Shown in pieces: positions 1-64,000 of a stretch of DNA of 64,000 bases. The DNA comes from Bacillota bacterium. GTDB lineage: Bacteria; Bacillota; Clostridia; Peptostreptococcales; Anaerovoracaceae. The notes beneath the pieces are model-generated. The model did no database searches. It had not been told where the DNA came from and worked only from the letters and a program-made list of their open reading frames with translations. The stretch's first letter is position 1; each line of letters starts with the position of its first letter. Made by a program: the position numbers and the translations under genes. The DNA is taken from contig JAUNDC010000008.1 of assembly GCA_030526355.1 (NCBI GenBank), positions 1 through 64,000 of the forward strand, written 5' to 3'.

Positions 1-22
1 TTCATGTTTTATTCAGTTCTGT

Positions 23-115
23 CTGCAGACCCCAAAAAACTTTGGATAGTTACCTGCAGACCCCAATTGCAGACCCCAAGAAACTTTGGATAAACCCCAA
101 GAAACTTTGGAGACC
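23..115. repeat. Cluster of short degenerate direct repeats
   Basis: The 17-base unit CCCCAAGAAACTTTGGA occurs at 74-90 and 95-111, with a one-base variant at 30-46. A second word, TGCAGACCCCA, recurs at 24-34, 55-65 and 69-79. The unit contains an imperfect palindrome (CCAAG...CTTTGG). The cluster lies just downstream of the LTA synthase-like gene and may continue left of the window. No gene is seen in 1-153. Function is unknown; it could be the edge of a repeat array or a decayed terminator cluster. Confidence 0.7.
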
Positions 116-153
116 CCTATTTTCTGATAATTTCGTAAATTGTGTCTATTCTG

Positions 154-2139
154 TTATTCTGTCGTGCTCAGAATCTCCTTGTTTTTCTCAACCTGACTGA
201 CTTTCATTCTGGATACGTCCTCAGGATCCACCTTTTCCTTGAGCGCAAGTATCGTAGGTCCCAGATAAACCGTCTTGAGAATTTCTCCATCGAGAGATAT
301 CTTGCTGAACTCAGTAAAGTTCTCTCCCTTGATGTAATAGTCCTCTCCTATCTGCACGACTTCATTAATCTTAATATCCTTTACACCCATCTTCAGGTCG
401 GTTGCCTTGAATGGATTTTCACCTCCGTAGATATACTGTTTGCCATAAAGCATATCATATGACAATGCCTTCAAATCTGAGCGGTATGTCTTGCTGTCTC
501 CGTAATTCTGATGATATTTCGTCATCATTCCCGCCGATATACCAAGCCTGTCCAGAACCTCAGCTGTTATCTCGTATGCAGCCAGATCCATGTCCTTCTT
601 TTCCATGCCGAAATTATCCCAGATTATATACTGTGTCTGATACAGCGATCCGTTCTTCATGGAACCCTCTGTCATATCAAGTGCCGGCAGATGGTCTCCG
701 TACATAACAAGAACGATGTCCTCGTCAAAACCTGCCAGAGTATCCGTCAGCTCCTTAACGAACAGATCCATTTCGTAAACCTGATTGGCGTAGTATTCAT
801 ATGCCCAGCGCTGCTCCTCGCTCTCCGCATTCGTAACAGTTATTACAGGGTTTTCTATAACCTGTTCATCAGGGTATCTGCCATGCCCCTGTACCGATAT
901 CGTATAAATATAATCCTTACCCTTGGTACTGTTGAGTGCATCGAGAATCTGCTCTGTGAGTATACTGTCCTTGGCCCAGTTTTTAGGAGTTTTCATTACG
1001 TTGTTCATGTATTCCAGACAGGTGAAGGTGTCAAAGCCCATATTTGAGAACACCTTGTTTCTGCCGTAAAACGCACCTCTGTGGTTATGAATGGCGTGAG
1101 CTGAATAGCCCAGCTGCTTCAGGTCATAAGGCGTCGATTCACATGTAACTTCCTTGAGGATACCCTTGTACGGATATTCTCCCGGTCCGAAGAACTTGGC
1201 GCTGATACCTGTCATTACTTCAAATTCAACATTGGCAGTTCCTGCGCCCACAGATGGAACCGTCAGATATCCTGATGAATATGCCTTCATCAGTTTCCTG
1301 TAATTCGGCACCGGATCCTGTGAGAATTCCAAACCCTTGACCTGTGTAGGATCAATGAATGACTCAAGCTGGAGGAACAGAATGTTAGGGCTGTCTTTAA
1401 CGTCTGTCTCATCATCCTCACCAGGCGTATATATGCCATCCTTGCCCAGCTCGCCGTTTTTGAAAATTCCCGTTATTCTTTCCTCCGAATAATTCGAAGG
1501 CTTGTCTATCCCCGTCTTTACCCATGTTACCAGGAAGCTGTAGGGTACACCATTGTCCCTGTATCCGTACGCCAGATTGCCGAAGAAGGTATCCAGAACA
1601 CCAACCTTCATTCCCACCTGAATTGCTCCGAGGGTAACTGCAAAAATAAGCACAACTGCCACTGCAGCCTTTTTGTACTTTACCTTTTCCTTGAGCTTCG
1701 GCGTCTTGCGGTACAGAATTATAATGCCAAGAATCAGAGCTGCGGCCGCCGCTATGGCAATTATAATAGTCTTGGTATTGAAATAGTTTGTAACTATCGT
1801 AAGCCCGTCACCCAGACTGCTCAGATCCTTTACGGTAAACGGCGTCATTCTGTTTGACAGGATAATACCATTGATTATGCCCAGTATCAGCCATATCATG
1901 GAAAGCATACATAGGGCAAACACTCTTTTCCTGAAAAACATGGACAATGATATCAATGCAAATATCAGTAGCACATTGCATATTGTAACCAGCGGATGCT
2001 GAACAAAAAAACTAGCACTGTCTATCAGCGAATGTCTGGCCAGTGTCTCTATCACAAGATACAGCCCTGCTGCTATAAGGACCATGAGCACTATATAGTT
2101 CTTTAAAAATCTATTGTAAAATGTTTTTAATTTATCCAT
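154..2139 (-). CDS. LTA synthase family (sulfatase-fold) membrane protein
   Basis: Members of this family transfer glycerol phosphate (or a related group) from phosphatidylglycerol onto envelope polymers at the outer face of the membrane. About five hydrophobic helices fill the first 200 residues, followed by an extracellular alkaline-phosphatase-superfamily domain. The domain has the start motif NILFLQLESF, a likely nucleophile Thr in GAGTANVEF (about residue 297) and the metal motif MYGDHLPAL. I start at the ATG at 2139 because AGGAGA lies 7-8 bases upstream. An upstream in-frame start at 2187 would overlap rsmA more. It overlaps the rsmA end by 8 bases, so the two are probably cotranscribed. 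The exact polymer substrate cannot be told from sequence. Confidence 0.88.
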   Translation of the reverse strand: MDKLKTFYNRFLKNYIVLMVLIAAGLYLVIETLARHSLIDSASFFVQHPLVTICNVLLIFALISLSMFFRKRVFALCMLSMIWLILGIINGIILSNRMTPFTVKDLSSLGDGLTIVTNYFNTKTIIIAIAAAAALILGIIILYRKTPKLKEKVKYKKAAVAVVLIFAVTLGAIQVGMKVGVLDTFFGNLAYGYRDNGVPYSFLVTWVKTGIDKPSNYSEERITGIFKNGELGKDGIYTPGEDDETDVKDSPNILFLQLESFIDPTQVKGLEFSQDPVPNYRKLMKAYSSGYLTVPSVGAGTANVEFEVMTGISAKFFGPGEYPYKGILKEVTCESTPYDLKQLGYSAHAIHNHRGAFYGRNKVFSNMGFDTFTCLEYMNNVMKTPKNWAKDSILTEQILDALNSTKGKDYIYTISVQGHGRYPDEQVIENPVITVTNAESEEQRWAYEYYANQVYEMDLFVKELTDTLAGFDEDIVLVMYGDHLPALDMTEGSMKNGSLYQTQYIIWDNFGMEKKDMDLAAYEITAEVLDRLGISAGMMTKYHQNYGDSKTYRSDLKALSYDMLYGKQYIYGGENPFKATDLKMGVKDIKINEVVQIGEDYYIKGENFTEFSKISLDGEILKTVYLGPTILALKEKVDPEDVSRMKVSQVEKNKEILSTTE

Positions 2140-3019
2140 TGTTCTGTCTCCTGCTGCGGTATGCCGCTTCATTGGCGACAGCGGCAAACTCTGCCATATC
2201 CAGGGTCTCCGCTCTTCTTACCGGATCAATCCCTGCATTGCAGAGTACAGTCTTTATTTCTTCCTTTGAAAGTCCTGCCACACCGGTCAGAGAATTCAGC
2301 AGTGTTTTTCTCCGCTGTCCGAATCCCGCTTTTATGCATGCGAAAAACAGCTTCTCATCAACCAGCTCCACCGGCTTTTCTTTTCTGATATTAAGCTTCA
2401 GCACTGCAGAATCCACCTTGGGTCTCGGTACGAAAACCTCTTTGGGAACAGCTGCTATCTGTTCCACTGTACAATAATACTGTACCGCAGCCGAAATAGC
2501 GCCGTATGTCTTGTTTCCCGGAGCAGCTTTGATTCTGTCAGCAACCTCCTTCTGCATCATTACCGTTATGCTGTCGGCATTAACACCGTTCTCAAGAAGC
2601 CCCATTATTATAGGCGTCGTAATATAGTACGGAAGATTTCCTATTACCCTGACAGCCCCCGTAAAGCTTCCTGCCGCCCGCTCATCTGCTATTATCTTGT
2701 TGACATCCGTTTTGAGAATATCCTGATTTATCACACTGACATTGTCATATTCCGCCAGCGTTTCCGCCAGAATCGGGATAAGCTTCTTATCTATTTCCAC
2801 TGCAATCACTCTGGCAGCGGCTTGGGCCGCCTCTGCCGTAAGCACTCCAATGCCCGGCCCGATCTCTATTACGAGATCATTCTCGCCTGTCCCGGAGCCT
2901 TCAACTATCCGTTCGATAATACTCCTGTCAGTTATGAAATTCTGGCCGAGGCTTTTGGAAAGCTGGAAATTGTAGCGTTCCTTAATGTCGGCGATAGTTG
3001 ATGGTGCATATAATTTCAT
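2132..3019 (-). CDS. rsmA: 16S rRNA dimethyladenosine transferase RsmA (KsgA)
   Basis: The protein dimethylates two adjacent adenines (A1518 and A1519, E. coli numbering) of the 3'-terminal helix of 16S rRNA during 30S maturation. It has 295 residues, the usual length. It shows the N-terminal LGQNFITD motif, the SAM-binding EIGPGIGVLT loop near residue 53 and the catalytic NLPYYI motif near residue 127. It starts directly after rnmV ends (3020/3019), the common rnmV-rsmA pair of Firmicutes. Its last bases overlap the LTA synthase-like gene. Confidence 0.97.
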   Translation of the reverse strand: MKLYAPSTIADIKERYNFQLSKSLGQNFITDRSIIERIVEGSGTGENDLVIEIGPGIGVLTAEAAQAAARVIAVEIDKKLIPILAETLAEYDNVSVINQDILKTDVNKIIADERAAGSFTGAVRVIGNLPYYITTPIIMGLLENGVNADSITVMMQKEVADRIKAAPGNKTYGAISAAVQYYCTVEQIAAVPKEVFVPRPKVDSAVLKLNIRKEKPVELVDEKLFFACIKAGFGQRRKTLLNSLTGVAGLSKEEIKTVLCNAGIDPVRRAETLDMAEFAAVANEAAYRSRRQNNG

Positions 3020-3556
3020 CTATATCTCCTCGAGAGCTCTGCAGAAATCCTCTCTGCTAATTCCGAATTTGTTTAATCTCTGAAGGAAGGTTTTGCCGTT
3101 GGCATATCCGATACCCAGAACCTTGCCGATATCGCGGCGCCTCTGGGATGAATCGGCCTGTCCCAGCAGTCCCGTCATAAACATATCATCCATGGTGAAC
3201 ATGTCCTCATTTTCAAGCTGTGAGCACCTTGCCTTGAGAAGTGCGTTCCTGATGTTCTCAGGCGATGCGTTCTCTATGCCTATGTCTCCGCTTTTTTCTG
3301 CTTCCTGCCTGTCAAGGAATGCTTCCCTGGCATCAGGAAATCTAGAAAGTATCCGGCGTCTTATCTGCTCACCTGCATGGTCGGGATCTGTAAATACTAT
3401 GATTCCGGTGGTTTCATATGCTCTGGCTATAAGCTTCCATGTGTTATCTGTTATACCATATCCATGTGTTTCTATTGTGATGGCGTCAACACTTTTTTTG
3501 ATTGCCGCCGTATCATCGCGTCCTTCAACAATGATAGCCTCTTTAATTTTCATCAT
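3020..3556 (-). CDS. rnmV: Ribonuclease M5 (5S rRNA maturase)
   Basis: RNase M5 cuts the 5S rRNA precursor. The protein has 178 residues with an N-terminal TOPRIM domain: IIVEGRDD supplies the catalytic Glu and FTDPDHAGE the Asp pair. The C-terminal part (about residues 100-178) matches the family's RNA-binding region. Two ATGs lie in tandem at 3556 and 3553; either could be used. It sits between divIC and rsmA with 2 and 0 spacer bases, so translation is likely coupled. Confidence 0.95.
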   Translation of the reverse strand: MMKIKEAIIVEGRDDTAAIKKSVDAITIETHGYGITDNTWKLIARAYETTGIIVFTDPDHAGEQIRRRILSRFPDAREAFLDRQEAEKSGDIGIENASPENIRNALLKARCSQLENEDMFTMDDMFMTGLLGQADSSQRRRDIGKVLGIGYANGKTFLQRLNKFGISREDFCRALEEI

Positions 3557-3558
3557 TT

Positions 3559-4041
3559 TCAGTCCTGATCCTCTTCATCCTTGTCCGTGCTCCCGGTTCT
3601 GTCTGTGATTTCATCCGGGAACATATAAAGCGTCTCACCCGGTTTAATGAGCCTGAGCTGATTTCTTGCCTGCTCTTCCAGATTTTCGGGATCGTTTATG
3701 TTGTCAAGCTCCTTCTGAAGCTGCTTCTTTTCTTTCTCCAGCTGTTCCTGCTGGGCCAGTACATCATGCTGCTCCTTTTTGAGAGATATGATATTTATTA
3801 CCGAAAAGCTCACTACCGCAATTATGCATACAACAATAAGGCCTGTCAGAAGCCTTCTTCTGTTTTTCTGTCTTCTGATGGCCATTTTGCCCTTGGTATT
3901 CTGTCTGGCGCGCTGCCGTGCGTTTTCCTCTTCGCGTGCTTTTTCCTCACGCCTCTTCTCCAGACGTTTTTTTCTCGCCTCGTCCATGTCAATGACCTGG
4001 CTGTTGTTTCTGAATTCTCTGCTGCGTCTCTTTTTTCCCAT
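3559..4041 (-). CDS. divIC: FtsB/DivIC-type septum formation protein
   Basis: A bitopic cell division protein. It has a highly basic cytoplasmic N-terminus (about 80 residues, rich in Arg/Lys/Glu), one transmembrane helix (LLTGLIVVCIIAVVSFSVI) and a periplasm-side coiled coil. The coiled coil ends in the family motif (E)EQARNQLRLIKPGE, and an acidic tail follows. I place the start at ATG 4041 (160 residues). The reading frame stays open upstream to 4278, but that stretch lies over yabQ and looks non-coding in this frame. There is no Shine-Dalgarno before 4041; a consensus-like promoter ends only 6 bases upstream, so the message may be leaderless. Start certainty is moderate. Confidence 0.85.
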   Translation of the reverse strand: MGKKRRSREFRNNSQVIDMDEARKKRLEKRREEKAREEENARQRARQNTKGKMAIRRQKNRRRLLTGLIVVCIIAVVSFSVINIISLKKEQHDVLAQQEQLEKEKKQLQKELDNINDPENLEEQARNQLRLIKPGETLYMFPDEITDRTGSTDKDEEDQD

Positions 4042-4328
4042 GAACTGATTATACCACAGCATATTTTTTTCCACAATAAAAGCCCCGCCAAAAATCCGGC
4101 CGTTCCGTGAAAAGTAATTGCCCCGAATGTGCAGTAGTACATGAATCCTGACACTGCGGCTGCAGCTGCTGCCCAGAAACCGCATTCCCATAGAATCCAT
4201 ACTCCCCGCGACGGCGCCGCCTGTTGGAGATATTTTTTCATTGTCCACAGACTGTACACCAGCACGCCACAGCAGCACATAACTGCTGTGGTCCTGGCCT
4301 GCGATACGATAAGCTCCGTCAGCTGCAT
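3846..4328 (-). CDS. yabQ: Spore cortex biosynthesis protein YabQ
   Basis: The first 95 or so residues form about three membrane helices (including CGVLVYSLW and GFLAGLLLW) in the pattern of YabQ, a forespore outer-membrane protein needed for spore cortex. It follows yabP with a TGATG overlap and precedes divIC, as in other spore formers. I use ATG 4328; a GTG lies one codon earlier. The C-terminal 65 residues are basic and read through the first 196 bases of divIC in another frame. The real end of the functional protein is therefore uncertain, and this overlap is unusually long. Confidence 0.72.
   Translation of the reverse strand: MQLTELIVSQARTTAVMCCCGVLVYSLWTMKKYLQQAAPSRGVWILWECGFWAAAAAAVSGFMYYCTFGAITFHGTAGFLAGLLLWKKICCGIISSWEKRDAAENSETTARSLTWTRREKNVWRRGVRKKHAKRKTHGSAPDRIPRAKWPSEDRKTEEGF
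4048..4076 (-). promoter_or_regulatory. Promoter immediately upstream of divIC
   Basis: On the minus strand TTGTGG (4076-4071) is separated by 17 bases from TATAAT (4053-4048), which is preceded by TGG as an extended -10. The -10 ends 6 bases before the divIC ATG, so the predicted transcript begins at or next to the start codon. The site lies inside yabQ. Confidence 0.6.
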
Positions 4329-4588
4329 CACTTCAATATTTTAGCAAAAAATCCCTTTTCGCCTTTTCCCCTTACTTTTACATACATCAGCGAGTTGATG
4401 ACACCTGTTATTTCCGCCTTGCCTGCGCCAAGGTCGAGAGTCTGAATATGCAAAGCCTCACCCTTAATAATAAGCGCCCCGTCTTTGAGACTTGCTCTTA
4501 TCTCCTCCTCATCGAAGCTGTCTATCTCGGCAATATCGGTTATTGTCATTTTCTGTCTGTTATCAATAGTCACAACGTGGTTTTCCAT
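4328..4588 (-). CDS. yabP: Sporulation protein YabP
   Basis: The protein has 86 residues and belongs to the small YabP/YqfC family. It has the typical opening MENHVVTIDNRQKMTITDI, a beta-rich middle and the motif GVINSLMYVK. YabP is made in the mother cell and is needed for spore cortex or coat assembly. A strong AGGAGGTG ribosome-binding site precedes ATG 4588. The pair yabP-yabQ is direct evidence that this lineage sporulates or recently did. Confidence 0.92.
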   Translation of the reverse strand: MENHVVTIDNRQKMTITDIAEIDSFDEEEIRASLKDGALIIKGEALHIQTLDLGAGKAEITGVINSLMYVKVRGKGEKGFFAKILK

Positions 4589-4664
4589 GAAACACCTCCT
4601 GCACCGGCTGAATACAATCCTCTGATAAAGTATATTTGCTGCCGCCCCACATAGAACAGGTTTA

Positions 4665-4693
4665 TTGCAAAACGCACTGTGAATTGTTATACT
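4665..4693 (+). promoter_or_regulatory. Promoter for the three-gene membrane protein operon
   Basis: TTGCAA at 4665-4670 and TATACT at 4688-4693 are 17 bases apart. The predicted start of transcription is about 25 bases before the TTG start codon at 4724. Confidence 0.6.
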
Positions 4694-4723
4694 GACTGTA
4701 TCTGGAGAGAAAGGAGTCCGGCG

Positions 4724-5194
4724 TTGAAAAAAATCACGGTAATCGTCATAACTAGTGCTTTTATATTTTTTTCCATCGTGCTTGCAGTTCTATGCACCGG
4801 GGTATATAAAATGAACTCAGCTACCGATGCATGTCTCAGGCTGCGCGATGCGTCAGACTGCTTCACGGATATCGTAAGAGCCTGTGATGATATTTCGTCC
4901 ATTCGAATCGCTTCGGTTGGCGGCGAAATCCCTGCTCTTGTCATGGCTGCCGATGTGTCCGACAATGCCGATGAAGCATGGTACTTCACGTATAACGGGT
5001 ATCTGAGAAAAGTTCTTATCCATGAGGGAGAAACTGTATCTGCTGACAGCGGCACTGAGGTTATGGAGCTCAAAAGCTCTGATTTCACGTTCCTTGCGGA
5101 TGAGCTTCTGGAGGTTGTCTTCGTTACTTCAGACGGCCAGGAAATGTCTGTGAATATTTATCTTCCTGACCGGAAAGGAGGCGATTCTAAATGA
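4724..5194 (+). CDS. Small single-pass membrane protein of unknown function (first of three)
   Basis: I do not recognise a named family. The 156 residues begin at a TTG codon preceded by AAGGAG with an 8-base gap; no in-frame ATG has a comparable site. A basic start (KK) is followed by one hydrophobic helix at about residues 4-27 and a soluble, probably extracytoplasmic region of mixed alpha/beta character with a three-Cys pattern. It overlaps the next gene by 4 bases. Layout and order resemble minor pilin-like or secretion accessory proteins, but no prepilin cleavage motif is evident. Confidence 0.75.
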   Translation: MKKITVIVITSAFIFFSIVLAVLCTGVYKMNSATDACLRLRDASDCFTDIVRACDDISSIRIASVGGEIPALVMAADVSDNADEAWYFTYNGYLRKVLIHEGETVSADSGTEVMELKSSDFTFLADELLEVVFVTSDGQEMSVNIYLPDRKGGDSK

Positions 5195-5682
5195 GGTCTT
5201 CTTTCTTGAGAAAAAAGGAACATGCTCATTCGTTTCTGAAAAAACTGGATCCTACCCAGCTTTCTCTGCTGCAGCTCAAAAAAGTCTTTATCGGGCTGCT
5301 GACTGCATTTCTTCTGATTTCGTTCATAGCTTGTGCATGGCTGTACAATCAGGCAGAGCAGAAAAGCAGAGATGCGTTGATTCTTAATATGTCCGTTATG
5401 GAGGCTTCTTCAGCAGCTGAAACCATCAAGGCGACAGACGGCAGTCTCAAAAAAGCCGCAAAGCTTCTGAGAAGCCACAGAGACTACACGCTCGACGATG
5501 ATTCTCTTCTGCTTTATTATGACGATGAGATGCGCCCGGCATCCGAATCGTGTGCATTTTACATGGCTCAGATACGCAGGGAAAAGAAGGATGGGTGTTA
5601 CTGCTTCACTATTACAATATCGGCCTGCGTTCAGAAATATACAGTTTATGAACTTGTTTTTAAGATTCCTGAAAGGGGGTAG
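5191..5682 (+). CDS. Small single-pass membrane protein of unknown function (second of three)
   Basis: The protein has 163 residues. A basic cytoplasmic segment of about 35 residues is followed by one transmembrane helix (FIGLLTAFLLISFIACAWLY), then a stretch SVMEASSAAETIKATDGSL and a beta-rich end. The segment right after the helix resembles those of its two neighbours (small Ala/Ser-rich helix with regularly spaced Ala and Glu), suggesting a divergent paralogous trio. AAGGAGG precedes the ATG. It overlaps the upstream gene by 4 bases, so translation is likely coupled. Confidence 0.75.
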   Translation: MRSSFLRKKEHAHSFLKKLDPTQLSLLQLKKVFIGLLTAFLLISFIACAWLYNQAEQKSRDALILNMSVMEASSAAETIKATDGSLKKAAKLLRSHRDYTLDDDSLLLYYDDEMRPASESCAFYMAQIRREKKDGCYCFTITISACVQKYTVYELVFKIPERG

Positions 5683-5688
5683 CTGTCC

Positions 5689-6093
5689 ATGCGAAAATCT
5701 TTTGTTCCGGCAGTATTCGCTCTCACGCTGACAGCTGCCGTGATACTGATAATTCTGTGCTTCACTGCTTCAGCCTGCATTTCGGCGGATAAGGATTTGA
5801 GGGATGCGGAAAGGTACAGAAATTATACTGACAAATATTATGCTGCAGAGACCACTGCGGCTGAAATCATATCAAAATACTCCGGCTCTTCGGATGCCGG
5901 CAACACCAGTCTGACATCAGGACAGAGCGGCGCATCCATATACAGCAGCCCTCAGGGCAGCGTCAGGGTATTTCGTGCTGACAGCAGTCTGTCATTCTCG
6001 GTTCCTATCGATTCCCGCCGCCAGCTTGCTGTAATTGCCAATGCGTCAGGCAATGATATCAATATTCTGAAATGGTCCGTAGAAAACAGATAG
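5689..6093 (+). CDS. Small single-pass membrane protein of unknown function (third of three)
   Basis: The protein has 134 residues. One N-terminal hydrophobic helix (about residues 6-30) could be a signal anchor. It is followed by an Ala/Glu/Tyr-rich helix, a Ser/Gly-rich linker around residues 65-85 and a short beta-rich end. GAAAGGGGG precedes the ATG. It closes the operon: the stop codon lies inside the stem of a terminator. Role unknown; shared architecture with the two genes before it suggests one envelope complex. Confidence 0.72.
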   Translation: MRKSFVPAVFALTLTAAVILIILCFTASACISADKDLRDAERYRNYTDKYYAAETTAAEIISKYSGSSDAGNTSLTSGQSGASIYSSPQGSVRVFRADSSLSFSVPIDSRRQLAVIANASGNDINILKWSVENR

Positions 6094-6122
6094 GGGCTGA
6101 CATGCAGCCCCTATTTTTATTT
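6090..6122 (+). terminator. Rho-independent terminator of the three-gene operon
   Basis: ATAGGGGCTG (6090-6099) pairs with CAGCCCCTAT (6105-6114) over a 5-base loop, followed by a T-rich tract. The stop codon of the last gene is part of the stem. Confidence 0.85.
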
Positions 6123-6138
6123 TTTTGTTCTTATTGGT

Positions 6139-8781
6139 TTATGGCAGATACCCTCTCGGGTTGACTGCCGATCCGTTGACATGAATCTCGAAATGGCAGT
6201 GCGGTCCTGTACTTCGTCCTGTATTGCCTGACTCTGCAATGTGCTGTCCCTGGTATACCTTATCGCCTACGCTTACCAGAAGCTGGCTGTTATGTGCGTA
6301 ATAGCTTTCCATGCCGTTCTGGTGATCTATTACTACCAGATATCCGTACGATCCGCTGTAGCCTGCTTTTGTTACAGTACCTCCGTCAGCAGCGCGCACA
6401 TCGCTTCCTACAGGGCAGCCTAGGTCAATACCTGCATGGAGACGCCCCCATCTCTGACCGTATTCTGAGGTTACGGTATATCCACCTGCCAGAGGCCAGA
6501 TGTATTTGCCCGAACCGACTGTCGGCGGTCTTTCCTTGGTTCCCACCAGAATTATCTTTGTCACCGGCTCCTTGGTAACTGTTGTCACCAGATTGGTCTC
6601 TTCTATTCTTTCACCATTGACCGATACTATTCTGGCTGTGATTTCACGTTCTCCGTCCTTACCTTTTTGCTTTACTTCGGTATCACCCTCATATATGGTA
6701 TCATCTTTTTTCTTTTCTACTGTGTATTCTATTTTTTCATCGTAAGTTACAAGCTCTGTAATCTTCGCTGTTATGATAGGGGCATTCTGTTTTATTACCA
6801 GAGTGCTTCCCACCTCAAGCTTTTTAGGATCCACGTTCTGGTTATCCTTGAGGATATCCTTTTCACTCATTCCATAAAGCTTGGCAATGTCGGCCAGTGT
6901 CTCACCTGCTATAACCTTGTGGAGAGTTTCCTTCCTTCCGCTTGTGCAGAGCTTGTCAACCATTTCATCCTTTGTAGCTATATCCTGCAGATCTGTGTTG
7001 CTCTGCTGCACCTTTACCTTTTCAATAAATACAGCTTCCTCTATTTCGGAGCCTTCCATGCCTGTAGAATATCTGTCCTTGATCTCCTGCAGCACCTCTG
7101 CAGCTGTTTCCTTGCTTTCTACAGCTCCTACCTTCTTGCCGTTAACATATATACCATATGCCTTGACATTGAGATCACCCATATATGTAAGGCGTTTAAG
7201 CACCTCCTCTGATGAGTCTATTTTAACATCTCCCAGTGCTGAAACACGCTCGAAAGAAATATCGTCACGAGCATCTATTACTACACTCATGTCTATTTCT
7301 TCGGTAAGTGCTCCCTGAACCAGATCAGTGATTTCAAGGACATCAGCCTTTGATTTTACCAGACCCAGCGCCTTGCCGTTATATGAATATTCATAAGCAG
7401 TACAATAATTGAAAACTCCTGCTGTTCCTACAGCTGCCAGAAGTACGATGGTGAACACCGTCAGCAGCACAACCTTATGTCTCTCGCAGAAATTCTTGAA
7501 AGCACGACTTTTCCTGCCGATAAAGCTTTTCTCATACCGCTCCAGTTTCTTCTTTGTCAGCATATCGGCAATTGCTCTTGCTTCCTCTGTGCGCCTTTCT
7601 CTCTCGTCCTTAAGAGTATTTCTTTCTTCTTCTGTTCTGGCGTTTTTTTCTTCCTTAGTCGCTAATCCCAGCAGGTCTCTCCATGAAAAGCGTGCAACCT
7701 TTTTAAGCTTTGTCTGTATCTGGGTGTTATGGACATTGACAACTCCACCGCCCAGCTCAGCCTCTGCTATACGCTTTGCCTTCTCAAATTTTTCGCGTTC
7801 CATCTCTTCACGCTTAAGGCGGCGTGCACGTTCTTTTTCCTTATGGCGCAGTTCCTTTTCTTCTCTTTTTTTCCTGGCTTTTTCTTCTTTTTTTATTTTC
7901 TCGATTCTGGCCTTCTGCTCTTTTATCTCTTTTTCGGCTCTGGCCTTCTCAGCTTTTTTAAGGCGGACATTTTTCTGCTGTTCCAGAAGTGCATTAAGGT
8001 GCTGCTGCTCTTCCTGCAGCTGTTCCTGCTGCTGTGTCATCTTCTCCTGATGCACCTCCGCAAGCTTTTCTGTGTTCTTCTCCGTCAGCTCTGACATGCG
8101 GTCAAGGATTCTGCCCTGCTGTGCCTGTGCTTTGAGAAGCTCCTGCTTTGTCTTTTCCAGTGACTCTGAAGTATCCTCTGAAGATTTTTCTTCGAAGAAC
8201 TCTGCCATCTCCTCTGCTGAAGCTGTATGACTCATTTCTGCTTTTTTGGCAAGCAGCTCACTCTCCATATATTCCAGTGCTTTTTTTCGGCTAATTTCCT
8301 TCGCCTTCTTATCGGCTTCTACAGCTTCAAGTCTTTTCCTCTCGGCTTCCGCTGCCGCCAGAGCAGCCTGTTTCTCAGCCTCCTGTATCTTCTTCTGCTC
8401 TTCCTTGAGAGCAAGCTCCTTCTGTCTGTTCTCTTCTCTTTCCAGTCTTGCCTTTTCGGCATCCTTTCTTGCTCTGTCTATGATTGCCTGCTTAGCGGCA
8501 ACGACCTCCTCAGTCTCCTCCAGATACATTCTTCGGCCTTCATAGCTTCCTTCTTCGTCTGCAGTAGCTGTATCAGCTTCAGTCTCCTTCAGATATGGAT
8601 CCTCCACGGATTTGAGTGATTCAACACTTTTTCTCAGCTCCATGATTTCCTGATACACTCTTTTGGCATCCTCATCCTCGGCGATGAACTCTTCTCTGCT
8701 CATGGTCTGCCTGGTCACTGGCGGTTTTTCGCCGGTTTTATTGTCAGTCTGATTTTTTCCTTCGTTATCTCTCCAAAACAT
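6139..8781 (-). CDS. M23 peptidoglycan endopeptidase with LysM, G5 and a long cytoplasmic coiled coil
   Basis: A membrane-anchored cell wall hydrolase of about 880 residues. Residues 1-430 are almost all charged and Ala/Gln-rich heptad-like sequence (Lys/Glu/Arg), predicted as a long cytoplasmic coiled coil. One transmembrane helix follows near 437-458, then a linker, a LysM-like repeat (about 617-661), a G5-like domain (about 665-745) and a C-terminal M23 domain. The M23 domain carries the zinc ligands HAGIDLG and HCHFEIH. AGGAGA lies 9 bases before ATG 8781 and only 3 before ATG 8787, so 8781 is preferred. The gene overlaps dnaD by about 67 bases. The cytoplasmic half is far longer than is usual for this family. 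Confidence 0.9.
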   Translation of the reverse strand: MFWRDNEGKNQTDNKTGEKPPVTRQTMSREEFIAEDEDAKRVYQEIMELRKSVESLKSVEDPYLKETEADTATADEEGSYEGRRMYLEETEEVVAAKQAIIDRARKDAEKARLEREENRQKELALKEEQKKIQEAEKQAALAAAEAERKRLEAVEADKKAKEISRKKALEYMESELLAKKAEMSHTASAEEMAEFFEEKSSEDTSESLEKTKQELLKAQAQQGRILDRMSELTEKNTEKLAEVHQEKMTQQQEQLQEEQQHLNALLEQQKNVRLKKAEKARAEKEIKEQKARIEKIKKEEKARKKREEKELRHKEKERARRLKREEMEREKFEKAKRIAEAELGGGVVNVHNTQIQTKLKKVARFSWRDLLGLATKEEKNARTEEERNTLKDERERRTEEARAIADMLTKKKLERYEKSFIGRKSRAFKNFCERHKVVLLTVFTIVLLAAVGTAGVFNYCTAYEYSYNGKALGLVKSKADVLEITDLVQGALTEEIDMSVVIDARDDISFERVSALGDVKIDSSEEVLKRLTYMGDLNVKAYGIYVNGKKVGAVESKETAAEVLQEIKDRYSTGMEGSEIEEAVFIEKVKVQQSNTDLQDIATKDEMVDKLCTSGRKETLHKVIAGETLADIAKLYGMSEKDILKDNQNVDPKKLEVGSTLVIKQNAPIITAKITELVTYDEKIEYTVEKKKDDTIYEGDTEVKQKGKDGEREITARIVSVNGERIEETNLVTTVTKEPVTKIILVGTKERPPTVGSGKYIWPLAGGYTVTSEYGQRWGRLHAGIDLGCPVGSDVRAADGGTVTKAGYSGSYGYLVVIDHQNGMESYYAHNSQLLVSVGDKVYQGQHIAESGNTGRSTGPHCHFEIHVNGSAVNPRGYLP

Positions 8782-10001
8782 TGACATCTTTCTCCTGTTT
8801 CAAGCATACCTGTATCCTTGCATTTCGGACATTTATAATGTATATCCATGTAATCCAGCTCAAATCCGTTATCGGTAAGCAGGAATGCCTTTTCGGTATT
8901 CAGCGCATCCATTTTCGCTTTTAACTCTTCCATAGCGGCCTTGCGGTCCACCCTGTCGGAAATAATTATCTTTGAGATTTCAGCGCCCTGCGCATTTATC
9001 CTGTCCTCAATTTCCTTTATTCGCGGCACTGCATCAAACACCTCCCGGCGTCTTGCTTCAGCCTCTTCTTCCTCCTGCAGCCGCAGCGCCTCGTAGTATT
9101 TCATTATCTCTCCGGTCGTCAGCTCCCTGCTGCCGTCTCCGGAGCCTGATTTACCGTTCCTGTTTTCTTCATACCAGTTCACCAGTATCTTATTGACATA
9201 ATTTATATTAGGGTTTGATATTCCGGATGTTCTGCTGCATGCAGCCAGCACTTTTTCAATGGAAAATCCCATAGTGTCGAACCAGCTGTCCATGATTTTT
9301 CTTTCTTCCTCCGTAGCGTTTCTGGCAAATCCCAGTGCCTGAAACACTCTTTTGTAAAGATATTGCTTCTTTTCAAATTCACTGAGGTACTTTTCCACGG
9401 CAATCACATCCCGAAGCCCTTCAGCCGCCCAGCCCTTGATGACGGCTTCTATATATTTGATGTTCTTTTTATTTTTCTGCATGCAGTAGGAGTAGCCGTA
9501 CGCAATTACCTCCGGAGTAGCCTGAAAATCATCTATCCACGAAACGATTTCACCCATTTCTGCAGCACTCAGAACTCTTCCCGTAATCTGCTCTATAGCA
9601 CTGAACATATCGCGTATTTCCTTGTCGGCCATAAAGGAATGCAGGTTCTGTCCAGGCGAAAAGCCTTTTTTGTTTTCCTTTTCGCCGTAAAGCTGTTCCT
9701 TAAGTACTACAAACTCCACACTGTAATCAAATTTGTCTTCGGGAGAATCCTTTATTTTTCTTATTACTCCCATTCTCTCCCAGTAGGTCCAGGCCTTCAG
9801 CACATCCTCGATATCCATATTCAGGTGCCTTGCAATGTCTTCATTGGTGAGCTCGCTGTCAAGCTCACAGTACATCAGAGCAAAGAGATACACCTTGACA
9901 AAGTCTCCGGGTGCCGAAACCATATATTCATTTATAAACATATTTTCAACGCCGGTATCCAGCAGAAAATAGTCCTTGATTTTTTCTTTTCTGAAACCCA
10001 T
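8715..10001 (-). CDS. DnaD-domain replication protein with a C-terminal helicase-loader-type zinc ribbon
   Basis: DnaD proteins act in primosome assembly at oriC. The 428 residues comprise an N-terminal winged-helix region (1-90), two DnaD/DnaB_2 repeats (about 120-195 and 200-285), then a charged helix. The end is a segment with the look of the N-terminal domain of clostridial DnaC/DnaI helicase loaders (EVFDAVPRIKEIEDRI, LLTDNGFELDYMD, CPKCKDTG...CQCF). The protein stops about 16 residues after the zinc ribbon, so the loader AAA+ ATPase is absent. GGAGG precedes the ATG. It directly follows dnaB. The final bases overlap the M23 gene and contain that gene's ribosome-binding site. Confidence 0.88.
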   Translation of the reverse strand: MGFRKEKIKDYFLLDTGVENMFINEYMVSAPGDFVKVYLFALMYCELDSELTNEDIARHLNMDIEDVLKAWTYWERMGVIRKIKDSPEDKFDYSVEFVVLKEQLYGEKENKKGFSPGQNLHSFMADKEIRDMFSAIEQITGRVLSAAEMGEIVSWIDDFQATPEVIAYGYSYCMQKNKKNIKYIEAVIKGWAAEGLRDVIAVEKYLSEFEKKQYLYKRVFQALGFARNATEEERKIMDSWFDTMGFSIEKVLAACSRTSGISNPNINYVNKILVNWYEENRNGKSGSGDGSRELTTGEIMKYYEALRLQEEEEAEARRREVFDAVPRIKEIEDRINAQGAEISKIIISDRVDRKAAMEELKAKMDALNTEKAFLLTDNGFELDYMDIHYKCPKCKDTGMLETGERCQCFGEITKEKIRLTIKPAKNRQ

Positions 10002-10013
10002 GGATCCTCCGTA

Positions 10014-11351
10014 TTAAAATCCCGGTATATTATTGGTTCCTATGCTGTCCACGAATTTAGTCAACTTGTCCAGCCATGTGATTTTGACGGTGCCTGTCGG
10101 ACCGCTTCTCTGCTTAGCTATTATTACCTCACACTCTCCCGGAACCTCTGTGTCCTCATTGTAGTAATCATCTCTGTACAGGAAAATAACTATATCGGCA
10201 TCCTGTTCTATGGAGCCCGACTCTCTAAGGTCGGAAAGCATAGGTCTGTGGTCGGTTCTCGTTTCCGGTGCTCTGGAAAGCTGCGACAGCACAATAACAG
10301 GGCAGTCCAGCTCTCTTGCCAGAAGCTTGAGGTTTCTCGATATTACCGAAATCTCCTGCGTTCTTGAGTCTGCCTTGCCTTCAGGCGTCATCAGCTGCAG
10401 ATAGTCTATTACAACCAGATCCAGGCCTTCCTCTGCCTTGAGTCTCCTGCACTTACTCTTCATTTCCATTATGTTGATGCCTGCCGTGTCGTCAATATGT
10501 ATATTGGCCTTTGACAGCACATCAAGGGCGATATTGATATCGTCCCAGTCTCTTCTCTCAAGTCTGCCGGTCTTGAGACTCTGCATATCAACCTTTGATT
10601 CCATTGACAGCAGTCTCTGCCCCAGCTGTTCCTTTGACATTTCCATGGAAAAAATCATTACTGATGCTCCGCCCTTTACTGCTGCATTTAAAGACAGCGA
10701 GAGTGCAAAGGCCGTTTTTCCCATTGCAGGTCTTGCCGCCAGGATTATCAGATCTGATTTCTGCAGACCTGATGTTTTCTCATCCAGATATTTAAATCCT
10801 GTCGTTACTCCTGTCAGGCCTCCATCCAGCTGCGAGGCCTTGTCTATTATTTCTATATTGGTAAGAAGTACATCCTTCAGATGGGTGTACTGTCCCTTTT
10901 GTCTTGCCTGTGATATTTCAAATATGCCGCTTTCGGCATAATCCAGCATCTGATTGGCGTCCATGCCGTCTTCATAGCCTTTGGTCACAATATCATCCGC
11001 TGTGCTTATAAGTCTCCTGACGGCTGCCTTCTCTGCTACGATTTTACCGTACTCCATAGCATTTGATGTAGTCGGTGTTCCAGAAGACAGAGATGCGATA
11101 TATGCTCTGCCGCCTACCATATTGAGACTGTTTCTTCTTTTGAGCTCTTCCGCAACTGTCAGTGCGTCTACAGGAGCATTTTTCCTGTGGAGCTCCAACA
11201 TCGCCTTGAAAATCTCCTTGTGATTTTCATCATAAAAATCTTCGGCTTTCACCACTTCCACTACATCAAATAGCGCATCCTTGGAAAGCAGTGCTGCGCC
11301 CAGAACAGATTTTTCCGCTTCAATACTGTGCGGAGGGATTCTTCCTTCCAT
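10014..11351 (-). CDS. dnaB: Replicative DNA helicase DnaB (DnaC in Bacillus)
   Basis: Hexameric 5'-3' helicase that unwinds DNA ahead of the fork. The 445 residues have the usual N-terminal helical domain (opening IPPHSIEAEKSVLGA) and a RecA-like motor with Walker A ARPAMGKTAFA (near residue 205). Walker B is VVIDYLQLM and the arginine finger region is QLSRAPETRTDHRP. It lies between rplI and dnaD. The placement next to dnaD fits a replication initiation module. No intein or frameshift is visible. Confidence 0.97.
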   Translation of the reverse strand: MEGRIPPHSIEAEKSVLGAALLSKDALFDVVEVVKAEDFYDENHKEIFKAMLELHRKNAPVDALTVAEELKRRNSLNMVGGRAYIASLSSGTPTTSNAMEYGKIVAEKAAVRRLISTADDIVTKGYEDGMDANQMLDYAESGIFEISQARQKGQYTHLKDVLLTNIEIIDKASQLDGGLTGVTTGFKYLDEKTSGLQKSDLIILAARPAMGKTAFALSLSLNAAVKGGASVMIFSMEMSKEQLGQRLLSMESKVDMQSLKTGRLERRDWDDINIALDVLSKANIHIDDTAGINIMEMKSKCRRLKAEEGLDLVVIDYLQLMTPEGKADSRTQEISVISRNLKLLARELDCPVIVLSQLSRAPETRTDHRPMLSDLRESGSIEQDADIVIFLYRDDYYNEDTEVPGECEVIIAKQRSGPTGTVKITWLDKLTKFVDSIGTNNIPGF

Positions 11352-11377
11352 TGTATAACTCCTGTTCAGATACCAGA

Positions 11378-11821
11378 TCAGATAGTCACATTGACCTTAA
11401 GTGTTGCTGATACCTCAGGGAAAAGCTTCAGCACTACTTCAGTCTCACCTGTCTGTTTAATAGGGTTATCAAGCACTATCTTTTTCTTGTCGATCTTGAT
11501 ATTTTCCTGCTTTTCGAGGGCTTCTGCAATATCCTTTGATGTTATTGAGCCGAAGAGCTTTCCTGAATCGCCGCCCTTTGACTTGATAGTCAGTGTTATG
11601 TCTGCGATTTTTTCTGCCTGCTTCTGCGCTGCTGCCTTCTGCTCTTCTCTCTTTTCCTCAGCGATGGCCTTCTGCTTTTCGAGGCTTCTTATATTTCCTT
11701 CGGTGGCTTCCTTTGCCAGACCCTTAGGGATAAGCATATTTCTGGCATATCCGTCACTTACCTTGACAACCTCGCCAGCCTTACCTGTTCCTTTTACATC
11801 CTTTAATAATATAACTACCAT
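11378..11821 (-). CDS. rplI: 50S ribosomal protein L9
   Basis: The protein has 147 residues with the L9 hallmark at the N-terminus ([16 protein letters not shown] and [16 protein letters not shown]), a long connecting helix at about 42-75 and a C-terminal domain. It binds 23S rRNA domain V at the base of the L1 stalk. AGGAGG precedes ATG. It is positioned gdpP-rplI-dnaB as in many Firmicutes, and is likely cotranscribed with both. Confidence 0.97.
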
Positions 11822-11871
11822 AATTTTATCCTCCTAATGTGAAGTTCTCACGAATTTTTATTTCCTTTTGT

Positions 11872-13626
11872 TTACTGCTCTTCTATTGTCTCCCTGATAA
11901 GTCTTAGTATCTCATCAGGCGGCACATTCACCTGAGCTCCTGCAGTGTTAAGATGTCCTCCGCCTCCGAATTTCTCCATCACTGTCTGCACGTTGATATC
12001 TCCCAGTGATCTGGCGCTTACAACCGTTCTGCCGTTTTCATTTTTGCCTGCCACAAAGCTTGCCTTGACGCCTTTAATGGTCAGCAGCTCGTCTGCAACC
12101 TGTGAATTGACAATCTGAGAGTTCTGATTTTCTCCGGGACATATGGACATTGCGATACCATTATCATAAAACTCAGCGCTGGCAATGCATGCTGCCCTTA
12201 CCTTGAAGTTCTCTGAATCAGACTGGAAATATCTTCTCACCTTCTCCAGATCTGCTCCGTTTCTCTTTAACCATGATGCGGCCTCAAAAGTCCTTACCCC
12301 TGCCTTTACCGCGAATCTGTTGGTATCCACCATGATTCCTGCCAGAAGTGCATCTGCCTCGAATTTGGAAATCACACGTTTCTCACATGCATATTGAACA
12401 ACCTCCGTTACAAGCTCCGAGGACGATGATGCGTAGGTCTCCATATAGGAGAGTATCGTGTTGGATATGGCATCCTCTGATCGCCTGTGATGATCTATTA
12501 TCACTGTTCTTTCGCATTTTTCAACAAGTTCGTAGCATTCCACAAGTGCCGGTCTATGGGTATCAACAATGACAGTCAGCGAATTTTCATCTGCCAGAGC
12601 AAGTGCCTTTTCCGAGGTGACGAATTCATACTCATCAGTTTCCTTGGCGTCTGCAACAATATCCGTCAGAGCATCATTATATGAGTTAAGCACTATATAT
12701 GAATCCTTGCCTATGCTTCTGGCTACTCTGTTGATTCCCAGTGCTGCTCCGAAGCTGTCCAGATCCGGACTCTTGTGTCCCATTATAAACACCTTTGATG
12801 ACTGGGTCATCAGAGTCTTGAGAGCATGTGCTATTATTCTTGATTTGCCCTTGAAGCCTTTTTCGACTCCCTGGGTTTTGCCGCCATAGTATTCGAAATT
12901 CTTCACATTCTTGACTACGGCCTGGTCGCCGCCGCGACCCAGCGCCAAATCCAGAGCCTCCTCGGCATATGAGTCACATTCAGCCGGTGTCTTACCGCCG
13001 ATTCCTATTCCGATACTGAGCGTCACCGGGAAATCTGTCTCTGTTTCAATATCTCTCGCATCATCAAGGATAGAGAACTTGTTATTCACCAGAACCTTGA
13101 AGCTTTTGTTTGTGAGAATCATTTCGTAGAGGTGATCCCTGTATCTGATTACGGCTGCATCCAGCTTCTTTCCCCAGCCTCTTATCAGCTTGTCTATTTC
13201 CGTCGAAATCTCCGAAGTTCTGGTGTCCCCTGCACTTGAAACAAGCTCGTCGTAATTATCGACATTTATTATCGCCATGCATTCCTTTTCTTCATTGTAT
13301 ATGTCCTTGAGGGTTTCAAAGGAGGTATTGTCAATGAAATACAAAGCTATGGACGCCATCTCTCCTTCACCGATAAAGCCTGCAATTACCTTGAAATCCT
13401 TATCATTTCTTTTGATGTAAAGTGTCGTCTCCTCTTCGGCGGCTTTTATTATGTCAGGCAGCTTCAATCCGGTCAGGGCGAAAATATCACCGTCAATTAT
13501 TCCGTCGTATTTGAACACATCTACGATTTTCCGGCTGGCTCTTGTTACCTTGCCCTGTGAATTTATTATGCACATGGGCATTGATGTGTAATATGCCAGC
13601 AGCTTTTCTACTCTTCCAACGTACAT
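11872..13626 (-). CDS. gdpP: Cyclic-di-AMP phosphodiesterase GdpP, form without membrane helices
   Basis: GdpP hydrolyses c-di-AMP and so affects wall and osmotic homeostasis. The 584 residues show a PAS-like domain (about 10-100), a degenerate GGDEF domain (about 105-250; no GGDEF motif) and a DHH/DHHA1 phosphodiesterase. The latter has MGHKSPDLDSFG (near 280), IVDTHRP, IIDHHRR (near 380) and GGGGHLNTAGA (near 552). Typical GdpP has about 650 residues with two N-terminal transmembrane helices. Here the start MYVGRVEKLL already begins at the PAS domain, with an AGGAG site before it. The upstream DUF2232 protein supplies no in-frame helices. The enzyme should be cytosolic unless it is tethered by a partner. 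Confidence 0.94.
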   Translation of the reverse strand: MYVGRVEKLLAYYTSMPMCIINSQGKVTRASRKIVDVFKYDGIIDGDIFALTGLKLPDIIKAAEEETTLYIKRNDKDFKVIAGFIGEGEMASIALYFIDNTSFETLKDIYNEEKECMAIINVDNYDELVSSAGDTRTSEISTEIDKLIRGWGKKLDAAVIRYRDHLYEMILTNKSFKVLVNNKFSILDDARDIETETDFPVTLSIGIGIGGKTPAECDSYAEEALDLALGRGGDQAVVKNVKNFEYYGGKTQGVEKGFKGKSRIIAHALKTLMTQSSKVFIMGHKSPDLDSFGAALGINRVARSIGKDSYIVLNSYNDALTDIVADAKETDEYEFVTSEKALALADENSLTVIVDTHRPALVECYELVEKCERTVIIDHHRRSEDAISNTILSYMETYASSSSELVTEVVQYACEKRVISKFEADALLAGIMVDTNRFAVKAGVRTFEAASWLKRNGADLEKVRRYFQSDSENFKVRAACIASAEFYDNGIAMSICPGENQNSQIVNSQVADELLTIKGVKASFVAGKNENGRTVVSARSLGDINVQTVMEKFGGGGHLNTAGAQVNVPPDEILRLIRETIEEQ

Positions 13627-13644
13627 TTTTATCTCCTAAACGAA

Positions 13645-14403
13645 CTACCTTCCGGGTCTGTTGTTCTGTATTCTGAATTTAAGACCCAGGATAATATCAA
13701 ACATACCAAGCAATACAAGCAGCCATCGCCCTATAACGGTTATCCACAGTATTAGTACTGCTGCTGCGCCGATTGCCTTCGGTATACGTTTCATATGAAA
13801 AAGCATCAGTATCACTGATATTCCCTGCAGTGAAAGCACAAAATCAAAAATAAGATCCATATTCACATACAGCAGATCATTAGGAAGCAGTTCCGTTGAT
13901 GTCATTATCCATGATGCGATGTACATAAGCAGTATTCCCCATACTGCGCCTCCCGGCAGCGAAAACTCCCTGAAGGCAGGCATCAGTGCGGTCTGCGATA
14001 TATGTGCTTTTTTTACCTTGCTTATTATAAGATACTCAAAATATGCTGCTGCTGTGCTGAATGTCATTATCGATGCCGGCAGTGTATTGAACACCTGTTG
14101 ATACATTCCGATGAACATATCCGTCTTCTCATCCATTGATGCTTCTTCCAGCCCCAGCATATCGATTACAGTTGAATCCTGAGCCAGAAGACCTGCTATA
14201 TCTTCAACTGCTGTACTGAGCTGACTGTATACGCTCTCTCCGGACAAGGATGCTGCTGCGAAAACCACCAGCGCTGCTGCAGATGAGTAAAGGGCTGCAT
14301 GAACCACTGTTCTGTACGGTGAGGCTGAACCTCTTCTCAGCTCTGCCGGTATGGTTATCAGCGGTATTATCAATGTCATTAAAAAAATAAGCAGCAGATA
14401 CAT
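13645..14403 (-). CDS. DUF2232 (YybS-like) polytopic membrane protein
   Basis: A membrane protein with about seven to eight hydrophobic segments. Its position immediately upstream of gdpP is typical of YybS/DUF2232 proteins in Firmicutes; the molecular role is unknown. I use ATG 14403. An in-frame GTG at 14442 would add 13 hydrophilic residues, and the AAGGGAG between the two favours the ATG only weakly. Close spacing to gdpP (18 bases) suggests coupling. The protein might act as a membrane partner of this helix-less GdpP, but that is inference. Confidence 0.78.
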   Translation of the reverse strand: MYLLLIFLMTLIIPLITIPAELRRGSASPYRTVVHAALYSSAAALVVFAAASLSGESVYSQLSTAVEDIAGLLAQDSTVIDMLGLEEASMDEKTDMFIGMYQQVFNTLPASIMTFSTAAAYFEYLIISKVKKAHISQTALMPAFREFSLPGGAVWGILLMYIASWIMTSTELLPNDLLYVNMDLIFDFVLSLQGISVILMLFHMKRIPKAIGAAAVLILWITVIGRWLLVLLGMFDIILGLKFRIQNNRPGR

Positions 14404-14529
14404 TCTTTTCTCTGTTTCTCCCTTCAGATTATCGTTTATCACGATTTGCTGTGTATTTTTCCGTAACGTTTATTTTATCATAAATTGAAGTATTTGTCTC
14501 CAATATTATTTCAAAACCTTTTACACACT

Positions 14530-14573
14530 AAAAAAAGTCCTTAAGGCTTGCAATTACAAACTTTAAGGACTTT
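14530..14573 (-). terminator. Terminator of the rpsF-ssb-rpsR operon
   Basis: AAAGTCCTTAA (14534-14544) and TTAAGGACTTT (14563-14573) form a perfect 11-bp stem. Read on the minus strand it ends in seven U residues. It lies 31 bases after the rpsR stop. Genes from DUF2232 onward therefore need their own promoter or read-through. Confidence 0.9.
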
Positions 14574-14603
14574 ACTATACTTTCTTCTGTTGTCAAAGCT
14601 GAA

Positions 14604-14840
14604 TTAGTCAGCTGTGTAAGGCAGCAGTGCAACGATTCTTGCTCTCTTGATTGCCTTAGTAACCTCTCTCTGGTGGATAGCACATGTTCCTGTGATTCTC
14701 TTAGGAAGAATCTTGCCTCTCTCAGTTACATACTTTCTCAGCTTTTCTACATCCTTGTAATCTATAGTTTCTGTCTTGTCAGCGCAGAACTGGCATACTT
14801 TCTTTCTTCTCATGCCGCCGCGTCTCTTATTGTTATCCAT
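14604..14840 (-). CDS. rpsR: 30S ribosomal protein S18
   Basis: The protein has 78 residues with the S18 core ([19 protein letters not shown], then [13 protein letters not shown] and [11 protein letters not shown]). It binds S6 on the 30S platform. The CxxC plus a later Cys and His suggest a zinc-binding-type S18 (CQFC...CAIH). GAAAGGAG precedes ATG. Last gene of the rpsF-ssb-rpsR operon. Confidence 0.97.
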
Positions 14841-14858
14841 GATATTTTCTCCTTTCTT

Positions 14859-15332
14859 TTAGAATGGAATGTCATCATCCTGGATTGCCTGAAATCCTTC
14901 CGGAATTCCTGCATCACTGCTGCCGCCCTGGAAATTGTCCTGAGCTCTGCTCTGCTGATATCCGCCGCCGCTCTGATAGCTCTGAGGCTGTCCGCCGCCG
15001 GCTCTTTCGTTACGATCTCCCCATTCTAAAAATTCTACTCTGTCGGCAACCACATCTGTAGTATATACTGTAGCGCCGTCTTTATTGGTATAGCTTCCTG
15101 TCTGTATTCTTCCCTGAACACCTACAAGTCTGCCCTTGGCCAGAAATCTTTCGCAGTTTTCGGCCTGTCTGCCGAATACCGTGACTCTCGGGAAATCTGT
15201 TTTCTTTTCCTGACCGGATCTTACCGGTCTGTCGATAGCCACAGTAAATGTTGCAACTGCCATCTGACTTTCGGATATATACCTTACTTCAGGGTCTCTT
15301 GTCAATCTTCCGATCAGTACAACACTGTTCAT
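14859..15332 (-). CDS. ssb: Single-stranded DNA-binding protein
   Basis: The protein has 157 residues. An OB fold fills about residues 1-108 (MNSVVLIGRLTRDPEVRY, FTVAIDRP), followed by a Gly/Gln/Ser-rich flexible linker. The acidic protein-interaction tip ends DDDIPF, the standard partner-binding tail. It protects ssDNA at forks and recruits repair proteins. Encoded between rpsF and rpsR as in most Firmicutes. Confidence 0.97.
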   Translation of the reverse strand: MNSVVLIGRLTRDPEVRYISESQMAVATFTVAIDRPVRSGQEKKTDFPRVTVFGRQAENCERFLAKGRLVGVQGRIQTGSYTNKDGATVYTTDVVADRVEFLEWGDRNERAGGGQPQSYQSGGGYQQSRAQDNFQGGSSDAGIPEGFQAIQDDDIPF

Positions 15333-15347
15333 ACTGCACCCCTTTTC

Positions 15348-15635
15348 TTATTTCTCGTCTTTGTTTACGATCAGGTGTCTCATAACGTTGTCTGAAATCT
15401 TAAGTCTTCTGTCGAGTTCCTTTGGTAATGTTGGCTGAGCCTTAAACTCGATAACAACGTAATATCCTTCAGTTTTCTTCTGGATAGGATATGCGAGTTT
15501 TTTCATTCCCCATACGTCTACATTGCCGACTTCGCCTTCTGCAGCGATGATGCCCTTTACTGCTTCAACAGTTGCATCCTTCTTATCGTCTTCTAATGTA
15601 GGATCGATGATGAACATTACTTCGTAATTTGTCAT
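15348..15635 (-). CDS. rpsF: 30S ribosomal protein S6
   Basis: The 95 residues (MTNYEVMFIIDPTLED...; VDVWGMKKLAYPI; YVVIEFKA) match S6, an RNA-binding platform protein paired with S18. GGGAGG lies 8 bases before the ATG at 15635; a GTG three codons earlier overlaps that site and is less likely. First gene of the operon, with a promoter at 15713-15740 and two hairpins in the leader. Confidence 0.96.
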   Translation of the reverse strand: MTNYEVMFIIDPTLEDDKKDATVEAVKGIIAAEGEVGNVDVWGMKKLAYPIQKKTEGYYVVIEFKAQPTLPKELDRRLKISDNVMRHLIVNKDEK

Positions 15636-15662
15636 TCTTTTCACCTCCCTGTGGACTTAATG

Positions 15663-15704
15663 GCGATAAATACTTTATCGCAAGGATATGACGCAAAATT
15701 GCGT
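15663..15704 (-). promoter_or_regulatory. Two hairpins in the rpsF operon leader
   Basis: GCGATAAA (15663-15670) and TTTATCGC (15674-15681) form a perfect 8-bp stem with a 3-base loop. ACGCA/TGCGT (15691-15704) forms a second small stem. They lie between the promoter and the rpsF ribosome-binding site. A role in S6:S18 feedback is possible, but the published leader signature was not recognised here. Confidence 0.45.
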
Positions 15705-15712
15705 ACCTAGAT

Positions 15713-15740
15713 ATTATACACTATTTGATAAGTTTTTCAA
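15713..15740 (-). promoter_or_regulatory. Promoter of the rpsF-ssb-rpsR operon
   Basis: On the minus strand TTGAAA (15740-15735) and TATAAT (15718-15713) are separated by 16 bases. The -35 box overlaps the stop codon region of the neighbouring upstream gene. Confidence 0.7.
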
Positions 15741-16336
15741 GCTTTTTTTGTTGGCGGCATTATGTAGTTTCCCATAATATCCTGCATCAGCTCATCCGTT
15801 ACAATAATATTCCATCCGTAATATCCGTTATCCACCATAGGAACATATACCACAGTTTCATAAGTCGCACCCTTGTCTGCCGCTTTTTCCAGCTGCTTCA
15901 CATAGATTTCCAGACACTTGGCGCTGAGCTTTGTTTTATCGGCTATTTTATCTTTATATAGATTATCCATAATGTAATCATATGCTGCCTTTTCGTATTT
16001 ATAGTCCACTTTACTGAAGTCGCTGTTTTTCACAGCTATTCTGGCAACCGCTACATCGTTTTTAGTGCCTATTTCCTCTATTTCATACGTAAAATTCCTG
16101 AAGACAGCCTCCTTCATGCGTTTTACAACTTCTTCATCACCCTCTGCATTAACGAGAAAATTCACGTATTCGTTGTCTATATGCTTCTCCATTACCCTGC
16201 TGTCGCCTGCCCTGAGACCATCCATGAAGTCTGCCGCCGCATTCGCGGGACTTGTTGAAACCATATCCACAAGATTCAGCTGCATAATTGCAGGTATCAG
16301 AATCGAGGCCACTGTTTTTAATAAATACTGTAACAT
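15737..16336 (-). CDS. Exported protein of unknown function (DUF5105-like)
   Basis: The protein has 199 residues. A weak N-terminal hydrophobic segment (LLKTVASILIPAIM) may be a signal peptide or anchor; no lipobox Cys is seen. The rest is an alpha+beta domain with a repeated pattern of charged helices ending in a Tyr/Trp strand region (VDNGYYGWNIIV). The fold pattern resembles small DUF5105/DUF4878-type extracytoplasmic domains, but I cannot assign it firmly. It is a single gene ending at the rpsF promoter and divergent from the glucosaminidase gene. Confidence 0.65.
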   Translation of the reverse strand: MLQYLLKTVASILIPAIMQLNLVDMVSTSPANAAADFMDGLRAGDSRVMEKHIDNEYVNFLVNAEGDEEVVKRMKEAVFRNFTYEIEEIGTKNDVAVARIAVKNSDFSKVDYKYEKAAYDYIMDNLYKDKIADKTKLSAKCLEIYVKQLEKAADKGATYETVVYVPMVDNGYYGWNIIVTDELMQDIMGNYIMPPTKKA

Positions 16337-16367
16337 TTATTCTAACTCCGCTTTTATAATTCAAAGG

Positions 16368-16396
16368 TTGTGTTTTTCTTCCATATTTCTTATAAT
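16368..16396 (+). promoter_or_regulatory. Promoter of the glucosaminidase gene
   Basis: TTGTGT (16368-16373), 17 bases, TATAAT (16391-16396). The ATG at 16436 is 39 bases downstream of the -10. Confidence 0.6.
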
Positions 16397-16435
16397 ATAT
16401 AAAAACTGTTGTATTTTCAAGCAAAAGAGGTCCTT

Positions 16436-17170
16436 ATGGAAAATAATCAAACACCTTACAGCTATAATATGTCCGAAATCAAAAAACCGGTTCTGTCAAA
16501 AACCGCAATTATTATCATAGCAGCTTCTCTTGTTTTTTCTGCTGCACTTCTGGCACTTGGAATGAATATGGCATTGAATAAAATGGACACTCTTGCCATT
16601 AAGGCGGATCAGTCGCTGACCAAGGAGAAATCCTCAAGTGCCCATACTGTAGATATATCCGACAATCTCAGAAAAACTGCAGTGGACAAGGTTATAGCCG
16701 ATAATTATATTCCTGCTTATTCAACATCCGAGATAATGAGCATGGATGTCAGCAAGCCCAGCGGCGTATCCGTATCGGATCTGAAGCTTGTAACTGCAGG
16801 AAACCTGGTAGGCCTTGAAGAAGCCTTCTGGCAGGCGGAGCAGGATTACGGAGTAAACTGCCTTTTCGTGATGGCGATAGCCTCTCATGAAAGCGCCAAC
16901 GGCACTATTTGCTTCAGGCCCAATAATATGTTCGGCTTCGGCACGTCAGGATTCTCATCAAAGGCAGAATGTATAGATGTAGTTTCACGGGCACTGGCGA
17001 ACAATTATTTATCCACGAACGGCAGTCTTTATTCAGGTAAGACTATATCAAGCGTCAATAAACGCTACGCTGCCAGCACTACATGGGATGACAAGGTTGC
17101 GAGAAATATGACAAAGTATTATGCTGTTATCAGCCAGAATCACAACTCTGCTCTGGAGAAACTGAAATGA
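16436..17170 (+). CDS. Membrane-anchored glucosaminidase-type peptidoglycan hydrolase
   Basis: The protein has 244 residues. After about 25 polar residues there is a signal anchor (AIIIIAASLVFSAALLALGM), a linker of about 80 residues and a C-terminal domain of the mannosyl-glycoprotein endo-beta-N-acetylglucosaminidase (GH73-like) family. Visible features are FVMAIASHESANGT with the likely catalytic Glu, NNMFGFG, the VVSRALANNYL helix and KRYAASTTWDDKV. It would cut glycan strands at the outer face of the membrane. GAGG precedes ATG 16436; an earlier in-frame ATG at 16409 has no such site. It overlaps the DUF1638 gene by 4 bases. Confidence 0.85.
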   Translation: MENNQTPYSYNMSEIKKPVLSKTAIIIIAASLVFSAALLALGMNMALNKMDTLAIKADQSLTKEKSSSAHTVDISDNLRKTAVDKVIADNYIPAYSTSEIMSMDVSKPSGVSVSDLKLVTAGNLVGLEEAFWQAEQDYGVNCLFVMAIASHESANGTICFRPNNMFGFGTSGFSSKAECIDVVSRALANNYLSTNGSLYSGKTISSVNKRYAASTTWDDKVARNMTKYYAVISQNHNSALEKLK

Positions 17171-17748
17171 GCACTGTAATCATATCCTGCGGCAATTTAC
17201 TCAATCATCTGGATGCTGCTCAAAAAAAGATGAAAACTTCTTATGACGTCATCGAAGTTGATACAGTTCTCATTGCAATGGGACTGTGTGGAGGCTCTGT
17301 CTCAGATATAAAACTTCCGCGAAGCATAGTCATCCCCAAGGTTGATGACTGCATTACACTTCTTATGCATACGGATGACATATGGCACGCTAATCTGAAA
17401 AAATGCGGACATCTTTACCTGACAGATACCGTAGACGGCAAACTTTCTGTTTCGAGCATCCGAAATAACCTGATTGAAAAATACGGAGAGAAAAAAGGTC
17501 TGCGTTTATTTGATATGTGGTTCAAAGGTTATTATAGTGTTGATATCATAGATACCGGAGTGTACGACTGTCGTAGCGAAAGCTATTTGTCTAGCGCGGT
17601 AAATAATGCATCATTAATAAACTGTCCTCTTACATTTGTCCAGGGAAGTAATATTCTACTCGAAAAGCTGGTTTCCGACAAATGGGACGAGCAATTCATC
17701 ACTGCTGAAAAAGGAACTATTATCCACAAAGAAGATTTTAATAAATAA
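17167..17748 (+). CDS. DUF1638-family protein
   Basis: The protein has 193 residues and is cytosolic. The segment IPKVDDCITLLM followed by a Gly-x-LYLTDT strand is the signature of DUF1638, whose members are often linked with corrinoid or methyl-transfer genes; the biochemical role is unknown. Its ATG overlaps the stop of the glucosaminidase gene (ATGA), so the two are translationally coupled, an odd partner for a wall hydrolase. Cys residues at about 8, 38, 60 and 78 could bind a metal or cofactor, but this is speculative. Confidence 0.72.
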   Translation: MSTVIISCGNLLNHLDAAQKKMKTSYDVIEVDTVLIAMGLCGGSVSDIKLPRSIVIPKVDDCITLLMHTDDIWHANLKKCGHLYLTDTVDGKLSVSSIRNNLIEKYGEKKGLRLFDMWFKGYYSVDIIDTGVYDCRSESYLSSAVNNASLINCPLTFVQGSNILLEKLVSDKWDEQFITAEKGTIIHKEDFNK

Positions 17749-17764
17749 GTTATTATATTAAGCT

Positions 17765-18694
17765 TTATTTCCACAGCTTATCAGGGTACATACCCTTGTC
17801 CTTCATGGCCTGGAGTGCGTTCTGCACATCTTCCTTGTCTTCTTTGTATGTAACTCCGTACCATTTATCCGGTGATGTTATAACCTTAACATCGGCTTTA
17901 CCCTCCTGCACCAGTCTGTCTGCTGCAAAAGGCAGGTAATACTCTCCCTTGAGAGGATTTTTCTCCAGTATATTCTCCAGTGCATTAGGAAATTCCTGCT
18001 GCATTTCATCCATCATCGCCGCCGAAAATCCCCAGAAATTCATAGACACTATTGTATCGGGCTCAATCTCAAACCAGGTTGCACCATCATCTTCTGTGTA
18101 AGCAATCCTATCATTTTTTTTCATTATCTTCGTTCTCTCAGTCACCTTCTTCAGGAACCCCCTGTCATCTGTCTCACATACGCCTCTCGACACGTGTCCG
18201 TTTTCCGTAACTGTATTCTTAAGCTGATAGCCTGCCATACAGAATGCGTACTTTTCATCATCCTTATGTGTAGACAGATACTCATAAACCCCCGCGAAGC
18301 TGCCCGGTCCATAATAGTCATCGGCATTAATCACTACGAAGGGTCCCTTTATCAGATGCCTGCAGGAAAGTACAGCATGACCTGTCCCCCACGGCTTTTC
18401 CCTTCCCTCCGGAATTTCAAATCCCTCCGGTATGTCATCCAGCTTCTGATATGCATATTCTATATCCATGAACCTGCCGGCTCTCTCATCCACCAGCTCT
18501 CTGAAAAGCTCACGATGCTCCTCTCTGATAATAAACACCGCGCGGCTGAAGCCTGCCATCATAGCGTCATAAAGAGAAAAATCAAGGATTATTTCTCCTT
18601 CTGCTGTTATCTTATCCACCTGTTTGAGGCCTCCGTAGCGTGAGCCCATGCCTGCTGCCATTATTACCAATGTCGGTTGTTCATTTATTTTCAT
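17765..18694 (-). CDS. Sugar-phosphate nucleotidyltransferase family protein
   Basis: The protein has 309 residues with the Rossmann-like nucleotidyltransferase fold. The opening TLVIMAAGMGSRYGGLKQ is the nucleotide-binding glycine loop, INADDYYG (near 113) carries the metal-binding Asp, and MNFWGFS lies in the acceptor half. It likely joins an NTP to a sugar phosphate for envelope glycan synthesis; the exact sugar is not decidable from the sequence. AGGAG precedes ATG. Single gene convergent with the DUF1638 pair. Confidence 0.88.
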   Translation of the reverse strand: MKINEQPTLVIMAAGMGSRYGGLKQVDKITAEGEIILDFSLYDAMMAGFSRAVFIIREEHRELFRELVDERAGRFMDIEYAYQKLDDIPEGFEIPEGREKPWGTGHAVLSCRHLIKGPFVVINADDYYGPGSFAGVYEYLSTHKDDEKYAFCMAGYQLKNTVTENGHVSRGVCETDDRGFLKKVTERTKIMKKNDRIAYTEDDGATWFEIEPDTIVSMNFWGFSAAMMDEMQQEFPNALENILEKNPLKGEYYLPFAADRLVQEGKADVKVITSPDKWYGVTYKEDKEDVQNALQAMKDKGMYPDKLWK

Positions 18695-18803
18695 TTTGAA
18701 TTATCTCCTCTGACTGAATTTCGCATTGCGTCCTTTAATTATACCAAAACTTCCCGCATTTACAAAGAATTTATCAAATATATGCTTCGGTGCATGAGAG
18801 CTG

Positions 18804-18812
18804 TGGTATAAT
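18804..18812 (+). promoter_or_regulatory. Extended -10 promoter element
   Basis: TGG followed by TATAAT (18807-18812), 34 bases before the ATG at 18847. No good -35 box is seen, as expected for an extended -10 promoter. Confidence 0.5.
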
Positions 18813-18846
18813 GTATTAACGATTTTCAGCAAAAAGGACGTAATCT

Positions 18847-19308
18847 ATGAAAAAGAACTTAATTTTTGTCACAGGCTTTCTCGGTGCTCCCATTGAGGAG
18901 ACAGCCCGGCAGCTGGCAGAGAAAAACGGCTGGGATTTCCTGTCCGTTGACGATGAAATTCAGAAAACAGACGGCAGGTCTATAATGAGGATCTGTATGA
19001 TGATGGGCGAGCATGAATACCGCAACAAGGAATACGAAACGCTGCAGAATATTGCAGACAGCGGCAGAACAGGCCTCGTGATATGCTGCAGCGACGGCAT
19101 ACTTCACGATGACATGTCCAGAGCCATTATCATGGAAAACGAGCTTGTCATTGCCGGCAGGGACATGACCCGTGAGCAGCTGTGGGAAAACGCTTCAAAG
19201 CTTGAAACATCATATCATGCCTTTCTCCACTTCGGAACAGAGGAGGAACGCAGAAAAGCGTTCAATGACTTCTATGAAAGGCAGTGCCAGCTTTTCAGCA
19301 GCATATAG
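18847..19308 (+). CDS. Shikimate kinase-like protein with a degenerate P-loop
   Basis: The 153 residues align in pattern with shikimate kinases: a first strand and loop, the substrate-binding SVDDEI (normally DxDxxI) and GRSIMRICMMMGEHEYRNKE (normally GRSIxEIF..GE..FR..E). The Walker A loop is broken, though. GFLGAPIEE stands where GxxGxGK(S/T) is expected, so both the second Gly and the Lys are lost. ATP-dependent catalysis is therefore doubtful. It is a small cytosolic protein, possibly a regulatory or decayed relative. It lies 72 bases before a DUF2148 gene. Confidence 0.72.
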   Translation: MKKNLIFVTGFLGAPIEETARQLAEKNGWDFLSVDDEIQKTDGRSIMRICMMMGEHEYRNKEYETLQNIADSGRTGLVICCSDGILHDDMSRAIIMENELVIAGRDMTREQLWENASKLETSYHAFLHFGTEEERRKAFNDFYERQCQLFSSI

Positions 19309-19380
19309 CTTATCGTACTTATTGCTCAGGGTATTGTCCCGAAGCACAATAATCAAATAATTTTTATCCGGAGGTGTGTG

Positions 19381-19929
19381 ATGATTTACAAAAGAGAAGA
19401 TGCTGCAAAGGATGCAGCAATGCATGTAGCCAGACAGATGGTCGCTGCTGCCGTTACGGCTCCAAAGGGCTGCGGTATCGACAACATCGAGGCTGTCATA
19501 GTTGAAGGAGATGATAAGGATGTGCTGGCAAAGCACATGAGAGTTATAGCCGATGAAACCGGTGCTGATTTCTTTAACAGAGATGCAGGAAATGTGGACA
19601 ACAGCTTCTGTGTAGTACTCATCGGAGCAAACAATGCTCCTATCGAGCTTGAAGACTGCAGCCTGTGCGGATTCGAAAACTGCGGCAGAACAATCGAAGC
19701 CGGTGCCAACTGTGCTTTTAACATCGTCGATCTGGGCATTGCCATCGGATCAGCTGTTTCGCTTGCTGCAGACAACAGGATAGACAACCGCGTGCTTTTT
19801 TCAGCAGGCAAGGCGTCACTTCGCATGAATCTGTTCTCAGATAACGTATCCGTTGTTTTCGGAATTCCTCTCTCTGTGACATCAAAGAGCGTTTTCTTTG
19901 ACAGAGATCCCGGAAATGTGCTGTTTTAA
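19381..19929 (+). CDS. DUF2148 ferredoxin-like domain protein
   Basis: The protein has 182 residues. The central Cys cluster CSLCGFENCG (near residues 97-106) with a later Cys (ANCAF) matches the DUF2148 family, thought to bind an iron-sulfur cluster; no enzyme activity is known. The start is ATG 19381 behind GGAGG with a 6-base gap (a GTG one codon earlier is too close). The C-terminal half has hydrophobic, Gly/Ala-rich helices (DLGIAIGSAVSLAADN) that could pack against the cluster. Confidence 0.85.
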   Translation: MIYKREDAAKDAAMHVARQMVAAAVTAPKGCGIDNIEAVIVEGDDKDVLAKHMRVIADETGADFFNRDAGNVDNSFCVVLIGANNAPIELEDCSLCGFENCGRTIEAGANCAFNIVDLGIAIGSAVSLAADNRIDNRVLFSAGKASLRMNLFSDNVSVVFGIPLSVTSKSVFFDRDPGNVLF

Positions 19930-19971
19930 TTCCTGACGTTCAGATAGTGTGCCTTTGGCATAATAAATACC

Positions 19972-20026
19972 AAAAAAACACCGACCTCCGGTTTTCCAGG
20001 TTTGAATTCCTGCCTTCCGGGGGTCG
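19972..20026 (-). terminator. Terminator of the DUF4854 lipoprotein gene
   Basis: CGACCTCCGG (19982-19991) and CCGGGGGTCG (20017-20026) form a stem with an inner CAGG/CCTG stem. Read on the minus strand it is followed by seven U residues (19978-19972). Confidence 0.8.
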
Positions 20027-20054
20027 ATATATTGTCTGTTAATATCGTTCTGTT

Positions 20055-20456
20055 TTAATATTCTTTACTGAAAATTTCCGTTCCGTCTCCATTAAGATAT
20101 ACAACCTTGACTGTTATCCCATCGATTCCTGATTCTTCCTCAAGTGCATCAACCATTGTCGTAAATGTTGAGGCTGAGCTGTCGATAGTTTTTTCGATTT
20201 CTGTTGCTACTGTATCCAGCAGACTGCTGTCCAGAGTATCACCGTATGTATAGGTGTATACGATTGCATTATCCTCAACTGTTACATTAAGTCCGCTTTC
20301 CTCTGAGCTCATTGATTCGATGGTTTCCTTGGCTTCGGAGTCACTGTTGATATATTCCTCCAGTGTCGAAGGCTGACTTCCGCATCCGGCAAGCACGGTC
20401 ATTGCCACCAGAAGCATTGCAACGATTATTCCGGTTATTCTCTTGTTCTTTTTCAT
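20055..20456 (-). CDS. DUF4854 lipoprotein
   Basis: The protein has 133 residues from ATG 20456 (AAGGAG, about 8-base spacing). A type II signal peptide ends in the lipobox LAGC, so it should be a lipid-anchored outer-surface protein. The mature part (STLEEYINSDSEAKETIES, then VEDNAIVYTYTY) matches the small DUF4854 family common in gut Clostridia. Function unknown. It is flanked by its own terminator and lies downstream of the thioesterase gene. Confidence 0.85.
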   Translation of the reverse strand: MKKNKRITGIIVAMLLVAMTVLAGCGSQPSTLEEYINSDSEAKETIESMSSEESGLNVTVEDNAIVYTYTYGDTLDSSLLDTVATEIEKTIDSSASTFTTMVDALEEESGIDGITVKVVYLNGDGTEIFSKEY

Positions 20457-20513
20457 TATACCTACTCCTTGAATAAATAATATTAACAACTTTTTCACAT
20501 TATATCATGGATA

Positions 20514-20966
20514 TTATTTTCGGGAAATATTATTTCTTTTCTGCAGTGCTTCCTCATACAGTCTTTTTTCATCCTCTGTTTCAGGCTCATACACCTTGCC
20601 TATCTGCTGTGGTCTGCCGTTTTTACCCATGCATACCATCGTGAAGCATGCAGATAGTGCTTTTTCCGGACCTCCGTTTGATTCCAAATCCTCTGCTTCC
20701 ACATCAACCAGAATCTCCATTGATGTTCTGCCGACATATACGATATATGCCGTACATGTAACCAGCGCTCCTACAAAAATCGGCAGATGAAACTGAAGCT
20801 CATCCACTCTGGCTGTTACGCAGTTTCCTTTGCTGTATTTCATGGCTATCGCTCCTGCTGCTGTATCCATGAATTTCATAATTTCTCCACCATGTACATT
20901 ACCTGCCACATTGGCCTGATGAGGCAGCATAACCTGACTCATTACGATTTTGTTTCTTACGTCCAT
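20514..20966 (-). CDS. Acyl-CoA thioesterase, hotdog fold
   Basis: The 150 residues match the BFIT/YciA-like thioesterases: QVMLPHQANVAGNVHGGEIMKFMD contains the N-x-x-G-xVHGG(x)-I active-site helix with the key Asp. It hydrolyses acyl-CoA thioesters; chain length specificity is unknown. A short charged tail (about residues 125-150) follows the fold. GGAGG precedes ATG. Confidence 0.9.
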   Translation of the reverse strand: MDVRNKIVMSQVMLPHQANVAGNVHGGEIMKFMDTAAGAIAMKYSKGNCVTARVDELQFHLPIFVGALVTCTAYIVYVGRTSMEILVDVEAEDLESNGGPEKALSACFTMVCMGKNGRPQQIGKVYEPETEDEKRLYEEALQKRNNISRK

Positions 20967-21012
20967 TTTTTCCTCCTATGTCAATATTTCAATATAGTCA
21001 ATTAACAATATT

Positions 21013-21753
21013 CTATTCAATAGCACCGAGCTCTCTTAGTCCACCTACAATAATCTGTTCTACTCTCTCGGTCAGTACTTTCTCTTCGCTTCGGCTCATA
21101 CCCTTTGTCTCTATCGGTTCATGCACAATGATATCTATCTGTGCACCCTTGAGATAGCCTTCTTCCTCAAACATCTTATAGCTGCCGTTAAGCGAAACAG
21201 GAATAATAGGAACTCCCGGCTTGGTAGCCAGCTTCAGCGCGCCCTTCTTGAACTCTCCCGGCCTGGAACCCTTGCTTCTTGTTCCTTCAGGGAAAATTAC
21301 AAGGGAAAATCCCTGCTCAATGTATTCCACGCCTTTATTTATTGCCTTGAGCGATGCTCTGGGGTCATTTCTTTCGATAAAAACGCTTCTGATTCTTCTT
21401 ATCCATTCTCCATAAAGCGGTATCTTCGCCAGGTCATCCTTGGCAACAAAGGCAAACTGGAATTTCGTAAAAGCTGCACAATATGCGAATATATCAGCGT
21501 ATCCCTGATGGTTTCCCACTAAAACAACGGGACCCTCGTCAGGCAGATTCTCCATTCCCTTCACTTTCACTTTGCTCCCGAACATGTCCATTACAATGCC
21601 GCCCCATTTTGATGTCGCCTCAAGTATGTATTTTCTCTCGCTTTCATAGTCGCCCTGAGCTCTTGCAGCTTCTATGGCTTTCTTGTAAGGTCTGAGATAT
21701 TTAAGACAATGTATCAGCTTATATGCACCCGGTATATTGGCAAATATTTTCAT
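21013..21753 (-). CDS. plsC: 1-acyl-sn-glycerol-3-phosphate acyltransferase (PlsC family)
   Basis: Acylates lysophosphatidic acid to phosphatidic acid at the cytoplasmic membrane. The 246 residues show the block NHQGYAD (the family's NH(x)4D), FIERNDPR, the substrate-binding FPEGTRS and a VPIIPVSLNG block. ATG 21753 has AAGGAGGA upstream; an earlier ATG at 21798 lacks a site. Stand-alone gene. The assignment to phosphatidic acid synthesis rather than another lysophospholipid is by family only. Confidence 0.9.
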   Translation of the reverse strand: MKIFANIPGAYKLIHCLKYLRPYKKAIEAARAQGDYESERKYILEATSKWGGIVMDMFGSKVKVKGMENLPDEGPVVLVGNHQGYADIFAYCAAFTKFQFAFVAKDDLAKIPLYGEWIRRIRSVFIERNDPRASLKAINKGVEYIEQGFSLVIFPEGTRSKGSRPGEFKKGALKLATKPGVPIIPVSLNGSYKMFEEEGYLKGAQIDIIVHEPIETKGMSRSEEKVLTERVEQIIVGGLRELGAIE

Positions 21754-21911
21754 TGTTCTCCTCCTTGCTTCATCAGTAACATGCTCATGACGATACAATC
21801 CGCCTCGAGCTTGTTATTCCCCATTATATCATAATGGATGTAAAATTAGTGCAAAATCTTGGTTAATGCTATATAATATCGGGAGAAAATCAATTGCAGA
21901 GGGGTAAATTT

Positions 21912-22538
21912 ATGGAATGTAAAATGAACGGTAATTTTAACGTCAGGGTGATAGCTGGAGCCGCTGGTGCGGCGGCGTTTCTCACCATTCTGATTCTGGT
22001 TCTTACCGGCAATGCCGGTGCTGTGGATGATTTTGTGCGCAACGTTTTTTATGGCATGCGTGCTGACTGGCTCACACCTCTTGTCAAGGTTATCACATAT
22101 ATCGGCAACTGGCAGAGTATAACTTTTCTCTGCATAATACTTCTGATGCTGAAGCCGACGCGTCGCACATACGGTATTCCTGTTTCTGCCGGCGCAATCT
22201 CTGTAACCATTCTTAATAAAATCATCAAGACTATAGTGACACGTCCGCGTCCTGACGATATATCACATCTTGTTCATGCAGGTGGTTTTTCCTTCCCCAG
22301 CGGTCATTCGATAACGAGCATGTTCGTATTCGGCATGTTGATTCTGCTGGTTCGCAGTCATATGCAAAACAGGCACGCCGCCAACATACTAACTGTGGTA
22401 CTAACTATCCCTATGATATGCATCGGTCTTTCGCGCATCTATCTGGGTGTTCATTATCCGACTGACGTTCTGGCCGGCTGGAGCCTGGGGATCGTTATGA
22501 TTGCAGTTATTTCTGCGGTTTTCGGCAGATTTCGGTAG
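21912..22538 (+). CDS. PAP2-family membrane phosphatase
   Basis: The protein has 208 residues with about five to six membrane helices. The three phosphatase motifs are KTIVTRPRPD (near 107), PSGHSITS (near 128) and SRIYLGVHYPTDVLAGW (near 178). It dephosphorylates a lipid phosphate such as phosphatidate or undecaprenyl diphosphate outside the membrane; the substrate is not decidable. GAGGGG precedes ATG 21912. It is divergent from plsC, which makes the lipid that such an enzyme may act on. Confidence 0.9.
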   Translation: MECKMNGNFNVRVIAGAAGAAAFLTILILVLTGNAGAVDDFVRNVFYGMRADWLTPLVKVITYIGNWQSITFLCIILLMLKPTRRTYGIPVSAGAISVTILNKIIKTIVTRPRPDDISHLVHAGGFSFPSGHSITSMFVFGMLILLVRSHMQNRHAANILTVVLTIPMICIGLSRIYLGVHYPTDVLAGWSLGIVMIAVISAVFGRFR

Positions 22539-22599
22539 TCTTCTGCAACTTTAAGTTTTCGACAGTTTTCGGCAGCTGTGCTCAAGGCTTCATTTTGAA

Positions 22600-22639
22600 A
22601 GTCTCCAAATACGCTCATCACAAGCAGTATTTGGAGACT
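22600..22639. repeat. Perfect 13-bp inverted repeat
   Basis: AGTCTCCAAATAC (22600-22612) and GTATTTGGAGACT (22627-22639) with a 14-base spacer, between the PAP2 and trpS genes. No U tract follows on either side, so a simple intrinsic terminator is not certain. Thirteen bases (AAAGTCTCCAAAT) recur at 61642-61654. The rest of 22539-22710 shows no gene. Confidence 0.7.
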
Positions 22640-22710
22640 CGTTCAAACGCAATACATTTTAGTTCAAAATATCTTCTTCTCAAACAAAAAACTTATAGAA
22701 CTACCACTGA

Positions 22711-23694
22711 TTAATACCCCAGACCGAAGTTATTTTTAACTCTCTTCATAGTCTTTTCGGCGATGGTATTTGCTTTTTCTGCTCCATCCTTGAGAACCTT
22801 TATAAGCTCCTCGCTTTCCCTGATTTCATCAAAATTCTTTCTGATAGGTGCCAGCGCCTCCTGCGTGATGGCAACCAGCTCCTTCTTGAAATCACCATAC
22901 CCGCAGCCGTCAAACTGAGCAACTATATCATCTATACCCCTGCCGGAAAATGCACTGTATATGCTGAGCAGGTTGCTCACACCCGGCTTGTTCTCGATAT
23001 CAAATCTGATTTCACCATCGGAATCAGTAGTTGCTCTCATGATGGATTTCTTGATTTTATTGTCAGCATCCAGAAGAGAAATCCTGCTGTGCTCGTTTTC
23101 GGCACTCTTGCTCATCTTTGATGTAGGATCATCGAGGGCCATGATACGCGCACCTGACTTGAGGAACCTGCCGTCAGGAACAACGAAGGTGTTCTTCTTT
23201 ACAGTATTATTGACTCTGATAGCTATATCTCTGCAAAGCTCTATGTGCTGCTTCTGGTCGTTTCCTACAGGAACGATGTCAGTGTCATAGAGGAGAATGT
23301 CCGCAGCCATCAGAATAGGATATGTGAAAAGTCCTGCCGGTGCAGATTCTCTGCCCTTGCTCTTATCCTTGAACTGAGTCATTCTCGAAAGCTCACCTGT
23401 ATACGAATTGCATGTCAGTATCCATGAAAGTTCAGCATGTCCGCTTACATCGGACTGCACGAAAATCGTTGATTTCTTAGGATCTATTCCTATTGCCATA
23501 TAAAGCGCAGCCACATCAAGGATGTGCTTTCTCAATTCCTTAGGGTCCTGTGGTACTGTGATGGAATGAAGATCCACGATGCAGTATATGCATTCGTTCT
23601 CATCCTGCAGCTCGACAAACTGCCTTAAAGCACCTAAATAATTACCTATATGGATATTTCCTGTAGGCTGTACGCCCGAAAAAACACGTTTCAT
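22711..23694 (-). CDS. trpS: Tryptophanyl-tRNA synthetase
   Basis: Charges tRNA-Trp. The 327 residues have the class I signature near the start (SGVQPTGNIHIGNYLGA; HIGN replaces HIGH, as usual for TrpRS) and the KMSKS loop near residue 193. The dimer and Trp-recognition segments are as expected, and the length is typical. It lies directly downstream of gyrA. No T-box-like leader is seen in the 35-base gap. Confidence 0.97.
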   Translation of the reverse strand: MKRVFSGVQPTGNIHIGNYLGALRQFVELQDENECIYCIVDLHSITVPQDPKELRKHILDVAALYMAIGIDPKKSTIFVQSDVSGHAELSWILTCNSYTGELSRMTQFKDKSKGRESAPAGLFTYPILMAADILLYDTDIVPVGNDQKQHIELCRDIAIRVNNTVKKNTFVVPDGRFLKSGARIMALDDPTSKMSKSAENEHSRISLLDADNKIKKSIMRATTDSDGEIRFDIENKPGVSNLLSIYSAFSGRGIDDIVAQFDGCGYGDFKKELVAITQEALAPIRKNFDEIRESEELIKVLKDGAEKANTIAEKTMKRVKNNFGLGY

Positions 23695-23729
23695 ATTATT
23701 GCCCTCTTTTATTAAATATCTTAATTTTA

Positions 23730-26264
23730 TTATTTCAGATCAAGCTCTGTCTGTTCAGGTTCTTCCTGTTCTTCCTTTTCCTTCTGTTTTTTTGCTTTCT
23801 TGGCTAATGCTAATTTAGCATCCTCATCATGCTCCTCTTCTCTGATGACCTTAGCCATAGAAATTATGTCTGCATCATCATCGGTGCGCATTATCTTGAC
23901 ACCCTGAGTTGCTCTGCCGAGCTTGGAAACCTCGTCGGCTCTGATTCTGATAATTGTTCCTTCTGAATTTATCAGCAGAATTTCATCATTATCATCAACA
24001 ACCGTTGCACCTACAAGTCTTCCGGTTTTTTTGAATTTAGCCTTGTCATATGTGAGAAGACCCTTTCCGCCTCTTGCCTGAATCTTGTATTCCTCAACAG
24101 GAGTTCTCTTGCCATATCCCTTGGCTGTTACTACCAGCAGCTCTTCGCCTGGCTGAACGAGCTCCATTGATACAACCTCATCATCATCCTCAAGCTTGAT
24201 AGCCCTTACACCGCCTGCGATTCTTCCCATTGGACGTACATCATCCTCTGAGAATGAGATGCATTTGCCGTTTTTGGTGATGATAATAACATTATCGCTG
24301 CCGCTTGTCTGCTTGATTCCTACAAGCTCATCTCCATCCTTAAGATTTATTGCGATGAGACCTGTTTTTCTGTTGGTATCAAACTGTGAAATAGCGGTTT
24401 TCTTAATGATGCCGTTCTTGGTAACAGCTATCAGATATTTGTCATCTCTGAAATCCTTGAACGGTATTACTGTCGTGATTCTCTCGCGCTGCATCAGATT
24501 CAGGAAATTGATAGCAGGCGTACCCTTGGCTGTTCTCGTAGCTTCAGGGATTTCGTAAGCTTTGATTTTGTGAGCTTTACCTGTATTTGTAAAGAACATC
24601 AGATTATCGTGCGTGGAGGTCATGATGAGATCCGTCACGAAATCGTTTTCTCTCGTTGTGAGTCCTGTTATTCCCTTGCCGCCTCTTCTCTGAGTCTTGT
24701 AGGTATCAGCAGGTATTCTTTTGAGATATCCCAGATGAGTCAGGGTGATTGCCACCTGTTTTTCTTCGATCAGGTCTTCATCATCCATCTCATCCATAGC
24801 TGATGTTATTTTTGTTCTTCTTTCGTCACCGTACTTTTCCTTGATTTCCAGAAGCTCATCCTTTACAACTCCCATGAGCATTTTCTCATCAGCCAGCAGC
24901 TGCTTGTAATAAGCTATCTTCTTGCAGAGCTCTGCATATTCATTTTCTATCTTCTCTCTTTCCAGACCTTGCAGTCTAGCCAGTCTCATATCGAGAATAG
25001 CCTGAGCCTGTATCTCAGAAAGACCGAAGCGTTCCATCAGCTTTTCTCTGGCATCGTTATAGCTGGATCTGATTATTTTGATTATCTCGTCTATGTTATC
25101 AAGAGCTATGCGCAGTCCTTCCAGTATATGCGCTCTGGCTTCGGCTTTTTTGAGATCGAACTGGGTTCTCCTTGTTACGACCTCCTTCTGATGCTTCAGA
25201 TATTCATTGAGAATGTCATACAGATTCAGAAGTCTTGGCTGTCCGTCAACCAGCGCTATCATAATCATGCTGTAGTTATCCTGCAGCTGCGTATGCTTAT
25301 AAAGTCTGTTAAGTGTTATCCTAGGGTTGGCATCACGCTTAAGCTCAATAACGATACGCATACCGTTTCTGTTGGATTCATCACGTATTGCCGATATACC
25401 ATCTATCCTCTTATCTCTGACAAGCTCTCCGATTTTTTCCAGAAGTCTCGCCTTATTAACCTGGAATGGTATCTCTGTTATTATTATCTGGGAACGGCCC
25501 CTGTCTGTCTCCTCTATGTTGGCAACGGCTCTTACCATTACCTTTCCCTGACCTGTTCTGTAGGCTTCGCGAGCACCCTTCTTACCCAGAATCTGAGCAC
25601 CTGTAGGAAAATCCGGACCCTTGACTATTTCAATAAGGTCATCTACAGTACAGTTTTCATCATCTATCATTCTGACAGTTGCATCTATTACCTCGCCGAG
25701 ATTATGAGGAGGTATAGATGTTGCCATACCTACTGCGATACCATTGCTTCCGTTAACGAGTAGATTCGGAAAACGTGCCGGCAGCACAACGGGTTCCTTT
25801 TCCTCCTCATCGAAGTTAGGCATAAAATCAACGGTATCCTTGTCTATATCACGGATCATTTCCAGAGAGAACGGTGACATTCTGGCTTCCGTATAACGCA
25901 TTGCCGCAGCACCGTCGCCATCTACCGAGCCGAAGTTTCCGTGCCCGTCTACCAGCAGATATCTGGTGGAGAAGTCCTGTGCCAGTCTTACCATCGCATC
26001 ATAGATAGAGCTGTCTCCATGAGGGTGATATTTACCCATTACTTCTCCGACGATACGGGCTGATTTCTTGAACGGCTTGTCAGGCGTTATACCCAGTCCG
26101 CTCATACCATAAAGTATTCTTCTGTGAACAGGCTTAAGACCATCTCTGACATCCGGAAGAGCACGTCCTACAATTACGCTCATAGCATAATCTATGTAGG
26201 AGTTTTTCATCTCGTCATGGATCTCATGCTGGATCATTTTCTGGTCTTCAATTAAATTTGGCAT
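23730..26264 (-). CDS. gyrA: DNA gyrase subunit A
   Basis: Breaks and rejoins DNA for negative supercoiling. The protein has 844 residues. The winged-helix domain carries the catalytic Tyr in RYTEARM (near 122), and the quinolone region reads [10 protein letters not shown], the sensitive-type residues. The C-terminal beta-pinwheel contains the GyrA box QRRGGKG, which separates gyrase from topoisomerase IV. An acidic/Lys-rich tail ends ELDLK. It follows gyrB by 23 bases in one operon. Confidence 0.98.
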
Positions 26265-26287
26265 ATATTAAAACTCCTTTGTTATCC

Positions 26288-28225
<1,938 letters not shown>

Positions 28226-28242
28226 TTATTCATAGATGGTAT

Positions 28243-28271
28243 ATTATATCACAAAATATTCATTTTTACAA
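28243..28271 (-). promoter_or_regulatory. gyrB-gyrA promoter
   Basis: On the minus strand TTGTAA (28271-28266), 17 bases, TATAAT (28248-28243). It is 36 bases before the gyrB ATG. Confidence 0.75.
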
Positions 28272-28344
28272 CGAAATACTGTGTTTTGGACTTAAATCAG
28301 TATTTTCTTATAAAACTCTGCGAAATCATTGATTTTTTAACTTA

Positions 28345-28392
28345 AAAAGCCTGATTTTAACTTGAGGTGTACTTAAATAAAATTAAAATCAG
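28345..28392 (-). terminator. Terminator after recF
   Basis: CTGATTTTAA (28351-28360) pairs with TTAAAATCAG (28383-28392). On the minus strand the stem is followed by GCTTTTTAAG. It separates dnaA-dnaN-recF from gyrB-gyrA. Confidence 0.7.
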
Positions 28393-28445
28393 ACTGTATT
28401 TATATTTTTCTTATTCTAAATGATTATTGACCTTTGTCTTATATT

Positions 28446-29537
28446 TTATATTTCTATTTCAACTTTTCCTGACACTATTTTGAAAACCTTTCCTTCAGGA
28501 AGTGATCTCGCAACCTTTCCCGAAAGGTCGGCTGTCGTTATGAACATCTGGTTCTCACCAAGTGAATTAATCAAATATGTCTGCCTGTCATTGTCAAGCT
28601 CAGATAATACATCATCAAGCAGCAGCACCGGCTTTTCTCCTGTTTCCTCCTCTATCAGCTTTATTTCCGACAGCTTCAGCGATAGAGCTGCCGTTCTCTG
28701 TTGTCCCTGAGAACCGAATTTTCTCAAATCTATACCGTTGGCCGAAATTTTAATATCGTCCTTGTGAGGTCCTCTACCTGTATTCCGGTTTCTGATATCA
28801 TCATTTCTGTGTGAAACGAGGATCTCATAGAATTTTTCTTCTTCATTCTGTGAAAAATGAACGTTAGGCTCATATTTCACTTCAAGCTTTTCTCTTCCTC
28901 CTGAAATGCTGTCATGAATTCCGGAGCTTATTTTTTCTATCTTTTCTATAAATTCATTTCTTCTTTTAATGACCTTGCTGCCGTATTTTGCCAGCTCATA
29001 ATCCCATATGTCAAGTATAGACATTTCTATTTCAGGCTCTTTAAGATAAGTGTTTCTCTGCTTGAGAACTTTTTTATAATTGCTGAGATCATTATAGTAG
29101 CCCGGCTTTATCTGGCAAAGCTCATGATCTATGAATTTTCTTCTTTTTTCAGGCTCATCCTTGACTATCTTAAGATCTTCGGGGGAAAATACTATTATAA
29201 AAATCCTTTCAAGAAGCTCCGATGTTCTGCTCACCTTCATACCATCCAGCTTTACAGCCTTCCGTCCGTCCTTAGCTATCACTATTTCAGTAGTTTGTTC
29301 CTCGCTGTCCGAAACAGATACTGTTTTTACTTTGCAGAAATCCGCACCGAATCTGATAAGCTCTCTATCTCTTGAAGTCTTGAAGGATCTTGCCATTGCA
29401 TTCAAATAGATACCCTCCAGCAGATTTGTTTTTCCCTGTGCATTATTGCCGAGAAAAATGTTTACTTTTTTACTGAAGGATATCCTGGCATATTCATAAT
29501 TTCTGAAATCCTTTAATTCTATATCTCTGATATACAT
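28446..29537 (-). CDS. recF: DNA replication and repair protein RecF
   Basis: SMC-like ATPase that loads RecA at gaps. The 363 residues have Walker A GNNAQGKTNLLEGI (near 32), the signature FGSQGQQRTAALSLKL (near 285) and Walker B LLLDDVLSELD. It follows dnaN with 6 bases between. The small S4-domain gene (yaaA) that often separates dnaN and recF in Firmicutes is absent here. Confidence 0.97.
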   Translation of the reverse strand: MYIRDIELKDFRNYEYARISFSKKVNIFLGNNAQGKTNLLEGIYLNAMARSFKTSRDRELIRFGADFCKVKTVSVSDSEEQTTEIVIAKDGRKAVKLDGMKVSRTSELLERIFIIVFSPEDLKIVKDEPEKRRKFIDHELCQIKPGYYNDLSNYKKVLKQRNTYLKEPEIEMSILDIWDYELAKYGSKVIKRRNEFIEKIEKISSGIHDSISGGREKLEVKYEPNVHFSQNEEEKFYEILVSHRNDDIRNRNTGRGPHKDDIKISANGIDLRKFGSQGQQRTAALSLKLSEIKLIEEETGEKPVLLLDDVLSELDNDRQTYLINSLGENQMFITTADLSGKVARSLPEGKVFKIVSGKVEIEI

Positions 29538-29543
29538 AATATT

Positions 29544-30659
29544 TTACATTGATGGTATTCTTACCGGAAGTATGAGATATTCATATCTGTCACCGGTAAC
29601 AGGTCTTACAACACATGGTGAAGTTCCTGTTTTGAAATTCATTGATATTTCTTCATCGTCTATTGCCTTTAGAACATCTATTACGAATTTTGAATTAAAG
29701 CCTATATCCAAATCATCTCCTGTTTTTTCCATTATAATTTCTTCTTTTACATTTCCTTCCTCAGATCTGGAGGTTATGGTCATCAGATTGTTTCTGATAC
29801 TCATTTTAATAAGGTTGTTCTTTCCTTCCTTTGCCAGAAGAGATGCTCTCTCTATACTTTCGAGAAGTATGCTTCTGCCTATTACAACATTTATGCTGCT
29901 GTCTGATGGAATAATGTCCCTGTATCTTATAAATTCACCTTCCATAAGCCTGAGAACAATTTCAGTGCTGCCGATAATGAATGATGCCTTTTTTTCTCCC
30001 AGAGAAATATCAATATCTCCTTCTTCGTCATCATCGGATACTATTTTGCTTATTTCATTCATTATTTTAGCTGATATTATAAATTTATTTTCTTCACTGC
30101 TTGTCATATTTTCTCTGGCAAGAGCAAGTCTGAATCCATCAAGGGCAACCATGTTCACACTTTCGGTACCTATTTCTGTCAGGATTCCGACCAGTATTCC
30201 CTTTGCTTCATCAATACTTGCTGCAAAGCCTGTCTTTTTTACCATTTCTTTGAATATGTCACGATCAAAGCTCAGTGTACTTCGGGCTTCATCATTGTCC
30301 TTGATGTTAGGGAATTCATCTACAGGTAGGCTTATTACTGTGAATTCGGATGAATTTGTCTTTATTGTTATGTTGTTTTCTTCTGTTTTTTCGATGATTA
30401 TATTTTCATTAGGAAGTTTTCTTATAATATCTCCAAAAAGCTTTGATACGACTACTGTTGAGCCTCCATTCTCAACGTCTGCTTTTATTTTTTTCTGTAT
30501 GCTTATTTCCAGATCAGATGCCGTCATTGTCAATGTTCCGTCTTCTGATGCCTCAAGTAGGATACCTTTAAGTACAGGTAATGTTGTTCTTGTTGATACT
30601 GCTTTGGATACAGTGTTCAACGCTTTTGTTAATTTTTGCTGACTGCAGGTGAATTTCAT
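29544..30659 (-). CDS. dnaN: DNA polymerase III beta subunit (sliding clamp)
   Basis: The protein has 371 residues forming three clamp domains. It opens MKFTCSQQKLTKALNTVSKAV and ends in the conserved C-terminal segment of the partner-binding pocket (YLILPVRIPSM). The dimer ring tethers polymerase to DNA. It is preceded by the origin unwinding element in the dnaA-dnaN gap, with a TAACCTCC (minus-strand GGAGG) site before ATG. Confidence 0.98.
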   Translation of the reverse strand: MKFTCSQQKLTKALNTVSKAVSTRTTLPVLKGILLEASEDGTLTMTASDLEISIQKKIKADVENGGSTVVVSKLFGDIIRKLPNENIIIEKTEENNITIKTNSSEFTVISLPVDEFPNIKDNDEARSTLSFDRDIFKEMVKKTGFAASIDEAKGILVGILTEIGTESVNMVALDGFRLALARENMTSSEENKFIISAKIMNEISKIVSDDDEEGDIDISLGEKKASFIIGSTEIVLRLMEGEFIRYRDIIPSDSSINVVIGRSILLESIERASLLAKEGKNNLIKMSIRNNLMTITSRSEEGNVKEEIIMEKTGDDLDIGFNSKFVIDVLKAIDDEEISMNFKTGTSPCVVRPVTGDRYEYLILPVRIPSM

Positions 30660-30835
30660 TTATAACCTCCAAAATTAAAAAAACAGTTATTATATTTATA
30701 TTATATTACAGTAGTAGTAGTAGTAGAGCCTGTGGAAACTGTGGATAACCTTCTAAACAGTTGTAATCACTGAATCTGAGCTTTTGATAAATCTGTTGAT
30801 AAGCTGTTTTTTCTGTACACAGGGTCTGTTGATAA
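30660..30835. other. oriC unwinding region between dnaA and dnaN
   Basis: From left to right: an AT-rich stretch (30681-30708), five TAG triplets (30712-30726), a short AGCC spacer, and two directly abutting DnaA boxes. The boxes are TGTGGAAAC at 30731-30739 and a perfect TGTGGATAA at 30740-30748. One-mismatch boxes TGTTGATAA lie at 30794-30802 and 30827-30835. The order box / short G+C spacer / DnaA-trio / AT-rich DNA and its strand polarity match the Bacillus-type basal unwinding system. Gene strands switch around it, as expected at an origin. Confidence 0.88.
30712..30726 (+). repeat. DnaA-trio element, (TAG) x 5
   Basis: Five exact tandem TAG triplets, preceded by a related CAG at 30709-30711. 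Read 3'-5' away from the DnaA box at 30731 this is (GAT)n, the motif to which a DnaA filament binds on single-stranded DNA. Confidence 0.85.
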
Positions 30836-32224
30836 TTATTCTATGTTATTTTTAAGTGCTCTTATTTCGTCTGCCAGTATAGAATCCTTTTTTATATCAT
30901 CGGATATTTTTTCGTAGGCATGTTTAACTGTGGAATGATCTCTTCCCCCAAATGCTTTACCTATTTTGGGAAGAGATTCATCAGTCAGCTCTCTGCATAG
31001 ATACATTGCTATCTGCCTTGGATATGAAAATTCTCTTTTACGTTTTGATGATTCTATATCGGCAATTTTTATGTTGTATTTTTTACATACAGCTTTCTTT
31101 ATGGTTTCACAGGAAATATTGAAATCTCCTGTCGAAAAAATATCATTGAGATTCTGTCTTGCAAATTTAACATTTATCTTTTGCTTAAAAAGTGTTGAAT
31201 AGCTTATTATTCTTGTCAGAGCGCTCTCCAGTTCTCTGATATTGAATTTGACCTTTCCGGCAATAAGGTCTATTACCTCCAACATATCGTCATCTATTGA
31301 CATACCCTCCAGCTCTGCTTTGTTTCTAAGTATGGCAACTCTTGTTTCATAGTCAGGCGGTTGTATATCAGCAACTATATTCCACTGGAATCTTGAACGA
31401 AGTCTTTCATCAAGATCCGTCAGCTTGCTGGGATGTCTGTCACTTGAAATAACGATCTGTTTTTCAAGCTCATAAAGTGTGTTGAATGTATGAAAGAATT
31501 CAACCTGTGTTGCATCCTTTCCTTCAATAAATTGTATATCATCAATTAGAAGTACATCTATATTTCTGTATTTCTTTTTGAAGGCGTTCATTTTGGTGCT
31601 GTTGTTCTTTTTATCCTGTATCGCCTTTATAAGCTCGGAAGCAAACATTTCTGAGGATACATAGAGCACTTTTTTATCTGGGTTGTTTGCCAGTATGTAA
31701 TGACCTATTGCATGCATCAGGTGAGTTTTGCCAAGTCCTGAGCCTCCGTATATAAAAAATGGATTGTATGCTGCTGCAGGGTTTTCGGCTACGGCCAGTG
31801 CTACAGCATGGGCATATTTATTATTTTCTCCTACTATGAAATTGTCAAAGTTGTATCTAGGGTTAAGAAAATATTCTTCTCTGAATTCTTCTGAATCCTG
31901 CTGGATGACAGGAGCTTTGGGGCTCGATTCTGTTCTTCCCATGAGAGAGCTTTTAATTTCCTCATCTGTCATATTCTTAATTACAACCTTGTATTTCTTG
32001 CCGTATATAGTTTCTATTGTCTGTTCGAATATTGGAATATAGCGGTTTTTTAACACATCTATCAGGAAATCGTTTGATGATGCAACATAAATTACTCCCG
32101 CGTCTTCATCCATTTCGAGAGGAGTTAGCGGAGCGAACCATGTTCTGTAGCTGACTTCTGTAATATTTTTACTTATTTCTGATAGTATGTCCTGCCATTT
32201 ATTTTCATCAATTTTTTTTTTCAT
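30836..32224 (-). CDS. dnaA: Chromosomal replication initiator DnaA
   Basis: The 462 residues comprise domain I (1-80, WQDILSEISKNI), a short domain II linker, and AAA+ domain III with Walker A GGSGLGKTHLMHAIG (near 160) and Walker B VLLIDDIQF (near 227). The C-terminal DNA-binding domain IV carries the signature GKAFGGRDHSTVKHA (near 430), which reads DnaA boxes. GAGAGAGG precedes ATG. The promoter at 32254-32283 contains a DnaA box, suggesting self-control. Confidence 0.98.
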   Translation of the reverse strand: MKKKIDENKWQDILSEISKNITEVSYRTWFAPLTPLEMDEDAGVIYVASSNDFLIDVLKNRYIPIFEQTIETIYGKKYKVVIKNMTDEEIKSSLMGRTESSPKAPVIQQDSEEFREEYFLNPRYNFDNFIVGENNKYAHAVALAVAENPAAAYNPFFIYGGSGLGKTHLMHAIGHYILANNPDKKVLYVSSEMFASELIKAIQDKKNNSTKMNAFKKKYRNIDVLLIDDIQFIEGKDATQVEFFHTFNTLYELEKQIVISSDRHPSKLTDLDERLRSRFQWNIVADIQPPDYETRVAILRNKAELEGMSIDDDMLEVIDLIAGKVKFNIRELESALTRIISYSTLFKQKINVKFARQNLNDIFSTGDFNISCETIKKAVCKKYNIKIADIESSKRKREFSYPRQIAMYLCRELTDESLPKIGKAFGGRDHSTVKHAYEKISDDIKKDSILADEIRALKNNIE

Positions 32225-32253
32225 GTTTTTCCTCTCTCATTTATGATGGATAT

Positions 32254-32283
32254 ATAATAGCAAAAAAAGTTATCCACAGGCAA
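32254..32283 (-). promoter_or_regulatory. dnaA promoter with an internal DnaA box
   Basis: On the minus strand TTGCCT (32283-32278), 18 bases, TATTAT (32259-32254). The perfect DnaA box TTATCCACA (plus strand 32270-32278) lies in the spacer and touches the -35. Confidence 0.6.
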
Positions 32284-32434
32284 TAGTTAATAAATAATTG
32301 TTGAAAAAATTAAATTTGAGATACTTATCCACTACCTGTGGATAAAATTGTGCACAATTTCCCATGGTAAAACTATATATTGATTTGAACGATTCTTATC
32401 ACCTTTGATTTGGCAGCAATGGTAATAAAATCAA

Positions 32435-32463
32435 TTGACATAGCTAATTTGCGGCGGTATAAT
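32435..32463 (+). promoter_or_regulatory. Consensus promoter of rpmH-rnpA
   Basis: TTGACA (32435-32440), 17 bases, TATAAT (32458-32463): a perfect housekeeping promoter. The leader to the rpmH ATG is about 73 bases. Confidence 0.9.
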
Positions 32464-32542
32464 AAACAAGCATGTATGCATAAATTGAAATTCAGATTTA
32501 TGCTTTTTATAATTTTAGAAATAAAGGAGGAATCGAGTCGTT

Positions 32543-32677
32543 ATGAAAATGACATATCAGCCGAAGAAAAGACAGAGAAAAAAAGTACATGGCTTCAGAC
32601 AGAGAATGAAAACTAAGAACGGTAGAAATGTTTTAAAGAGAAGAAGACAAAGAGGAAGAAAAGTTTTATCAGCATAG
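32543..32677 (+). CDS. rpmH: 50S ribosomal protein L34
   Basis: A 44-residue protein starting [19 protein letters not shown] and ending [12 protein letters not shown], the invariant L34 pattern; very basic. AAAGGAGG lies 14-15 bases upstream of the ATG, a rather long spacing. It binds 23S rRNA domain III near the exit tunnel. First gene of the block running right from oriC. Confidence 0.97.
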
Positions 32678-32700
32678 AGACCGCTAGCGTGGTCTTTTTG
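32677..32700 (+). terminator. Short hairpin between rpmH and rnpA
   Basis: AGACC and GGTCT around CGC/GCG-rich bases, followed by TTTTTG (about 32680-32699). A weak terminator or attenuator that would keep L34 in excess over RNase P protein. Confidence 0.6.
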
Positions 32701-32726
32701 TTATGCTGTATAATTCTGGTAGGTTT

Positions 32727-33083
32727 ATGCTAAAAAAGGAGATACTGAGAAAAAAGGATGATTTTACCTTAATATATAAAAAAGGAAAATCAATCGGTGA
32801 AAGATATATAGTTCTTTTTTACAGAAAAAATAATCTTTCATATAACAGAACAGCGTTTTTAGCAAGCAAAAAAGTTGGAAACAGCGTTATCAGGAACAGA
32901 TCAAGACGTCTTATGAGGGAAAGCTACCGTTTCCTGAAGGATGATCTCAAAACAGGCTATGATATTATATTCATTGCACGTGCTTCAATGGTCGGTAGAA
33001 AATTCAAGGATGTTGATAAATCTGTTAAAAGAGCTGTGAGCAAGGCAAAACTATATAAAGGAGCAAGAGGTGATGTCAGATGA
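32727..33083 (+). CDS. rnpA: Ribonuclease P protein component
   Basis: Protein subunit of RNase P, which trims tRNA 5' leaders. The 118 residues start at ATG 32727 ([20 protein letters not shown]). The RNA-binding signature [13 protein letters not shown] lies near residue 55. An in-frame ATG at 32703 would add eight non-conserved residues. GGTAGG precedes the chosen start. It overlaps yidD by 4 bases. Confidence 0.95.
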
Positions 33084-33289
33084 AGCGTTTGCTGATAATT
33101 ATCATTAGGTTTTATCAGAAATTTATATCTCCTCTTTTTCCTCCGACATGTAGATTTTATCCTACCTGCTCAACTTATTTTATTCAGGCACTGGAAAAAT
33201 ACGGTTTTTTTAAAGGAAGCTATCTCGGTATAAGGAGATTGCTAAGATGCCATCCCTTTAATCCGGGTGGGTATGATCCTTTAAAATAG
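33080..33289 (+). CDS. yidD: Membrane protein insertion efficiency factor YidD
   Basis: The protein has 69 residues with the family core [21 protein letters not shown], the three-Cys pattern and the [10 protein letters not shown] end. A small peripheral membrane protein that helps YidC-dependent insertion. Its ATG overlaps the rnpA stop. yidC follows after 14 bases. Confidence 0.96.
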
Positions 33290-33303
33290 GAGGAAATTAA
33301 TTA

Positions 33304-34017
33304 ATGTACACAATACTGGGAATAATAGCAAAGCCTATGGGTTGGCTCATGAGACTGCTTTATGGCGTTGTGGGGCACTACGGAATTGCTATTATAATTT
33401 TTACTGTAGTTGTAAAGCTTTGCCTTTACCCTCTGTACATAAAGCAGACCAAGTCTACTGTTAAAATGGCAGAGGTACAGCCTAAGATGCAGGCTTTACA
33501 AAGAAAGTATGCCAATGATAAGGAAACCTTGAATATCAAGATGGCTGAATTATACAAGGAAGAGAAGTTCAACCCTATGGGCGGATGTCTTCCTATGCTT
33601 ATTCAGATGCCTATCATCATGGGTCTCTTTGCACTTCTTAGAAACCCTATGAAATATATTACAGGTGACATGATTTTTGCTTTCCATGAATCATTTCTGT
33701 GGATCGATGACCTCAGTCAGCCGGATCCATGGATACTTCCTATAATTGCTGGAGTTGCAACCTTTGTTTCATTCACAATGAACCAGCTTCTGTCTGGCAA
33801 GGATGCAGTCAACAATCAGATGGGCGGTATGATGAAAATGATGCAGTTCATTTTCCCTATCATGATTCTCTGGATGGCCAGATCATTCCCTTCAGGACTT
33901 GCATTGTACTGGGCTGTCAGCCAGATAGTTCAGATTTTCTTTAACATTCATATGGCTTCACTTAGAAAAAAGTTAAGAAATGAAAAAGGTGGAAAGAAGA
34001 AGAAGGGTAACAAGTAA
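33304..34017 (+). CDS. yidC: Membrane insertase YidC/Oxa1 family
   Basis: The protein has 237 residues with about five membrane helices: hydrophobic start, KLCLYPLYIKQTKSTVKM (the basic cytoplasmic hairpin follows), NPMGGCLPMLIQMPI, and a C-terminal LALYWAVSQIVQIFF helix. A basic Lys-rich tail is typical for ribosome contact. There is no lipobox at the start, unlike SpoIIIJ of Bacillus. TAATG overlap with jag. Confidence 0.95.
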   Translation: MYTILGIIAKPMGWLMRLLYGVVGHYGIAIIIFTVVVKLCLYPLYIKQTKSTVKMAEVQPKMQALQRKYANDKETLNIKMAELYKEEKFNPMGGCLPMLIQMPIIMGLFALLRNPMKYITGDMIFAFHESFLWIDDLSQPDPWILPIIAGVATFVSFTMNQLLSGKDAVNNQMGGMMKMMQFIFPIMILWMARSFPSGLALYWAVSQIVQIFFNIHMASLRKKLRNEKGGKKKKGNK

Positions 34018-34832
34018 TGGAATATTCAGAAAAATGGGGTGTTGATGTCGAAGAGGCAGTCAAGCTTGCTCTCATGGATCTCAAAGTATCCAGAGATGAA
34101 GTAGATGTTATTATCCTGGAAGAACCTTCAAAAGGTTTTTTTGGTATAGGTTCAAAGCTGGCTAAGGTCAGAGTTGAGAAGAAAAAGCCTGAAATTATAG
34201 AAGAAAAGGTCGAAGAAAAAACAGAAGAGCCTGTAACGGAAGAAAACAGGCCACAGGCAAAAGAACGCAGAAACGACAAGAAAAAATCCAGAGAAAAGAA
34301 AGAAAAGAAACATAATAAAGAAGAAAAGCCAGCAGCAAAAAGCAATATTAATATCGAAGTAGTCAATAAAGATGAGCTTACTGATATAGAAGAGCATGAA
34401 GCGCTGACTTTCCTCAGTGAAATAACTGAGAAAATGGGACTTTCTCTGAACCTCAAGGCTAAAGCCGGAGACGGAATTATATATCTGGAAATGGATGGTA
34501 AAGATTCTGGAACTGTTATAGGAAAAAGAGGACAGACTCTGGATGCAATACAGTATCTTACAAGTCTTGTAGTTAACAAGGACAGTGAAAAATATATAAA
34601 GGTTGTTGTAGATGCAGAAAACTACAGAGCAAAGAGACAGAAGACTCTGGAGCAGCTTGCCAACAGACTTGCTTCAAAGGTCATCAAAACAAAGAAACAA
34701 GTAAGGCTTGAACCAATGAATCCGTATGAAAGAAAGGTTATTCATGCAACATTGCAGCAGAATCCTAATATCACTACAAGAAGTGAAGGTGAGGAACCAT
34801 ACAGAAGAGTTGTTATCGAGCTAAAAAAATAG
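34017..34832 (+). CDS. jag: RNA-binding protein Jag/KhpB (Jag_N-KH-R3H)
   Basis: The protein has 271 residues. The Jag_N domain (1-52) has VEEAVKLALMDLKVSRDEVD and the KGFFGIGSKLAKVRV loop. A Lys/Glu-rich linker covers about 53-115. A KH domain follows (VIGKRGQTLDAIQYL, near 165), then an R3H domain with NPYERKVIHATLQ. KhpB binds many transcripts and affects division and elongation. A hairpin terminator (34844-34876) follows. Confidence 0.95.
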   Translation: MEYSEKWGVDVEEAVKLALMDLKVSRDEVDVIILEEPSKGFFGIGSKLAKVRVEKKKPEIIEEKVEEKTEEPVTEENRPQAKERRNDKKKSREKKEKKHNKEEKPAAKSNINIEVVNKDELTDIEEHEALTFLSEITEKMGLSLNLKAKAGDGIIYLEMDGKDSGTVIGKRGQTLDAIQYLTSLVVNKDSEKYIKVVVDAENYRAKRQKTLEQLANRLASKVIKTKKQVRLEPMNPYERKVIHATLQQNPNITTRSEGEEPYRRVVIELKK

Positions 34833-34843
34833 TTATTTAAAAC

Positions 34844-34880
34844 AAAGCAATGCCTTATTAAAAAGGGCATTGCTTTATTC
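34844..34880 (+). terminator. Hairpin after jag
   Basis: AAAGCAATGCC (34844-34854) pairs with GGCATTGCTTT (34866-34876), followed by ATTC. The U tract is short, so partial termination before mnmE is likely. Confidence 0.65.
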
Positions 34881-34899
34881 AATAAGGGAGATTTAATCT

Positions 34900-36270
34900 A
34901 TGGAAGATACTATAGCTGCTGTAGCCACTGCCTATGGTGAAGGTGGTATAGGAATAATTAGAATAAGCGGTGAAAAAGCCCTTGACATATTAGAAGATAT
35001 TTTTGAATTCAACGGTACCGATGAAATTGTCAGCAGAAGAATGACTTATGGAAGAATAGTTGATAAAGATAATGGTAAAGTGATTGATGAGGTTCTTGCT
35101 GTATATATGAAAGGCCCGGCAACATATACTGCTGAGGATGTGGTGGAAATCAACTGTCATGGCAGTATGGTTTCATTGAGAAAAACTCTGTCTCTCGTAC
35201 TGCGTAAAGGTGCACGTCATGCTGAGCCGGGTGAATTTACAAAAAGGGCATTTCTAAATGGTAGAATAGATCTTTCACAGGCCGAAGCTGTAATTGATGT
35301 TGTAAAGGCAAAAACGGATAAAAGCTTTGATGTTGCTTTGTCACAGCTGGAAGGGAGCCTGTCGGTCAAGGTCAAGGAGATAAGACAGAAGCTTCTTGAT
35401 CTGCTTGTTGATATTACCGTAAATATAGATTATCCCGATGAAGACATCGAAGAAATAACTTATGATAAGCTGCAGGAAAATATAGTGTTAATAGGCGATA
35501 TGATTGAAAAACTCCTATCTACAGCTTCTGCTGGTCGTATGATAAGAGAAGGAATCAGAGTTGCTATAGTAGGAAAACCTAATGTAGGAAAATCATCTCT
35601 GATGAATGGACTGCTCAGGGAATCCAGGGCTATAGTGACTGAAGTGCCTGGAACTACCAGAGATACTATAGAAGAAGCTGTAAGTATCAGAAATATACCT
35701 GTATATCTTGTTGATACAGCAGGAATACGAGACACAGAAGATAAGGTCGAGAAAATAGGAATACAGAAATCTAAACAGGCTTTTAACAATGCAGATTTTG
35801 TAATATTTGTTCTCGACGGCAGTACTGAGCTTTCTTCAGAGGATGAAGAAATAATAGAATATTTGGAAGGAAAAAAATCCCTGGTACTGATTAATAAAAT
35901 AGATCTTGATATGAAGCTTTCAGCAGAAGATATCAGAAATATTCTGCCTGATTCGCAGATTATAGAAACCTCTCTGATAAATGGAGAGGGGATAGATGAA
36001 ATAGAAAACGCTATCGAGGAGCTGGTTTATGGCGGAGGCATTTCTCAACAGGAAAGTATGATGGTTAATAATGTACGTCATATAGAACTTCTGCAGAAAA
36101 CAGCAGATTCTCTTAAGGATGCGTACAATATGGCCTTAAGCAGAGAAGCACTCGATTTTATAGAAATAGATATCAGAAATGCATATGAATTTTCGGGAGA
36201 GATAATAGGAGAAACCGTATCTGATGATATAATTAATGAAGTTTTTGCCAGATTCTGTCTCGGTAAATAA
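34900..36270 (+). CDS. mnmE: tRNA uridine-5-carboxymethylaminomethyl GTPase MnmE
   Basis: With MnmG it modifies the wobble uridine of several tRNAs. The 456 residues have an N-terminal formyl-THF-binding domain (DTIAAVATAYGEGGIGIIR), helical domains, and a G domain with GKPNVGKSSL (near 225), TTRDT, DTAGI and NKID. It ends in the catalytic C-terminal FCLGK with its Cys. AAGGGAG precedes ATG. It is followed by mnmG after 30 bases. Confidence 0.97.
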   Translation: MEDTIAAVATAYGEGGIGIIRISGEKALDILEDIFEFNGTDEIVSRRMTYGRIVDKDNGKVIDEVLAVYMKGPATYTAEDVVEINCHGSMVSLRKTLSLVLRKGARHAEPGEFTKRAFLNGRIDLSQAEAVIDVVKAKTDKSFDVALSQLEGSLSVKVKEIRQKLLDLLVDITVNIDYPDEDIEEITYDKLQENIVLIGDMIEKLLSTASAGRMIREGIRVAIVGKPNVGKSSLMNGLLRESRAIVTEVPGTTRDTIEEAVSIRNIPVYLVDTAGIRDTEDKVEKIGIQKSKQAFNNADFVIFVLDGSTELSSEDEEIIEYLEGKKSLVLINKIDLDMKLSAEDIRNILPDSQIIETSLINGEGIDEIENAIEELVYGGGISQQESMMVNNVRHIELLQKTADSLKDAYNMALSREALDFIEIDIRNAYEFSGEIIGETVSDDIINEVFARFCLGK

Positions 36271-36300
36271 CATATCGGATGTTAAGGCGGTAATTATAAT

Positions 36301-38187
36301 ATGAAGAACTTTATTATGGGAAAATACGATATTATCGTTGTAGGTGCCGGTCATGCCGGATGTGAAGCAGGTTTAGCATCAGCAAGAATGGGAAAGAAAA
36401 CTCTGTTGCTTTCCATTAATCTTGAAGCTGTTGCAATGATGGCCTGCAATCCTTCAATAGGAGGAACTGGAAAAGGACATCTTGTAAGAGAAATAGATGC
36501 TCTTGGCGGTGAGATGGGACTTAATATTGATAAAACATTTATTCAGAGCAGAATGCTTAATACTGCCAAAGGACCTGCAGTGCATTCTCTTCGTGCACAG
36601 GCAGATAAAAATCAGTATCATATAGAAATGAAAAAAACTCTCGAGGCTGAGGAAAATCTTGATCTTAAGCAGGGAGAGGTCGTTGATCTGATAATAGAAG
36701 ATGGAAAAGCCTGTGGTGTCATTATGAAAACAGGTGCAAGCTACAGAGCTGAAGCTGTTATTCTGGCTACAGGAACATTTCTTGCCGGCAGAATTTTTAT
36801 AGGTGAAAGTGCATTTGACAGCGGTCCTAATGGTCTGGCTCCATCTATGGAGCTGGCTGCCAGACTTAGGGAATATGGACTTCCTATGCGAAGATTCAAA
36901 ACAGGAACACCTGCCAGAGCTTTAGCAGGAAGCTTTGACTATGATAAGATGGCACCTCAGGAAGGGGATGAGGATATCGTTCCTTTTTCATTTATGAATG
37001 ATGAGCTCCACAAGGATCAGATAAAATGCTGGCTTACATATACCAATGAGGAAACTCATAAAGTAATAAGAGATAATTTTCACAGGTCAGCATTGTTCGG
37101 AGGTCAGATTGAAGGTGTAGGTCCCAGATACTGTCCGTCAATTGAAGATAAGGTAAACAGATTTGCAGATAAAGAAAGACATCAGCTGTTTATTGAACCT
37201 GAGGGTCTGTACACTGACGAGATGTATATTCAAGGAATGTCTTCAAGTCTGCCGGAGGATGTTCAGGTTGATTTTTACAGAACAATACCTGGTCTTGAGA
37301 ATGTGGAAATTGTACGTCCTGCATATGCCATAGAATACGACTGCATAGATCCTCTGGATCTTAAGACAAGTCTGGAAAACAGACATATAGAAAATCTGTT
37401 TTGTGCCGGTCAGTTTAACGGAAGCTCGGGATATGAAGAAGCAGCTGCACAGGGTCTTATGGCAGGAATTAATGCTGTTTGCAAGATAAATGGCAAAAAA
37501 AGTTTTGTTCTCGACAGAAGTGAGGCTTATATTGGCGTTCTCATCGACGATTTAGTGACTAAAGGTACTAATGAGCCTTACAGAATTATGACCAGCAGAG
37601 CGGAATATAGGCTGGTTCTGAGGCAGGACAACGCAGATTTACGTTTGACAGAGCGCGGATATCAGGTTGGTTTAGTAAAAAAAGACAGATATGACAGATA
37701 TTTGGAAAAGAAACGCATTGTTGAGGCTGAAACCGAACGGCTTAAAAATAAGATATTAAAGCCTGATGAAGTAAATGATTTTCTTGAATCAAAAGGAAGT
37801 GCACCATTAAAGAGTTCAGCGTCTATGATAGATCTGCTGAAAAGACCTGAAATAACATATGATGATACTGCAGCTGTTGATGATGAAAGACCTGCACTTT
37901 CCCGCCATCAGAAAACTATGATGGAGGTTCAGATAAAATATGAAGGATATATTGGCAAGCAGCTTCAGCAGATTAATAAATTCAAAAAACTCGAGGACAA
38001 AACGCTGTCACAGGATTTTGATTATGATTCTGTTGAAGGGCTGCGAATTGAAGCTCGTCAGAAGCTTAACTTGTTTAAACCTGTTTCTGTTGGGCAGGCA
38101 TCAAGGATATCCGGAGTATCTCCGGCTGATATAAATGTATTGCTGATACATCTCGAAAAAATGAGGAGAAACAGAAAAGTAAAATAA
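36301..38187 (+). CDS. mnmG: tRNA uridine modification enzyme MnmG (GidA)
   Basis: FAD-dependent partner of MnmE. The 628 residues have a Rossmann FAD motif [11 protein letters not shown] (near 13), the [22 protein letters not shown] block and [10 protein letters not shown]. The helical C-terminal domain binds MnmE and tRNA. AAGGCGG lies 8 bases before ATG 36301; a second ATG at 36316 is possible. It overlaps nothing and is followed by rsmG 1 base later. Confidence 0.97.
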
Positions 38188-38188
38188 T

Positions 38189-38899
38189 ATGAATATTTTA
38201 AGAGATATTTTTAATAAAATGAATATTCCCTTTGATGATGATAAAGCTGAGAAATTTCAGGGGTATATGGAGGAAATACTTGAAAGAAATAAATTTATTA
38301 ACCTGACAGCTATTACTGACAGAGATCAGTTTATACGAAAGCATTATGCTGATTCATTGCTTTGCTGCCAATCTGATGAGTTTCTCGATACAGAAGATAT
38401 TATAGATGTAGGTACAGGTGGGGGATTTCCCGGAATTCCTCTGGCGATAGCTTTTCCTGATAAGAATTTTGTACTTATAGATTCACTTAACAAACGTATC
38501 AGAATTATAAATGAAATCTGTGGGATGCTTGATATACGTAATGTCACCGCTGTTCATGGAAGAGCGGAGGAGCTGGCAAGAAAAAAAGATATGCGTGAGC
38601 AATTCGATGCTTGTGTTTCGAGAGCTGTTGCTAATATGAGTACCCTCGCTGAATATTGCATCCCATTTGTAAAACCTGGTGGTACATTTATAGCTTATAA
38701 AGGACCGGAATGCAGCAAGGAGCTTGAAGAGGCACGTAATGCCATTAGTGTTCTAGGAGGTAATATCAGCAGAATAGAAAAACCTGTATTTGATGAGCTT
38801 CCATTTGAACATACATTAATATATATAACAAAGATTGAAAATACAAAGTCGAAATATCCGAGAAAATCGGGAACTCCGTCAAAAGAGCCTATTAAATAA
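38189..38899 (+). CDS. rsmG: 16S rRNA 7-methylguanosine methyltransferase RsmG (GidB)
   Basis: Methylates G527 (E. coli numbering) of 16S rRNA. The 236 residues have the SAM motif DVGTGGGFPGIPLAI (near 72), an EELAR/D loop, SRAVANMSTLAEY and KGPE. Loss of this enzyme is known to give low-level streptomycin resistance, but this copy looks intact. Its stop codon lies within the left arm and loop of a strong terminator. Confidence 0.97.
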   Translation: MNILRDIFNKMNIPFDDDKAEKFQGYMEEILERNKFINLTAITDRDQFIRKHYADSLLCCQSDEFLDTEDIIDVGTGGGFPGIPLAIAFPDKNFVLIDSLNKRIRIINEICGMLDIRNVTAVHGRAEELARKKDMREQFDACVSRAVANMSTLAEYCIPFVKPGGTFIAYKGPECSKELEEARNAISVLGGNISRIEKPVFDELPFEHTLIYITKIENTKSKYPRKSGTPSKEPIK

Positions 38900-38917
38900 C
38901 GAAAATAGGCTCTTTTT
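38881..38917 (+). terminator. Terminator at the end of rsmG
   Basis: AAAAGAGCCTATT (38881-38893) and AATAGGCTCTTTT (38904-38916) form a perfect 13-bp stem ending in a U run. The left arm is still coding for the last rsmG codons. Confidence 0.9.
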
Positions 38918-38986
38918 GTTTATTAAATATACTTCTTTTGATGTGTACATGCTGTTAATATGTATTCATGGAGGAGGAATAGGTAT

Positions 38987-39769
38987 ATGTTTAGTAAAAA
39001 AACTACTGAGATCCCTGTCAATATGATCAGGGCCAATAAGCAGCAGCCGAGAAGTGTTTTCGCAGAAGAACAGCTGATAGAGCTTAGAGATTCCATAAAG
39101 GAATTTGGTATACTTCAGCCTCTTATTCTCAGAAGGGAAGCAATAGGTGAATACATGCTGATTGCAGGAGAGAGGAGACTGAGGGCTGCAATACTAGCAG
39201 GTCTTGACAAAGTTCCGGCTATAATCAGAGATGCAACTGAGGAGGAGGCCGGAATGATAGCTCTTGTTGAGAATATCCAGAGGGAAAATCTGGGATACAT
39301 AGAAGAGGCAAAAGCATATAAATGCCTTATGGAAAAATACGGTTTCAGTCAGCTTGAGCTTTCTGAAAGAATAGGGAAGAATCAGTCGACTATATCCAAT
39401 AAAATCCGTATACTTAACCTGCCTGAGGATATTCAGGAATTACTGGTAGACAACAAGCTGACAGAACGTCATGCCAGAGCGTTGCTCAAAATTGATAATG
39501 ATTCTATAAGACGTGTTATTATCAATAAGGTAATAAAAAATAATCTTAATGTAAAACAGACTGAAAAGCTTGTTGATGAGTATATTTCGAGAAAAGAACA
39601 AAAGGAAAAGGAAAATAATAAAATAAGGCATATAAGCTATAAGCTTTACCTTAATACTTTAAGAAAAACATTTGACGACATGGCTCTTAAGGAAAAAGGA
39701 GCTACATTTGAACAGGAAGATCTGGGTGATAATCTTAAAGTGATAATCACAATACCTATCTGTCAATAA
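38987..39769 (+). CDS. noc: Nucleoid occlusion protein Noc (ParB-like)
   Basis: The 260 residues form a ParB/Noc CTPase. The CTP-binding box AGERRLRAA is near residue 60. ENIQRENLGYIEEAKAY is the C motif and the HTH reads QLELSERIGKNQSTISNKI, followed by LTERHARALL. The N-terminus MFSKKTTEIPVNMI is short, as in Noc. Two ParB-like genes flank parA (rsmG-noc-parA-parB synteny), which supports Noc rather than a second ParB. GGAGGAGG lies upstream; ATG 38987 chosen over 38960. Confidence 0.9.
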   Translation: MFSKKTTEIPVNMIRANKQQPRSVFAEEQLIELRDSIKEFGILQPLILRREAIGEYMLIAGERRLRAAILAGLDKVPAIIRDATEEEAGMIALVENIQRENLGYIEEAKAYKCLMEKYGFSQLELSERIGKNQSTISNKIRILNLPEDIQELLVDNKLTERHARALLKIDNDSIRRVIINKVIKNNLNVKQTEKLVDEYISRKEQKEKENNKIRHISYKLYLNTLRKTFDDMALKEKGATFEQEDLGDNLKVIITIPICQ

Positions 39770-39794
39770 CATATAATCCTAAATAACTTCTTTC

Positions 39795-39838
39795 AAAAGA
39801 CAATAAATGTTCCACGTGGAACATTTATCGTCTTTTTT
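39795..39838 (+). terminator. noc terminator whose stem contains parS
   Basis: AAAAGAC (39795-39801) and GTCTTTT (39830-39836) flank an ATAAATGTTCC...GGAACATTTAT palindrome, giving a stem of about 19 bp with one mismatch pair, followed by TTTTTTTG. The parS site 39808-39823 forms the top of the hairpin. Confidence 0.8.
39808..39823. promoter_or_regulatory. parS centromere site
   Basis: TGTTCCACGTGGAACA, a perfect 16-bp palindrome matching the consensus ParB-binding site (TGTTtCACGTGAAACA type) with symmetric changes. It lies between noc and parA, the usual place for an origin-proximal parS. Confidence 0.92.
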
Positions 39839-39932
39839 TGTGAAATAAATGCAAAATGAGTAGTAAAAAAACTTTCATTAGTATATAATATGAAAATAGC
39901 CAGGAGCTAATTTTGTATAAGGAGGCATTAAA

Positions 39933-40706
39933 TTGGGTAAAGCAATAGCTATATTTAATCAAAAAGGCGGAGTAGGTAAGACAACTACAAATATAAATCT
40001 GGCAGCATGTCTTGCTATGAAGGGTAAAAAAATCCTTATTCTTGACATAGATCCACAGGGAAATACGACAAGTGGAGTGGGTATTTCAAAGAAGGGATTA
40101 GAGGTTACAACACATGAAATACTGATAGAAGATAGATATAATCCTGAAGAAGCAATTATTTCAACGGGAATTGAAAATCTTGATATAATGCCTGCAAGTG
40201 TGCAGCTGGCAGGTGCTGAGGTTGAACTTATTGAGCTTGCTGGAAGAGAAAAAAGGCTGAAGAGAGCCATAGATGTTCTTAAACCTAAATATGATTACAT
40301 ATTTATAGATTGCCCGCCTTCACTGGGAATACTTACCATTAATTCACTTACTGCTGTAGATTCAGTTCTGATTCCAATACAGTGTGAATTCTATGCACTT
40401 GAAGGTGTAAGTCAGCTGATGAGCACTATTGATATTGTTAAAAGAAATATGAACCCTGATCTTGAAATACAGGGTGTTATTCTCAGCATGTTTGACGGCA
40501 GAACAAATCTTTCGATGCAGGTTGTTGAAGAGGTAAAGAAATACTTCAAAGAAAAGGTATATACAACGGTAATACCTAGAAATGTAAGACTTGCTGAAGC
40601 ACCAAGCCACGGAATGCCTGTAATACAATATGATCCGAGATCATCCGGTGCAATTGCATATATGGAGTTTGCAGAAGAATTCCTGAGCGATGAGGAGGAA
40701 AGGTAA
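39933..40706 (+). CDS. parA: Chromosome partitioning ATPase ParA (Soj)
   Basis: Walker-type ATPase that moves or regulates origins with ParB and can contact DnaA. The 257 residues have the deviant Walker A KGGVGKTTTNINLA (near 11), DIDPQGN, and the Walker B DCPPSLG (near 124). The start is TTG at 39933 with AAGGAGG 7 bases upstream; no ATG lies before the conserved AIAIFNQKGG. TAATG overlap with parB. Confidence 0.96.
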   Translation: MGKAIAIFNQKGGVGKTTTNINLAACLAMKGKKILILDIDPQGNTTSGVGISKKGLEVTTHEILIEDRYNPEEAIISTGIENLDIMPASVQLAGAEVELIELAGREKRLKRAIDVLKPKYDYIFIDCPPSLGILTINSLTAVDSVLIPIQCEFYALEGVSQLMSTIDIVKRNMNPDLEIQGVILSMFDGRTNLSMQVVEEVKKYFKEKVYTTVIPRNVRLAEAPSHGMPVIQYDPRSSGAIAYMEFAEEFLSDEEER

Positions 40707-41647
40707 TGGCAGCATCTAAGAAAGCAAGAGGTTTGGGAAAGGGACTTGATGCATTGTTTGGGGATGCTGAAGTTTCTTTGCAGACAAAAAGTGATGATAA
40801 GGATAAAACAATATCTGGTAAATCAGAAAGCAATTCCGGCGATAAGACAACTAAATCGGAACCGGGCAGCGGCATTGACTATATAGATATAAATGATATC
40901 AAACCAAACTCTAATCAGCCCAGAAAAGTATTCGATGAAGAAAAGCTGGAGGAACTGGCAGCTTCAATCAGAGAGCATGGACTTATTCAGCCGATAGTGC
41001 TGAGAAAAGTAGAAAAGGGATATGAAATAGTTGCCGGTGAGAGAAGATGGAGAGCAGCGAGAAAGACAGGTATCAAGGAAGTTCCATGTATAATTAAGGA
41101 GCTTACAGATGAAGAAAATATGCTGCTGGCAATTATAGAAAACATGCAGCGTGAGGATCTTAATCCTATAGAGGAAGCTGAAGGTATAAGACAGATGATT
41201 GACACATATGGTCTTACCCAGGAGCAGATCTCAAAGAGTGTTGGAAAAAGCAGACCATATATAGCTAACAGCCTGAGACTTCTCAAGCTTCCGGATGCAG
41301 TAAGGAAGTATGTGGAGGATGGAAGTCTTTCGACAGGTCATGCCAAAGCTATAGCTGCAGTTGCAGATGAGAAGCATCAGCTGAAGCTGGCAGAGGAAGC
41401 TGTAAAAAAAGGTTTATCTGTAAGACAGCTGGAGAAGCTGGCAAAAGAGGATAAAACAGGAGCAAGGCCAAAGAGCAGAGTTAAAAATAAAACAGCAGAT
41501 GTAAAGAGAGTAGAAGAAGATCTCAGAAGTGCACTTGGTACCAAAGTTAACCTGAATCAGAAGGGTAAAAAGGGTATAATAGAAATTGAATTCTACAGTA
41601 AGGATGAGCTGGAAAGACTCATAGAACTACTCAGAAATCTTAGCTAG
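40706..41647 (+). CDS. parB: Chromosome partitioning protein ParB (Spo0J)
   Basis: CTP-dependent DNA clamp that loads at parS and spreads. The 313 residues start with a basic peptide (ARGLGKGLDALFGD) of the ParA-stimulating type, then an acidic linker. The CTP box is AGERRWRAAR (near 110) with ENMQREDLNPIEEAEG. The HTH is LTQEQISKSVGKSRPYIANSLRL and a C-terminal dimer domain follows. It begins at the parA stop. Confidence 0.97.
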   Translation: MAASKKARGLGKGLDALFGDAEVSLQTKSDDKDKTISGKSESNSGDKTTKSEPGSGIDYIDINDIKPNSNQPRKVFDEEKLEELAASIREHGLIQPIVLRKVEKGYEIVAGERRWRAARKTGIKEVPCIIKELTDEENMLLAIIENMQREDLNPIEEAEGIRQMIDTYGLTQEQISKSVGKSRPYIANSLRLLKLPDAVRKYVEDGSLSTGHAKAIAAVADEKHQLKLAEEAVKKGLSVRQLEKLAKEDKTGARPKSRVKNKTADVKRVEEDLRSALGTKVNLNQKGKKGIIEIEFYSKDELERLIELLRNLS

Positions 41648-41655
41648 CAGGCTTA

Positions 41656-41671
41656 TGTTCCATGTGGAACA
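41656..41671. promoter_or_regulatory. Second parS-like site
   Basis: TGTTCCATGTGGAACA, one base from the site at 39808, located 8 bases after the parB stop. A one-base asymmetry in the centre (CATG in place of CACG) may weaken it. Confidence 0.75.
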
Positions 41672-41695
41672 TATAGCTTAAACGGTGAAAAATCA

Positions 41696-42211
41696 ATGAA
41701 TAATAATGATCTTAATATAATTCTCAAAGAGGTTACAGAAGAGGCACGGGAACTAGGTATTCCAGTGCCTTTTAATATATATCCCCAAATATCGATAAAC
41801 GGGAGACCAAGAAAAAGGTATGGCTGCTGCAGGAGGGACGGCGGTCAATTTGTCATAGAAATAAGCCAATTCGTACTGCAGTGCGAAGCCGATAAGGTGC
41901 GCCAGGTTGTAGCTCATGAGGTATTGCATACATGTTCGGGATGTTATGACCACGGAGCCGTATGGAAAAAGTATGCTGACATGATGAACGAAGCATATGG
42001 TTATAACATAAGACGAACTACATCCAGAGAGGAAATGGGGCTGGAACCGGAAGCGAAAAATGAACAGAATATAAAATACGTTATTAAATGCAGAAACTGC
42101 GGCAGGGAATATCCAAGGCGGAAATTTACATGCGTAATGAAAAAAATCAAAGCATACAGATGCAGCTGCGGAGGAGAACTGTATGTTATAGATAAGAGTA
42201 AAAATAAATAG
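41696..42211 (+). CDS. SprT-like zinc metalloprotease-fold protein
   Basis: The protein has 171 residues. A zinc peptidase helix HEVLHTCSGCYDHGAVWK supplies HExxH-like ligands (HEVLH plus a downstream His). A C-terminal zinc ribbon has C-x2-C (CRNCGREY) and C-x-C (YRCSCGGEL). This is the SprT/Spartan-like layout; relatives act on DNA-protein crosslinks, but no role is shown for bacterial members. There is no strong ribosome-binding site (GGTG only). It is close to parB and may be cotranscribed. Confidence 0.85.
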   Translation: MNNNDLNIILKEVTEEARELGIPVPFNIYPQISINGRPRKRYGCCRRDGGQFVIEISQFVLQCEADKVRQVVAHEVLHTCSGCYDHGAVWKKYADMMNEAYGYNIRRTTSREEMGLEPEAKNEQNIKYVIKCRNCGREYPRRKFTCVMKKIKAYRCSCGGELYVIDKSKNK

Positions 42212-42334
42212 ATAGGAGAAATCTGCGAAAAAACTAAGTAATAAATATACATATTAAAGCATTAATTAGTTAAAGCGTGACCGCGTCAGAGTGTTGGCAA
42301 TTTTCAAAAAATAGTGGTAAATTTCAATATATTC

Positions 42335-42354
42335 TTGTATAATTAGTGATACAA
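42335..42354. promoter_or_regulatory. hut operon -10 box overlapped by a TTGTAT/ATACAA inverted repeat
   Basis: TTGTAT (42335-42340) and ATACAA (42349-42354), 8 bases apart. The left arm overlaps a TATAAT -10 (42338-42343). A weak TGGTAA lies 17 bases upstream as a possible -35. A spaced version of the GTATAC operators before the oxidoreductase operon. The rest of 42212-42457 shows no gene. Confidence 0.45.
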
Positions 42355-42457
42355 ATGTAATTAAAAGTGTATTGTAATAAATATGTAAAATAATGCATAA
42401 ATATGAGGAATTAAGAGAATAATGAGAACCATTTATTTTCAGAAAAGGAGAAATGCC

Positions 42458-43984
42458 ATGGCTATTATGATCAATGGAAAAGACCTTACTGTAGAACAGG
42501 TGATAAGAGTCTGCAGGCACGGGGAAAAGGTGGAGATCACCGAGGATGCGCAGAAAGCTGTTAAAAAGGCCAGAGATTATGTTGACAAAAAGCTGGATGA
42601 AGGTGCAATCATATATGGTCTTACCACCGGCTTCGGTAAATTTTCCGATACGTTCGTATCGGCAGATGAGACAGCACAGCTGCAGAGAAATCTTATAATA
42701 AGCCATACATGTGCAATGGGTAATCCACTGCCGGTGCATGTTGTCAGAGCAATAATGCTTCTCAGATGCAATGCACTTTCAAGAGGAAATTCAGGAATCA
42801 GACCTGGAACGCTTAACACACTGCTTGAAATGCTCAATAAGGGAGTTCATCCGCAGATTCCTGAGAAAGGCTCCCTGGGCGCCAGTGGAGATCTGGCACC
42901 TCTGTCCCACATGGTACTGACTATGATAGGTGAAGGTGAAGCTGAATACCAGGGTGAAGTGATGCCGGCAGCAGAAGCGATGGCGAAAGCAGGAATACCT
43001 GTAATTGAGCTTGCAGCCAAGGAAGGACTTGCACTTATCAACGGAACTCAGGTGATGACAGCTATAGGCATCAATGCACTGTATGATACGATGAATCTGG
43101 CAAAAACAGCCGATATCGCAGCAGCCATGACAGCAGAAGCTCTTAATGGAATAAAAAAAGCATACGATCCTAAGGTTCATGAGGTAAGAGGTCATCAGGG
43201 ACAGATGGATGCGGCTGCCAACCTGAGAACGCTGCTGGAAGGCAGTGACAATGCCCATATGATAAATCCGAACAAGGTTCAGGATCCGTATTCTCTCAGA
43301 TGTGTTCCACAGGTTCACGGAGCATCGAGAGACGCAATCAAATATGTATATGATGCAGTAAGCAGAGAAATAAACGCCGTAACTGACAATCCGCTCATTT
43401 TCCCTGACGAGGATGAGGTGATATCAGGAGGAAATTTCCATGGACAGCCGATGGCACTGGCGTTTGATTTTCTCAAGCTGGCAGCATCAGAATATGCCAA
43501 TATTTCAGAGAGAAGAAGTGAAAGACTTATAAATCCACAGCTCTCTGAGGGGCTTGAGCCGTTTCTCACAAAGCATGGCGGTGTGTGCTCAGGCTTCATG
43601 ATCGCTCAGTATGCGGCAGCTTCGATGGTATCCGAAAACAAAATATACGCACATCCGGCATGTGTAGATTCCATACCATCATCGGGAAATCAGGAAGATC
43701 ATGTAAGCATGGGAACAACTGCTGCCAGAACAGCAGCAATGATAGTGGACAATGCACAGAAGGTGCTGGGAATAGAACTGTTTGCAGCTTCACAGGCAAT
43801 ATGGCTCAGAGGAGAAAAGGGACTTGCGCCGGCAACACAGGCTGTATATGATTTCATCAGAGAATCTGTAGATCCGGTGGATGAAGATGTTGTAATGCAT
43901 TTCGAGCTGAAGAAGTTCGATGAAATGATAAAATCAAACAGAATAGTAGAAGTGGCTGAGAAAGCAGTCGGTCAGCTCAGATAA
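42458..43984 (+). CDS. hutH: Histidine ammonia-lyase
   Basis: Removes ammonia from L-histidine to give urocanate, the first step of the operon. The 508 residues contain the MIO cofactor triad in SLGASGDLAPLSHM (Ala-Ser-Gly near 141) and the active-site TGFGKF loop and GNFHGQP. ATG 42458 has AAGGAG 7 bases upstream; an in-frame ATG at 42422 lacks a site and adds 12 non-conserved residues. Distinguished from phenylalanine/tyrosine lyases mainly by its neighbours hutU and hutI. Confidence 0.96.
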   Translation: MAIMINGKDLTVEQVIRVCRHGEKVEITEDAQKAVKKARDYVDKKLDEGAIIYGLTTGFGKFSDTFVSADETAQLQRNLIISHTCAMGNPLPVHVVRAIMLLRCNALSRGNSGIRPGTLNTLLEMLNKGVHPQIPEKGSLGASGDLAPLSHMVLTMIGEGEAEYQGEVMPAAEAMAKAGIPVIELAAKEGLALINGTQVMTAIGINALYDTMNLAKTADIAAAMTAEALNGIKKAYDPKVHEVRGHQGQMDAAANLRTLLEGSDNAHMINPNKVQDPYSLRCVPQVHGASRDAIKYVYDAVSREINAVTDNPLIFPDEDEVISGGNFHGQPMALAFDFLKLAASEYANISERRSERLINPQLSEGLEPFLTKHGGVCSGFMIAQYAAASMVSENKIYAHPACVDSIPSSGNQEDHVSMGTTAARTAAMIVDNAQKVLGIELFAASQAIWLRGEKGLAPATQAVYDFIRESVDPVDEDVVMHFELKKFDEMIKSNRIVEVAEKAVGQLR

Positions 43985-44003
43985 TGAATAAGGAGGAATC
44001 GCA

Positions 44004-46028
44004 ATGCTGGACAATAAAGCAATATCAAAGGCAATGACTATTAAACTGGATAATCAGCTTCCTGAATATCCGAAGTTTGCAGAAGGAGTAAGAAGGGCTC
44101 CTGACAGAGGATTCAGACTTACTAAGGACCAGACAAAGATTGCACTTAAGAATGCTCTAAGATATGTTCCGGAGGAACTGCATGAAACTCTGGCACCTGA
44201 ATTTATGGAGGAGCTCAAAAATTACGGCAGAGTATATGCCTACAGATACAGACCTGAAGGGAGAATATACGGCAAGCCTATTGATGAATACAAGGGAAAC
44301 TGCATAGAAGGCAAGGCTTTCCAGGTTATGATAGACAACAATCTTGATTTTGAAATTGCACTGTATCCATATGAGCTGGTTACATACGGAGAAACAGGTC
44401 AGCCATGTCAGAACTGGCTTCAGTACAGACTTATCAAGAAGTATCTGGAGGAGTTGACTCAGGATCAGACTCTTGTCATCGAATCAGGACATCCGCTGGG
44501 ACTTTTCCCATCCAAGCCTGAAGCGCCGAGAGTAGTTATAACCAATGCTCTCATGGTAGGCATGTTTGATAATCTGGAGGACTGGGAAGTAGCCGAGGAA
44601 ATGGGAGTTGCCAATTACGGTCAGATGACAGCAGGTGGCTGGATGTACATAGGACCTCAGGGTATCGTTCACGGAACCTTCAATACAATTCTTAATGCAG
44701 GAAGAAAATATCTGGGAGTACCTGAGCAGGGCGATCTGGCAGGCTATACCTTCGTATCTTCAGGTCTTGGCGGAATGAGCGGAGCACAGCCGAAGGCAGC
44801 CAACATCGCCAATGCAGTAGGCATCTTCGCTGAAGTCGACAAATCAAGAATAGAAACAAGACATAATCAGGGATGGGTGGATATGATCTGCACAGATCTT
44901 GATGAAGTGTTCAGAATAGCCAAGGAGAAGCTGGCAGCTAAAGAAAGCATTTCAATAGCTTACTGGGGAAATATAGTAGATCTGCTGGAAGCGGCTGTAG
45001 AGAAGGATTTCCATATAGATCTTCTCTCAGACCAGACATCATGCCACAATGTATATAATGGAGGCTACTGTCCTGTAGGGCTCACTTTCCAGAAGAGAAC
45101 GGAGATGCTTCACAAGGATAGAGAAATGTTCAAGGAGATGGTCGACCATTCACTGAGGAGACATTATGAAGCCATCAGAAAGCTGACGGAAAAGGGCACG
45201 TACTTCTTTGATTACGGCAATTCCTTCATGAAGGCCATGTATGATGCAGGCGTCAAGGAGATTTCAAAGAATGGTTATGATGAAAAGGATGGATTCATCT
45301 GGCCGTCTTACGTTGAGGATATCATGGGACCTATGCTGTTCGATTACGGCTATGGACCTTTCAGATGGGTATGCCTCTCAGGAAAGCCTGAAGATCTTGA
45401 TGCTACAGATAAGGCAGCTATGGACTGCATAGATCCGAACAGAAGGTTCCAGGACAGAGATAACTGGGTATGGATAAGAGATGCCAAGAAAAACAAGCTT
45501 GTTGTCGGCACTCAGGCCAGAATACTCTATCAGGACGCAGAGGGCAGAACAAGAATCGCTCTCAAGTTCAACGAGCTTGTAAGGGAAGGCAAAATAGGTC
45601 CTGTAATGCTGGGAAGAGACCATCATGATGTCAGCGGTACAGATTCACCATTCAGAGAAACCGCCAATATCAAGGACGGAAGTAATGTAATGGCGGACAT
45701 GGCAGTACAGTGCTTCGCAGGTAATGCAGCCAGAGGCATGAGCCTGTGCGCTTTACATAACGGCGGCGGAGTAGGAATAGGCAAGGCTGTTAACGGAGGC
45801 TTCGGTCTTGTACTTGACGGAAGTGAAAGAATAGACAATATTATCAAATCGGCTATGATGTGGGACGTAATGGGCGGCGTTGCCAGAAGAAACTGGGCAA
45901 GAAACGAGAACGCTCTGGAAACATCCGTAGCATACAACAAAAACTACGAAGGACAGGGACACATAACTATTCCGTTCGTGGCAGACGATGCGCTGGTTGA
46001 TGAAGTTGTATCAAAATATGTGAAATAA
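44004..46028 (+). CDS. hutU: Urocanate hydratase
   Basis: NAD-dependent conversion of urocanate to imidazolonepropionate. The 674 residues fit the long clostridial form. Recognisable blocks are QNWLQYRLIKKY, GQMTAGGWMYIGPQGIVHG and SSGLGGMSGAQPKA (NAD region), DQTSCHNVYNGGYCPVG, and GRDHHDVSGTDSPFRET. AAGGAGG precedes ATG. It lies 19 bases after hutH. Confidence 0.96.
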   Translation: MLDNKAISKAMTIKLDNQLPEYPKFAEGVRRAPDRGFRLTKDQTKIALKNALRYVPEELHETLAPEFMEELKNYGRVYAYRYRPEGRIYGKPIDEYKGNCIEGKAFQVMIDNNLDFEIALYPYELVTYGETGQPCQNWLQYRLIKKYLEELTQDQTLVIESGHPLGLFPSKPEAPRVVITNALMVGMFDNLEDWEVAEEMGVANYGQMTAGGWMYIGPQGIVHGTFNTILNAGRKYLGVPEQGDLAGYTFVSSGLGGMSGAQPKAANIANAVGIFAEVDKSRIETRHNQGWVDMICTDLDEVFRIAKEKLAAKESISIAYWGNIVDLLEAAVEKDFHIDLLSDQTSCHNVYNGGYCPVGLTFQKRTEMLHKDREMFKEMVDHSLRRHYEAIRKLTEKGTYFFDYGNSFMKAMYDAGVKEISKNGYDEKDGFIWPSYVEDIMGPMLFDYGYGPFRWVCLSGKPEDLDATDKAAMDCIDPNRRFQDRDNWVWIRDAKKNKLVVGTQARILYQDAEGRTRIALKFNELVREGKIGPVMLGRDHHDVSGTDSPFRETANIKDGSNVMADMAVQCFAGNAARGMSLCALHNGGGVGIGKAVNGGFGLVLDGSERIDNIIKSAMMWDVMGGVARRNWARNENALETSVAYNKNYEGQGHITIPFVADDALVDEVVSKYVK

Positions 46029-46042
46029 ACAAGGGGAAAATC

Positions 46043-47272
46043 ATGAGATTACTTATCAGAAATATCGGATGTCTGCAGACTCCTGCGGGCAGCTACAGTC
46101 ACAAGGGAAGCAAGCAGGGAAAAAACCTGAAGCTTTATAATGCGGCAATTGCAGTTGAGGATGGAATAATCAAGGCTGTAACAGAGGATGGCAGACTTCC
46201 GGAGGGAAGCTTTGATGAAGAAATCGATGCAGAGGGAAAGCTGGCAACACCGGGATTTGTTGACGGACATACGCATCTGGTTTTTGGAGGCTACAGGCAG
46301 AATGAAATACCTATGAAGCTGGCAGGTGCAGGGTATCTGGATATCCTCAAAGCCGGAGGAGGTATACTGGATACGGTGAGAAAGACAAGAGAAGCAAGCT
46401 TTGAGGAGCTCTATGATAAGAGTTCAGGTTTTCTGGATGAAATGCTGCATATGGGTATCACCACATGTGAAGCCAAAAGCGGCTATGGTCTGGATCTGGA
46501 AAATGAACTCAAAATGCTTGAAGTCATCAAGGCTCTCGGCGAAAAACATCCGATGGATGTAGTTCCTACGTTTATGGGCGCACATGCCATTCCGCCGGAG
46601 TATGAAGGCAGAGGTGACGAGTACATAGATATGCTTTGCAATGAAGTAATACCTGAAGTGAGAAAGCGCGGGCTTGCAGAGTTCTGCGATGTGTTCTGTG
46701 AGGACTCGGTGTTTGATGCAGCTCAGAGCAGGAAATACATGGAAAAGGCACGTGAGTATGGTTTCGAGCTTAAGATTCATGCAGACGAAATAGAGGATAT
46801 CGGCGGATCTGCTCTGGCAGGTGAAATGGAAGCTGTTTCTGCAGAACATCTCATAGCGGCAGGTGAAGCAGGCATGGATTCCATGGCAGCCGGTGGTACA
46901 ACAGCTATGCTGCTGCCGGCAACGTCGTTTTATCTGGGAAAGACCTATGCACCAGCAAGGACAATGATAGACAAAGGAATCCCTGTAGCAATAGCCAGCG
47001 ATTTCAATCCAGGCTCATGTCCGTCGCTGAATCTTCAGCTTGCAGTCAATCTAGGATACCTCAGGTACAAGATGACACCGGAAGAAATTCTGACGGCTGT
47101 TACCATCAACCCGGCATGCGCAATCAACAGAGGAGATATAGTAGGAACTGTCGAGGAAGGAAAGCAGGCAGATATAGTAATATGGAATGCACCTGACTTC
47201 GAAATGCTATGTTACCGCTTCGGTTCAAATTTAGCAGATAAAATAATCAAAAAAGGAGAATTAATCAAATGA
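46043..47272 (+). CDS. hutI: Imidazolonepropionase
   Basis: Metal-dependent amidohydrolase opening the imidazolone ring to formiminoglutamate. The 409 residues have the metal motif FVDGHTHLVFGG (near 71), the KSGYGLD loop, LKIHADEIEDIG, SAEHL and ASDFNPGSCPS with the final Asp ligand. AAGGGG precedes ATG. It overlaps fchA by 4 bases. Confidence 0.96.
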   Translation: MRLLIRNIGCLQTPAGSYSHKGSKQGKNLKLYNAAIAVEDGIIKAVTEDGRLPEGSFDEEIDAEGKLATPGFVDGHTHLVFGGYRQNEIPMKLAGAGYLDILKAGGGILDTVRKTREASFEELYDKSSGFLDEMLHMGITTCEAKSGYGLDLENELKMLEVIKALGEKHPMDVVPTFMGAHAIPPEYEGRGDEYIDMLCNEVIPEVRKRGLAEFCDVFCEDSVFDAAQSRKYMEKAREYGFELKIHADEIEDIGGSALAGEMEAVSAEHLIAAGEAGMDSMAAGGTTAMLLPATSFYLGKTYAPARTMIDKGIPVAIASDFNPGSCPSLNLQLAVNLGYLRYKMTPEEILTAVTINPACAINRGDIVGTVEEGKQADIVIWNAPDFEMLCYRFGSNLADKIIKKGELIK

Positions 47273-47895
47273 AGCTGATCGACCTTAAAATGAATGAGTA
47301 TCTTGATATACTGCTTTCGGATGCACCGGCTCCCGGAGGCGGCAGTGTAAGCGCACTGGCAGGAGCACAGGCTGCTGCACTGATGGGAATGGTATGCGAC
47401 CTTACCATAGGAAAAGCGAAGTATGAGGATTATCAGGAGAGCTGCAAAGAAGCAAAGGCAAAGGCCGGTGAACTTTACAGAGGTTTTGCCGAGGCTATTG
47501 ATAAGGACACGGAGGCCTTCAATCTGGTGGCTGCAGCATTTAAAATGCCAAAGGAAACCGATGAGGAAAAAGCGGCAAGAAAGCAGGCAATAGCTGATGG
47601 AACTCTTGAAGCTACCAAGGTTCCTTACAGCGTTATGGAGATGGCAGCAGCAGGGCTTGAAATTGCAGAAACAATGGTTGGAAAATCTAATCCTAATGCG
47701 GCAAGCGACCTTGGTGTTGCAGTGCTCAACCTTATGACGTGCATGAAGGGAGCGTGGCTTAATGTCAAGATAAATCTGCCGGGAGTAAAGGATGAAAATC
47801 TGGCAGCTGAATACAAAGCAGGCGGAGAGAAAATGCTGGCAAAGGGAGAAGAAACAGCAAAGAAGCTTTATGCAGAAATAGAAGGAAGTCTTTAA
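47269..47895 (+). CDS. fchA: Formimidotetrahydrofolate cyclodeaminase
   Basis: Converts 5-formimino-THF to methenyl-THF and ammonia. The 208 residues are all-helical with the folate-site signature DAPAPGGGSVSALAGAQAAAL near the N-terminus and KSNPNAASDLGVAVLN. In animals this domain is fused to the transferase; here it is separate and placed before ftcD. Its ATG overlaps the hutI stop. Confidence 0.95.
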   Translation: MKLIDLKMNEYLDILLSDAPAPGGGSVSALAGAQAAALMGMVCDLTIGKAKYEDYQESCKEAKAKAGELYRGFAEAIDKDTEAFNLVAAAFKMPKETDEEKAARKQAIADGTLEATKVPYSVMEMAAAGLEIAETMVGKSNPNAASDLGVAVLNLMTCMKGAWLNVKINLPGVKDENLAAEYKAGGEKMLAKGEETAKKLYAEIEGSL

Positions 47896-47913
47896 AAAAC
47901 GGAGGGAAAGCAA

Positions 47914-48810
47914 ATGGCGAAAATTATCGAGAGCGTACCTAATATTAGCGAAGGCAGAAATACTGAAATCATTGAGGCATGTGTTGACCAGATCAGAAAT
48001 ACTCCTGGATGCACACTGCTGAATTATTCATCAGACCCAAGTCACAACAGAACAGTAATCACATATATGGGAAGCCCGGAAGGCTGTGAGGAGGCAAGTG
48101 TCAAGCTGGCAAAGAAGGCTGTTGAGCTTATCGATCTGACGAAGCACGAGGGTGAACATCCGAGAATGGGATGCGTAGACGTAATGCCGTTTATTCCTAT
48201 CAAGGAAGCAACGATGGATGAATGTGTAGAGCTTTCTCAGAGAGTCGGCAAAAGAATTGCAGAAGAGGCTGATCTGCCGGTATTCCTCTATGAAAAATCA
48301 GCGACAGCTCCTCACAGACAGAATCTGGCAAAGGTGAGAAAAGGACAGTTCGAGGGAATGGCTGAGAAAGTAAAGGATCCAGACTGGATTCCTGATTTCG
48401 GAGGACAGAGAATTCATCCGACAGGAGGAGCCGTATGTGTAGGAGCAAGACCGCCGCTCATCGCATACAATATCAATTTGGGAACAGATAATCTGGAGAT
48501 AGCAACAAAAATAGGCAAAATAATCAGAGAATCATCCGGCGGGTTGAAATGTGTTAAAGCTATGGGAGTTATGCTTGAGGACAGAAACATTGCGCAGGTT
48601 TCGATCAACATGACAGATTTTACGGTTACTCCGCTTCATAGAGTAACAGAGCTGGTAAGAAATGAGGCTGCAAGATACGGAGTTCCTGTTATCGGAACAG
48701 AGCTCATCGGACTTGCACCTATGCAGGCACTGTTTGATGCAGCTGAGTATTACCTGCAGATCGAGGATTTCGATCCGGCAGTACAGGTGATTGAGAATCA
48801 TCTGCTGTAA
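47914..48810 (+). CDS. ftcD: Glutamate formimidoyltransferase
   Basis: Moves the formimino group from formiminoglutamate to THF, releasing glutamate. The 298 residues open VPNISEGRNTEIIEACVDQI, with the folate pocket EHPRMGCVDVMPFIPI and a second domain beginning around 180. It completes histidine to glutamate plus a one-carbon folate unit. GGAGGG precedes ATG; a strong terminator follows. Confidence 0.96.
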   Translation: MAKIIESVPNISEGRNTEIIEACVDQIRNTPGCTLLNYSSDPSHNRTVITYMGSPEGCEEASVKLAKKAVELIDLTKHEGEHPRMGCVDVMPFIPIKEATMDECVELSQRVGKRIAEEADLPVFLYEKSATAPHRQNLAKVRKGQFEGMAEKVKDPDWIPDFGGQRIHPTGGAVCVGARPPLIAYNINLGTDNLEIATKIGKIIRESSGGLKCVKAMGVMLEDRNIAQVSINMTDFTVTPLHRVTELVRNEAARYGVPVIGTELIGLAPMQALFDAAEYYLQIEDFDPAVQVIENHLL

Positions 48811-48829
48811 TCAACGGGAATATAGTGTT

Positions 48830-48864
48830 GCCGGCATCCCGGGAAATATCCGGATGCCGGCTTT
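48830..48864 (+). terminator. Terminator of the hut operon
   Basis: GCCGGCATCC (48830-48839) pairs with GGATGCCGGC (48852-48861), followed by TTTG. Very stable stem, modest U tract. Confidence 0.75.
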
Positions 48865-48884
48865 GTCATTTAAAGGAGAGTAAA

Positions 48885-49544
48885 GTGCAGAGCAGAATAA
48901 TGTCAGGCGAGGGTTCTCTTGCTGAAGAAGTGACAGAAATATTGCGAGACAGAATAATAAACGGCGAATATAAAATGGGAGAAAAGCTCATTGAAAACAA
49001 AATCGCCAGTGAGCTGAAGGTAAGCAGAACGCCGGTGCGGGATGCACTGAGCCAGCTGGTCGAGGAACAGCTGGTGGAATATATACCAAACAAAGGATGC
49101 TTTGCCAGAGGCTTCAGCAGGAAGGACATGTCGGATATCTACGCAGTGAGACAGGAAGTGGAAAAGCTGGCAGTCACATGGGCAATAGAAAACGCCGATA
49201 AGGACGTGATAAAGAAGCTGCATGATCAGCTGGAGCTGATGAGCTTTTATACTGTAAATAATTTTTATGAAAAGCTTCTGGCAGCCAACGAGGAGTTTCA
49301 CAATATGATTTATCAGATGTCCGGCAGCAGATTTATTGTTCAGGTTCTCAAATCGTATCAGGATTATGTGCATACCGCCAGAAAAAGCACTCTGAGGAAG
49401 GAGGAGGATCTGCCCGGCATTTACAAGGAGCATGAGGAAATATATAAAGCTATAGAAGCCAGAGATGTGGAAAAGGCACGTGATGCAGTGGCAAGACATC
49501 TTGAGTCGTCCCGAATCAGAGCGGAGGAGCGGTGGAATACTTGA
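48885..49544 (+). CDS. GntR-family (FCD) transcriptional regulator
   Basis: The protein has 219 residues from GTG 48885 (AAAGGAG six bases upstream; there is no ATG before the winged helix with a comparable site). The N-terminal winged helix contains SELKVSRTPVRDALSQL and the following wing VEYIPNKGCFARGF. The C-terminal FCD ligand domain has the metal-type residues in ANEEFHNMIYQMSG and KEHEEIYKAIEARD. Placed between the hut operon and the 2-oxoacid oxidoreductase operon, it is the obvious candidate regulator of both; GTATAC palindromes near their promoters fit this family. Confidence 0.92.
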   Translation: MQSRIMSGEGSLAEEVTEILRDRIINGEYKMGEKLIENKIASELKVSRTPVRDALSQLVEEQLVEYIPNKGCFARGFSRKDMSDIYAVRQEVEKLAVTWAIENADKDVIKKLHDQLELMSFYTVNNFYEKLLAANEEFHNMIYQMSGSRFIVQVLKSYQDYVHTARKSTLRKEEDLPGIYKEHEEIYKAIEARDVEKARDAVARHLESSRIRAEERWNT

Positions 49545-49641
49545 CAGACGGATCATTAAGGGATATTATAAGGATATAAAAAGGAAATATTAAGGAAATA
49601 TAGAGGATAAACAGTTATCGTCATTTTAAGAAGGGGGAAAA

Positions 49642-50472
49642 ATGAATATCGAAGAAATGAAAACAAGAAAAAGAGAGCTGGGTTATTCTTATGCCATGAT
49701 ATCAGCAAAGTCGGGTGTTCCGGTGGGAACAGTACAGAAAATATTTGGTGGCTTTACTAAAGCTCCGCGATATGAAACTCTGCAGGCAATCGAAAAGGCG
49801 CTCACTTCTCAGGCTGACGGATGTATGACCGATGTGAGCGGCGGGAGTGTTTCAGAGCAGCATGAATTTCAGGTGAAGGAGAACGTGACAGAGTATTTTG
49901 CTGATAATGGTAATTATACAATAGAGGATTATGAGAGGTTTCCTGAGGATTTCAGGGTGGAGCTGATTGACGGGTTTATTTATGATATGTCAGGAGCAAC
50001 GATCATTCATCAGCTGATTGCAGGCGAAATCTATGCAGCTCTGCGTAACTATATCCGCAGCAGAGGGGGAAAATGCATAACGGGGCAGGCTGCGATAGAT
50101 TTCAGGCTCAGTAAATCAGACAACAGAACTGTTGTACAGCCTGACGTATACGTAATCTGCAATCACAGTATACTGACACGCAAGAGAGCAGAAGGCGCGC
50201 CTGACCTGGCAATAGAGGTTCTGTCCCCTTCAACCAGGAAAAAGGATATGACCATTAAGCTAAATAAATATCAGGAAACAGGAGTGAAGGAATACTGGCT
50301 TGTGGATTATGACAACGAGAGAATTCTTGTATATAGATTTGAAGACGATGAGCAGCTGTTATCAATTTTCGGTATAAGAGATACCGTTCCTGTAGGAATA
50401 TTCGATGGAGATCTCATGATAGATTTTGCAGAGATAGATGATTATATTAAATCAATCGATTTCGCAGACTGA
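49642..50472 (+). CDS. Uma2-family (DUF820) nuclease-fold protein with N-terminal HTH
   Basis: The protein has 276 residues. Residues 1-55 form an XRE-like helix-turn-helix (YAMISAKSGVPVGTVQKIF). Residues 85-276 form the Uma2 PD-(D/E)XK-like fold: VELIDGFIY, a QPDVYV strand, LAIEVLSPSTRKKDMTIKL and the pattern GVKEYWLVD. The nuclease-like Asp/Glu residues are present; natural targets of this family are unknown. AAGGGGG precedes ATG. Single gene between a regulator and an enzyme operon. Confidence 0.88.
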   Translation: MNIEEMKTRKRELGYSYAMISAKSGVPVGTVQKIFGGFTKAPRYETLQAIEKALTSQADGCMTDVSGGSVSEQHEFQVKENVTEYFADNGNYTIEDYERFPEDFRVELIDGFIYDMSGATIIHQLIAGEIYAALRNYIRSRGGKCITGQAAIDFRLSKSDNRTVVQPDVYVICNHSILTRKRAEGAPDLAIEVLSPSTRKKDMTIKLNKYQETGVKEYWLVDYDNERILVYRFEDDEQLLSIFGIRDTVPVGIFDGDLMIDFAEIDDYIKSIDFAD

Positions 50473-50547
50473 CAATTCAATAAAAGATTACACAATAATA
50501 TTATAAAAGAAAAAGCCTATAAAGCAGTGCTGTTTTACAATGGTAAA

Positions 50548-50559
50548 ATTGTATACAAT
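50548..50559. promoter_or_regulatory. GTATAC palindrome (operator candidate 1)
   Basis: ATTGTATACAAT, a perfect 12-bp palindrome 145 bases before the oxidoreductase operon. The core GTATAC is typical of FCD-type GntR operators. Confidence 0.6.
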
Positions 50560-50614
50560 AATACAATATGCCTTTTTAGAACACTAAAAGTGTTGAAATT
50601 TCAATGTATTAGGG

Positions 50615-50643
50615 TTGAAGCTAATCGTATACAATGTTAATAT
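50615..50643 (+). promoter_or_regulatory. Oxidoreductase operon promoter with operator in the spacer
   Basis: TTGAAG (50615-50620), 17 bases, TAATAT (50638-50643). The spacer contains ATCGTATACAAT (50624-50635), one base from the palindrome at 50548, an ideal place for a repressor. Confidence 0.6.
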
Positions 50644-50703
50644 AAAGCCGACAAAGATAATCTGAAGCATAATTTAAAGACTAAAAAGAGAGGTCAGATA
50701 ATC

Positions 50704-51912
50704 ATGGAAAAAAGAACTTCAGAGGCAGCAAAGAACCAGGCGGTACTTCAGGGAAATGAAGCTTGTGCCAGAGGAGCATTGTATGCAGGCTGCAGATTTT
50801 TTGCAGGATATCCGATTACACCATCCACAGAGATAATCGAAATGATGTCCTCGGAGATGCAGAAATGCGGCGGAGCTTTCATACAGATGGAGGATGAAAT
50901 AGGTTCGGCATGCGCCATTATTGGGGCACGCTGGGGAGGTAAAAAAGCTATGACAGCAACCTCTGGGCCGGGATATACCCTGATGCAGGAAGCGATAGGC
51001 TTTGCCGCGGTAACAGAAACCCCAATAGTAATCGTGAATGTTCAGAGGGGCGGTCCTTCTACCGGACAGCCGACTCTTTCATCGCAGCAGGACATATATC
51101 AGGCAAGATACGGAAGCCATGGAGATTATGAGATTATCGTTCTTTCTCCGTCCTCTGTGCAGGAAATGTATGATTTCACAGTCAGAGCATTCGAACTGGC
51201 TGAACAGTTCAGGACCCCGGTTATACTTCTCGCCGATGAGGTAATCGGCCATATGAGAGAAAAAGTGGTTCTCAAGGATGGATCAAAGAATATCAGGAGC
51301 GTGAAACAGAAATATGTTGTATCACCTCAGGCTGATTTCTTTCAGGGAGAGAATACACTGGTGGAAGGTCAGCTGCATGACAGCATGGGCAGACGAATCG
51401 GTCATATGGCATCAAAGAGCGGCGAGTTTATCAATAATATTAATAAAAAAATCAGCGACCATATAGATGTAATCGCAGATATCAAAACATATTTCATGGA
51501 CGATGCCGATGTGGCTATTGTTGCATACGGCTCAGTTGTAAGGCCGGCGATAAATGCAGTGAAGCTTGCCAGAAAAGTGGAGGATGACAGGATAAAGCCG
51601 AAGCTGAGGATTTTTAAGGATATAGTAAAAAAAGGCGTTCAGAAAACCATAAATACGGACTACAGCCATCTGAAGGTAGGTCTGGTCAAGATAAATACCG
51701 TATGGCCTTTTCCTGAAGAGTTGCTGAAGGAAGCTACTAAGGATGTACATACGGTAATAGTTCCGGAGATGAATGTAGGCAAATACTGCAGAGAAGTGGA
51801 ACGTGTTCTCAAGGATAAAACCGTGATACCTATGTCAAAATGCGGCGGAGACATTCATACACCGCAGGAGATACTTGATGAGATTCTCAAGGAGGTGGGC
51901 GTAGATGAATAA
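50704..51912 (+). CDS. 2-oxoacid:ferredoxin oxidoreductase, alpha subunit
   Basis: Core subunit of a CoA-acylating 2-oxoacid:ferredoxin oxidoreductase (KorA/VorB type). The 402 residues open GNEACARGALYAGCRFFAGYP with the PITPSTEI motif, an active-site E in QMEDEIGS and RGGPSTGQPT. Substrate could be 2-oxoglutarate or a branched-chain 2-oxoacid; the sequence alone does not decide. The nearby histidine-to-glutamate route makes 2-oxoglutarate attractive. It overlaps the beta gene by 8 bases. Confidence 0.9.
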   Translation: MEKRTSEAAKNQAVLQGNEACARGALYAGCRFFAGYPITPSTEIIEMMSSEMQKCGGAFIQMEDEIGSACAIIGARWGGKKAMTATSGPGYTLMQEAIGFAAVTETPIVIVNVQRGGPSTGQPTLSSQQDIYQARYGSHGDYEIIVLSPSSVQEMYDFTVRAFELAEQFRTPVILLADEVIGHMREKVVLKDGSKNIRSVKQKYVVSPQADFFQGENTLVEGQLHDSMGRRIGHMASKSGEFINNINKKISDHIDVIADIKTYFMDDADVAIVAYGSVVRPAINAVKLARKVEDDRIKPKLRIFKDIVKKGVQKTINTDYSHLKVGLVKINTVWPFPEELLKEATKDVHTVIVPEMNVGKYCREVERVLKDKTVIPMSKCGGDIHTPQEILDEILKEVGVDE

Positions 51913-52717
51913 GCTTTATGAGAAATATATCAAGAAGGATTCTCTGCCTACATTGTTTTGTCCGGGATGCGGAAACGGCATTATACAGGTGGCGGCGATG
52001 AATGCCATGGAGGAGCTGGGAATCAAGGATGATATTGCGTGTGTGAGCGGCATAGGTTGTTCATCGTGGATACCATGCTATTATAAGCTGGATGTGATGC
52101 ATACCATGCACGGCAGAGCGTTGGCTTTTGCAGAAGGACTCAAGCTTGCAAGACCGGACAAGAAAATACTTGTGTTTACAGGTGATGGAGACTGTCTGGC
52201 AATTGGTGGAAACCATCTGGTGCATGCAGCAGCGAGAAATATAGACCTTACAGTCGTAATGGCAAACAATTACATATACGGAATGACAGGTGGTCAGAAA
52301 TCACCGTCAACGCCCAAAGGTTCAGTAACCAAGACATCACCCTTTGGAAGCATAGATGAGCCAATCGACGGATGCAGAATGGTAATGGCACTGGGAGCAA
52401 GCTATGTAGCCAGATGGACAACAGCACATCCGGTGCAGCTGGCAAAATCCATTGCAGAAGGGATAGGGCATAAGGGGTTTTCATTCATAGAGGTGCTGAC
52501 ACAGTGTCCGGTGCAGGCAGGCAAAGGCGTGTATGGAGAGAAGGATCCGTCGGCAATTATGAAAATATACAAAGAAAAAACATATCTTTATAAAGAAGGC
52601 AAAGAGCCGCAGGAAGGCAAAATCCCGGTGGGAGTTTTCAGGCACGATAAGAACTCGCTCGAATATATTGAAAGAGTAGAAGCAAAGCTTAGAGAACAGG
52701 GAATAGAAAGAGGGTAG
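51905..52717 (+). CDS. 2-oxoacid:ferredoxin oxidoreductase, beta (TPP-binding) subunit
   Basis: The protein has 270 residues. Cys pair at the start (FCPGCGNG) and CVSGIGCSSWIP for the [4Fe-4S] cluster; TPP-binding GDGDCLAIGGNHLVHAA with downstream NN (NNYIYGMTGGQ). Carries out the decarboxylation with the alpha subunit. AAGGAGG precedes ATG inside the end of the alpha gene. The following ferredoxin gene starts 4 bases after the stop. Confidence 0.92.
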   Translation: MNKLYEKYIKKDSLPTLFCPGCGNGIIQVAAMNAMEELGIKDDIACVSGIGCSSWIPCYYKLDVMHTMHGRALAFAEGLKLARPDKKILVFTGDGDCLAIGGNHLVHAAARNIDLTVVMANNYIYGMTGGQKSPSTPKGSVTKTSPFGSIDEPIDGCRMVMALGASYVARWTTAHPVQLAKSIAEGIGHKGFSFIEVLTQCPVQAGKGVYGEKDPSAIMKIYKEKTYLYKEGKEPQEGKIPVGVFRHDKNSLEYIERVEAKLREQGIERG

Positions 52718-52721
52718 AAGT

Positions 52722-52931
52722 ATGGCGGATATTACCATTGACAAGGCTTGCTGCAAAGGCTGTAATATATGCCTGACGGTTTGCCCTAAAAAAATATTTG
52801 TGAAATCAAAAAAAAGAAATAATTATGGCACAGCAATGCCGGGTGTAGATAATCCGGAGAGCTGTCTGGTTTGCAGGATGTGTGAAAGATTGTGCCCTGA
52901 CGGCGCTATCAATGTGGAAGGAGAGAAATGA
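52722..52931 (+). CDS. 2-oxoacid:ferredoxin oxidoreductase, ferredoxin-like delta subunit
   Basis: A 69-residue protein with two [4Fe-4S] motifs: CKGCNICLTVCP (about 12-23) and CLVCRMCERLCP (about 46-57). It passes electrons from the TPP centre to ferredoxin. It sits between the beta and gamma genes. Short spacing on both sides (4 and 1 bases) means a tightly coupled operon. Confidence 0.92.
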   Translation: MADITIDKACCKGCNICLTVCPKKIFVKSKKRNNYGTAMPGVDNPESCLVCRMCERLCPDGAINVEGEK

Positions 52932-52932
52932 G

Positions 52933-53499
52933 ATGAGGATCAATGTAAGATTTGCAGGAGCAGGAGGGCAGGGTGTAATACTTGCATCGGTGCTGCTGGC
53001 TGAAGGGTACGGCCTGGGCGAGAACTACAATATATCCCAGACTCAGAGCTACGGTCCGGAAGCTCGCGGTGGAGCCTGCAAGGCAGAGGTCGTGATTTCA
53101 GACGACGATATAGATTATATGAAGGTCGACACAGCAGATGTATTCATTGCATTGAATCAGGTGGGTTATGATAAATACAAGGATACTGTGAAAAAGAACG
53201 CCATCGTGCTTATAAACAGTACGCTGGTGGAAACGGATTCTCCGGATGTATACAGGATAAACGCTACTGAAATAGCAGAGGATATGGGTAAACCTTTTGT
53301 AGTGAACATGGTTATGCTGGGAGCGCTTACAAAGTTGCTGCCGAAGCTCCATTACGGAACTATTGTTGAGGAAATCAAAAATAAATTTGCTGCGAGCATA
53401 GCAGGAATAAACCTTGATGCCTTCAGCAAAGGGTACACTGTCATGGAGACAGAGCTTAAGGAAGAGAAAGCCGGTATGGAGGAAAAAAAACCGGCCTGA
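52933..53499 (+). CDS. 2-oxoacid:ferredoxin oxidoreductase, gamma subunit
   Basis: The protein has 188 residues from ATG 52933. It opens MRINVRFAGAGGQGVILAS, the family's Gly-rich loop, then TQSYGPEARGGACKAEV. A C-terminal Lys/Glu-rich tail of about 15 residues is less conserved. An upstream in-frame ATG at 52882 would run through the ferredoxin gene and is rejected. A hairpin near 53550-53593 ends the operon. Confidence 0.92.
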   Translation: MRINVRFAGAGGQGVILASVLLAEGYGLGENYNISQTQSYGPEARGGACKAEVVISDDDIDYMKVDTADVFIALNQVGYDKYKDTVKKNAIVLINSTLVETDSPDVYRINATEIAEDMGKPFVVNMVMLGALTKLLPKLHYGTIVEEIKNKFAASIAGINLDAFSKGYTVMETELKEEKAGMEEKKPA

Positions 53500-53544
53500 A
53501 AGGACAAAATGACAAATTCAGCAAATTAGTACGGGTTTGACCCC

Positions 53545-53593
53545 TTGATTAATCCCCTTTTCAATATATAATTGATTGTGGGGATTATTTTTT
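53545..53593 (+). promoter_or_regulatory. Overlapping terminator and sulP promoter
   Basis: TAATCCCC (53550-53557) and GGGGATTA (53580-53587) plus TTTTTTG form an intrinsic terminator for the oxidoreductase operon. A promoter TTGATT (53545-53550), 16 bases, TATAAT (53567-53572) is interleaved. A transcript from it would start within or after the loop and lack the left arm. Confidence 0.6.
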
Positions 53594-53614
53594 GTTGATT
53601 TCACGGGAGGAAAC

Positions 53615-55261
53615 ATGAATTTAATAACAGAATATGCGGCAGATATAAAAAAAGAATTCAAAGGGTATAATGGTAAAAGGTTCTCGAGGGATCTGATGGC
53701 CGGAGTTACTGTTGCGGCAGTGGCACTTCCTCTGGCTCTTGCCTTTGGTGTCAGCTCGGGTGCGACGGCGGCAGCGGGTCTTGTTACTGCGATAATCGGA
53801 GGAATAATAATAAGTATTTTCTCAGGAGCATCATTTCAGATTTCAGGCCCGACTGGAGCAATGACTGCAATACTTGTAACATTGGCTTCCAAATACGGCA
53901 TGCAGGGAATACTTATTTCATGTTTTCTTGCCGGTATAATACTGATACTTGCCGGAGTGCTGAAGCTGGGACGAATAATATACTACATACCATCATCGGT
54001 AATAACAGGCTTTACATCGGGGATAGCCATCATAATAGCACTGGGGCAGCTTGACAACTTCTTCGGTGTTACCTCTGAGGGAGACCTTGCCATCATGAAG
54101 GTACTGTCATATTTTACATCGGGCTTTAATCCAAACCTGGCAGCTACAGGAATAGGTCTGGCTGTAATAATAATAATGCTGATATGGCCAAAGAAGCTTA
54201 ATGAGAAGCTGCCTTCATCGCTGGCGGCGCTGATAATAGTGCTGATAGCAAATCATTTCCTGCAGCTTGATGTGGCAGTAGTGGGAGAAATTCCCAAGAC
54301 CTTGTTCCTTGATGACAGGCTTGCCATTGGAAGTCTTGATATGAGCCAGTTCTGGGATCTGTTCGTTCCGGCATTTTCGATTGCTGCCCTTGGTATGATA
54401 GAGAGTCTTCTCTGTGGAGCATCTGCCGGCAAGATGAAAAAGGAAGAACTCAACGCAGACAGAGAGCTTATTGCTCAGGGAATAGGCAATATTATCATCC
54501 CGATTTTTGGCGGAGTTCCTGCTACAGCAGCGATTGCCAGAACCAGTGTTGCTATCAAGGCAGGCTGTGAAACAAGGCTTACAGGAATAATCCATGCAGG
54601 AATACTTTTGCTTTCCATGTTTGTGCTGGCACCGGTAATGTCCGCAATCCCGCTTTCGGCTCTGTCAGGAGTTCTTATCGTAACGGCATGGAGAATGAAC
54701 GACTGGACCAACATCAAGTTCATCTTCAATCATAAATTTAAATCAGGCATGGTAAAATTCATCGTTACCATGTGCGCTACGGTAGTACTTGACCTGACGC
54801 AGGCTATCATCATCGGCGTTGGCGCATCCATCATACTGATTCTCTATAAGCTTACGGACATTGATATTTCAGTGAGTGAGATTGATAAAGAAAGACTTGA
54901 GGAAATCGGTATCGAGCTGCCTAAGGTTTCAGGCAAGGTAAGAATAGCGTATCTGACAGGAGCAATTTTCTTCGCGGTAGTTGATAAGCTCGTAAAGAAG
55001 CTGTCAGAGCAGGAAGGAGTAACAGAAGGACTCATTCTGTCGATGCGAGGTGTGCCGGTCATCGACCTGTCGGGAATCCAGGGACTAATCGAGCTGGTGG
55101 AGGAGCTGGAAAGCCATGGTACCGAGGTATATCTGACAAGTGTACAGCCTAAGGTTCTCGAGGAGATGAGAAAAGGCGGGCTTGTTGATATGATAGGCGA
55201 GGAATATATTTTCCAGAGTGCAGAGCAGGCAATAGTGATTGCTCAGCAGGAGCATATGTAA
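53615..55261 (+). CDS. SulP-family anion transporter with STAS domain
   Basis: The protein has 548 residues with about 10-14 membrane helices in the SLC26/SulP fold. The first-repeat block DLMAGVTVAAVALPLALAFG and QISGPTGAMTAIL, and the second-repeat GGVPATAAIARTSVAIKAG, are characteristic. A C-terminal STAS domain begins near 440 (ILSMRGVPVIDLSGIQGL). Moves sulfate, bicarbonate or other anions; specificity unknown. ATG 53615 chosen for GGGAGG four to five bases upstream. Confidence 0.92.
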   Translation: MNLITEYAADIKKEFKGYNGKRFSRDLMAGVTVAAVALPLALAFGVSSGATAAAGLVTAIIGGIIISIFSGASFQISGPTGAMTAILVTLASKYGMQGILISCFLAGIILILAGVLKLGRIIYYIPSSVITGFTSGIAIIIALGQLDNFFGVTSEGDLAIMKVLSYFTSGFNPNLAATGIGLAVIIIMLIWPKKLNEKLPSSLAALIIVLIANHFLQLDVAVVGEIPKTLFLDDRLAIGSLDMSQFWDLFVPAFSIAALGMIESLLCGASAGKMKKEELNADRELIAQGIGNIIIPIFGGVPATAAIARTSVAIKAGCETRLTGIIHAGILLLSMFVLAPVMSAIPLSALSGVLIVTAWRMNDWTNIKFIFNHKFKSGMVKFIVTMCATVVLDLTQAIIIGVGASIILILYKLTDIDISVSEIDKERLEEIGIELPKVSGKVRIAYLTGAIFFAVVDKLVKKLSEQEGVTEGLILSMRGVPVIDLSGIQGLIELVEELESHGTEVYLTSVQPKVLEEMRKGGLVDMIGEEYIFQSAEQAIVIAQQEHM

Positions 55262-55288
55262 AAGAGACACCAATCGGTGTCTCTTTTA
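55261..55288. terminator. Terminator after sulP (possibly bidirectional)
   Basis: AAAGAGACACC (55261-55271), 4-base loop, GGTGTCTCTTT (55276-55286), then TAGG. The left arm begins with the last base-pairs of the stop codon region. The A-run on the left would serve the minus-strand DUF4430 gene. Confidence 0.85.
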
Positions 55289-55300
55289 GGTTCTGCTTAT

Positions 55301-55765
55301 TTAATCGTCTGTATCGTTCCAGCTTTCAAATGACCATTCGATGTCATCGCCGTTTTTAACAATATGCTTGTCGGCGGTTTCCATGATCATCTCGTCATTA
55401 ATCTCATATACCCATCCTGCAGTATCTGTAGCTTCAACGCTGTTGATTGCTGTAACGTATGGCATCTGGCTGCCATCATCCATAGTAATTTTAATATTGG
55501 CTTCCTCAGCGTATTTGTTAAGGACATCCAGAACCGAGCTGCCGTCGGCAATCACAACACGTGCATTTTCCACATCTGCGACCTTGGAGCTGTCAGGATA
55601 ATCAATATCGATGGTTACCGTTATTTCTTCAGCCGCAGCATCAGAAGACTGAGTCTGATCGGTGCTTCTTGCAGTGTCGGTATTTCCCGCAGTGTCATTG
55701 CTGCCGCACGCCGCCGTGGCAAATGCCAGCATCAGCGCCAGAACAAAAATAGAGATTTTTTTCAT
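55301..55765 (-). CDS. DUF4430 lipoprotein
   Basis: The protein has 154 residues from ATG 55765 (AAGGGG upstream). A signal peptide ends in a lipobox (AAC, after ALMLAFAT), then a Thr/Ser/Asp-rich low-complexity linker and a DUF4430-like domain. The domain shows VLDVLNKYAEE, GWVYEINDEM and the closing NGDDIEWSFESW. Similar domains occur in cobalamin-binding or surface proteins; here no ligand can be named. Downstream of alr by 28 bases, possibly cotranscribed. Confidence 0.86.
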   Translation of the reverse strand: MKKISIFVLALMLAFATAACGSNDTAGNTDTARSTDQTQSSDAAAEEITVTIDIDYPDSSKVADVENARVVIADGSSVLDVLNKYAEEANIKITMDDGSQMPYVTAINSVEATDTAGWVYEINDEMIMETADKHIVKNGDDIEWSFESWNDTDD

Positions 55766-55793
55766 AATGCATTCCCCTTTCATAATGAATTGA

Positions 55794-56933
55794 TCAGTAT
55801 ACATATACCTTCGGCAGTCTCTGGCCGAAAGCGCATACTATCTCATAGTTTATTGTGCCCGTTGCCTCTGCAATATCGTCTGCCAAAATTTCACAAATGC
55901 CGTCGCTTCCCATGATAGTAACTTCATCACCGGCTTTGACATAAGGCACATGAGTAACATCTATCATGCACTGATCCATGCAGATATTTCCGGCAATCGG
56001 CGCATATACACCATTGACTATGACCTTACCCTTGGAGGAATATGGCCTTGGGAAGCCGTCAGCATATCCGATAGGAATAGTAGCAATAAGGCTGTCCTTT
56101 GTTGCTGTGTATTTGCGGCCGTAGCTTACGGAAGTACCGGCAGGGACTTTTTTGAGCTGTACAATATTTGCCTTGACTGACATTACCGGCTTGATGGAAA
56201 GCTGTGCCTTATCAACCTCATTGGAAGGATAACATCCGTACAGGATTATGCCAGGGCGCACCATATCGTAATGAGCAGATGAAATCTCCATTATTGCAGC
56301 ACTGTTAGCCAGGGTTCTGCGAGGAATGTCCACGCCTGCTTCTCTGAGTCTTTTATAAAATACTGAATATCTCTGTTCCTGAACTGCTGAATATGTTTTG
56401 TCAGCAGAATCGGCAGTAGAGAAATGAGAGAAGAGACCCTGTATCTGGAAATTAGGAAGAGTCTGTATCATCTTCACATCCTCTATTGAGGCGGGATCCT
56501 CAGGGTTGTATCCTATTCTGCCCATGCCTGTATCGGCAGCGATATATCCTTTGATGATTATTCCTGCCTTCTGTGCAGCCTTGGAAATAGCTTCGGCATT
56601 TTTGAAATCGCATACTACAGGTGAAAGTCTGTGCTCCACGATTACATCAGCGTATGGCTCAGGAGTAAGACCGAGCACCAGAATTTCCTCCAGCAGGAAG
56701 CCTGCCTCTCTGAGGCGGATTGCTTCGGAAAGAGTTGCAACACCGAACGAATCAATGCCGTTTGCTCTGAGCACGGTAGCAACTTTTACAGAGCCATGTC
56801 CATAGCCGTCTGCCTTGATAATTCCAGTGATTTTTTTACCGGGGCCAACCTTTTCCTTGATGCTCTTGATGTTGTAATCAAGGTTTGTGATGTTGATTTC
56901 AGCCCAGGCAGCTCTGATAGCTTCTTTGTACAT
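55794..56933 (-). CDS. alr: Alanine racemase
   Basis: PLP enzyme making D-alanine for peptidoglycan. The 379 residues have the PLP lysine in GIIKADGYGHGS (near 40), the second-domain catalytic Tyr in VSYGRKYT, and CMDQCMIDVTHVP. GGAGGTG precedes ATG 56933. It lies 4 bases after purA, an uncommon pairing, so the two are likely expressed together. Confidence 0.96.
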   Translation of the reverse strand: MYKEAIRAAWAEINITNLDYNIKSIKEKVGPGKKITGIIKADGYGHGSVKVATVLRANGIDSFGVATLSEAIRLREAGFLLEEILVLGLTPEPYADVIVEHRLSPVVCDFKNAEAISKAAQKAGIIIKGYIAADTGMGRIGYNPEDPASIEDVKMIQTLPNFQIQGLFSHFSTADSADKTYSAVQEQRYSVFYKRLREAGVDIPRRTLANSAAIMEISSAHYDMVRPGIILYGCYPSNEVDKAQLSIKPVMSVKANIVQLKKVPAGTSVSYGRKYTATKDSLIATIPIGYADGFPRPYSSKGKVIVNGVYAPIAGNICMDQCMIDVTHVPYVKAGDEVTIMGSDGICEILADDIAEATGTINYEIVCAFGQRLPKVYVY

Positions 56934-56937
56934 TTTT

Positions 56938-58230
56938 TTACACCTCCGGTGTTCTCTTTATGATATCTTCTCTTCCCGGTCCATTGGAAACGTATGTGAT
57001 AGGGAAGCCGATAAGCTTTTCGATTTCGTTTACGTAGTTCTGTGCTTCAGCAGGAAGATCTTCAAAGTTTCTGATGCCGGTGATATCGCATTTCCATCCC
57101 GGCAGCTTTTTAAGAACAGGCTTTGCCTTTTCCAGCTGTGATGTTGCAGGAAATCTTGTAGTCACCTCTCCGTCAATTTCGTATCCGACGCATACAGGGA
57201 TTTCATCAAGATATCCCAGAGGATCCAGCACAGTGAAAGCAACCTCGGTGGTTCCCTGCGTCATGCAGCCGTATTTTGTTGCAACTGCATCGAACCAGCC
57301 TACTCTTCTCGGTCTGCCTGTTGTTGCACCATATTCACCGCCGTCACCGCCGCGTTTTCTCAGCTCCTCTGCTTCCTCCTCATCGAGGATTTCGCTGACG
57401 AAGGCACCGCCGCCTACTGCACTTGAGTAAGCCTTGACAACTGTGAGGATCTCCTTGATTTCATAAGGGGGAACTCCCGCACCGATAGCTCCGTATGCAG
57501 CCAGAGTTGAGGAGGATGTTACCATCGGATAGATTCCATGATCGGTATCCTTGAGAGCACCCAGCTGACCCTCCAGCAGAATGTTCTTGCCTGCCTTGAT
57601 AGCCTCGTCCAGGAAAAGAGCCACGTCGCATACATAAGGTTCGACCATTTCCTTGTATTTCATGAGAGTATTCATGATATCGTCGGCATCCAGCTCAGGC
57701 TTGTTGTAAAGGTGCTTCAGCAGAACATTCTTCTGGGCGATAACACGTTCAACCTTTTCACGGAGAAGAGCCTCATCCATGAAAAGCTCCTGAACCTGGA
57801 ATCCTATCTTGGCATACTTGTCCGAATAAAACGGTGCGATGCCTGACTTGGTTGAGCCGAAGGCCTTGCCTGCCAGTCTTTCCTCTTCATATTCATCAAA
57901 GAGAATGTGATAAGGCATAAGTATTTGGGCACGATCCGATACCAGAATCTTCGGCATTGGAACGCCCTTGCTTACGATGTCGTTGATTTCGTTGAACATA
58001 TACGGGATGTTAAGTGCTACACCGTTGCCGAGGATGCTGGTGGTGTGATCGTAGAATACACCTGACGGCAGCATGTGGAGAGCGAACTTGCCGTAATTGT
58101 TTTTGATGGTGTGTCCGGCATTGCTTCCTCCCTGGAATCTGATAATGATATCAGCCTCCTGAGAAAGCATGTCTGTGATTTTACCTTTTCCTTCGTCGCC
58201 CCAGTTGGCGCCTACGATTGCTTTGATCAT
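56938..58230 (-). CDS. purA: Adenylosuccinate synthetase
   Basis: Joins IMP and aspartate using GTP. The 430 residues open VGANWGDEGKGKITDML, the P-loop-like start with the catalytic Asp and GDEGKGK. QGGSNAGHT follows, then GTTTGRPRRVGWFDAV-type residues (ATTGRPRRVGWFD) and the base-recognition VSNGPGRED near the end. Downstream of purB by 68 bases; together they convert IMP to AMP. Confidence 0.97.
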   Translation of the reverse strand: MIKAIVGANWGDEGKGKITDMLSQEADIIIRFQGGSNAGHTIKNNYGKFALHMLPSGVFYDHTTSILGNGVALNIPYMFNEINDIVSKGVPMPKILVSDRAQILMPYHILFDEYEEERLAGKAFGSTKSGIAPFYSDKYAKIGFQVQELFMDEALLREKVERVIAQKNVLLKHLYNKPELDADDIMNTLMKYKEMVEPYVCDVALFLDEAIKAGKNILLEGQLGALKDTDHGIYPMVTSSSTLAAYGAIGAGVPPYEIKEILTVVKAYSSAVGGGAFVSEILDEEEAEELRKRGGDGGEYGATTGRPRRVGWFDAVATKYGCMTQGTTEVAFTVLDPLGYLDEIPVCVGYEIDGEVTTRFPATSQLEKAKPVLKKLPGWKCDITGIRNFEDLPAEAQNYVNEIEKLIGFPITYVSNGPGREDIIKRTPEV

Positions 58231-58298
58231 ATGAATCTCCTTTGTATTTTAATGCATTGATTTCAGATTATCAGCCGTATATCCGGCCGGTTAAGGGA

Positions 58299-59735
58299 CT
58301 ATACCGTAACTTCACCGTGCATGCCCAGTGAATCTCTGTTGGCATCAATAATCGGATTGACTACATTATTGAGGAAGTCATCTGTCTGTGAAGCTGCACA
58401 GCCTGTGAAATTCTCCGGCTTCATAAGTGCCTGAAGCTGCTCCTTCGTCATGTTAAAGGCAGGATCTGCAGCAATACGGTCAAGCAGGTCGTTGTCCGCA
58501 CCCTCTTCCTTGACGCGTTTGCCTGCAGCCATGGAATGCTGTCTGATTTTTTCGTGAAGAACCTGTCTGTCACCGCCGGCCTTTACTGCGTCCATCATGA
58601 TGTTTTCGGTGGCCATGAACGGAAGCTCGGATCTGAGCCTTGCTTCTATAACCTTAGGATATACAACAAGTCCTGAAGTTATGTTCATATAAAGCTCCAG
58701 AATACCATCGGCAGCCAGGAAGCTTTCGGAAATGCTGAGTCTTTTGTTTGCCGAATCGTCCAGAGTTCTCTCGAACCACTGAGTAGATGCTGTGATGGCA
58801 GGGTTCAGAGTTCCGGCCATTACGAAATTGGCAAGTGCGGCGATACGCTCAGAACGCATAGGGTTTCTTTTGTAAGCCATTGCTGACGAGCCGATCTGGT
58901 TCTTTTCAAACGGCTCTTCGATTTCCTTCAGATGCTGAAGCAGCCTGATATCGTTGCTGAATTTATGTGCACTCTGGGCAATTCCTGAAAGCACGTTGAG
59001 CACTCTCGAGTCCACTTTACGCGAATATGTCTGACCCGATACAGGGTAGCAGCTGTCAAAGCCCATCTTCTCTGCAATAAGCCCGTCCAGCTTTCTCACC
59101 TTGTCAAGGTCTCCGTCAAAAAGCTCCAGGAAGCTCGCCTGTGTGCCTGTCGTTCCTTTTGAACCCAGCAGCTTCATGTTGTCCAGCACATGATCCAGGT
59201 CCTCAAGATCCAGCACCAGGTCGTGGAGCCACAGAGTCGCTCTCTTGCCTACAGTTGTAGGCTGTGCGGGCTGAAAATGCGTGAAGCCCAGCGTAGGCAG
59301 CGTCTTGTATTTATCTGCAAAATCCGCCAGATTGGCGATAACGTTAATAAGCTTTTTTCTGATAAGTCTGAGCGCCTCGGTCATTATGATGAGATCGGTG
59401 TTGTCTCCCACATAACAGGAGGTTGCTCCCAGATGGATTATTCCTTTGGCATTGGGACACTGCAGCCCATAAGCATAAACATGGGACATGACATCGTGGC
59501 GTACCACCTTTTCACGTTCCTTTGCGGCTTCGTAGTTTATATCGTCTGCCGCTGCTTTGAGCTCGGCTATCTGTTCATCTGTGATAGGAAGACCCAGTTC
59601 CTTTTCTGATTCGGCGAGAGCTATCCAGAGCTTGCGCCAGGTCCTGAATTTCATCTCAGGAGAAAAAAGGTACTTCATTTCCTTGCTCGGGTATCTCTCA
59701 GACAGTGAGCTTGTGTAGTTCTGTGTGTTGTTCAT
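58299..59735 (-). CDS. purB: Adenylosuccinate lyase
   Basis: Cleaves adenylosuccinate and SAICAR. The 478 residues belong to the fumarase/aspartase superfamily and have the signature SSAMAYKRNPMRSE (near 290) and a THFQPAQPTTVGKR block carrying the general acid His. Length suits the longer eukaryote-like or clostridial form. AAGGAG precedes ATG. Promoter at 59866-59895 with a leader of about 120 bases. Confidence 0.96.
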   Translation of the reverse strand: MNNTQNYTSSLSERYPSKEMKYLFSPEMKFRTWRKLWIALAESEKELGLPITDEQIAELKAAADDINYEAAKEREKVVRHDVMSHVYAYGLQCPNAKGIIHLGATSCYVGDNTDLIIMTEALRLIRKKLINVIANLADFADKYKTLPTLGFTHFQPAQPTTVGKRATLWLHDLVLDLEDLDHVLDNMKLLGSKGTTGTQASFLELFDGDLDKVRKLDGLIAEKMGFDSCYPVSGQTYSRKVDSRVLNVLSGIAQSAHKFSNDIRLLQHLKEIEEPFEKNQIGSSAMAYKRNPMRSERIAALANFVMAGTLNPAITASTQWFERTLDDSANKRLSISESFLAADGILELYMNITSGLVVYPKVIEARLRSELPFMATENIMMDAVKAGGDRQVLHEKIRQHSMAAGKRVKEEGADNDLLDRIAADPAFNMTKEQLQALMKPENFTGCAASQTDDFLNNVVNPIIDANRDSLGMHGEVTV

Positions 59736-59865
59736 GGTACACTCCTTATTTATATGAATAATTTGTTCTGCGGCAACGCCGCCTTGTTTCTTCTGTGTAA
59801 AATATGTATAGACCGGAACATGGGCGTGTCTGCCGGCTTTGACCTGTTTTTAAACATACACATAA

Positions 59866-59895
59866 ATTATATCATAAGAAGCTGTGCAATTACAA
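59866..59895 (-). promoter_or_regulatory. purB promoter
   Basis: On the minus strand TTGTAA (59895-59890), 18 bases, TATAAT (59871-59866). The leader to the purB ATG contains a small GGCGGC/GCCGC hairpin near 59775-59790 but no recognisable purine riboswitch core. Confidence 0.55.
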
Positions 59896-59953
59896 GGTTT
59901 GGAGATAGTTTTGCGGTGCTGAATGCATAGACTGCCGACAGTTGTATAGCTGA

Positions 59954-60814
59954 TTATTCTTTTGACGAAAAAAGATAGGTTATGAGAGCAGCTGCGATGA
60001 CAAGGGTGCAGCCTGCAATGGATGACCAGTCAGGGATCTCACCAAGAAAAATGAATCCCAGAATAAGTGAGAATACAATGCCGAAATAATTGTAAATGCT
60101 GATTTCGGCAGCTGTAGCCATGCGATATGAATAGGTCAGCGTAATCTGACCGAAGCCTCCGAAAATTCCGATAAGAAGCAGCAGGAACAATTCGTGGGCG
60201 TCGGGAACGACAAAATCGTGAAGCATGAACGGAATCGTAGCTATAACGCAGAAGGTTGAGAAATGCATGATGATGGTCATGCCGTTCACTTTGTTCTTGA
60301 AATATGCCAGTAGTGTATAGGATACACTGGTGAAAAATGCACACAGAAATGCCATAAAGAGAGGGAACATGTTGGAATTAAATGCGGGGTTGCCTACGAG
60401 CGCAGCTCCGGCAAAGGCAATTAGAAGTGCAGGTACCTGGACTTTTTTGATTTTTTCCTTGAGAAAGATGGCTGCCCAGAGCGTTATGAGAAACGGTGAC
60501 AGCTTCATAAGTGTGGTGACATCTCCCTGATGTGCGTGAGCAGATGCATAGAACATGGTGATGAATCCGAGAAATCCGAAAAATGAACGCACAAAAAGAA
60601 GCGGCTGGTGTTTCCTGCTTCCAAACAGGGAGCCGCCGGTTCTGAGAATTACTATGAGACTCATGACGAGGCAGACAATGTTTCTGAAAAATATCTGCTC
60701 CATCAGCGGTATGCTGCCGCCGGTCATATTGATTGCTATCTGCATCGCAGAAAAAAGAAGCGCAGAACTGCTCATCAGCACTGCGCCCTTCTGGCGTTCG
60801 TTTAAATCAGTCAT
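59954..60814 (-). CDS. EamA/DMT-family transporter
   Basis: The protein has 286 residues with about ten hydrophobic helices in two EamA repeats (FSAMQIAINM...; later NYFGIVFSLILGFIFLGEIP, the typical second-repeat end). Exports or imports small metabolites; the substrate is unknown. The start MTDLNERQKGAVLMSSSALLF has a weak ribosome-binding site. It lies 45 bases downstream of the glycyl-radical-like gene. Confidence 0.9.
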   Translation of the reverse strand: MTDLNERQKGAVLMSSSALLFSAMQIAINMTGGSIPLMEQIFFRNIVCLVMSLIVILRTGGSLFGSRKHQPLLFVRSFFGFLGFITMFYASAHAHQGDVTTLMKLSPFLITLWAAIFLKEKIKKVQVPALLIAFAGAALVGNPAFNSNMFPLFMAFLCAFFTSVSYTLLAYFKNKVNGMTIIMHFSTFCVIATIPFMLHDFVVPDAHELFLLLLIGIFGGFGQITLTYSYRMATAAEISIYNYFGIVFSLILGFIFLGEIPDWSSIAGCTLVIAAALITYLFSSKE

Positions 60815-60859
60815 TGCAATTACCGTGTGCAGGCTGTAGCGTTAACGGACAGACCGCGG

Positions 60860-61150
60860 CTATGCCAGCGTTTCCATCTGTCCTGAAGCGGAAGAAACAG
60901 AATGTTTGACTCTGTCGGCTTCTTCAGCTGCCTTGGCATCATTCCATTTGTCCATGGTGCCAACAAGATATCCGGTTATCCTCCTGATTCTCTCAAAAGG
61001 AACGTGTGAAAAAGTGTAGTCGAGATCGGCATATTCGCCGTCTATTCTAATATCAAGTTTGTCCAGCTTGCGGTTATATTTGTTCTCGAGGTAATCCACA
61101 TAAGCCTGAGCTTCAACGGGATCTGCGTTTCCTGTGATTATTACTGACAT
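60860..61150 (-). CDS. Stand-alone protein resembling the glycyl-radical tail of anaerobic ribonucleotide reductase
   Basis: The 96 residues start at ATG 61150 (AAGGAGG upstream). Residues 56-83, RRITGYLVGTMDKWNDAK followed by AEEADRVKH, match the pattern of the NrdD C-terminus (RRxxGYLG...N.GK..E...RVKH). Gly60 would be the radical Gly. The zinc-binding Cys pairs that precede this region in NrdD are absent. The first 50 residues are a short alpha/beta segment. No nrdD or nrdG gene lies in the window. It might be a spare radical subunit, by analogy to GrcA and pyruvate formate-lyase, or a regulator; function is not shown. Confidence 0.7.
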   Translation of the reverse strand: MSVIITGNADPVEAQAYVDYLENKYNRKLDKLDIRIDGEYADLDYTFSHVPFERIRRITGYLVGTMDKWNDAKAAEEADRVKHSVSSASGQMETLA

Positions 61151-61331
61151 ATTCGGTTCCTCCTTCTGTATCTGGTGATGATTATACACCAGGACACTAT
61201 ATTTTGTATATAGAAGGACAGCAAAAATACATCAAAAAAACAAAGTGGACTAAAAAGGTACTGTTAGGGCTGTCTGTGTTCAAGCGGCTGTGTTGCTATG
61301 AATATTAGGCAGAATGGAGAATAAAGAATAC

Positions 61332-61361
61332 TTGAAAAAACCGTATAACCTGTGTTATTAT
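61332..61361 (+). promoter_or_regulatory. tRNA-Arg promoter
   Basis: TTGAAA (61332-61337), 18 bases, TATTAT (61356-61361). It is followed by a leader of about 50 bases to the tRNA. The rest of 61151-61417 shows no gene. Confidence 0.6.
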
Positions 61362-61417
61362 ATACAGGTCGTGAGAGCAGCGAGCCTGTTTCTCGGATAA
61401 TACAGTTGAATAAGCAT

Positions 61418-61492
61418 GCCTCTATAGTTAAATGGATATAACAAGCCCCTCCTAAGGGTTAGTTGCTGGTTCGATTCCGGCTAGGGGTGCCA
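61418..61492 (+). tRNA. tRNA-Arg (anticodon CCU)
   Basis: A complete cloverleaf. The 7-bp acceptor GCCTCTA/TAGGGGT has G-T and T-G wobbles. The D stem is GTTA/TAAC and the anticodon stem AGCCC/GGGTT carries loop CTCCTAA. The T stem is GCTGG/CCGGC with loop TTCGATT. Discriminator G, and CCA encoded at 61490-61492. It reads AGG codons. Confidence 0.95.
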
Positions 61493-61507
61493 TTAAAATC
61501 CCGAAAA

Positions 61508-61552
61508 ACTGTCGCGTTAACGTGTTTAACCGTTAACTCGACGGTTTTTTTG
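61508..61552 (+). terminator. Terminator of tRNA-Arg
   Basis: AACTGTCG then GTTAACG (61508-61523) pair with CGTTAAC then CGACGGTT (61531-61546) with one mismatch, ending in a run of seven T. Strong intrinsic terminator 16 bases after the tRNA. Confidence 0.9.
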
Positions 61553-61673
61553 ATGTGAACTTAATGATTTAAACTGGCCAGACTCAGAAGAAGCTTGCCA
61601 GCAGAATTGATTGCAGAGTGTGCGGGCATGCCTGCCTTTTTAAAGTCTCCAAATGATGGTCATAATAGGCTTA

Positions 61674-62603
61674 TTACAGTTGCTCTATTTCTTCCTTAGA
61701 TAATCCTGTATTCGCTGCTATAACCTCGATATCAATTCCTGCTTTTTTAAAGTTTGCTGCAATTTCTCTAGCTCCTTCTATTTTACCCTCGATTTTACCT
61801 TCGCGTATGCCCTCGATTTTACCATCAGCCTTGCCATTGTCATACCCCGCAGTCCTCTCCAGCATGACCCACATCTCCCATTTTTCTCTTGCTATCCTGA
61901 GCTCACGCAGCTTGTCTTCCTCGCTTATTTTTTTCAGTACAGTATCCGTCATTCCGATCACCTCATCACCCTTTTTGACAAGCTCCTCCACATATGCTTT
62001 TTCCTCCGGATTTCCTGAACACTTCATATATGCCCCTAGCTGCTCGAGGTCACTCATTTCACTAAGCTGCATACCATCGCGCCTGATTTTATCGAGCTCT
62101 ATGTAATGCAGCTCCATGATATCCGAAAGTTCTTTTAAACTGTTTCGTTCACGCAGCGTGTAAACCGAATGAAACGGTATCTCCTGCGGAAACAGCTTGC
62201 CCTTCACAAAACTTATAACTATGCTTTTCTTCATTTTACCATAGTCCTGACCTCTGTCCAAGCCTTCCGTAAGCTGTTTGCTGACATAAAATACTGTCCT
62301 GTTCACATACACATCCAAATCGCCTATCTGCATTTCGATATCTATGAGCTCGCCCCTGGAAGTCTCGGCCTTGATATCCATTATTATTGTTTTACCTTCG
62401 TAGCAGTCATCGATGGAGAACGGATTCTTGTATGTAATATCCACAATCGGATCATCCCGGAGGTCAAGCACAAGATTCAGCAAGGCAATGAGCGCCGCTT
62501 TGCTTTCAGGGGTATCCCTGCCGTACACCGCTTTAAAGATTATGTCGCTGGTAAGTGGCTCACGGGTAATTTCTTTTTTAATCTTTATTTCGTCTTTTTT
62601 CAT
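61674..62603 (-). CDS. Rpn-family PD-(D/E)XK nuclease / putative transposase
   Basis: The protein has 309 residues. The N-terminal nuclease core has FKAVYGRDTPESKAALIALLN, then IIMDIKAETSRGELIDIEMQ, supplying the D...ExQ-type active site, and the SKQLTEGLDRGQDY segment. The C-terminal part carries short tandem GKIEG/GKADG repeats and ends IAANTGLSKEEIEQL, as is usual for the family. Members stimulate recombination and some act in phage defence. No inverted repeats or second transposon gene are seen beside it, so this is not an intact insertion sequence. Confidence 0.9.
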   Translation of the reverse strand: MKKDEIKIKKEITREPLTSDIIFKAVYGRDTPESKAALIALLNLVLDLRDDPIVDITYKNPFSIDDCYEGKTIIMDIKAETSRGELIDIEMQIGDLDVYVNRTVFYVSKQLTEGLDRGQDYGKMKKSIVISFVKGKLFPQEIPFHSVYTLRERNSLKELSDIMELHYIELDKIRRDGMQLSEMSDLEQLGAYMKCSGNPEEKAYVEELVKKGDEVIGMTDTVLKKISEEDKLRELRIAREKWEMWVMLERTAGYDNGKADGKIEGIREGKIEGKIEGAREIAANFKKAGIDIEVIAANTGLSKEEIEQL

Positions 62604-62784
62604 TTCTCTATTCCCATCTTTCTGTAAAATATTGTATTATTCTTATGGGAAAAATTTTACATCGGCTACGCTGGGTTGTCAATACATTTTTGTAATTAAT
62701 TTACATTTAGTTGCTTTGAAGCCGCTCTGATTGTACTCAAACCCGGATAACCTGATGTAGAGCCAGCCGTCGCACATGTTTTCC

Positions 62785-62813
62785 TTTTCACAGCTCGTAT
62801 TTGATGATATAAT
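62785..62813 (+). promoter_or_regulatory. Promoter of the REC-GGDEF-EAL gene
   Basis: TTTTCA (62785-62790), 17 bases, TATAAT (62808-62813). The ATG is 38 bases downstream of the -10. The gap 62604-62784 shows no gene. Confidence 0.5.
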
Positions 62814-62850
62814 CTAATTCAAGACAAAAAGACAGAGGAAGGGGATTGGT

Positions 62851-64000
62851 ATGTCTCGAAAACAGATTCTGATTGTTGAAGATAATATCATAAACAGGGA
62901 GATGCTTGTTGAAATCCTTGCTGATCAGTATGATACGCTGGAAGCCGGAAACGGCGAGGAAGCAATGGAAATTATGAGACAGCGTAAGGATGATATAGCC
63001 CTGGTTCTGCTGGATGTGATAATGCCTGTGATGGACGGATACAGCTTTCTTGATAAAGTCAAGCAAGACCCTGAGCTGGCATATATTCCTGTTATCGTAA
63101 TGACGCAGAGTGCAGGAGAAGAAGATGAAATTGAAGCATTGTCTCACGGTGCAGCGGATTTTGTTCCCAAGCCGTACAGACCACAGATAATAAGACACAG
63201 GGTTGCAGGAATAATAAATCTGAGAGAAACAGTAGCCCAGGTCAATACACTCAAATTCGACAGGTTGACAGGGCTGTACAGCAAAGAGTATTTTTATGGA
63301 AAGGTTTACGAGCTGCTACAGCAGTATCCTGACGAAAACTGGATAATAGTATGTTCAAATATAGAGAATTTTAAGGTGTTCAACGATGTGTTCGGCGTTG
63401 CCTCCGGAGATGATCTGCTACGTGAGGTGGCCAATGTGTTCAGAAAGCATGCACGGAACAAAGGTATCTGTGGCAGAATAGACGCAGACAGATTCGCATG
63501 TCTGCATCCGTTTCCTGAAGAAAGTACAGAAGAGAACCTCAAAAGATTCGATAATCTGATCAGCCTGAATAACAGAAACAGCAGCAATATAGTAATGAAA
63601 TGGGGGCTGTACAGAGTTACAGATCACAGTGTGCCTGTAGAGCAGATGTGTGACAGAGCCTTTATGGCCGCAGAAAGCATCAAAGGGCAGTTCGGCAAAG
63701 TAGCGGCAGAGTATGATGATGAGCTGCGGAACAAGCTTCTCAGAGAGCAGATGATTACAGATATGATGGAAAACGCACTTGATGAGGAACAGTTTGATGT
63801 ATATCTTCAGCCTAAATACTGCCTCCATAATGACAGCCTTGCAGGAGCGGAGGCTCTGGTGAGATGGAATCACCCGGAACACGGCTTCATGTCGCCCGGC
63901 GAATTCATACCACTGTTTGAAAAGAACGGATTCATAACCAGACTTGACCAGTATATGTGGGAGCGGGTATGCGCATATATGAAAGGCTGGAAGGATAAGG
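62851..64000 (+). CDS. Response regulator with degenerate GGDEF and EAL domains (cut by window end)
   Basis: An open frame of at least 383 codons continues past 64000. Residues 1-125 are a receiver domain: ILIVEDN acidic pair, the phosphoacceptor Asp in LLDVIMPVMDG (near 54), T/S in VMTQS and Lys in VPKPYRP. Residues 128-285 are GGDEF-like (FDRLTGLYSKEYF) but the catalytic motif reads RIDADRF, so cyclase activity is unlikely. From about residue 305 an EAL domain starts (FDVYLQPKY, then GAEALVRWNHPEHG). A c-di-GMP phosphodiesterase controlled by phosphorylation is likely. GAGGAAGGGG precedes ATG. Confidence 0.88.
   Translation, partial: MSRKQILIVEDNIINREMLVEILADQYDTLEAGNGEEAMEIMRQRKDDIALVLLDVIMPVMDGYSFLDKVKQDPELAYIPVIVMTQSAGEEDEIEALSHGAADFVPKPYRPQIIRHRVAGIINLRETVAQVNTLKFDRLTGLYSKEYFYGKVYELLQQYPDENWIIVCSNIENFKVFNDVFGVASGDDLLREVANVFRKHARNKGICGRIDADRFACLHPFPEESTEENLKRFDNLISLNNRNSSNIVMKWGLYRVTDHSVPVEQMCDRAFMAAESIKGQFGKVAAEYDDELRNKLLREQMITDMMENALDEEQFDVYLQPKYCLHNDSLAGAEALVRWNHPEHGFMSPGEFIPLFEKNGFITRLDQYMWERVCAYMKGWKDK

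Follow-up and report, generated by a model that had tools for sequence, protein, structure and literature searches.

A DnaD protein fused to the zinc domain of DnaC/DnaI loaders, a candidate ATPase-free helicase loader in Anaerovoracaceae and other Clostridia

At the origin, DnaA recruits DnaD, which binds single-stranded DNA there (PMC13326638), and loaders of the DnaC/DnaI type contact the replicative helicase through their N-terminus (PMC3791466). What the ATPase of such a loader is for has been a long-standing question, as it might open the helicase ring, release it or merely hold it inactive. In C. difficile, loaders with mutated Walker A or Walker B motifs still supported helicase activity and the helicase was ring-maker-like, and the authors concluded that the helicase is delivered without a need for ATP binding or hydrolysis by the loader (PMC5204125). 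A precedent for loading without an ATPase is DciA (PMC9912922). A survey from 2016 described domesticated dnaC/I genes in Clostridia and found only 49 species that lack both dnaC/I and dciA (PMC5109545).

We analysed a stretch of 64,000 nucleotides (the window; contig JAUNDC010000008.1 of assembly GCA_030526355.1) from a member of the Anaerovoracaceae, for which an earlier note had described a DnaD with two repeats fused to the N-terminal zinc domain of a helicase loader, the AAA+ motor being absent. As that note had stated, the gene is a direct neighbour of dnaB; the two are on the same strand with 12 bp between them. The locus has the following features.

8715-10001, minus strand: dnaD-HBD fusion gene, one open reading frame encoding 428 aa
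9153-10001, minus strand: DnaD part (residues 1-283), which contains the motif YxxxIxxxW (YVNKILVNW) besides its two DnaB_2 domains
8769-9113, minus strand: helicase-binding zinc domain (HBD; residues 297-411), a homologue of the clostridial DnaC/DnaI N-terminus
8775-8831, minus strand: zinc ribbon CxxCxDTG...G..CxC (residues 391-409)
10014-11351, minus strand: dnaB, the replicative helicase gene; 12 bp separate it from the fusion gene downstream
6139-8787, minus strand: LysM-G5-M23 peptidase gene, which shares 73 nt with the fusion gene at the latter's 3' end and serves as a locus marker in relatives

Profile searches bore out the described architecture. PF07261 (DnaB_2/DnaD) matched two stretches of the protein (E 2.1e-31, 107.8 bits against a cut-off of 22), and TIGR01446 scored 81.1 bits against a cut-off of 24.95. 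The N-terminal 120 residues, on which no Pfam model and only weak helix-turn-helix matches fall, align with the stand-alone DnaD proteins of the order, and the DnaD part as a whole is homologous to stand-alone DnaD in ten families of the order. Residues 297-411 correspond to positions 7-120 of NF005304/PRK06835 (E 1.8e-28, 99.6 bits), a 330-position model of clostridial DnaC-type loaders that has a cut-off of 215 bits and in which positions 130-330 are the AAA+ domain with its Walker A and B motifs. The loader-type motifs that had been named (EVFDAVPRIKEIEDRI, NGFELDY and CPKCKDTG...CQCF) are all present, and the distance from the zinc ribbon to the end of the protein, previously given as 16 residues, is 20 when counted from the last cysteine.

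The AAA+ half of NF005304 (positions 130-330) was unmatched; the protein ends after the zinc ribbon and its score stays below the 215-bit cut-off. When the locus was scanned with HMMs in all six frames and without filters, no remnant of AAA+ turned up here or in fusion-carrying relatives, and a hidden AAA+ frame is excluded by the M23 frame, which overlaps the fusion gene's 3' end by 73 nt. Because the defining AAA+ feature is missing, the fusion protein falls outside the DnaC/I loader family, although it probably works in its place. The first 73 nt of the M23 frame lie within the dnaD-HBD gene (window positions 8715-8787), an AGGAG-like ribosome-binding site precedes the M23 start, and the post-zinc tail encoded in this overlap is less conserved.

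The full fusion protein was matched in all 150 Anaerovoracaceae (f1) genomes sampled, which represent 55 of 55 genera and include single-contig genomes. Almost every match is a single open frame of about 400-510 aa; the exceptions seen are fragments at contig ends, for example in G006 and G165, and a frame break in G343. Bacilliculturomica massiliensis and Anaerovorax sp. IOR16 (genomes G331 and G310) are among the carriers that have a name. In a survey of 296 genomes of the order, Peptostreptococcales, no genome of the Anaerovoracaceae or of the sister family f9, which carries the fusion and has no resident loader, reached the loader cut-off. In the same survey, families f2-f8 and f10-f12 had a full separate loader with few gaps. 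The earlier note had described dnaD and an AAA+ loader as tandem genes in relatives, and this is what we found in these ten families, where the two genes are adjacent and in some cases only about 14 bp apart or overlapping by a few bases. The DnaD proteins of these families do not have the C-terminal HBD, so that it is no ordinary part of DnaD in the order.

A tree of DnaD plus HBD (46 rows, 431 columns) placed all 27 fused proteins, 25 from the Anaerovoracaceae and two from f9, in one clade with support of 100/100, which indicates that fusion and motor loss occurred once in this group, in the common ancestor of Anaerovoracaceae and f9. The event proposed in the earlier note is thus upheld by comparative genomics, whereas its placement in the present lineage is not. 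In most of the separate-loader families examined, dnaD and the loader lie between the M23 gene and dnaB and are convergent with dnaB, and at the syntenic site fusion carriers have lost the AAA+ gene found behind dnaD in relatives. In f9 the fusion gene retains the ancestral orientation, and in the Anaerovoracaceae it is inverted into the gdpP-rplI-dnaB direction (L251, L252 and L248). The fusion and the loss of the AAA+ domain therefore came before the inversion.

We then looked across the class, where 240 of 293 sampled genomes scored above the loader cut-off. Inspection of the remainder revealed DnaD-HBD fusions without AAA+ in f42 (416-450 aa), f68 (560-603 aa) and two f15 genomes (609-613 aa). 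The f15 proteins have a weaker HBD score and about 40 additional residues beyond the zinc ribbon, and both f15 members have small genomes.

L206:3007-4359(-), L210, L207:1949-3670(+) and L212-L216: DnaD-HBD fusions without AAA+ in f42, f68 and f15

For the loader AAA+ domain, f42 genome G376 and f68 genome G518 gave no match other than DnaA-length frames and weak P-loop matches. On the class-level tree the fused proteins require three changes; a single clade of all fused proteins was rejected (AU p 1.6e-84), as was a grouping of Anaerovoracaceae and f9 with f42 (p 2.8e-6). The fusion has more than one origin, and the exact number is less sure because of long branches and the f15 alignment. Family f45 was rejected as a further case, its weak scores belonging to diverged, near-full-length loaders, and single genomes of f18, f27 and f28 without a loader match are probably gaps, as relatives have the loader. 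One f68 genome (G580, L226:1780-2799(+)) encodes a second protein, 339 aa long and likewise lacking AAA+, in which the same zinc HBD is joined to DUF6291 (phage family phrog_15768).

We also searched for relatives of the HBD in phages. There was none in IMG/VR, and tblastn gave nine matches, all of them unverified faecal scaffolds. All six that we inspected carry bacterial dnaD next to loader sequence, the loader being complete in most, and since this resembles chromosomal contamination we rejected them as phage relatives.

L240-L245 (GenBank MT835471, MT838569, MT836344, MT837632, MT835878 and MT837496): unverified 'Bacteriophage sp.' faecal scaffolds with bacterial dnaD and loader, probably contamination of the phage collection

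From these comparisons we propose, with a probability of roughly 0.6, that the gene product is a single-chain, ATPase-free helicase recruiter or loader that would replace the DnaD plus DnaC/I pair of related Clostridia. The DnaD part would bind DnaA and the opened origin DNA and self-assemble, and the C-terminal HBD, to judge from its homology to the loader N-terminus, would still bind DnaB and grip the replicative helicase. Oligomers of DnaD could thereby display several HBDs near the melted single-stranded origin DNA and promote the assembly of a ring-maker DnaB around it. The helicase itself would be the only source of ATP use, and its release or activation may be handed to single-stranded DNA and primase; joining the HBD to DnaD would thus have kept the delivery function and dropped the lock. 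Such ATPase-free mounting is consistent with the Walker-mutant data from C. difficile (PMC5204125), and the same change having occurred separately in other Clostridia suggests that the motor is dispensable for the start of replication. We give even odds to a wider reading, in which DnaD-HBD proteins form a class of bacterial helicase loaders that arose repeatedly: at least three times, separately, Clostridia would have shed the AAA+ motor of DnaC/I while retaining on DnaD the part that grips the helicase. Loading by the DnaC/I route would then proceed without a loader ATPase, drawing its energy from ATP binding by the helicase itself and from DNA.

It is conceivable, if unlikely, that DnaD-HBD is a mere tether to the origin, with ring opening or assembly left either to the helicase, which would load itself in the way proposed for H. 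pylori, or to the AAA+ module of DnaA. DnaA is indeed the main loader-like AAA+ protein left, at low scores, and loading in C. difficile has been likened to that of the self-loading H. pylori helicase (PMC5204125). This explanation differs from the loader proposal solely in whether DnaD-HBD acts on the ring, and the two are hard to tell apart.

An explanation that we regard as quite improbable is that a diverged or unrelated loader elsewhere took over and that the fused HBD serves a different purpose, for instance in regulation. The earlier note had allowed that the motor might be encoded elsewhere. The genome is 99.08% complete, and the absence of a loader from it is based on profile searches, in which IstB_IS21 (PF01695, the DnaC AAA+ family), NF005304 and A1, a custom profile made from the AAA+ half of the order's loaders, yielded no second complete DnaC/DnaI and no other candidate. 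IstB_IS21 matched two frames, one of 466 aa in the window that is typical of DnaA and another that reads as PhoH. A1 had no match in this genome or in 12 of the 149 other genomes of the family, and its best score elsewhere in the family was 104 bits, compared with 153-295 bits for true loaders of the order (pairwise comparison). The A1 matches in the family were DnaA-type, transposon-type or prophage proteins only; those in the single-contig genomes G212, G210, G096 and G279 were weak, and the listed cases had the frame lengths of DnaA-like or transposon-helper proteins.

DnaC-like genes do occur in some genomes, and the stronger A1 matches were mostly such proteins of 283-300 aa, scattered over a minority of the family's genomes (L136-L158, several beside phage DnaD-like proteins). 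Those that we checked match phage families phrog_50/3277, adjoin phage DnaD-like genes and have no HBD, and on these grounds we assigned them to prophages and ruled them out as the resident loader. DciA (PF05258, DUF721) was found in none of 61 relatives and scored above the cut-off in none of 16 further fused-type and single-contig genomes, while the control was positive in 7 of 14 genomes. A loader from a family invisible to sequence searches such as these, with no relation to AAA+ or DciA, could exist.

Purifying selection on the HBD is strong. All of 29 fused sequences share the four cysteines and the DTG of the zinc ribbon. The dN/dS of the HBD was about 0.016-0.12, similar to that of DnaD, and that of the linker 0.3-0.4, values that are approximate because dS often approaches saturation. 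Among comparisons in which dS was usable, the three closest gave NG86 estimates of 0.016, 0.048 and 0.080 for the HBD against 0.032, 0.048 and 0.048 for DnaD, and 0.32 and 0.39 for the linker in the two of them in which it could be estimated. This constraint, the invariant cysteines, the absence of an AAA+ remnant and an architecture identical across 55 genera, single-contig genomes included, make it very improbable that the HBD is merely vestigial or that the truncation arose as an artefact of assembly or sequencing. All that the 150 genomes offer in favour of this are the few fragments at contig ends and the single broken frame.

AlphaFold2 modelled the HBD with a mean pLDDT of 91 as three long helices followed by the C-terminal zinc ribbon; the model of the full-length fusion is poorly determined overall (pTM 0.37). 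We found no sequence relative of the HBD in the PDB and no convincing fold match, the best Foldseek hit having an E of 1.1 and the NMR structure of the DnaI N-terminus not being among the matches. Coiled-coil matches from VIA-align (Z about 8) were to unrelated proteins and within the background for helical bundles. We rejected co-evolution of DnaB at its LH-DH loader-binding module: the difference between fused and separate-loader lineages is largest there, yet splits among separate-loader lineages give the same ratio (2.27 against 2.31), which identifies the divergence as ordinary fast evolution.

We found no published report of a DnaD-HBD fusion in the open-access papers searched. On the purpose of the loader ATPase, evolution has in effect carried out a domain-deletion experiment in this family of gut and rumen bacteria, with its 55 or more genera, and separately in other Clostridia: strong selection maintained the HBD, and the ATPase was lost. 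The prediction is that a DnaD-tethered HBD would be sufficient, and these proteins may serve as minimal loaders for reconstitution. Their carriers add a documented class to the few bacteria that lack both DnaC/I and DciA.

Among known systems, clostridial DnaC/DnaI (NF005304/PRK06835; C. difficile CD3654) has the same helical zinc domain with CxxCxDTG...CxC, homologous over its full length, and its locus likewise lies near dnaB and an M23 gene; the fusion protein differs in lacking the AAA+ domain (about 200 aa) and in carrying the zinc domain on the C-terminus of DnaD. With the clostridial DnaD-like protein (C. difficile CD3653; DDBH1-DDBH2-DDBH2) it has two DnaB_2/DDBH2 domains, YxxxIxxxW and the gene neighbourhood in common, but stand-alone DnaD proteins have no zinc HBD and partner a separate AAA+ loader. 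The DnaD-DnaB-DnaI system of Bacillus subtilis follows a similar recruitment chain from DnaA through DnaD and loader to helicase, with three proteins and an AAA+ motor where one motorless protein would stand here. DciA and phage lambda P are also loaders that bind the bacterial replicative helicase, and DciA likewise has no ATPase domain; unlike DciA, whose PF05258 was undetected here, the fused domain derives from an AAA+ loader itself.
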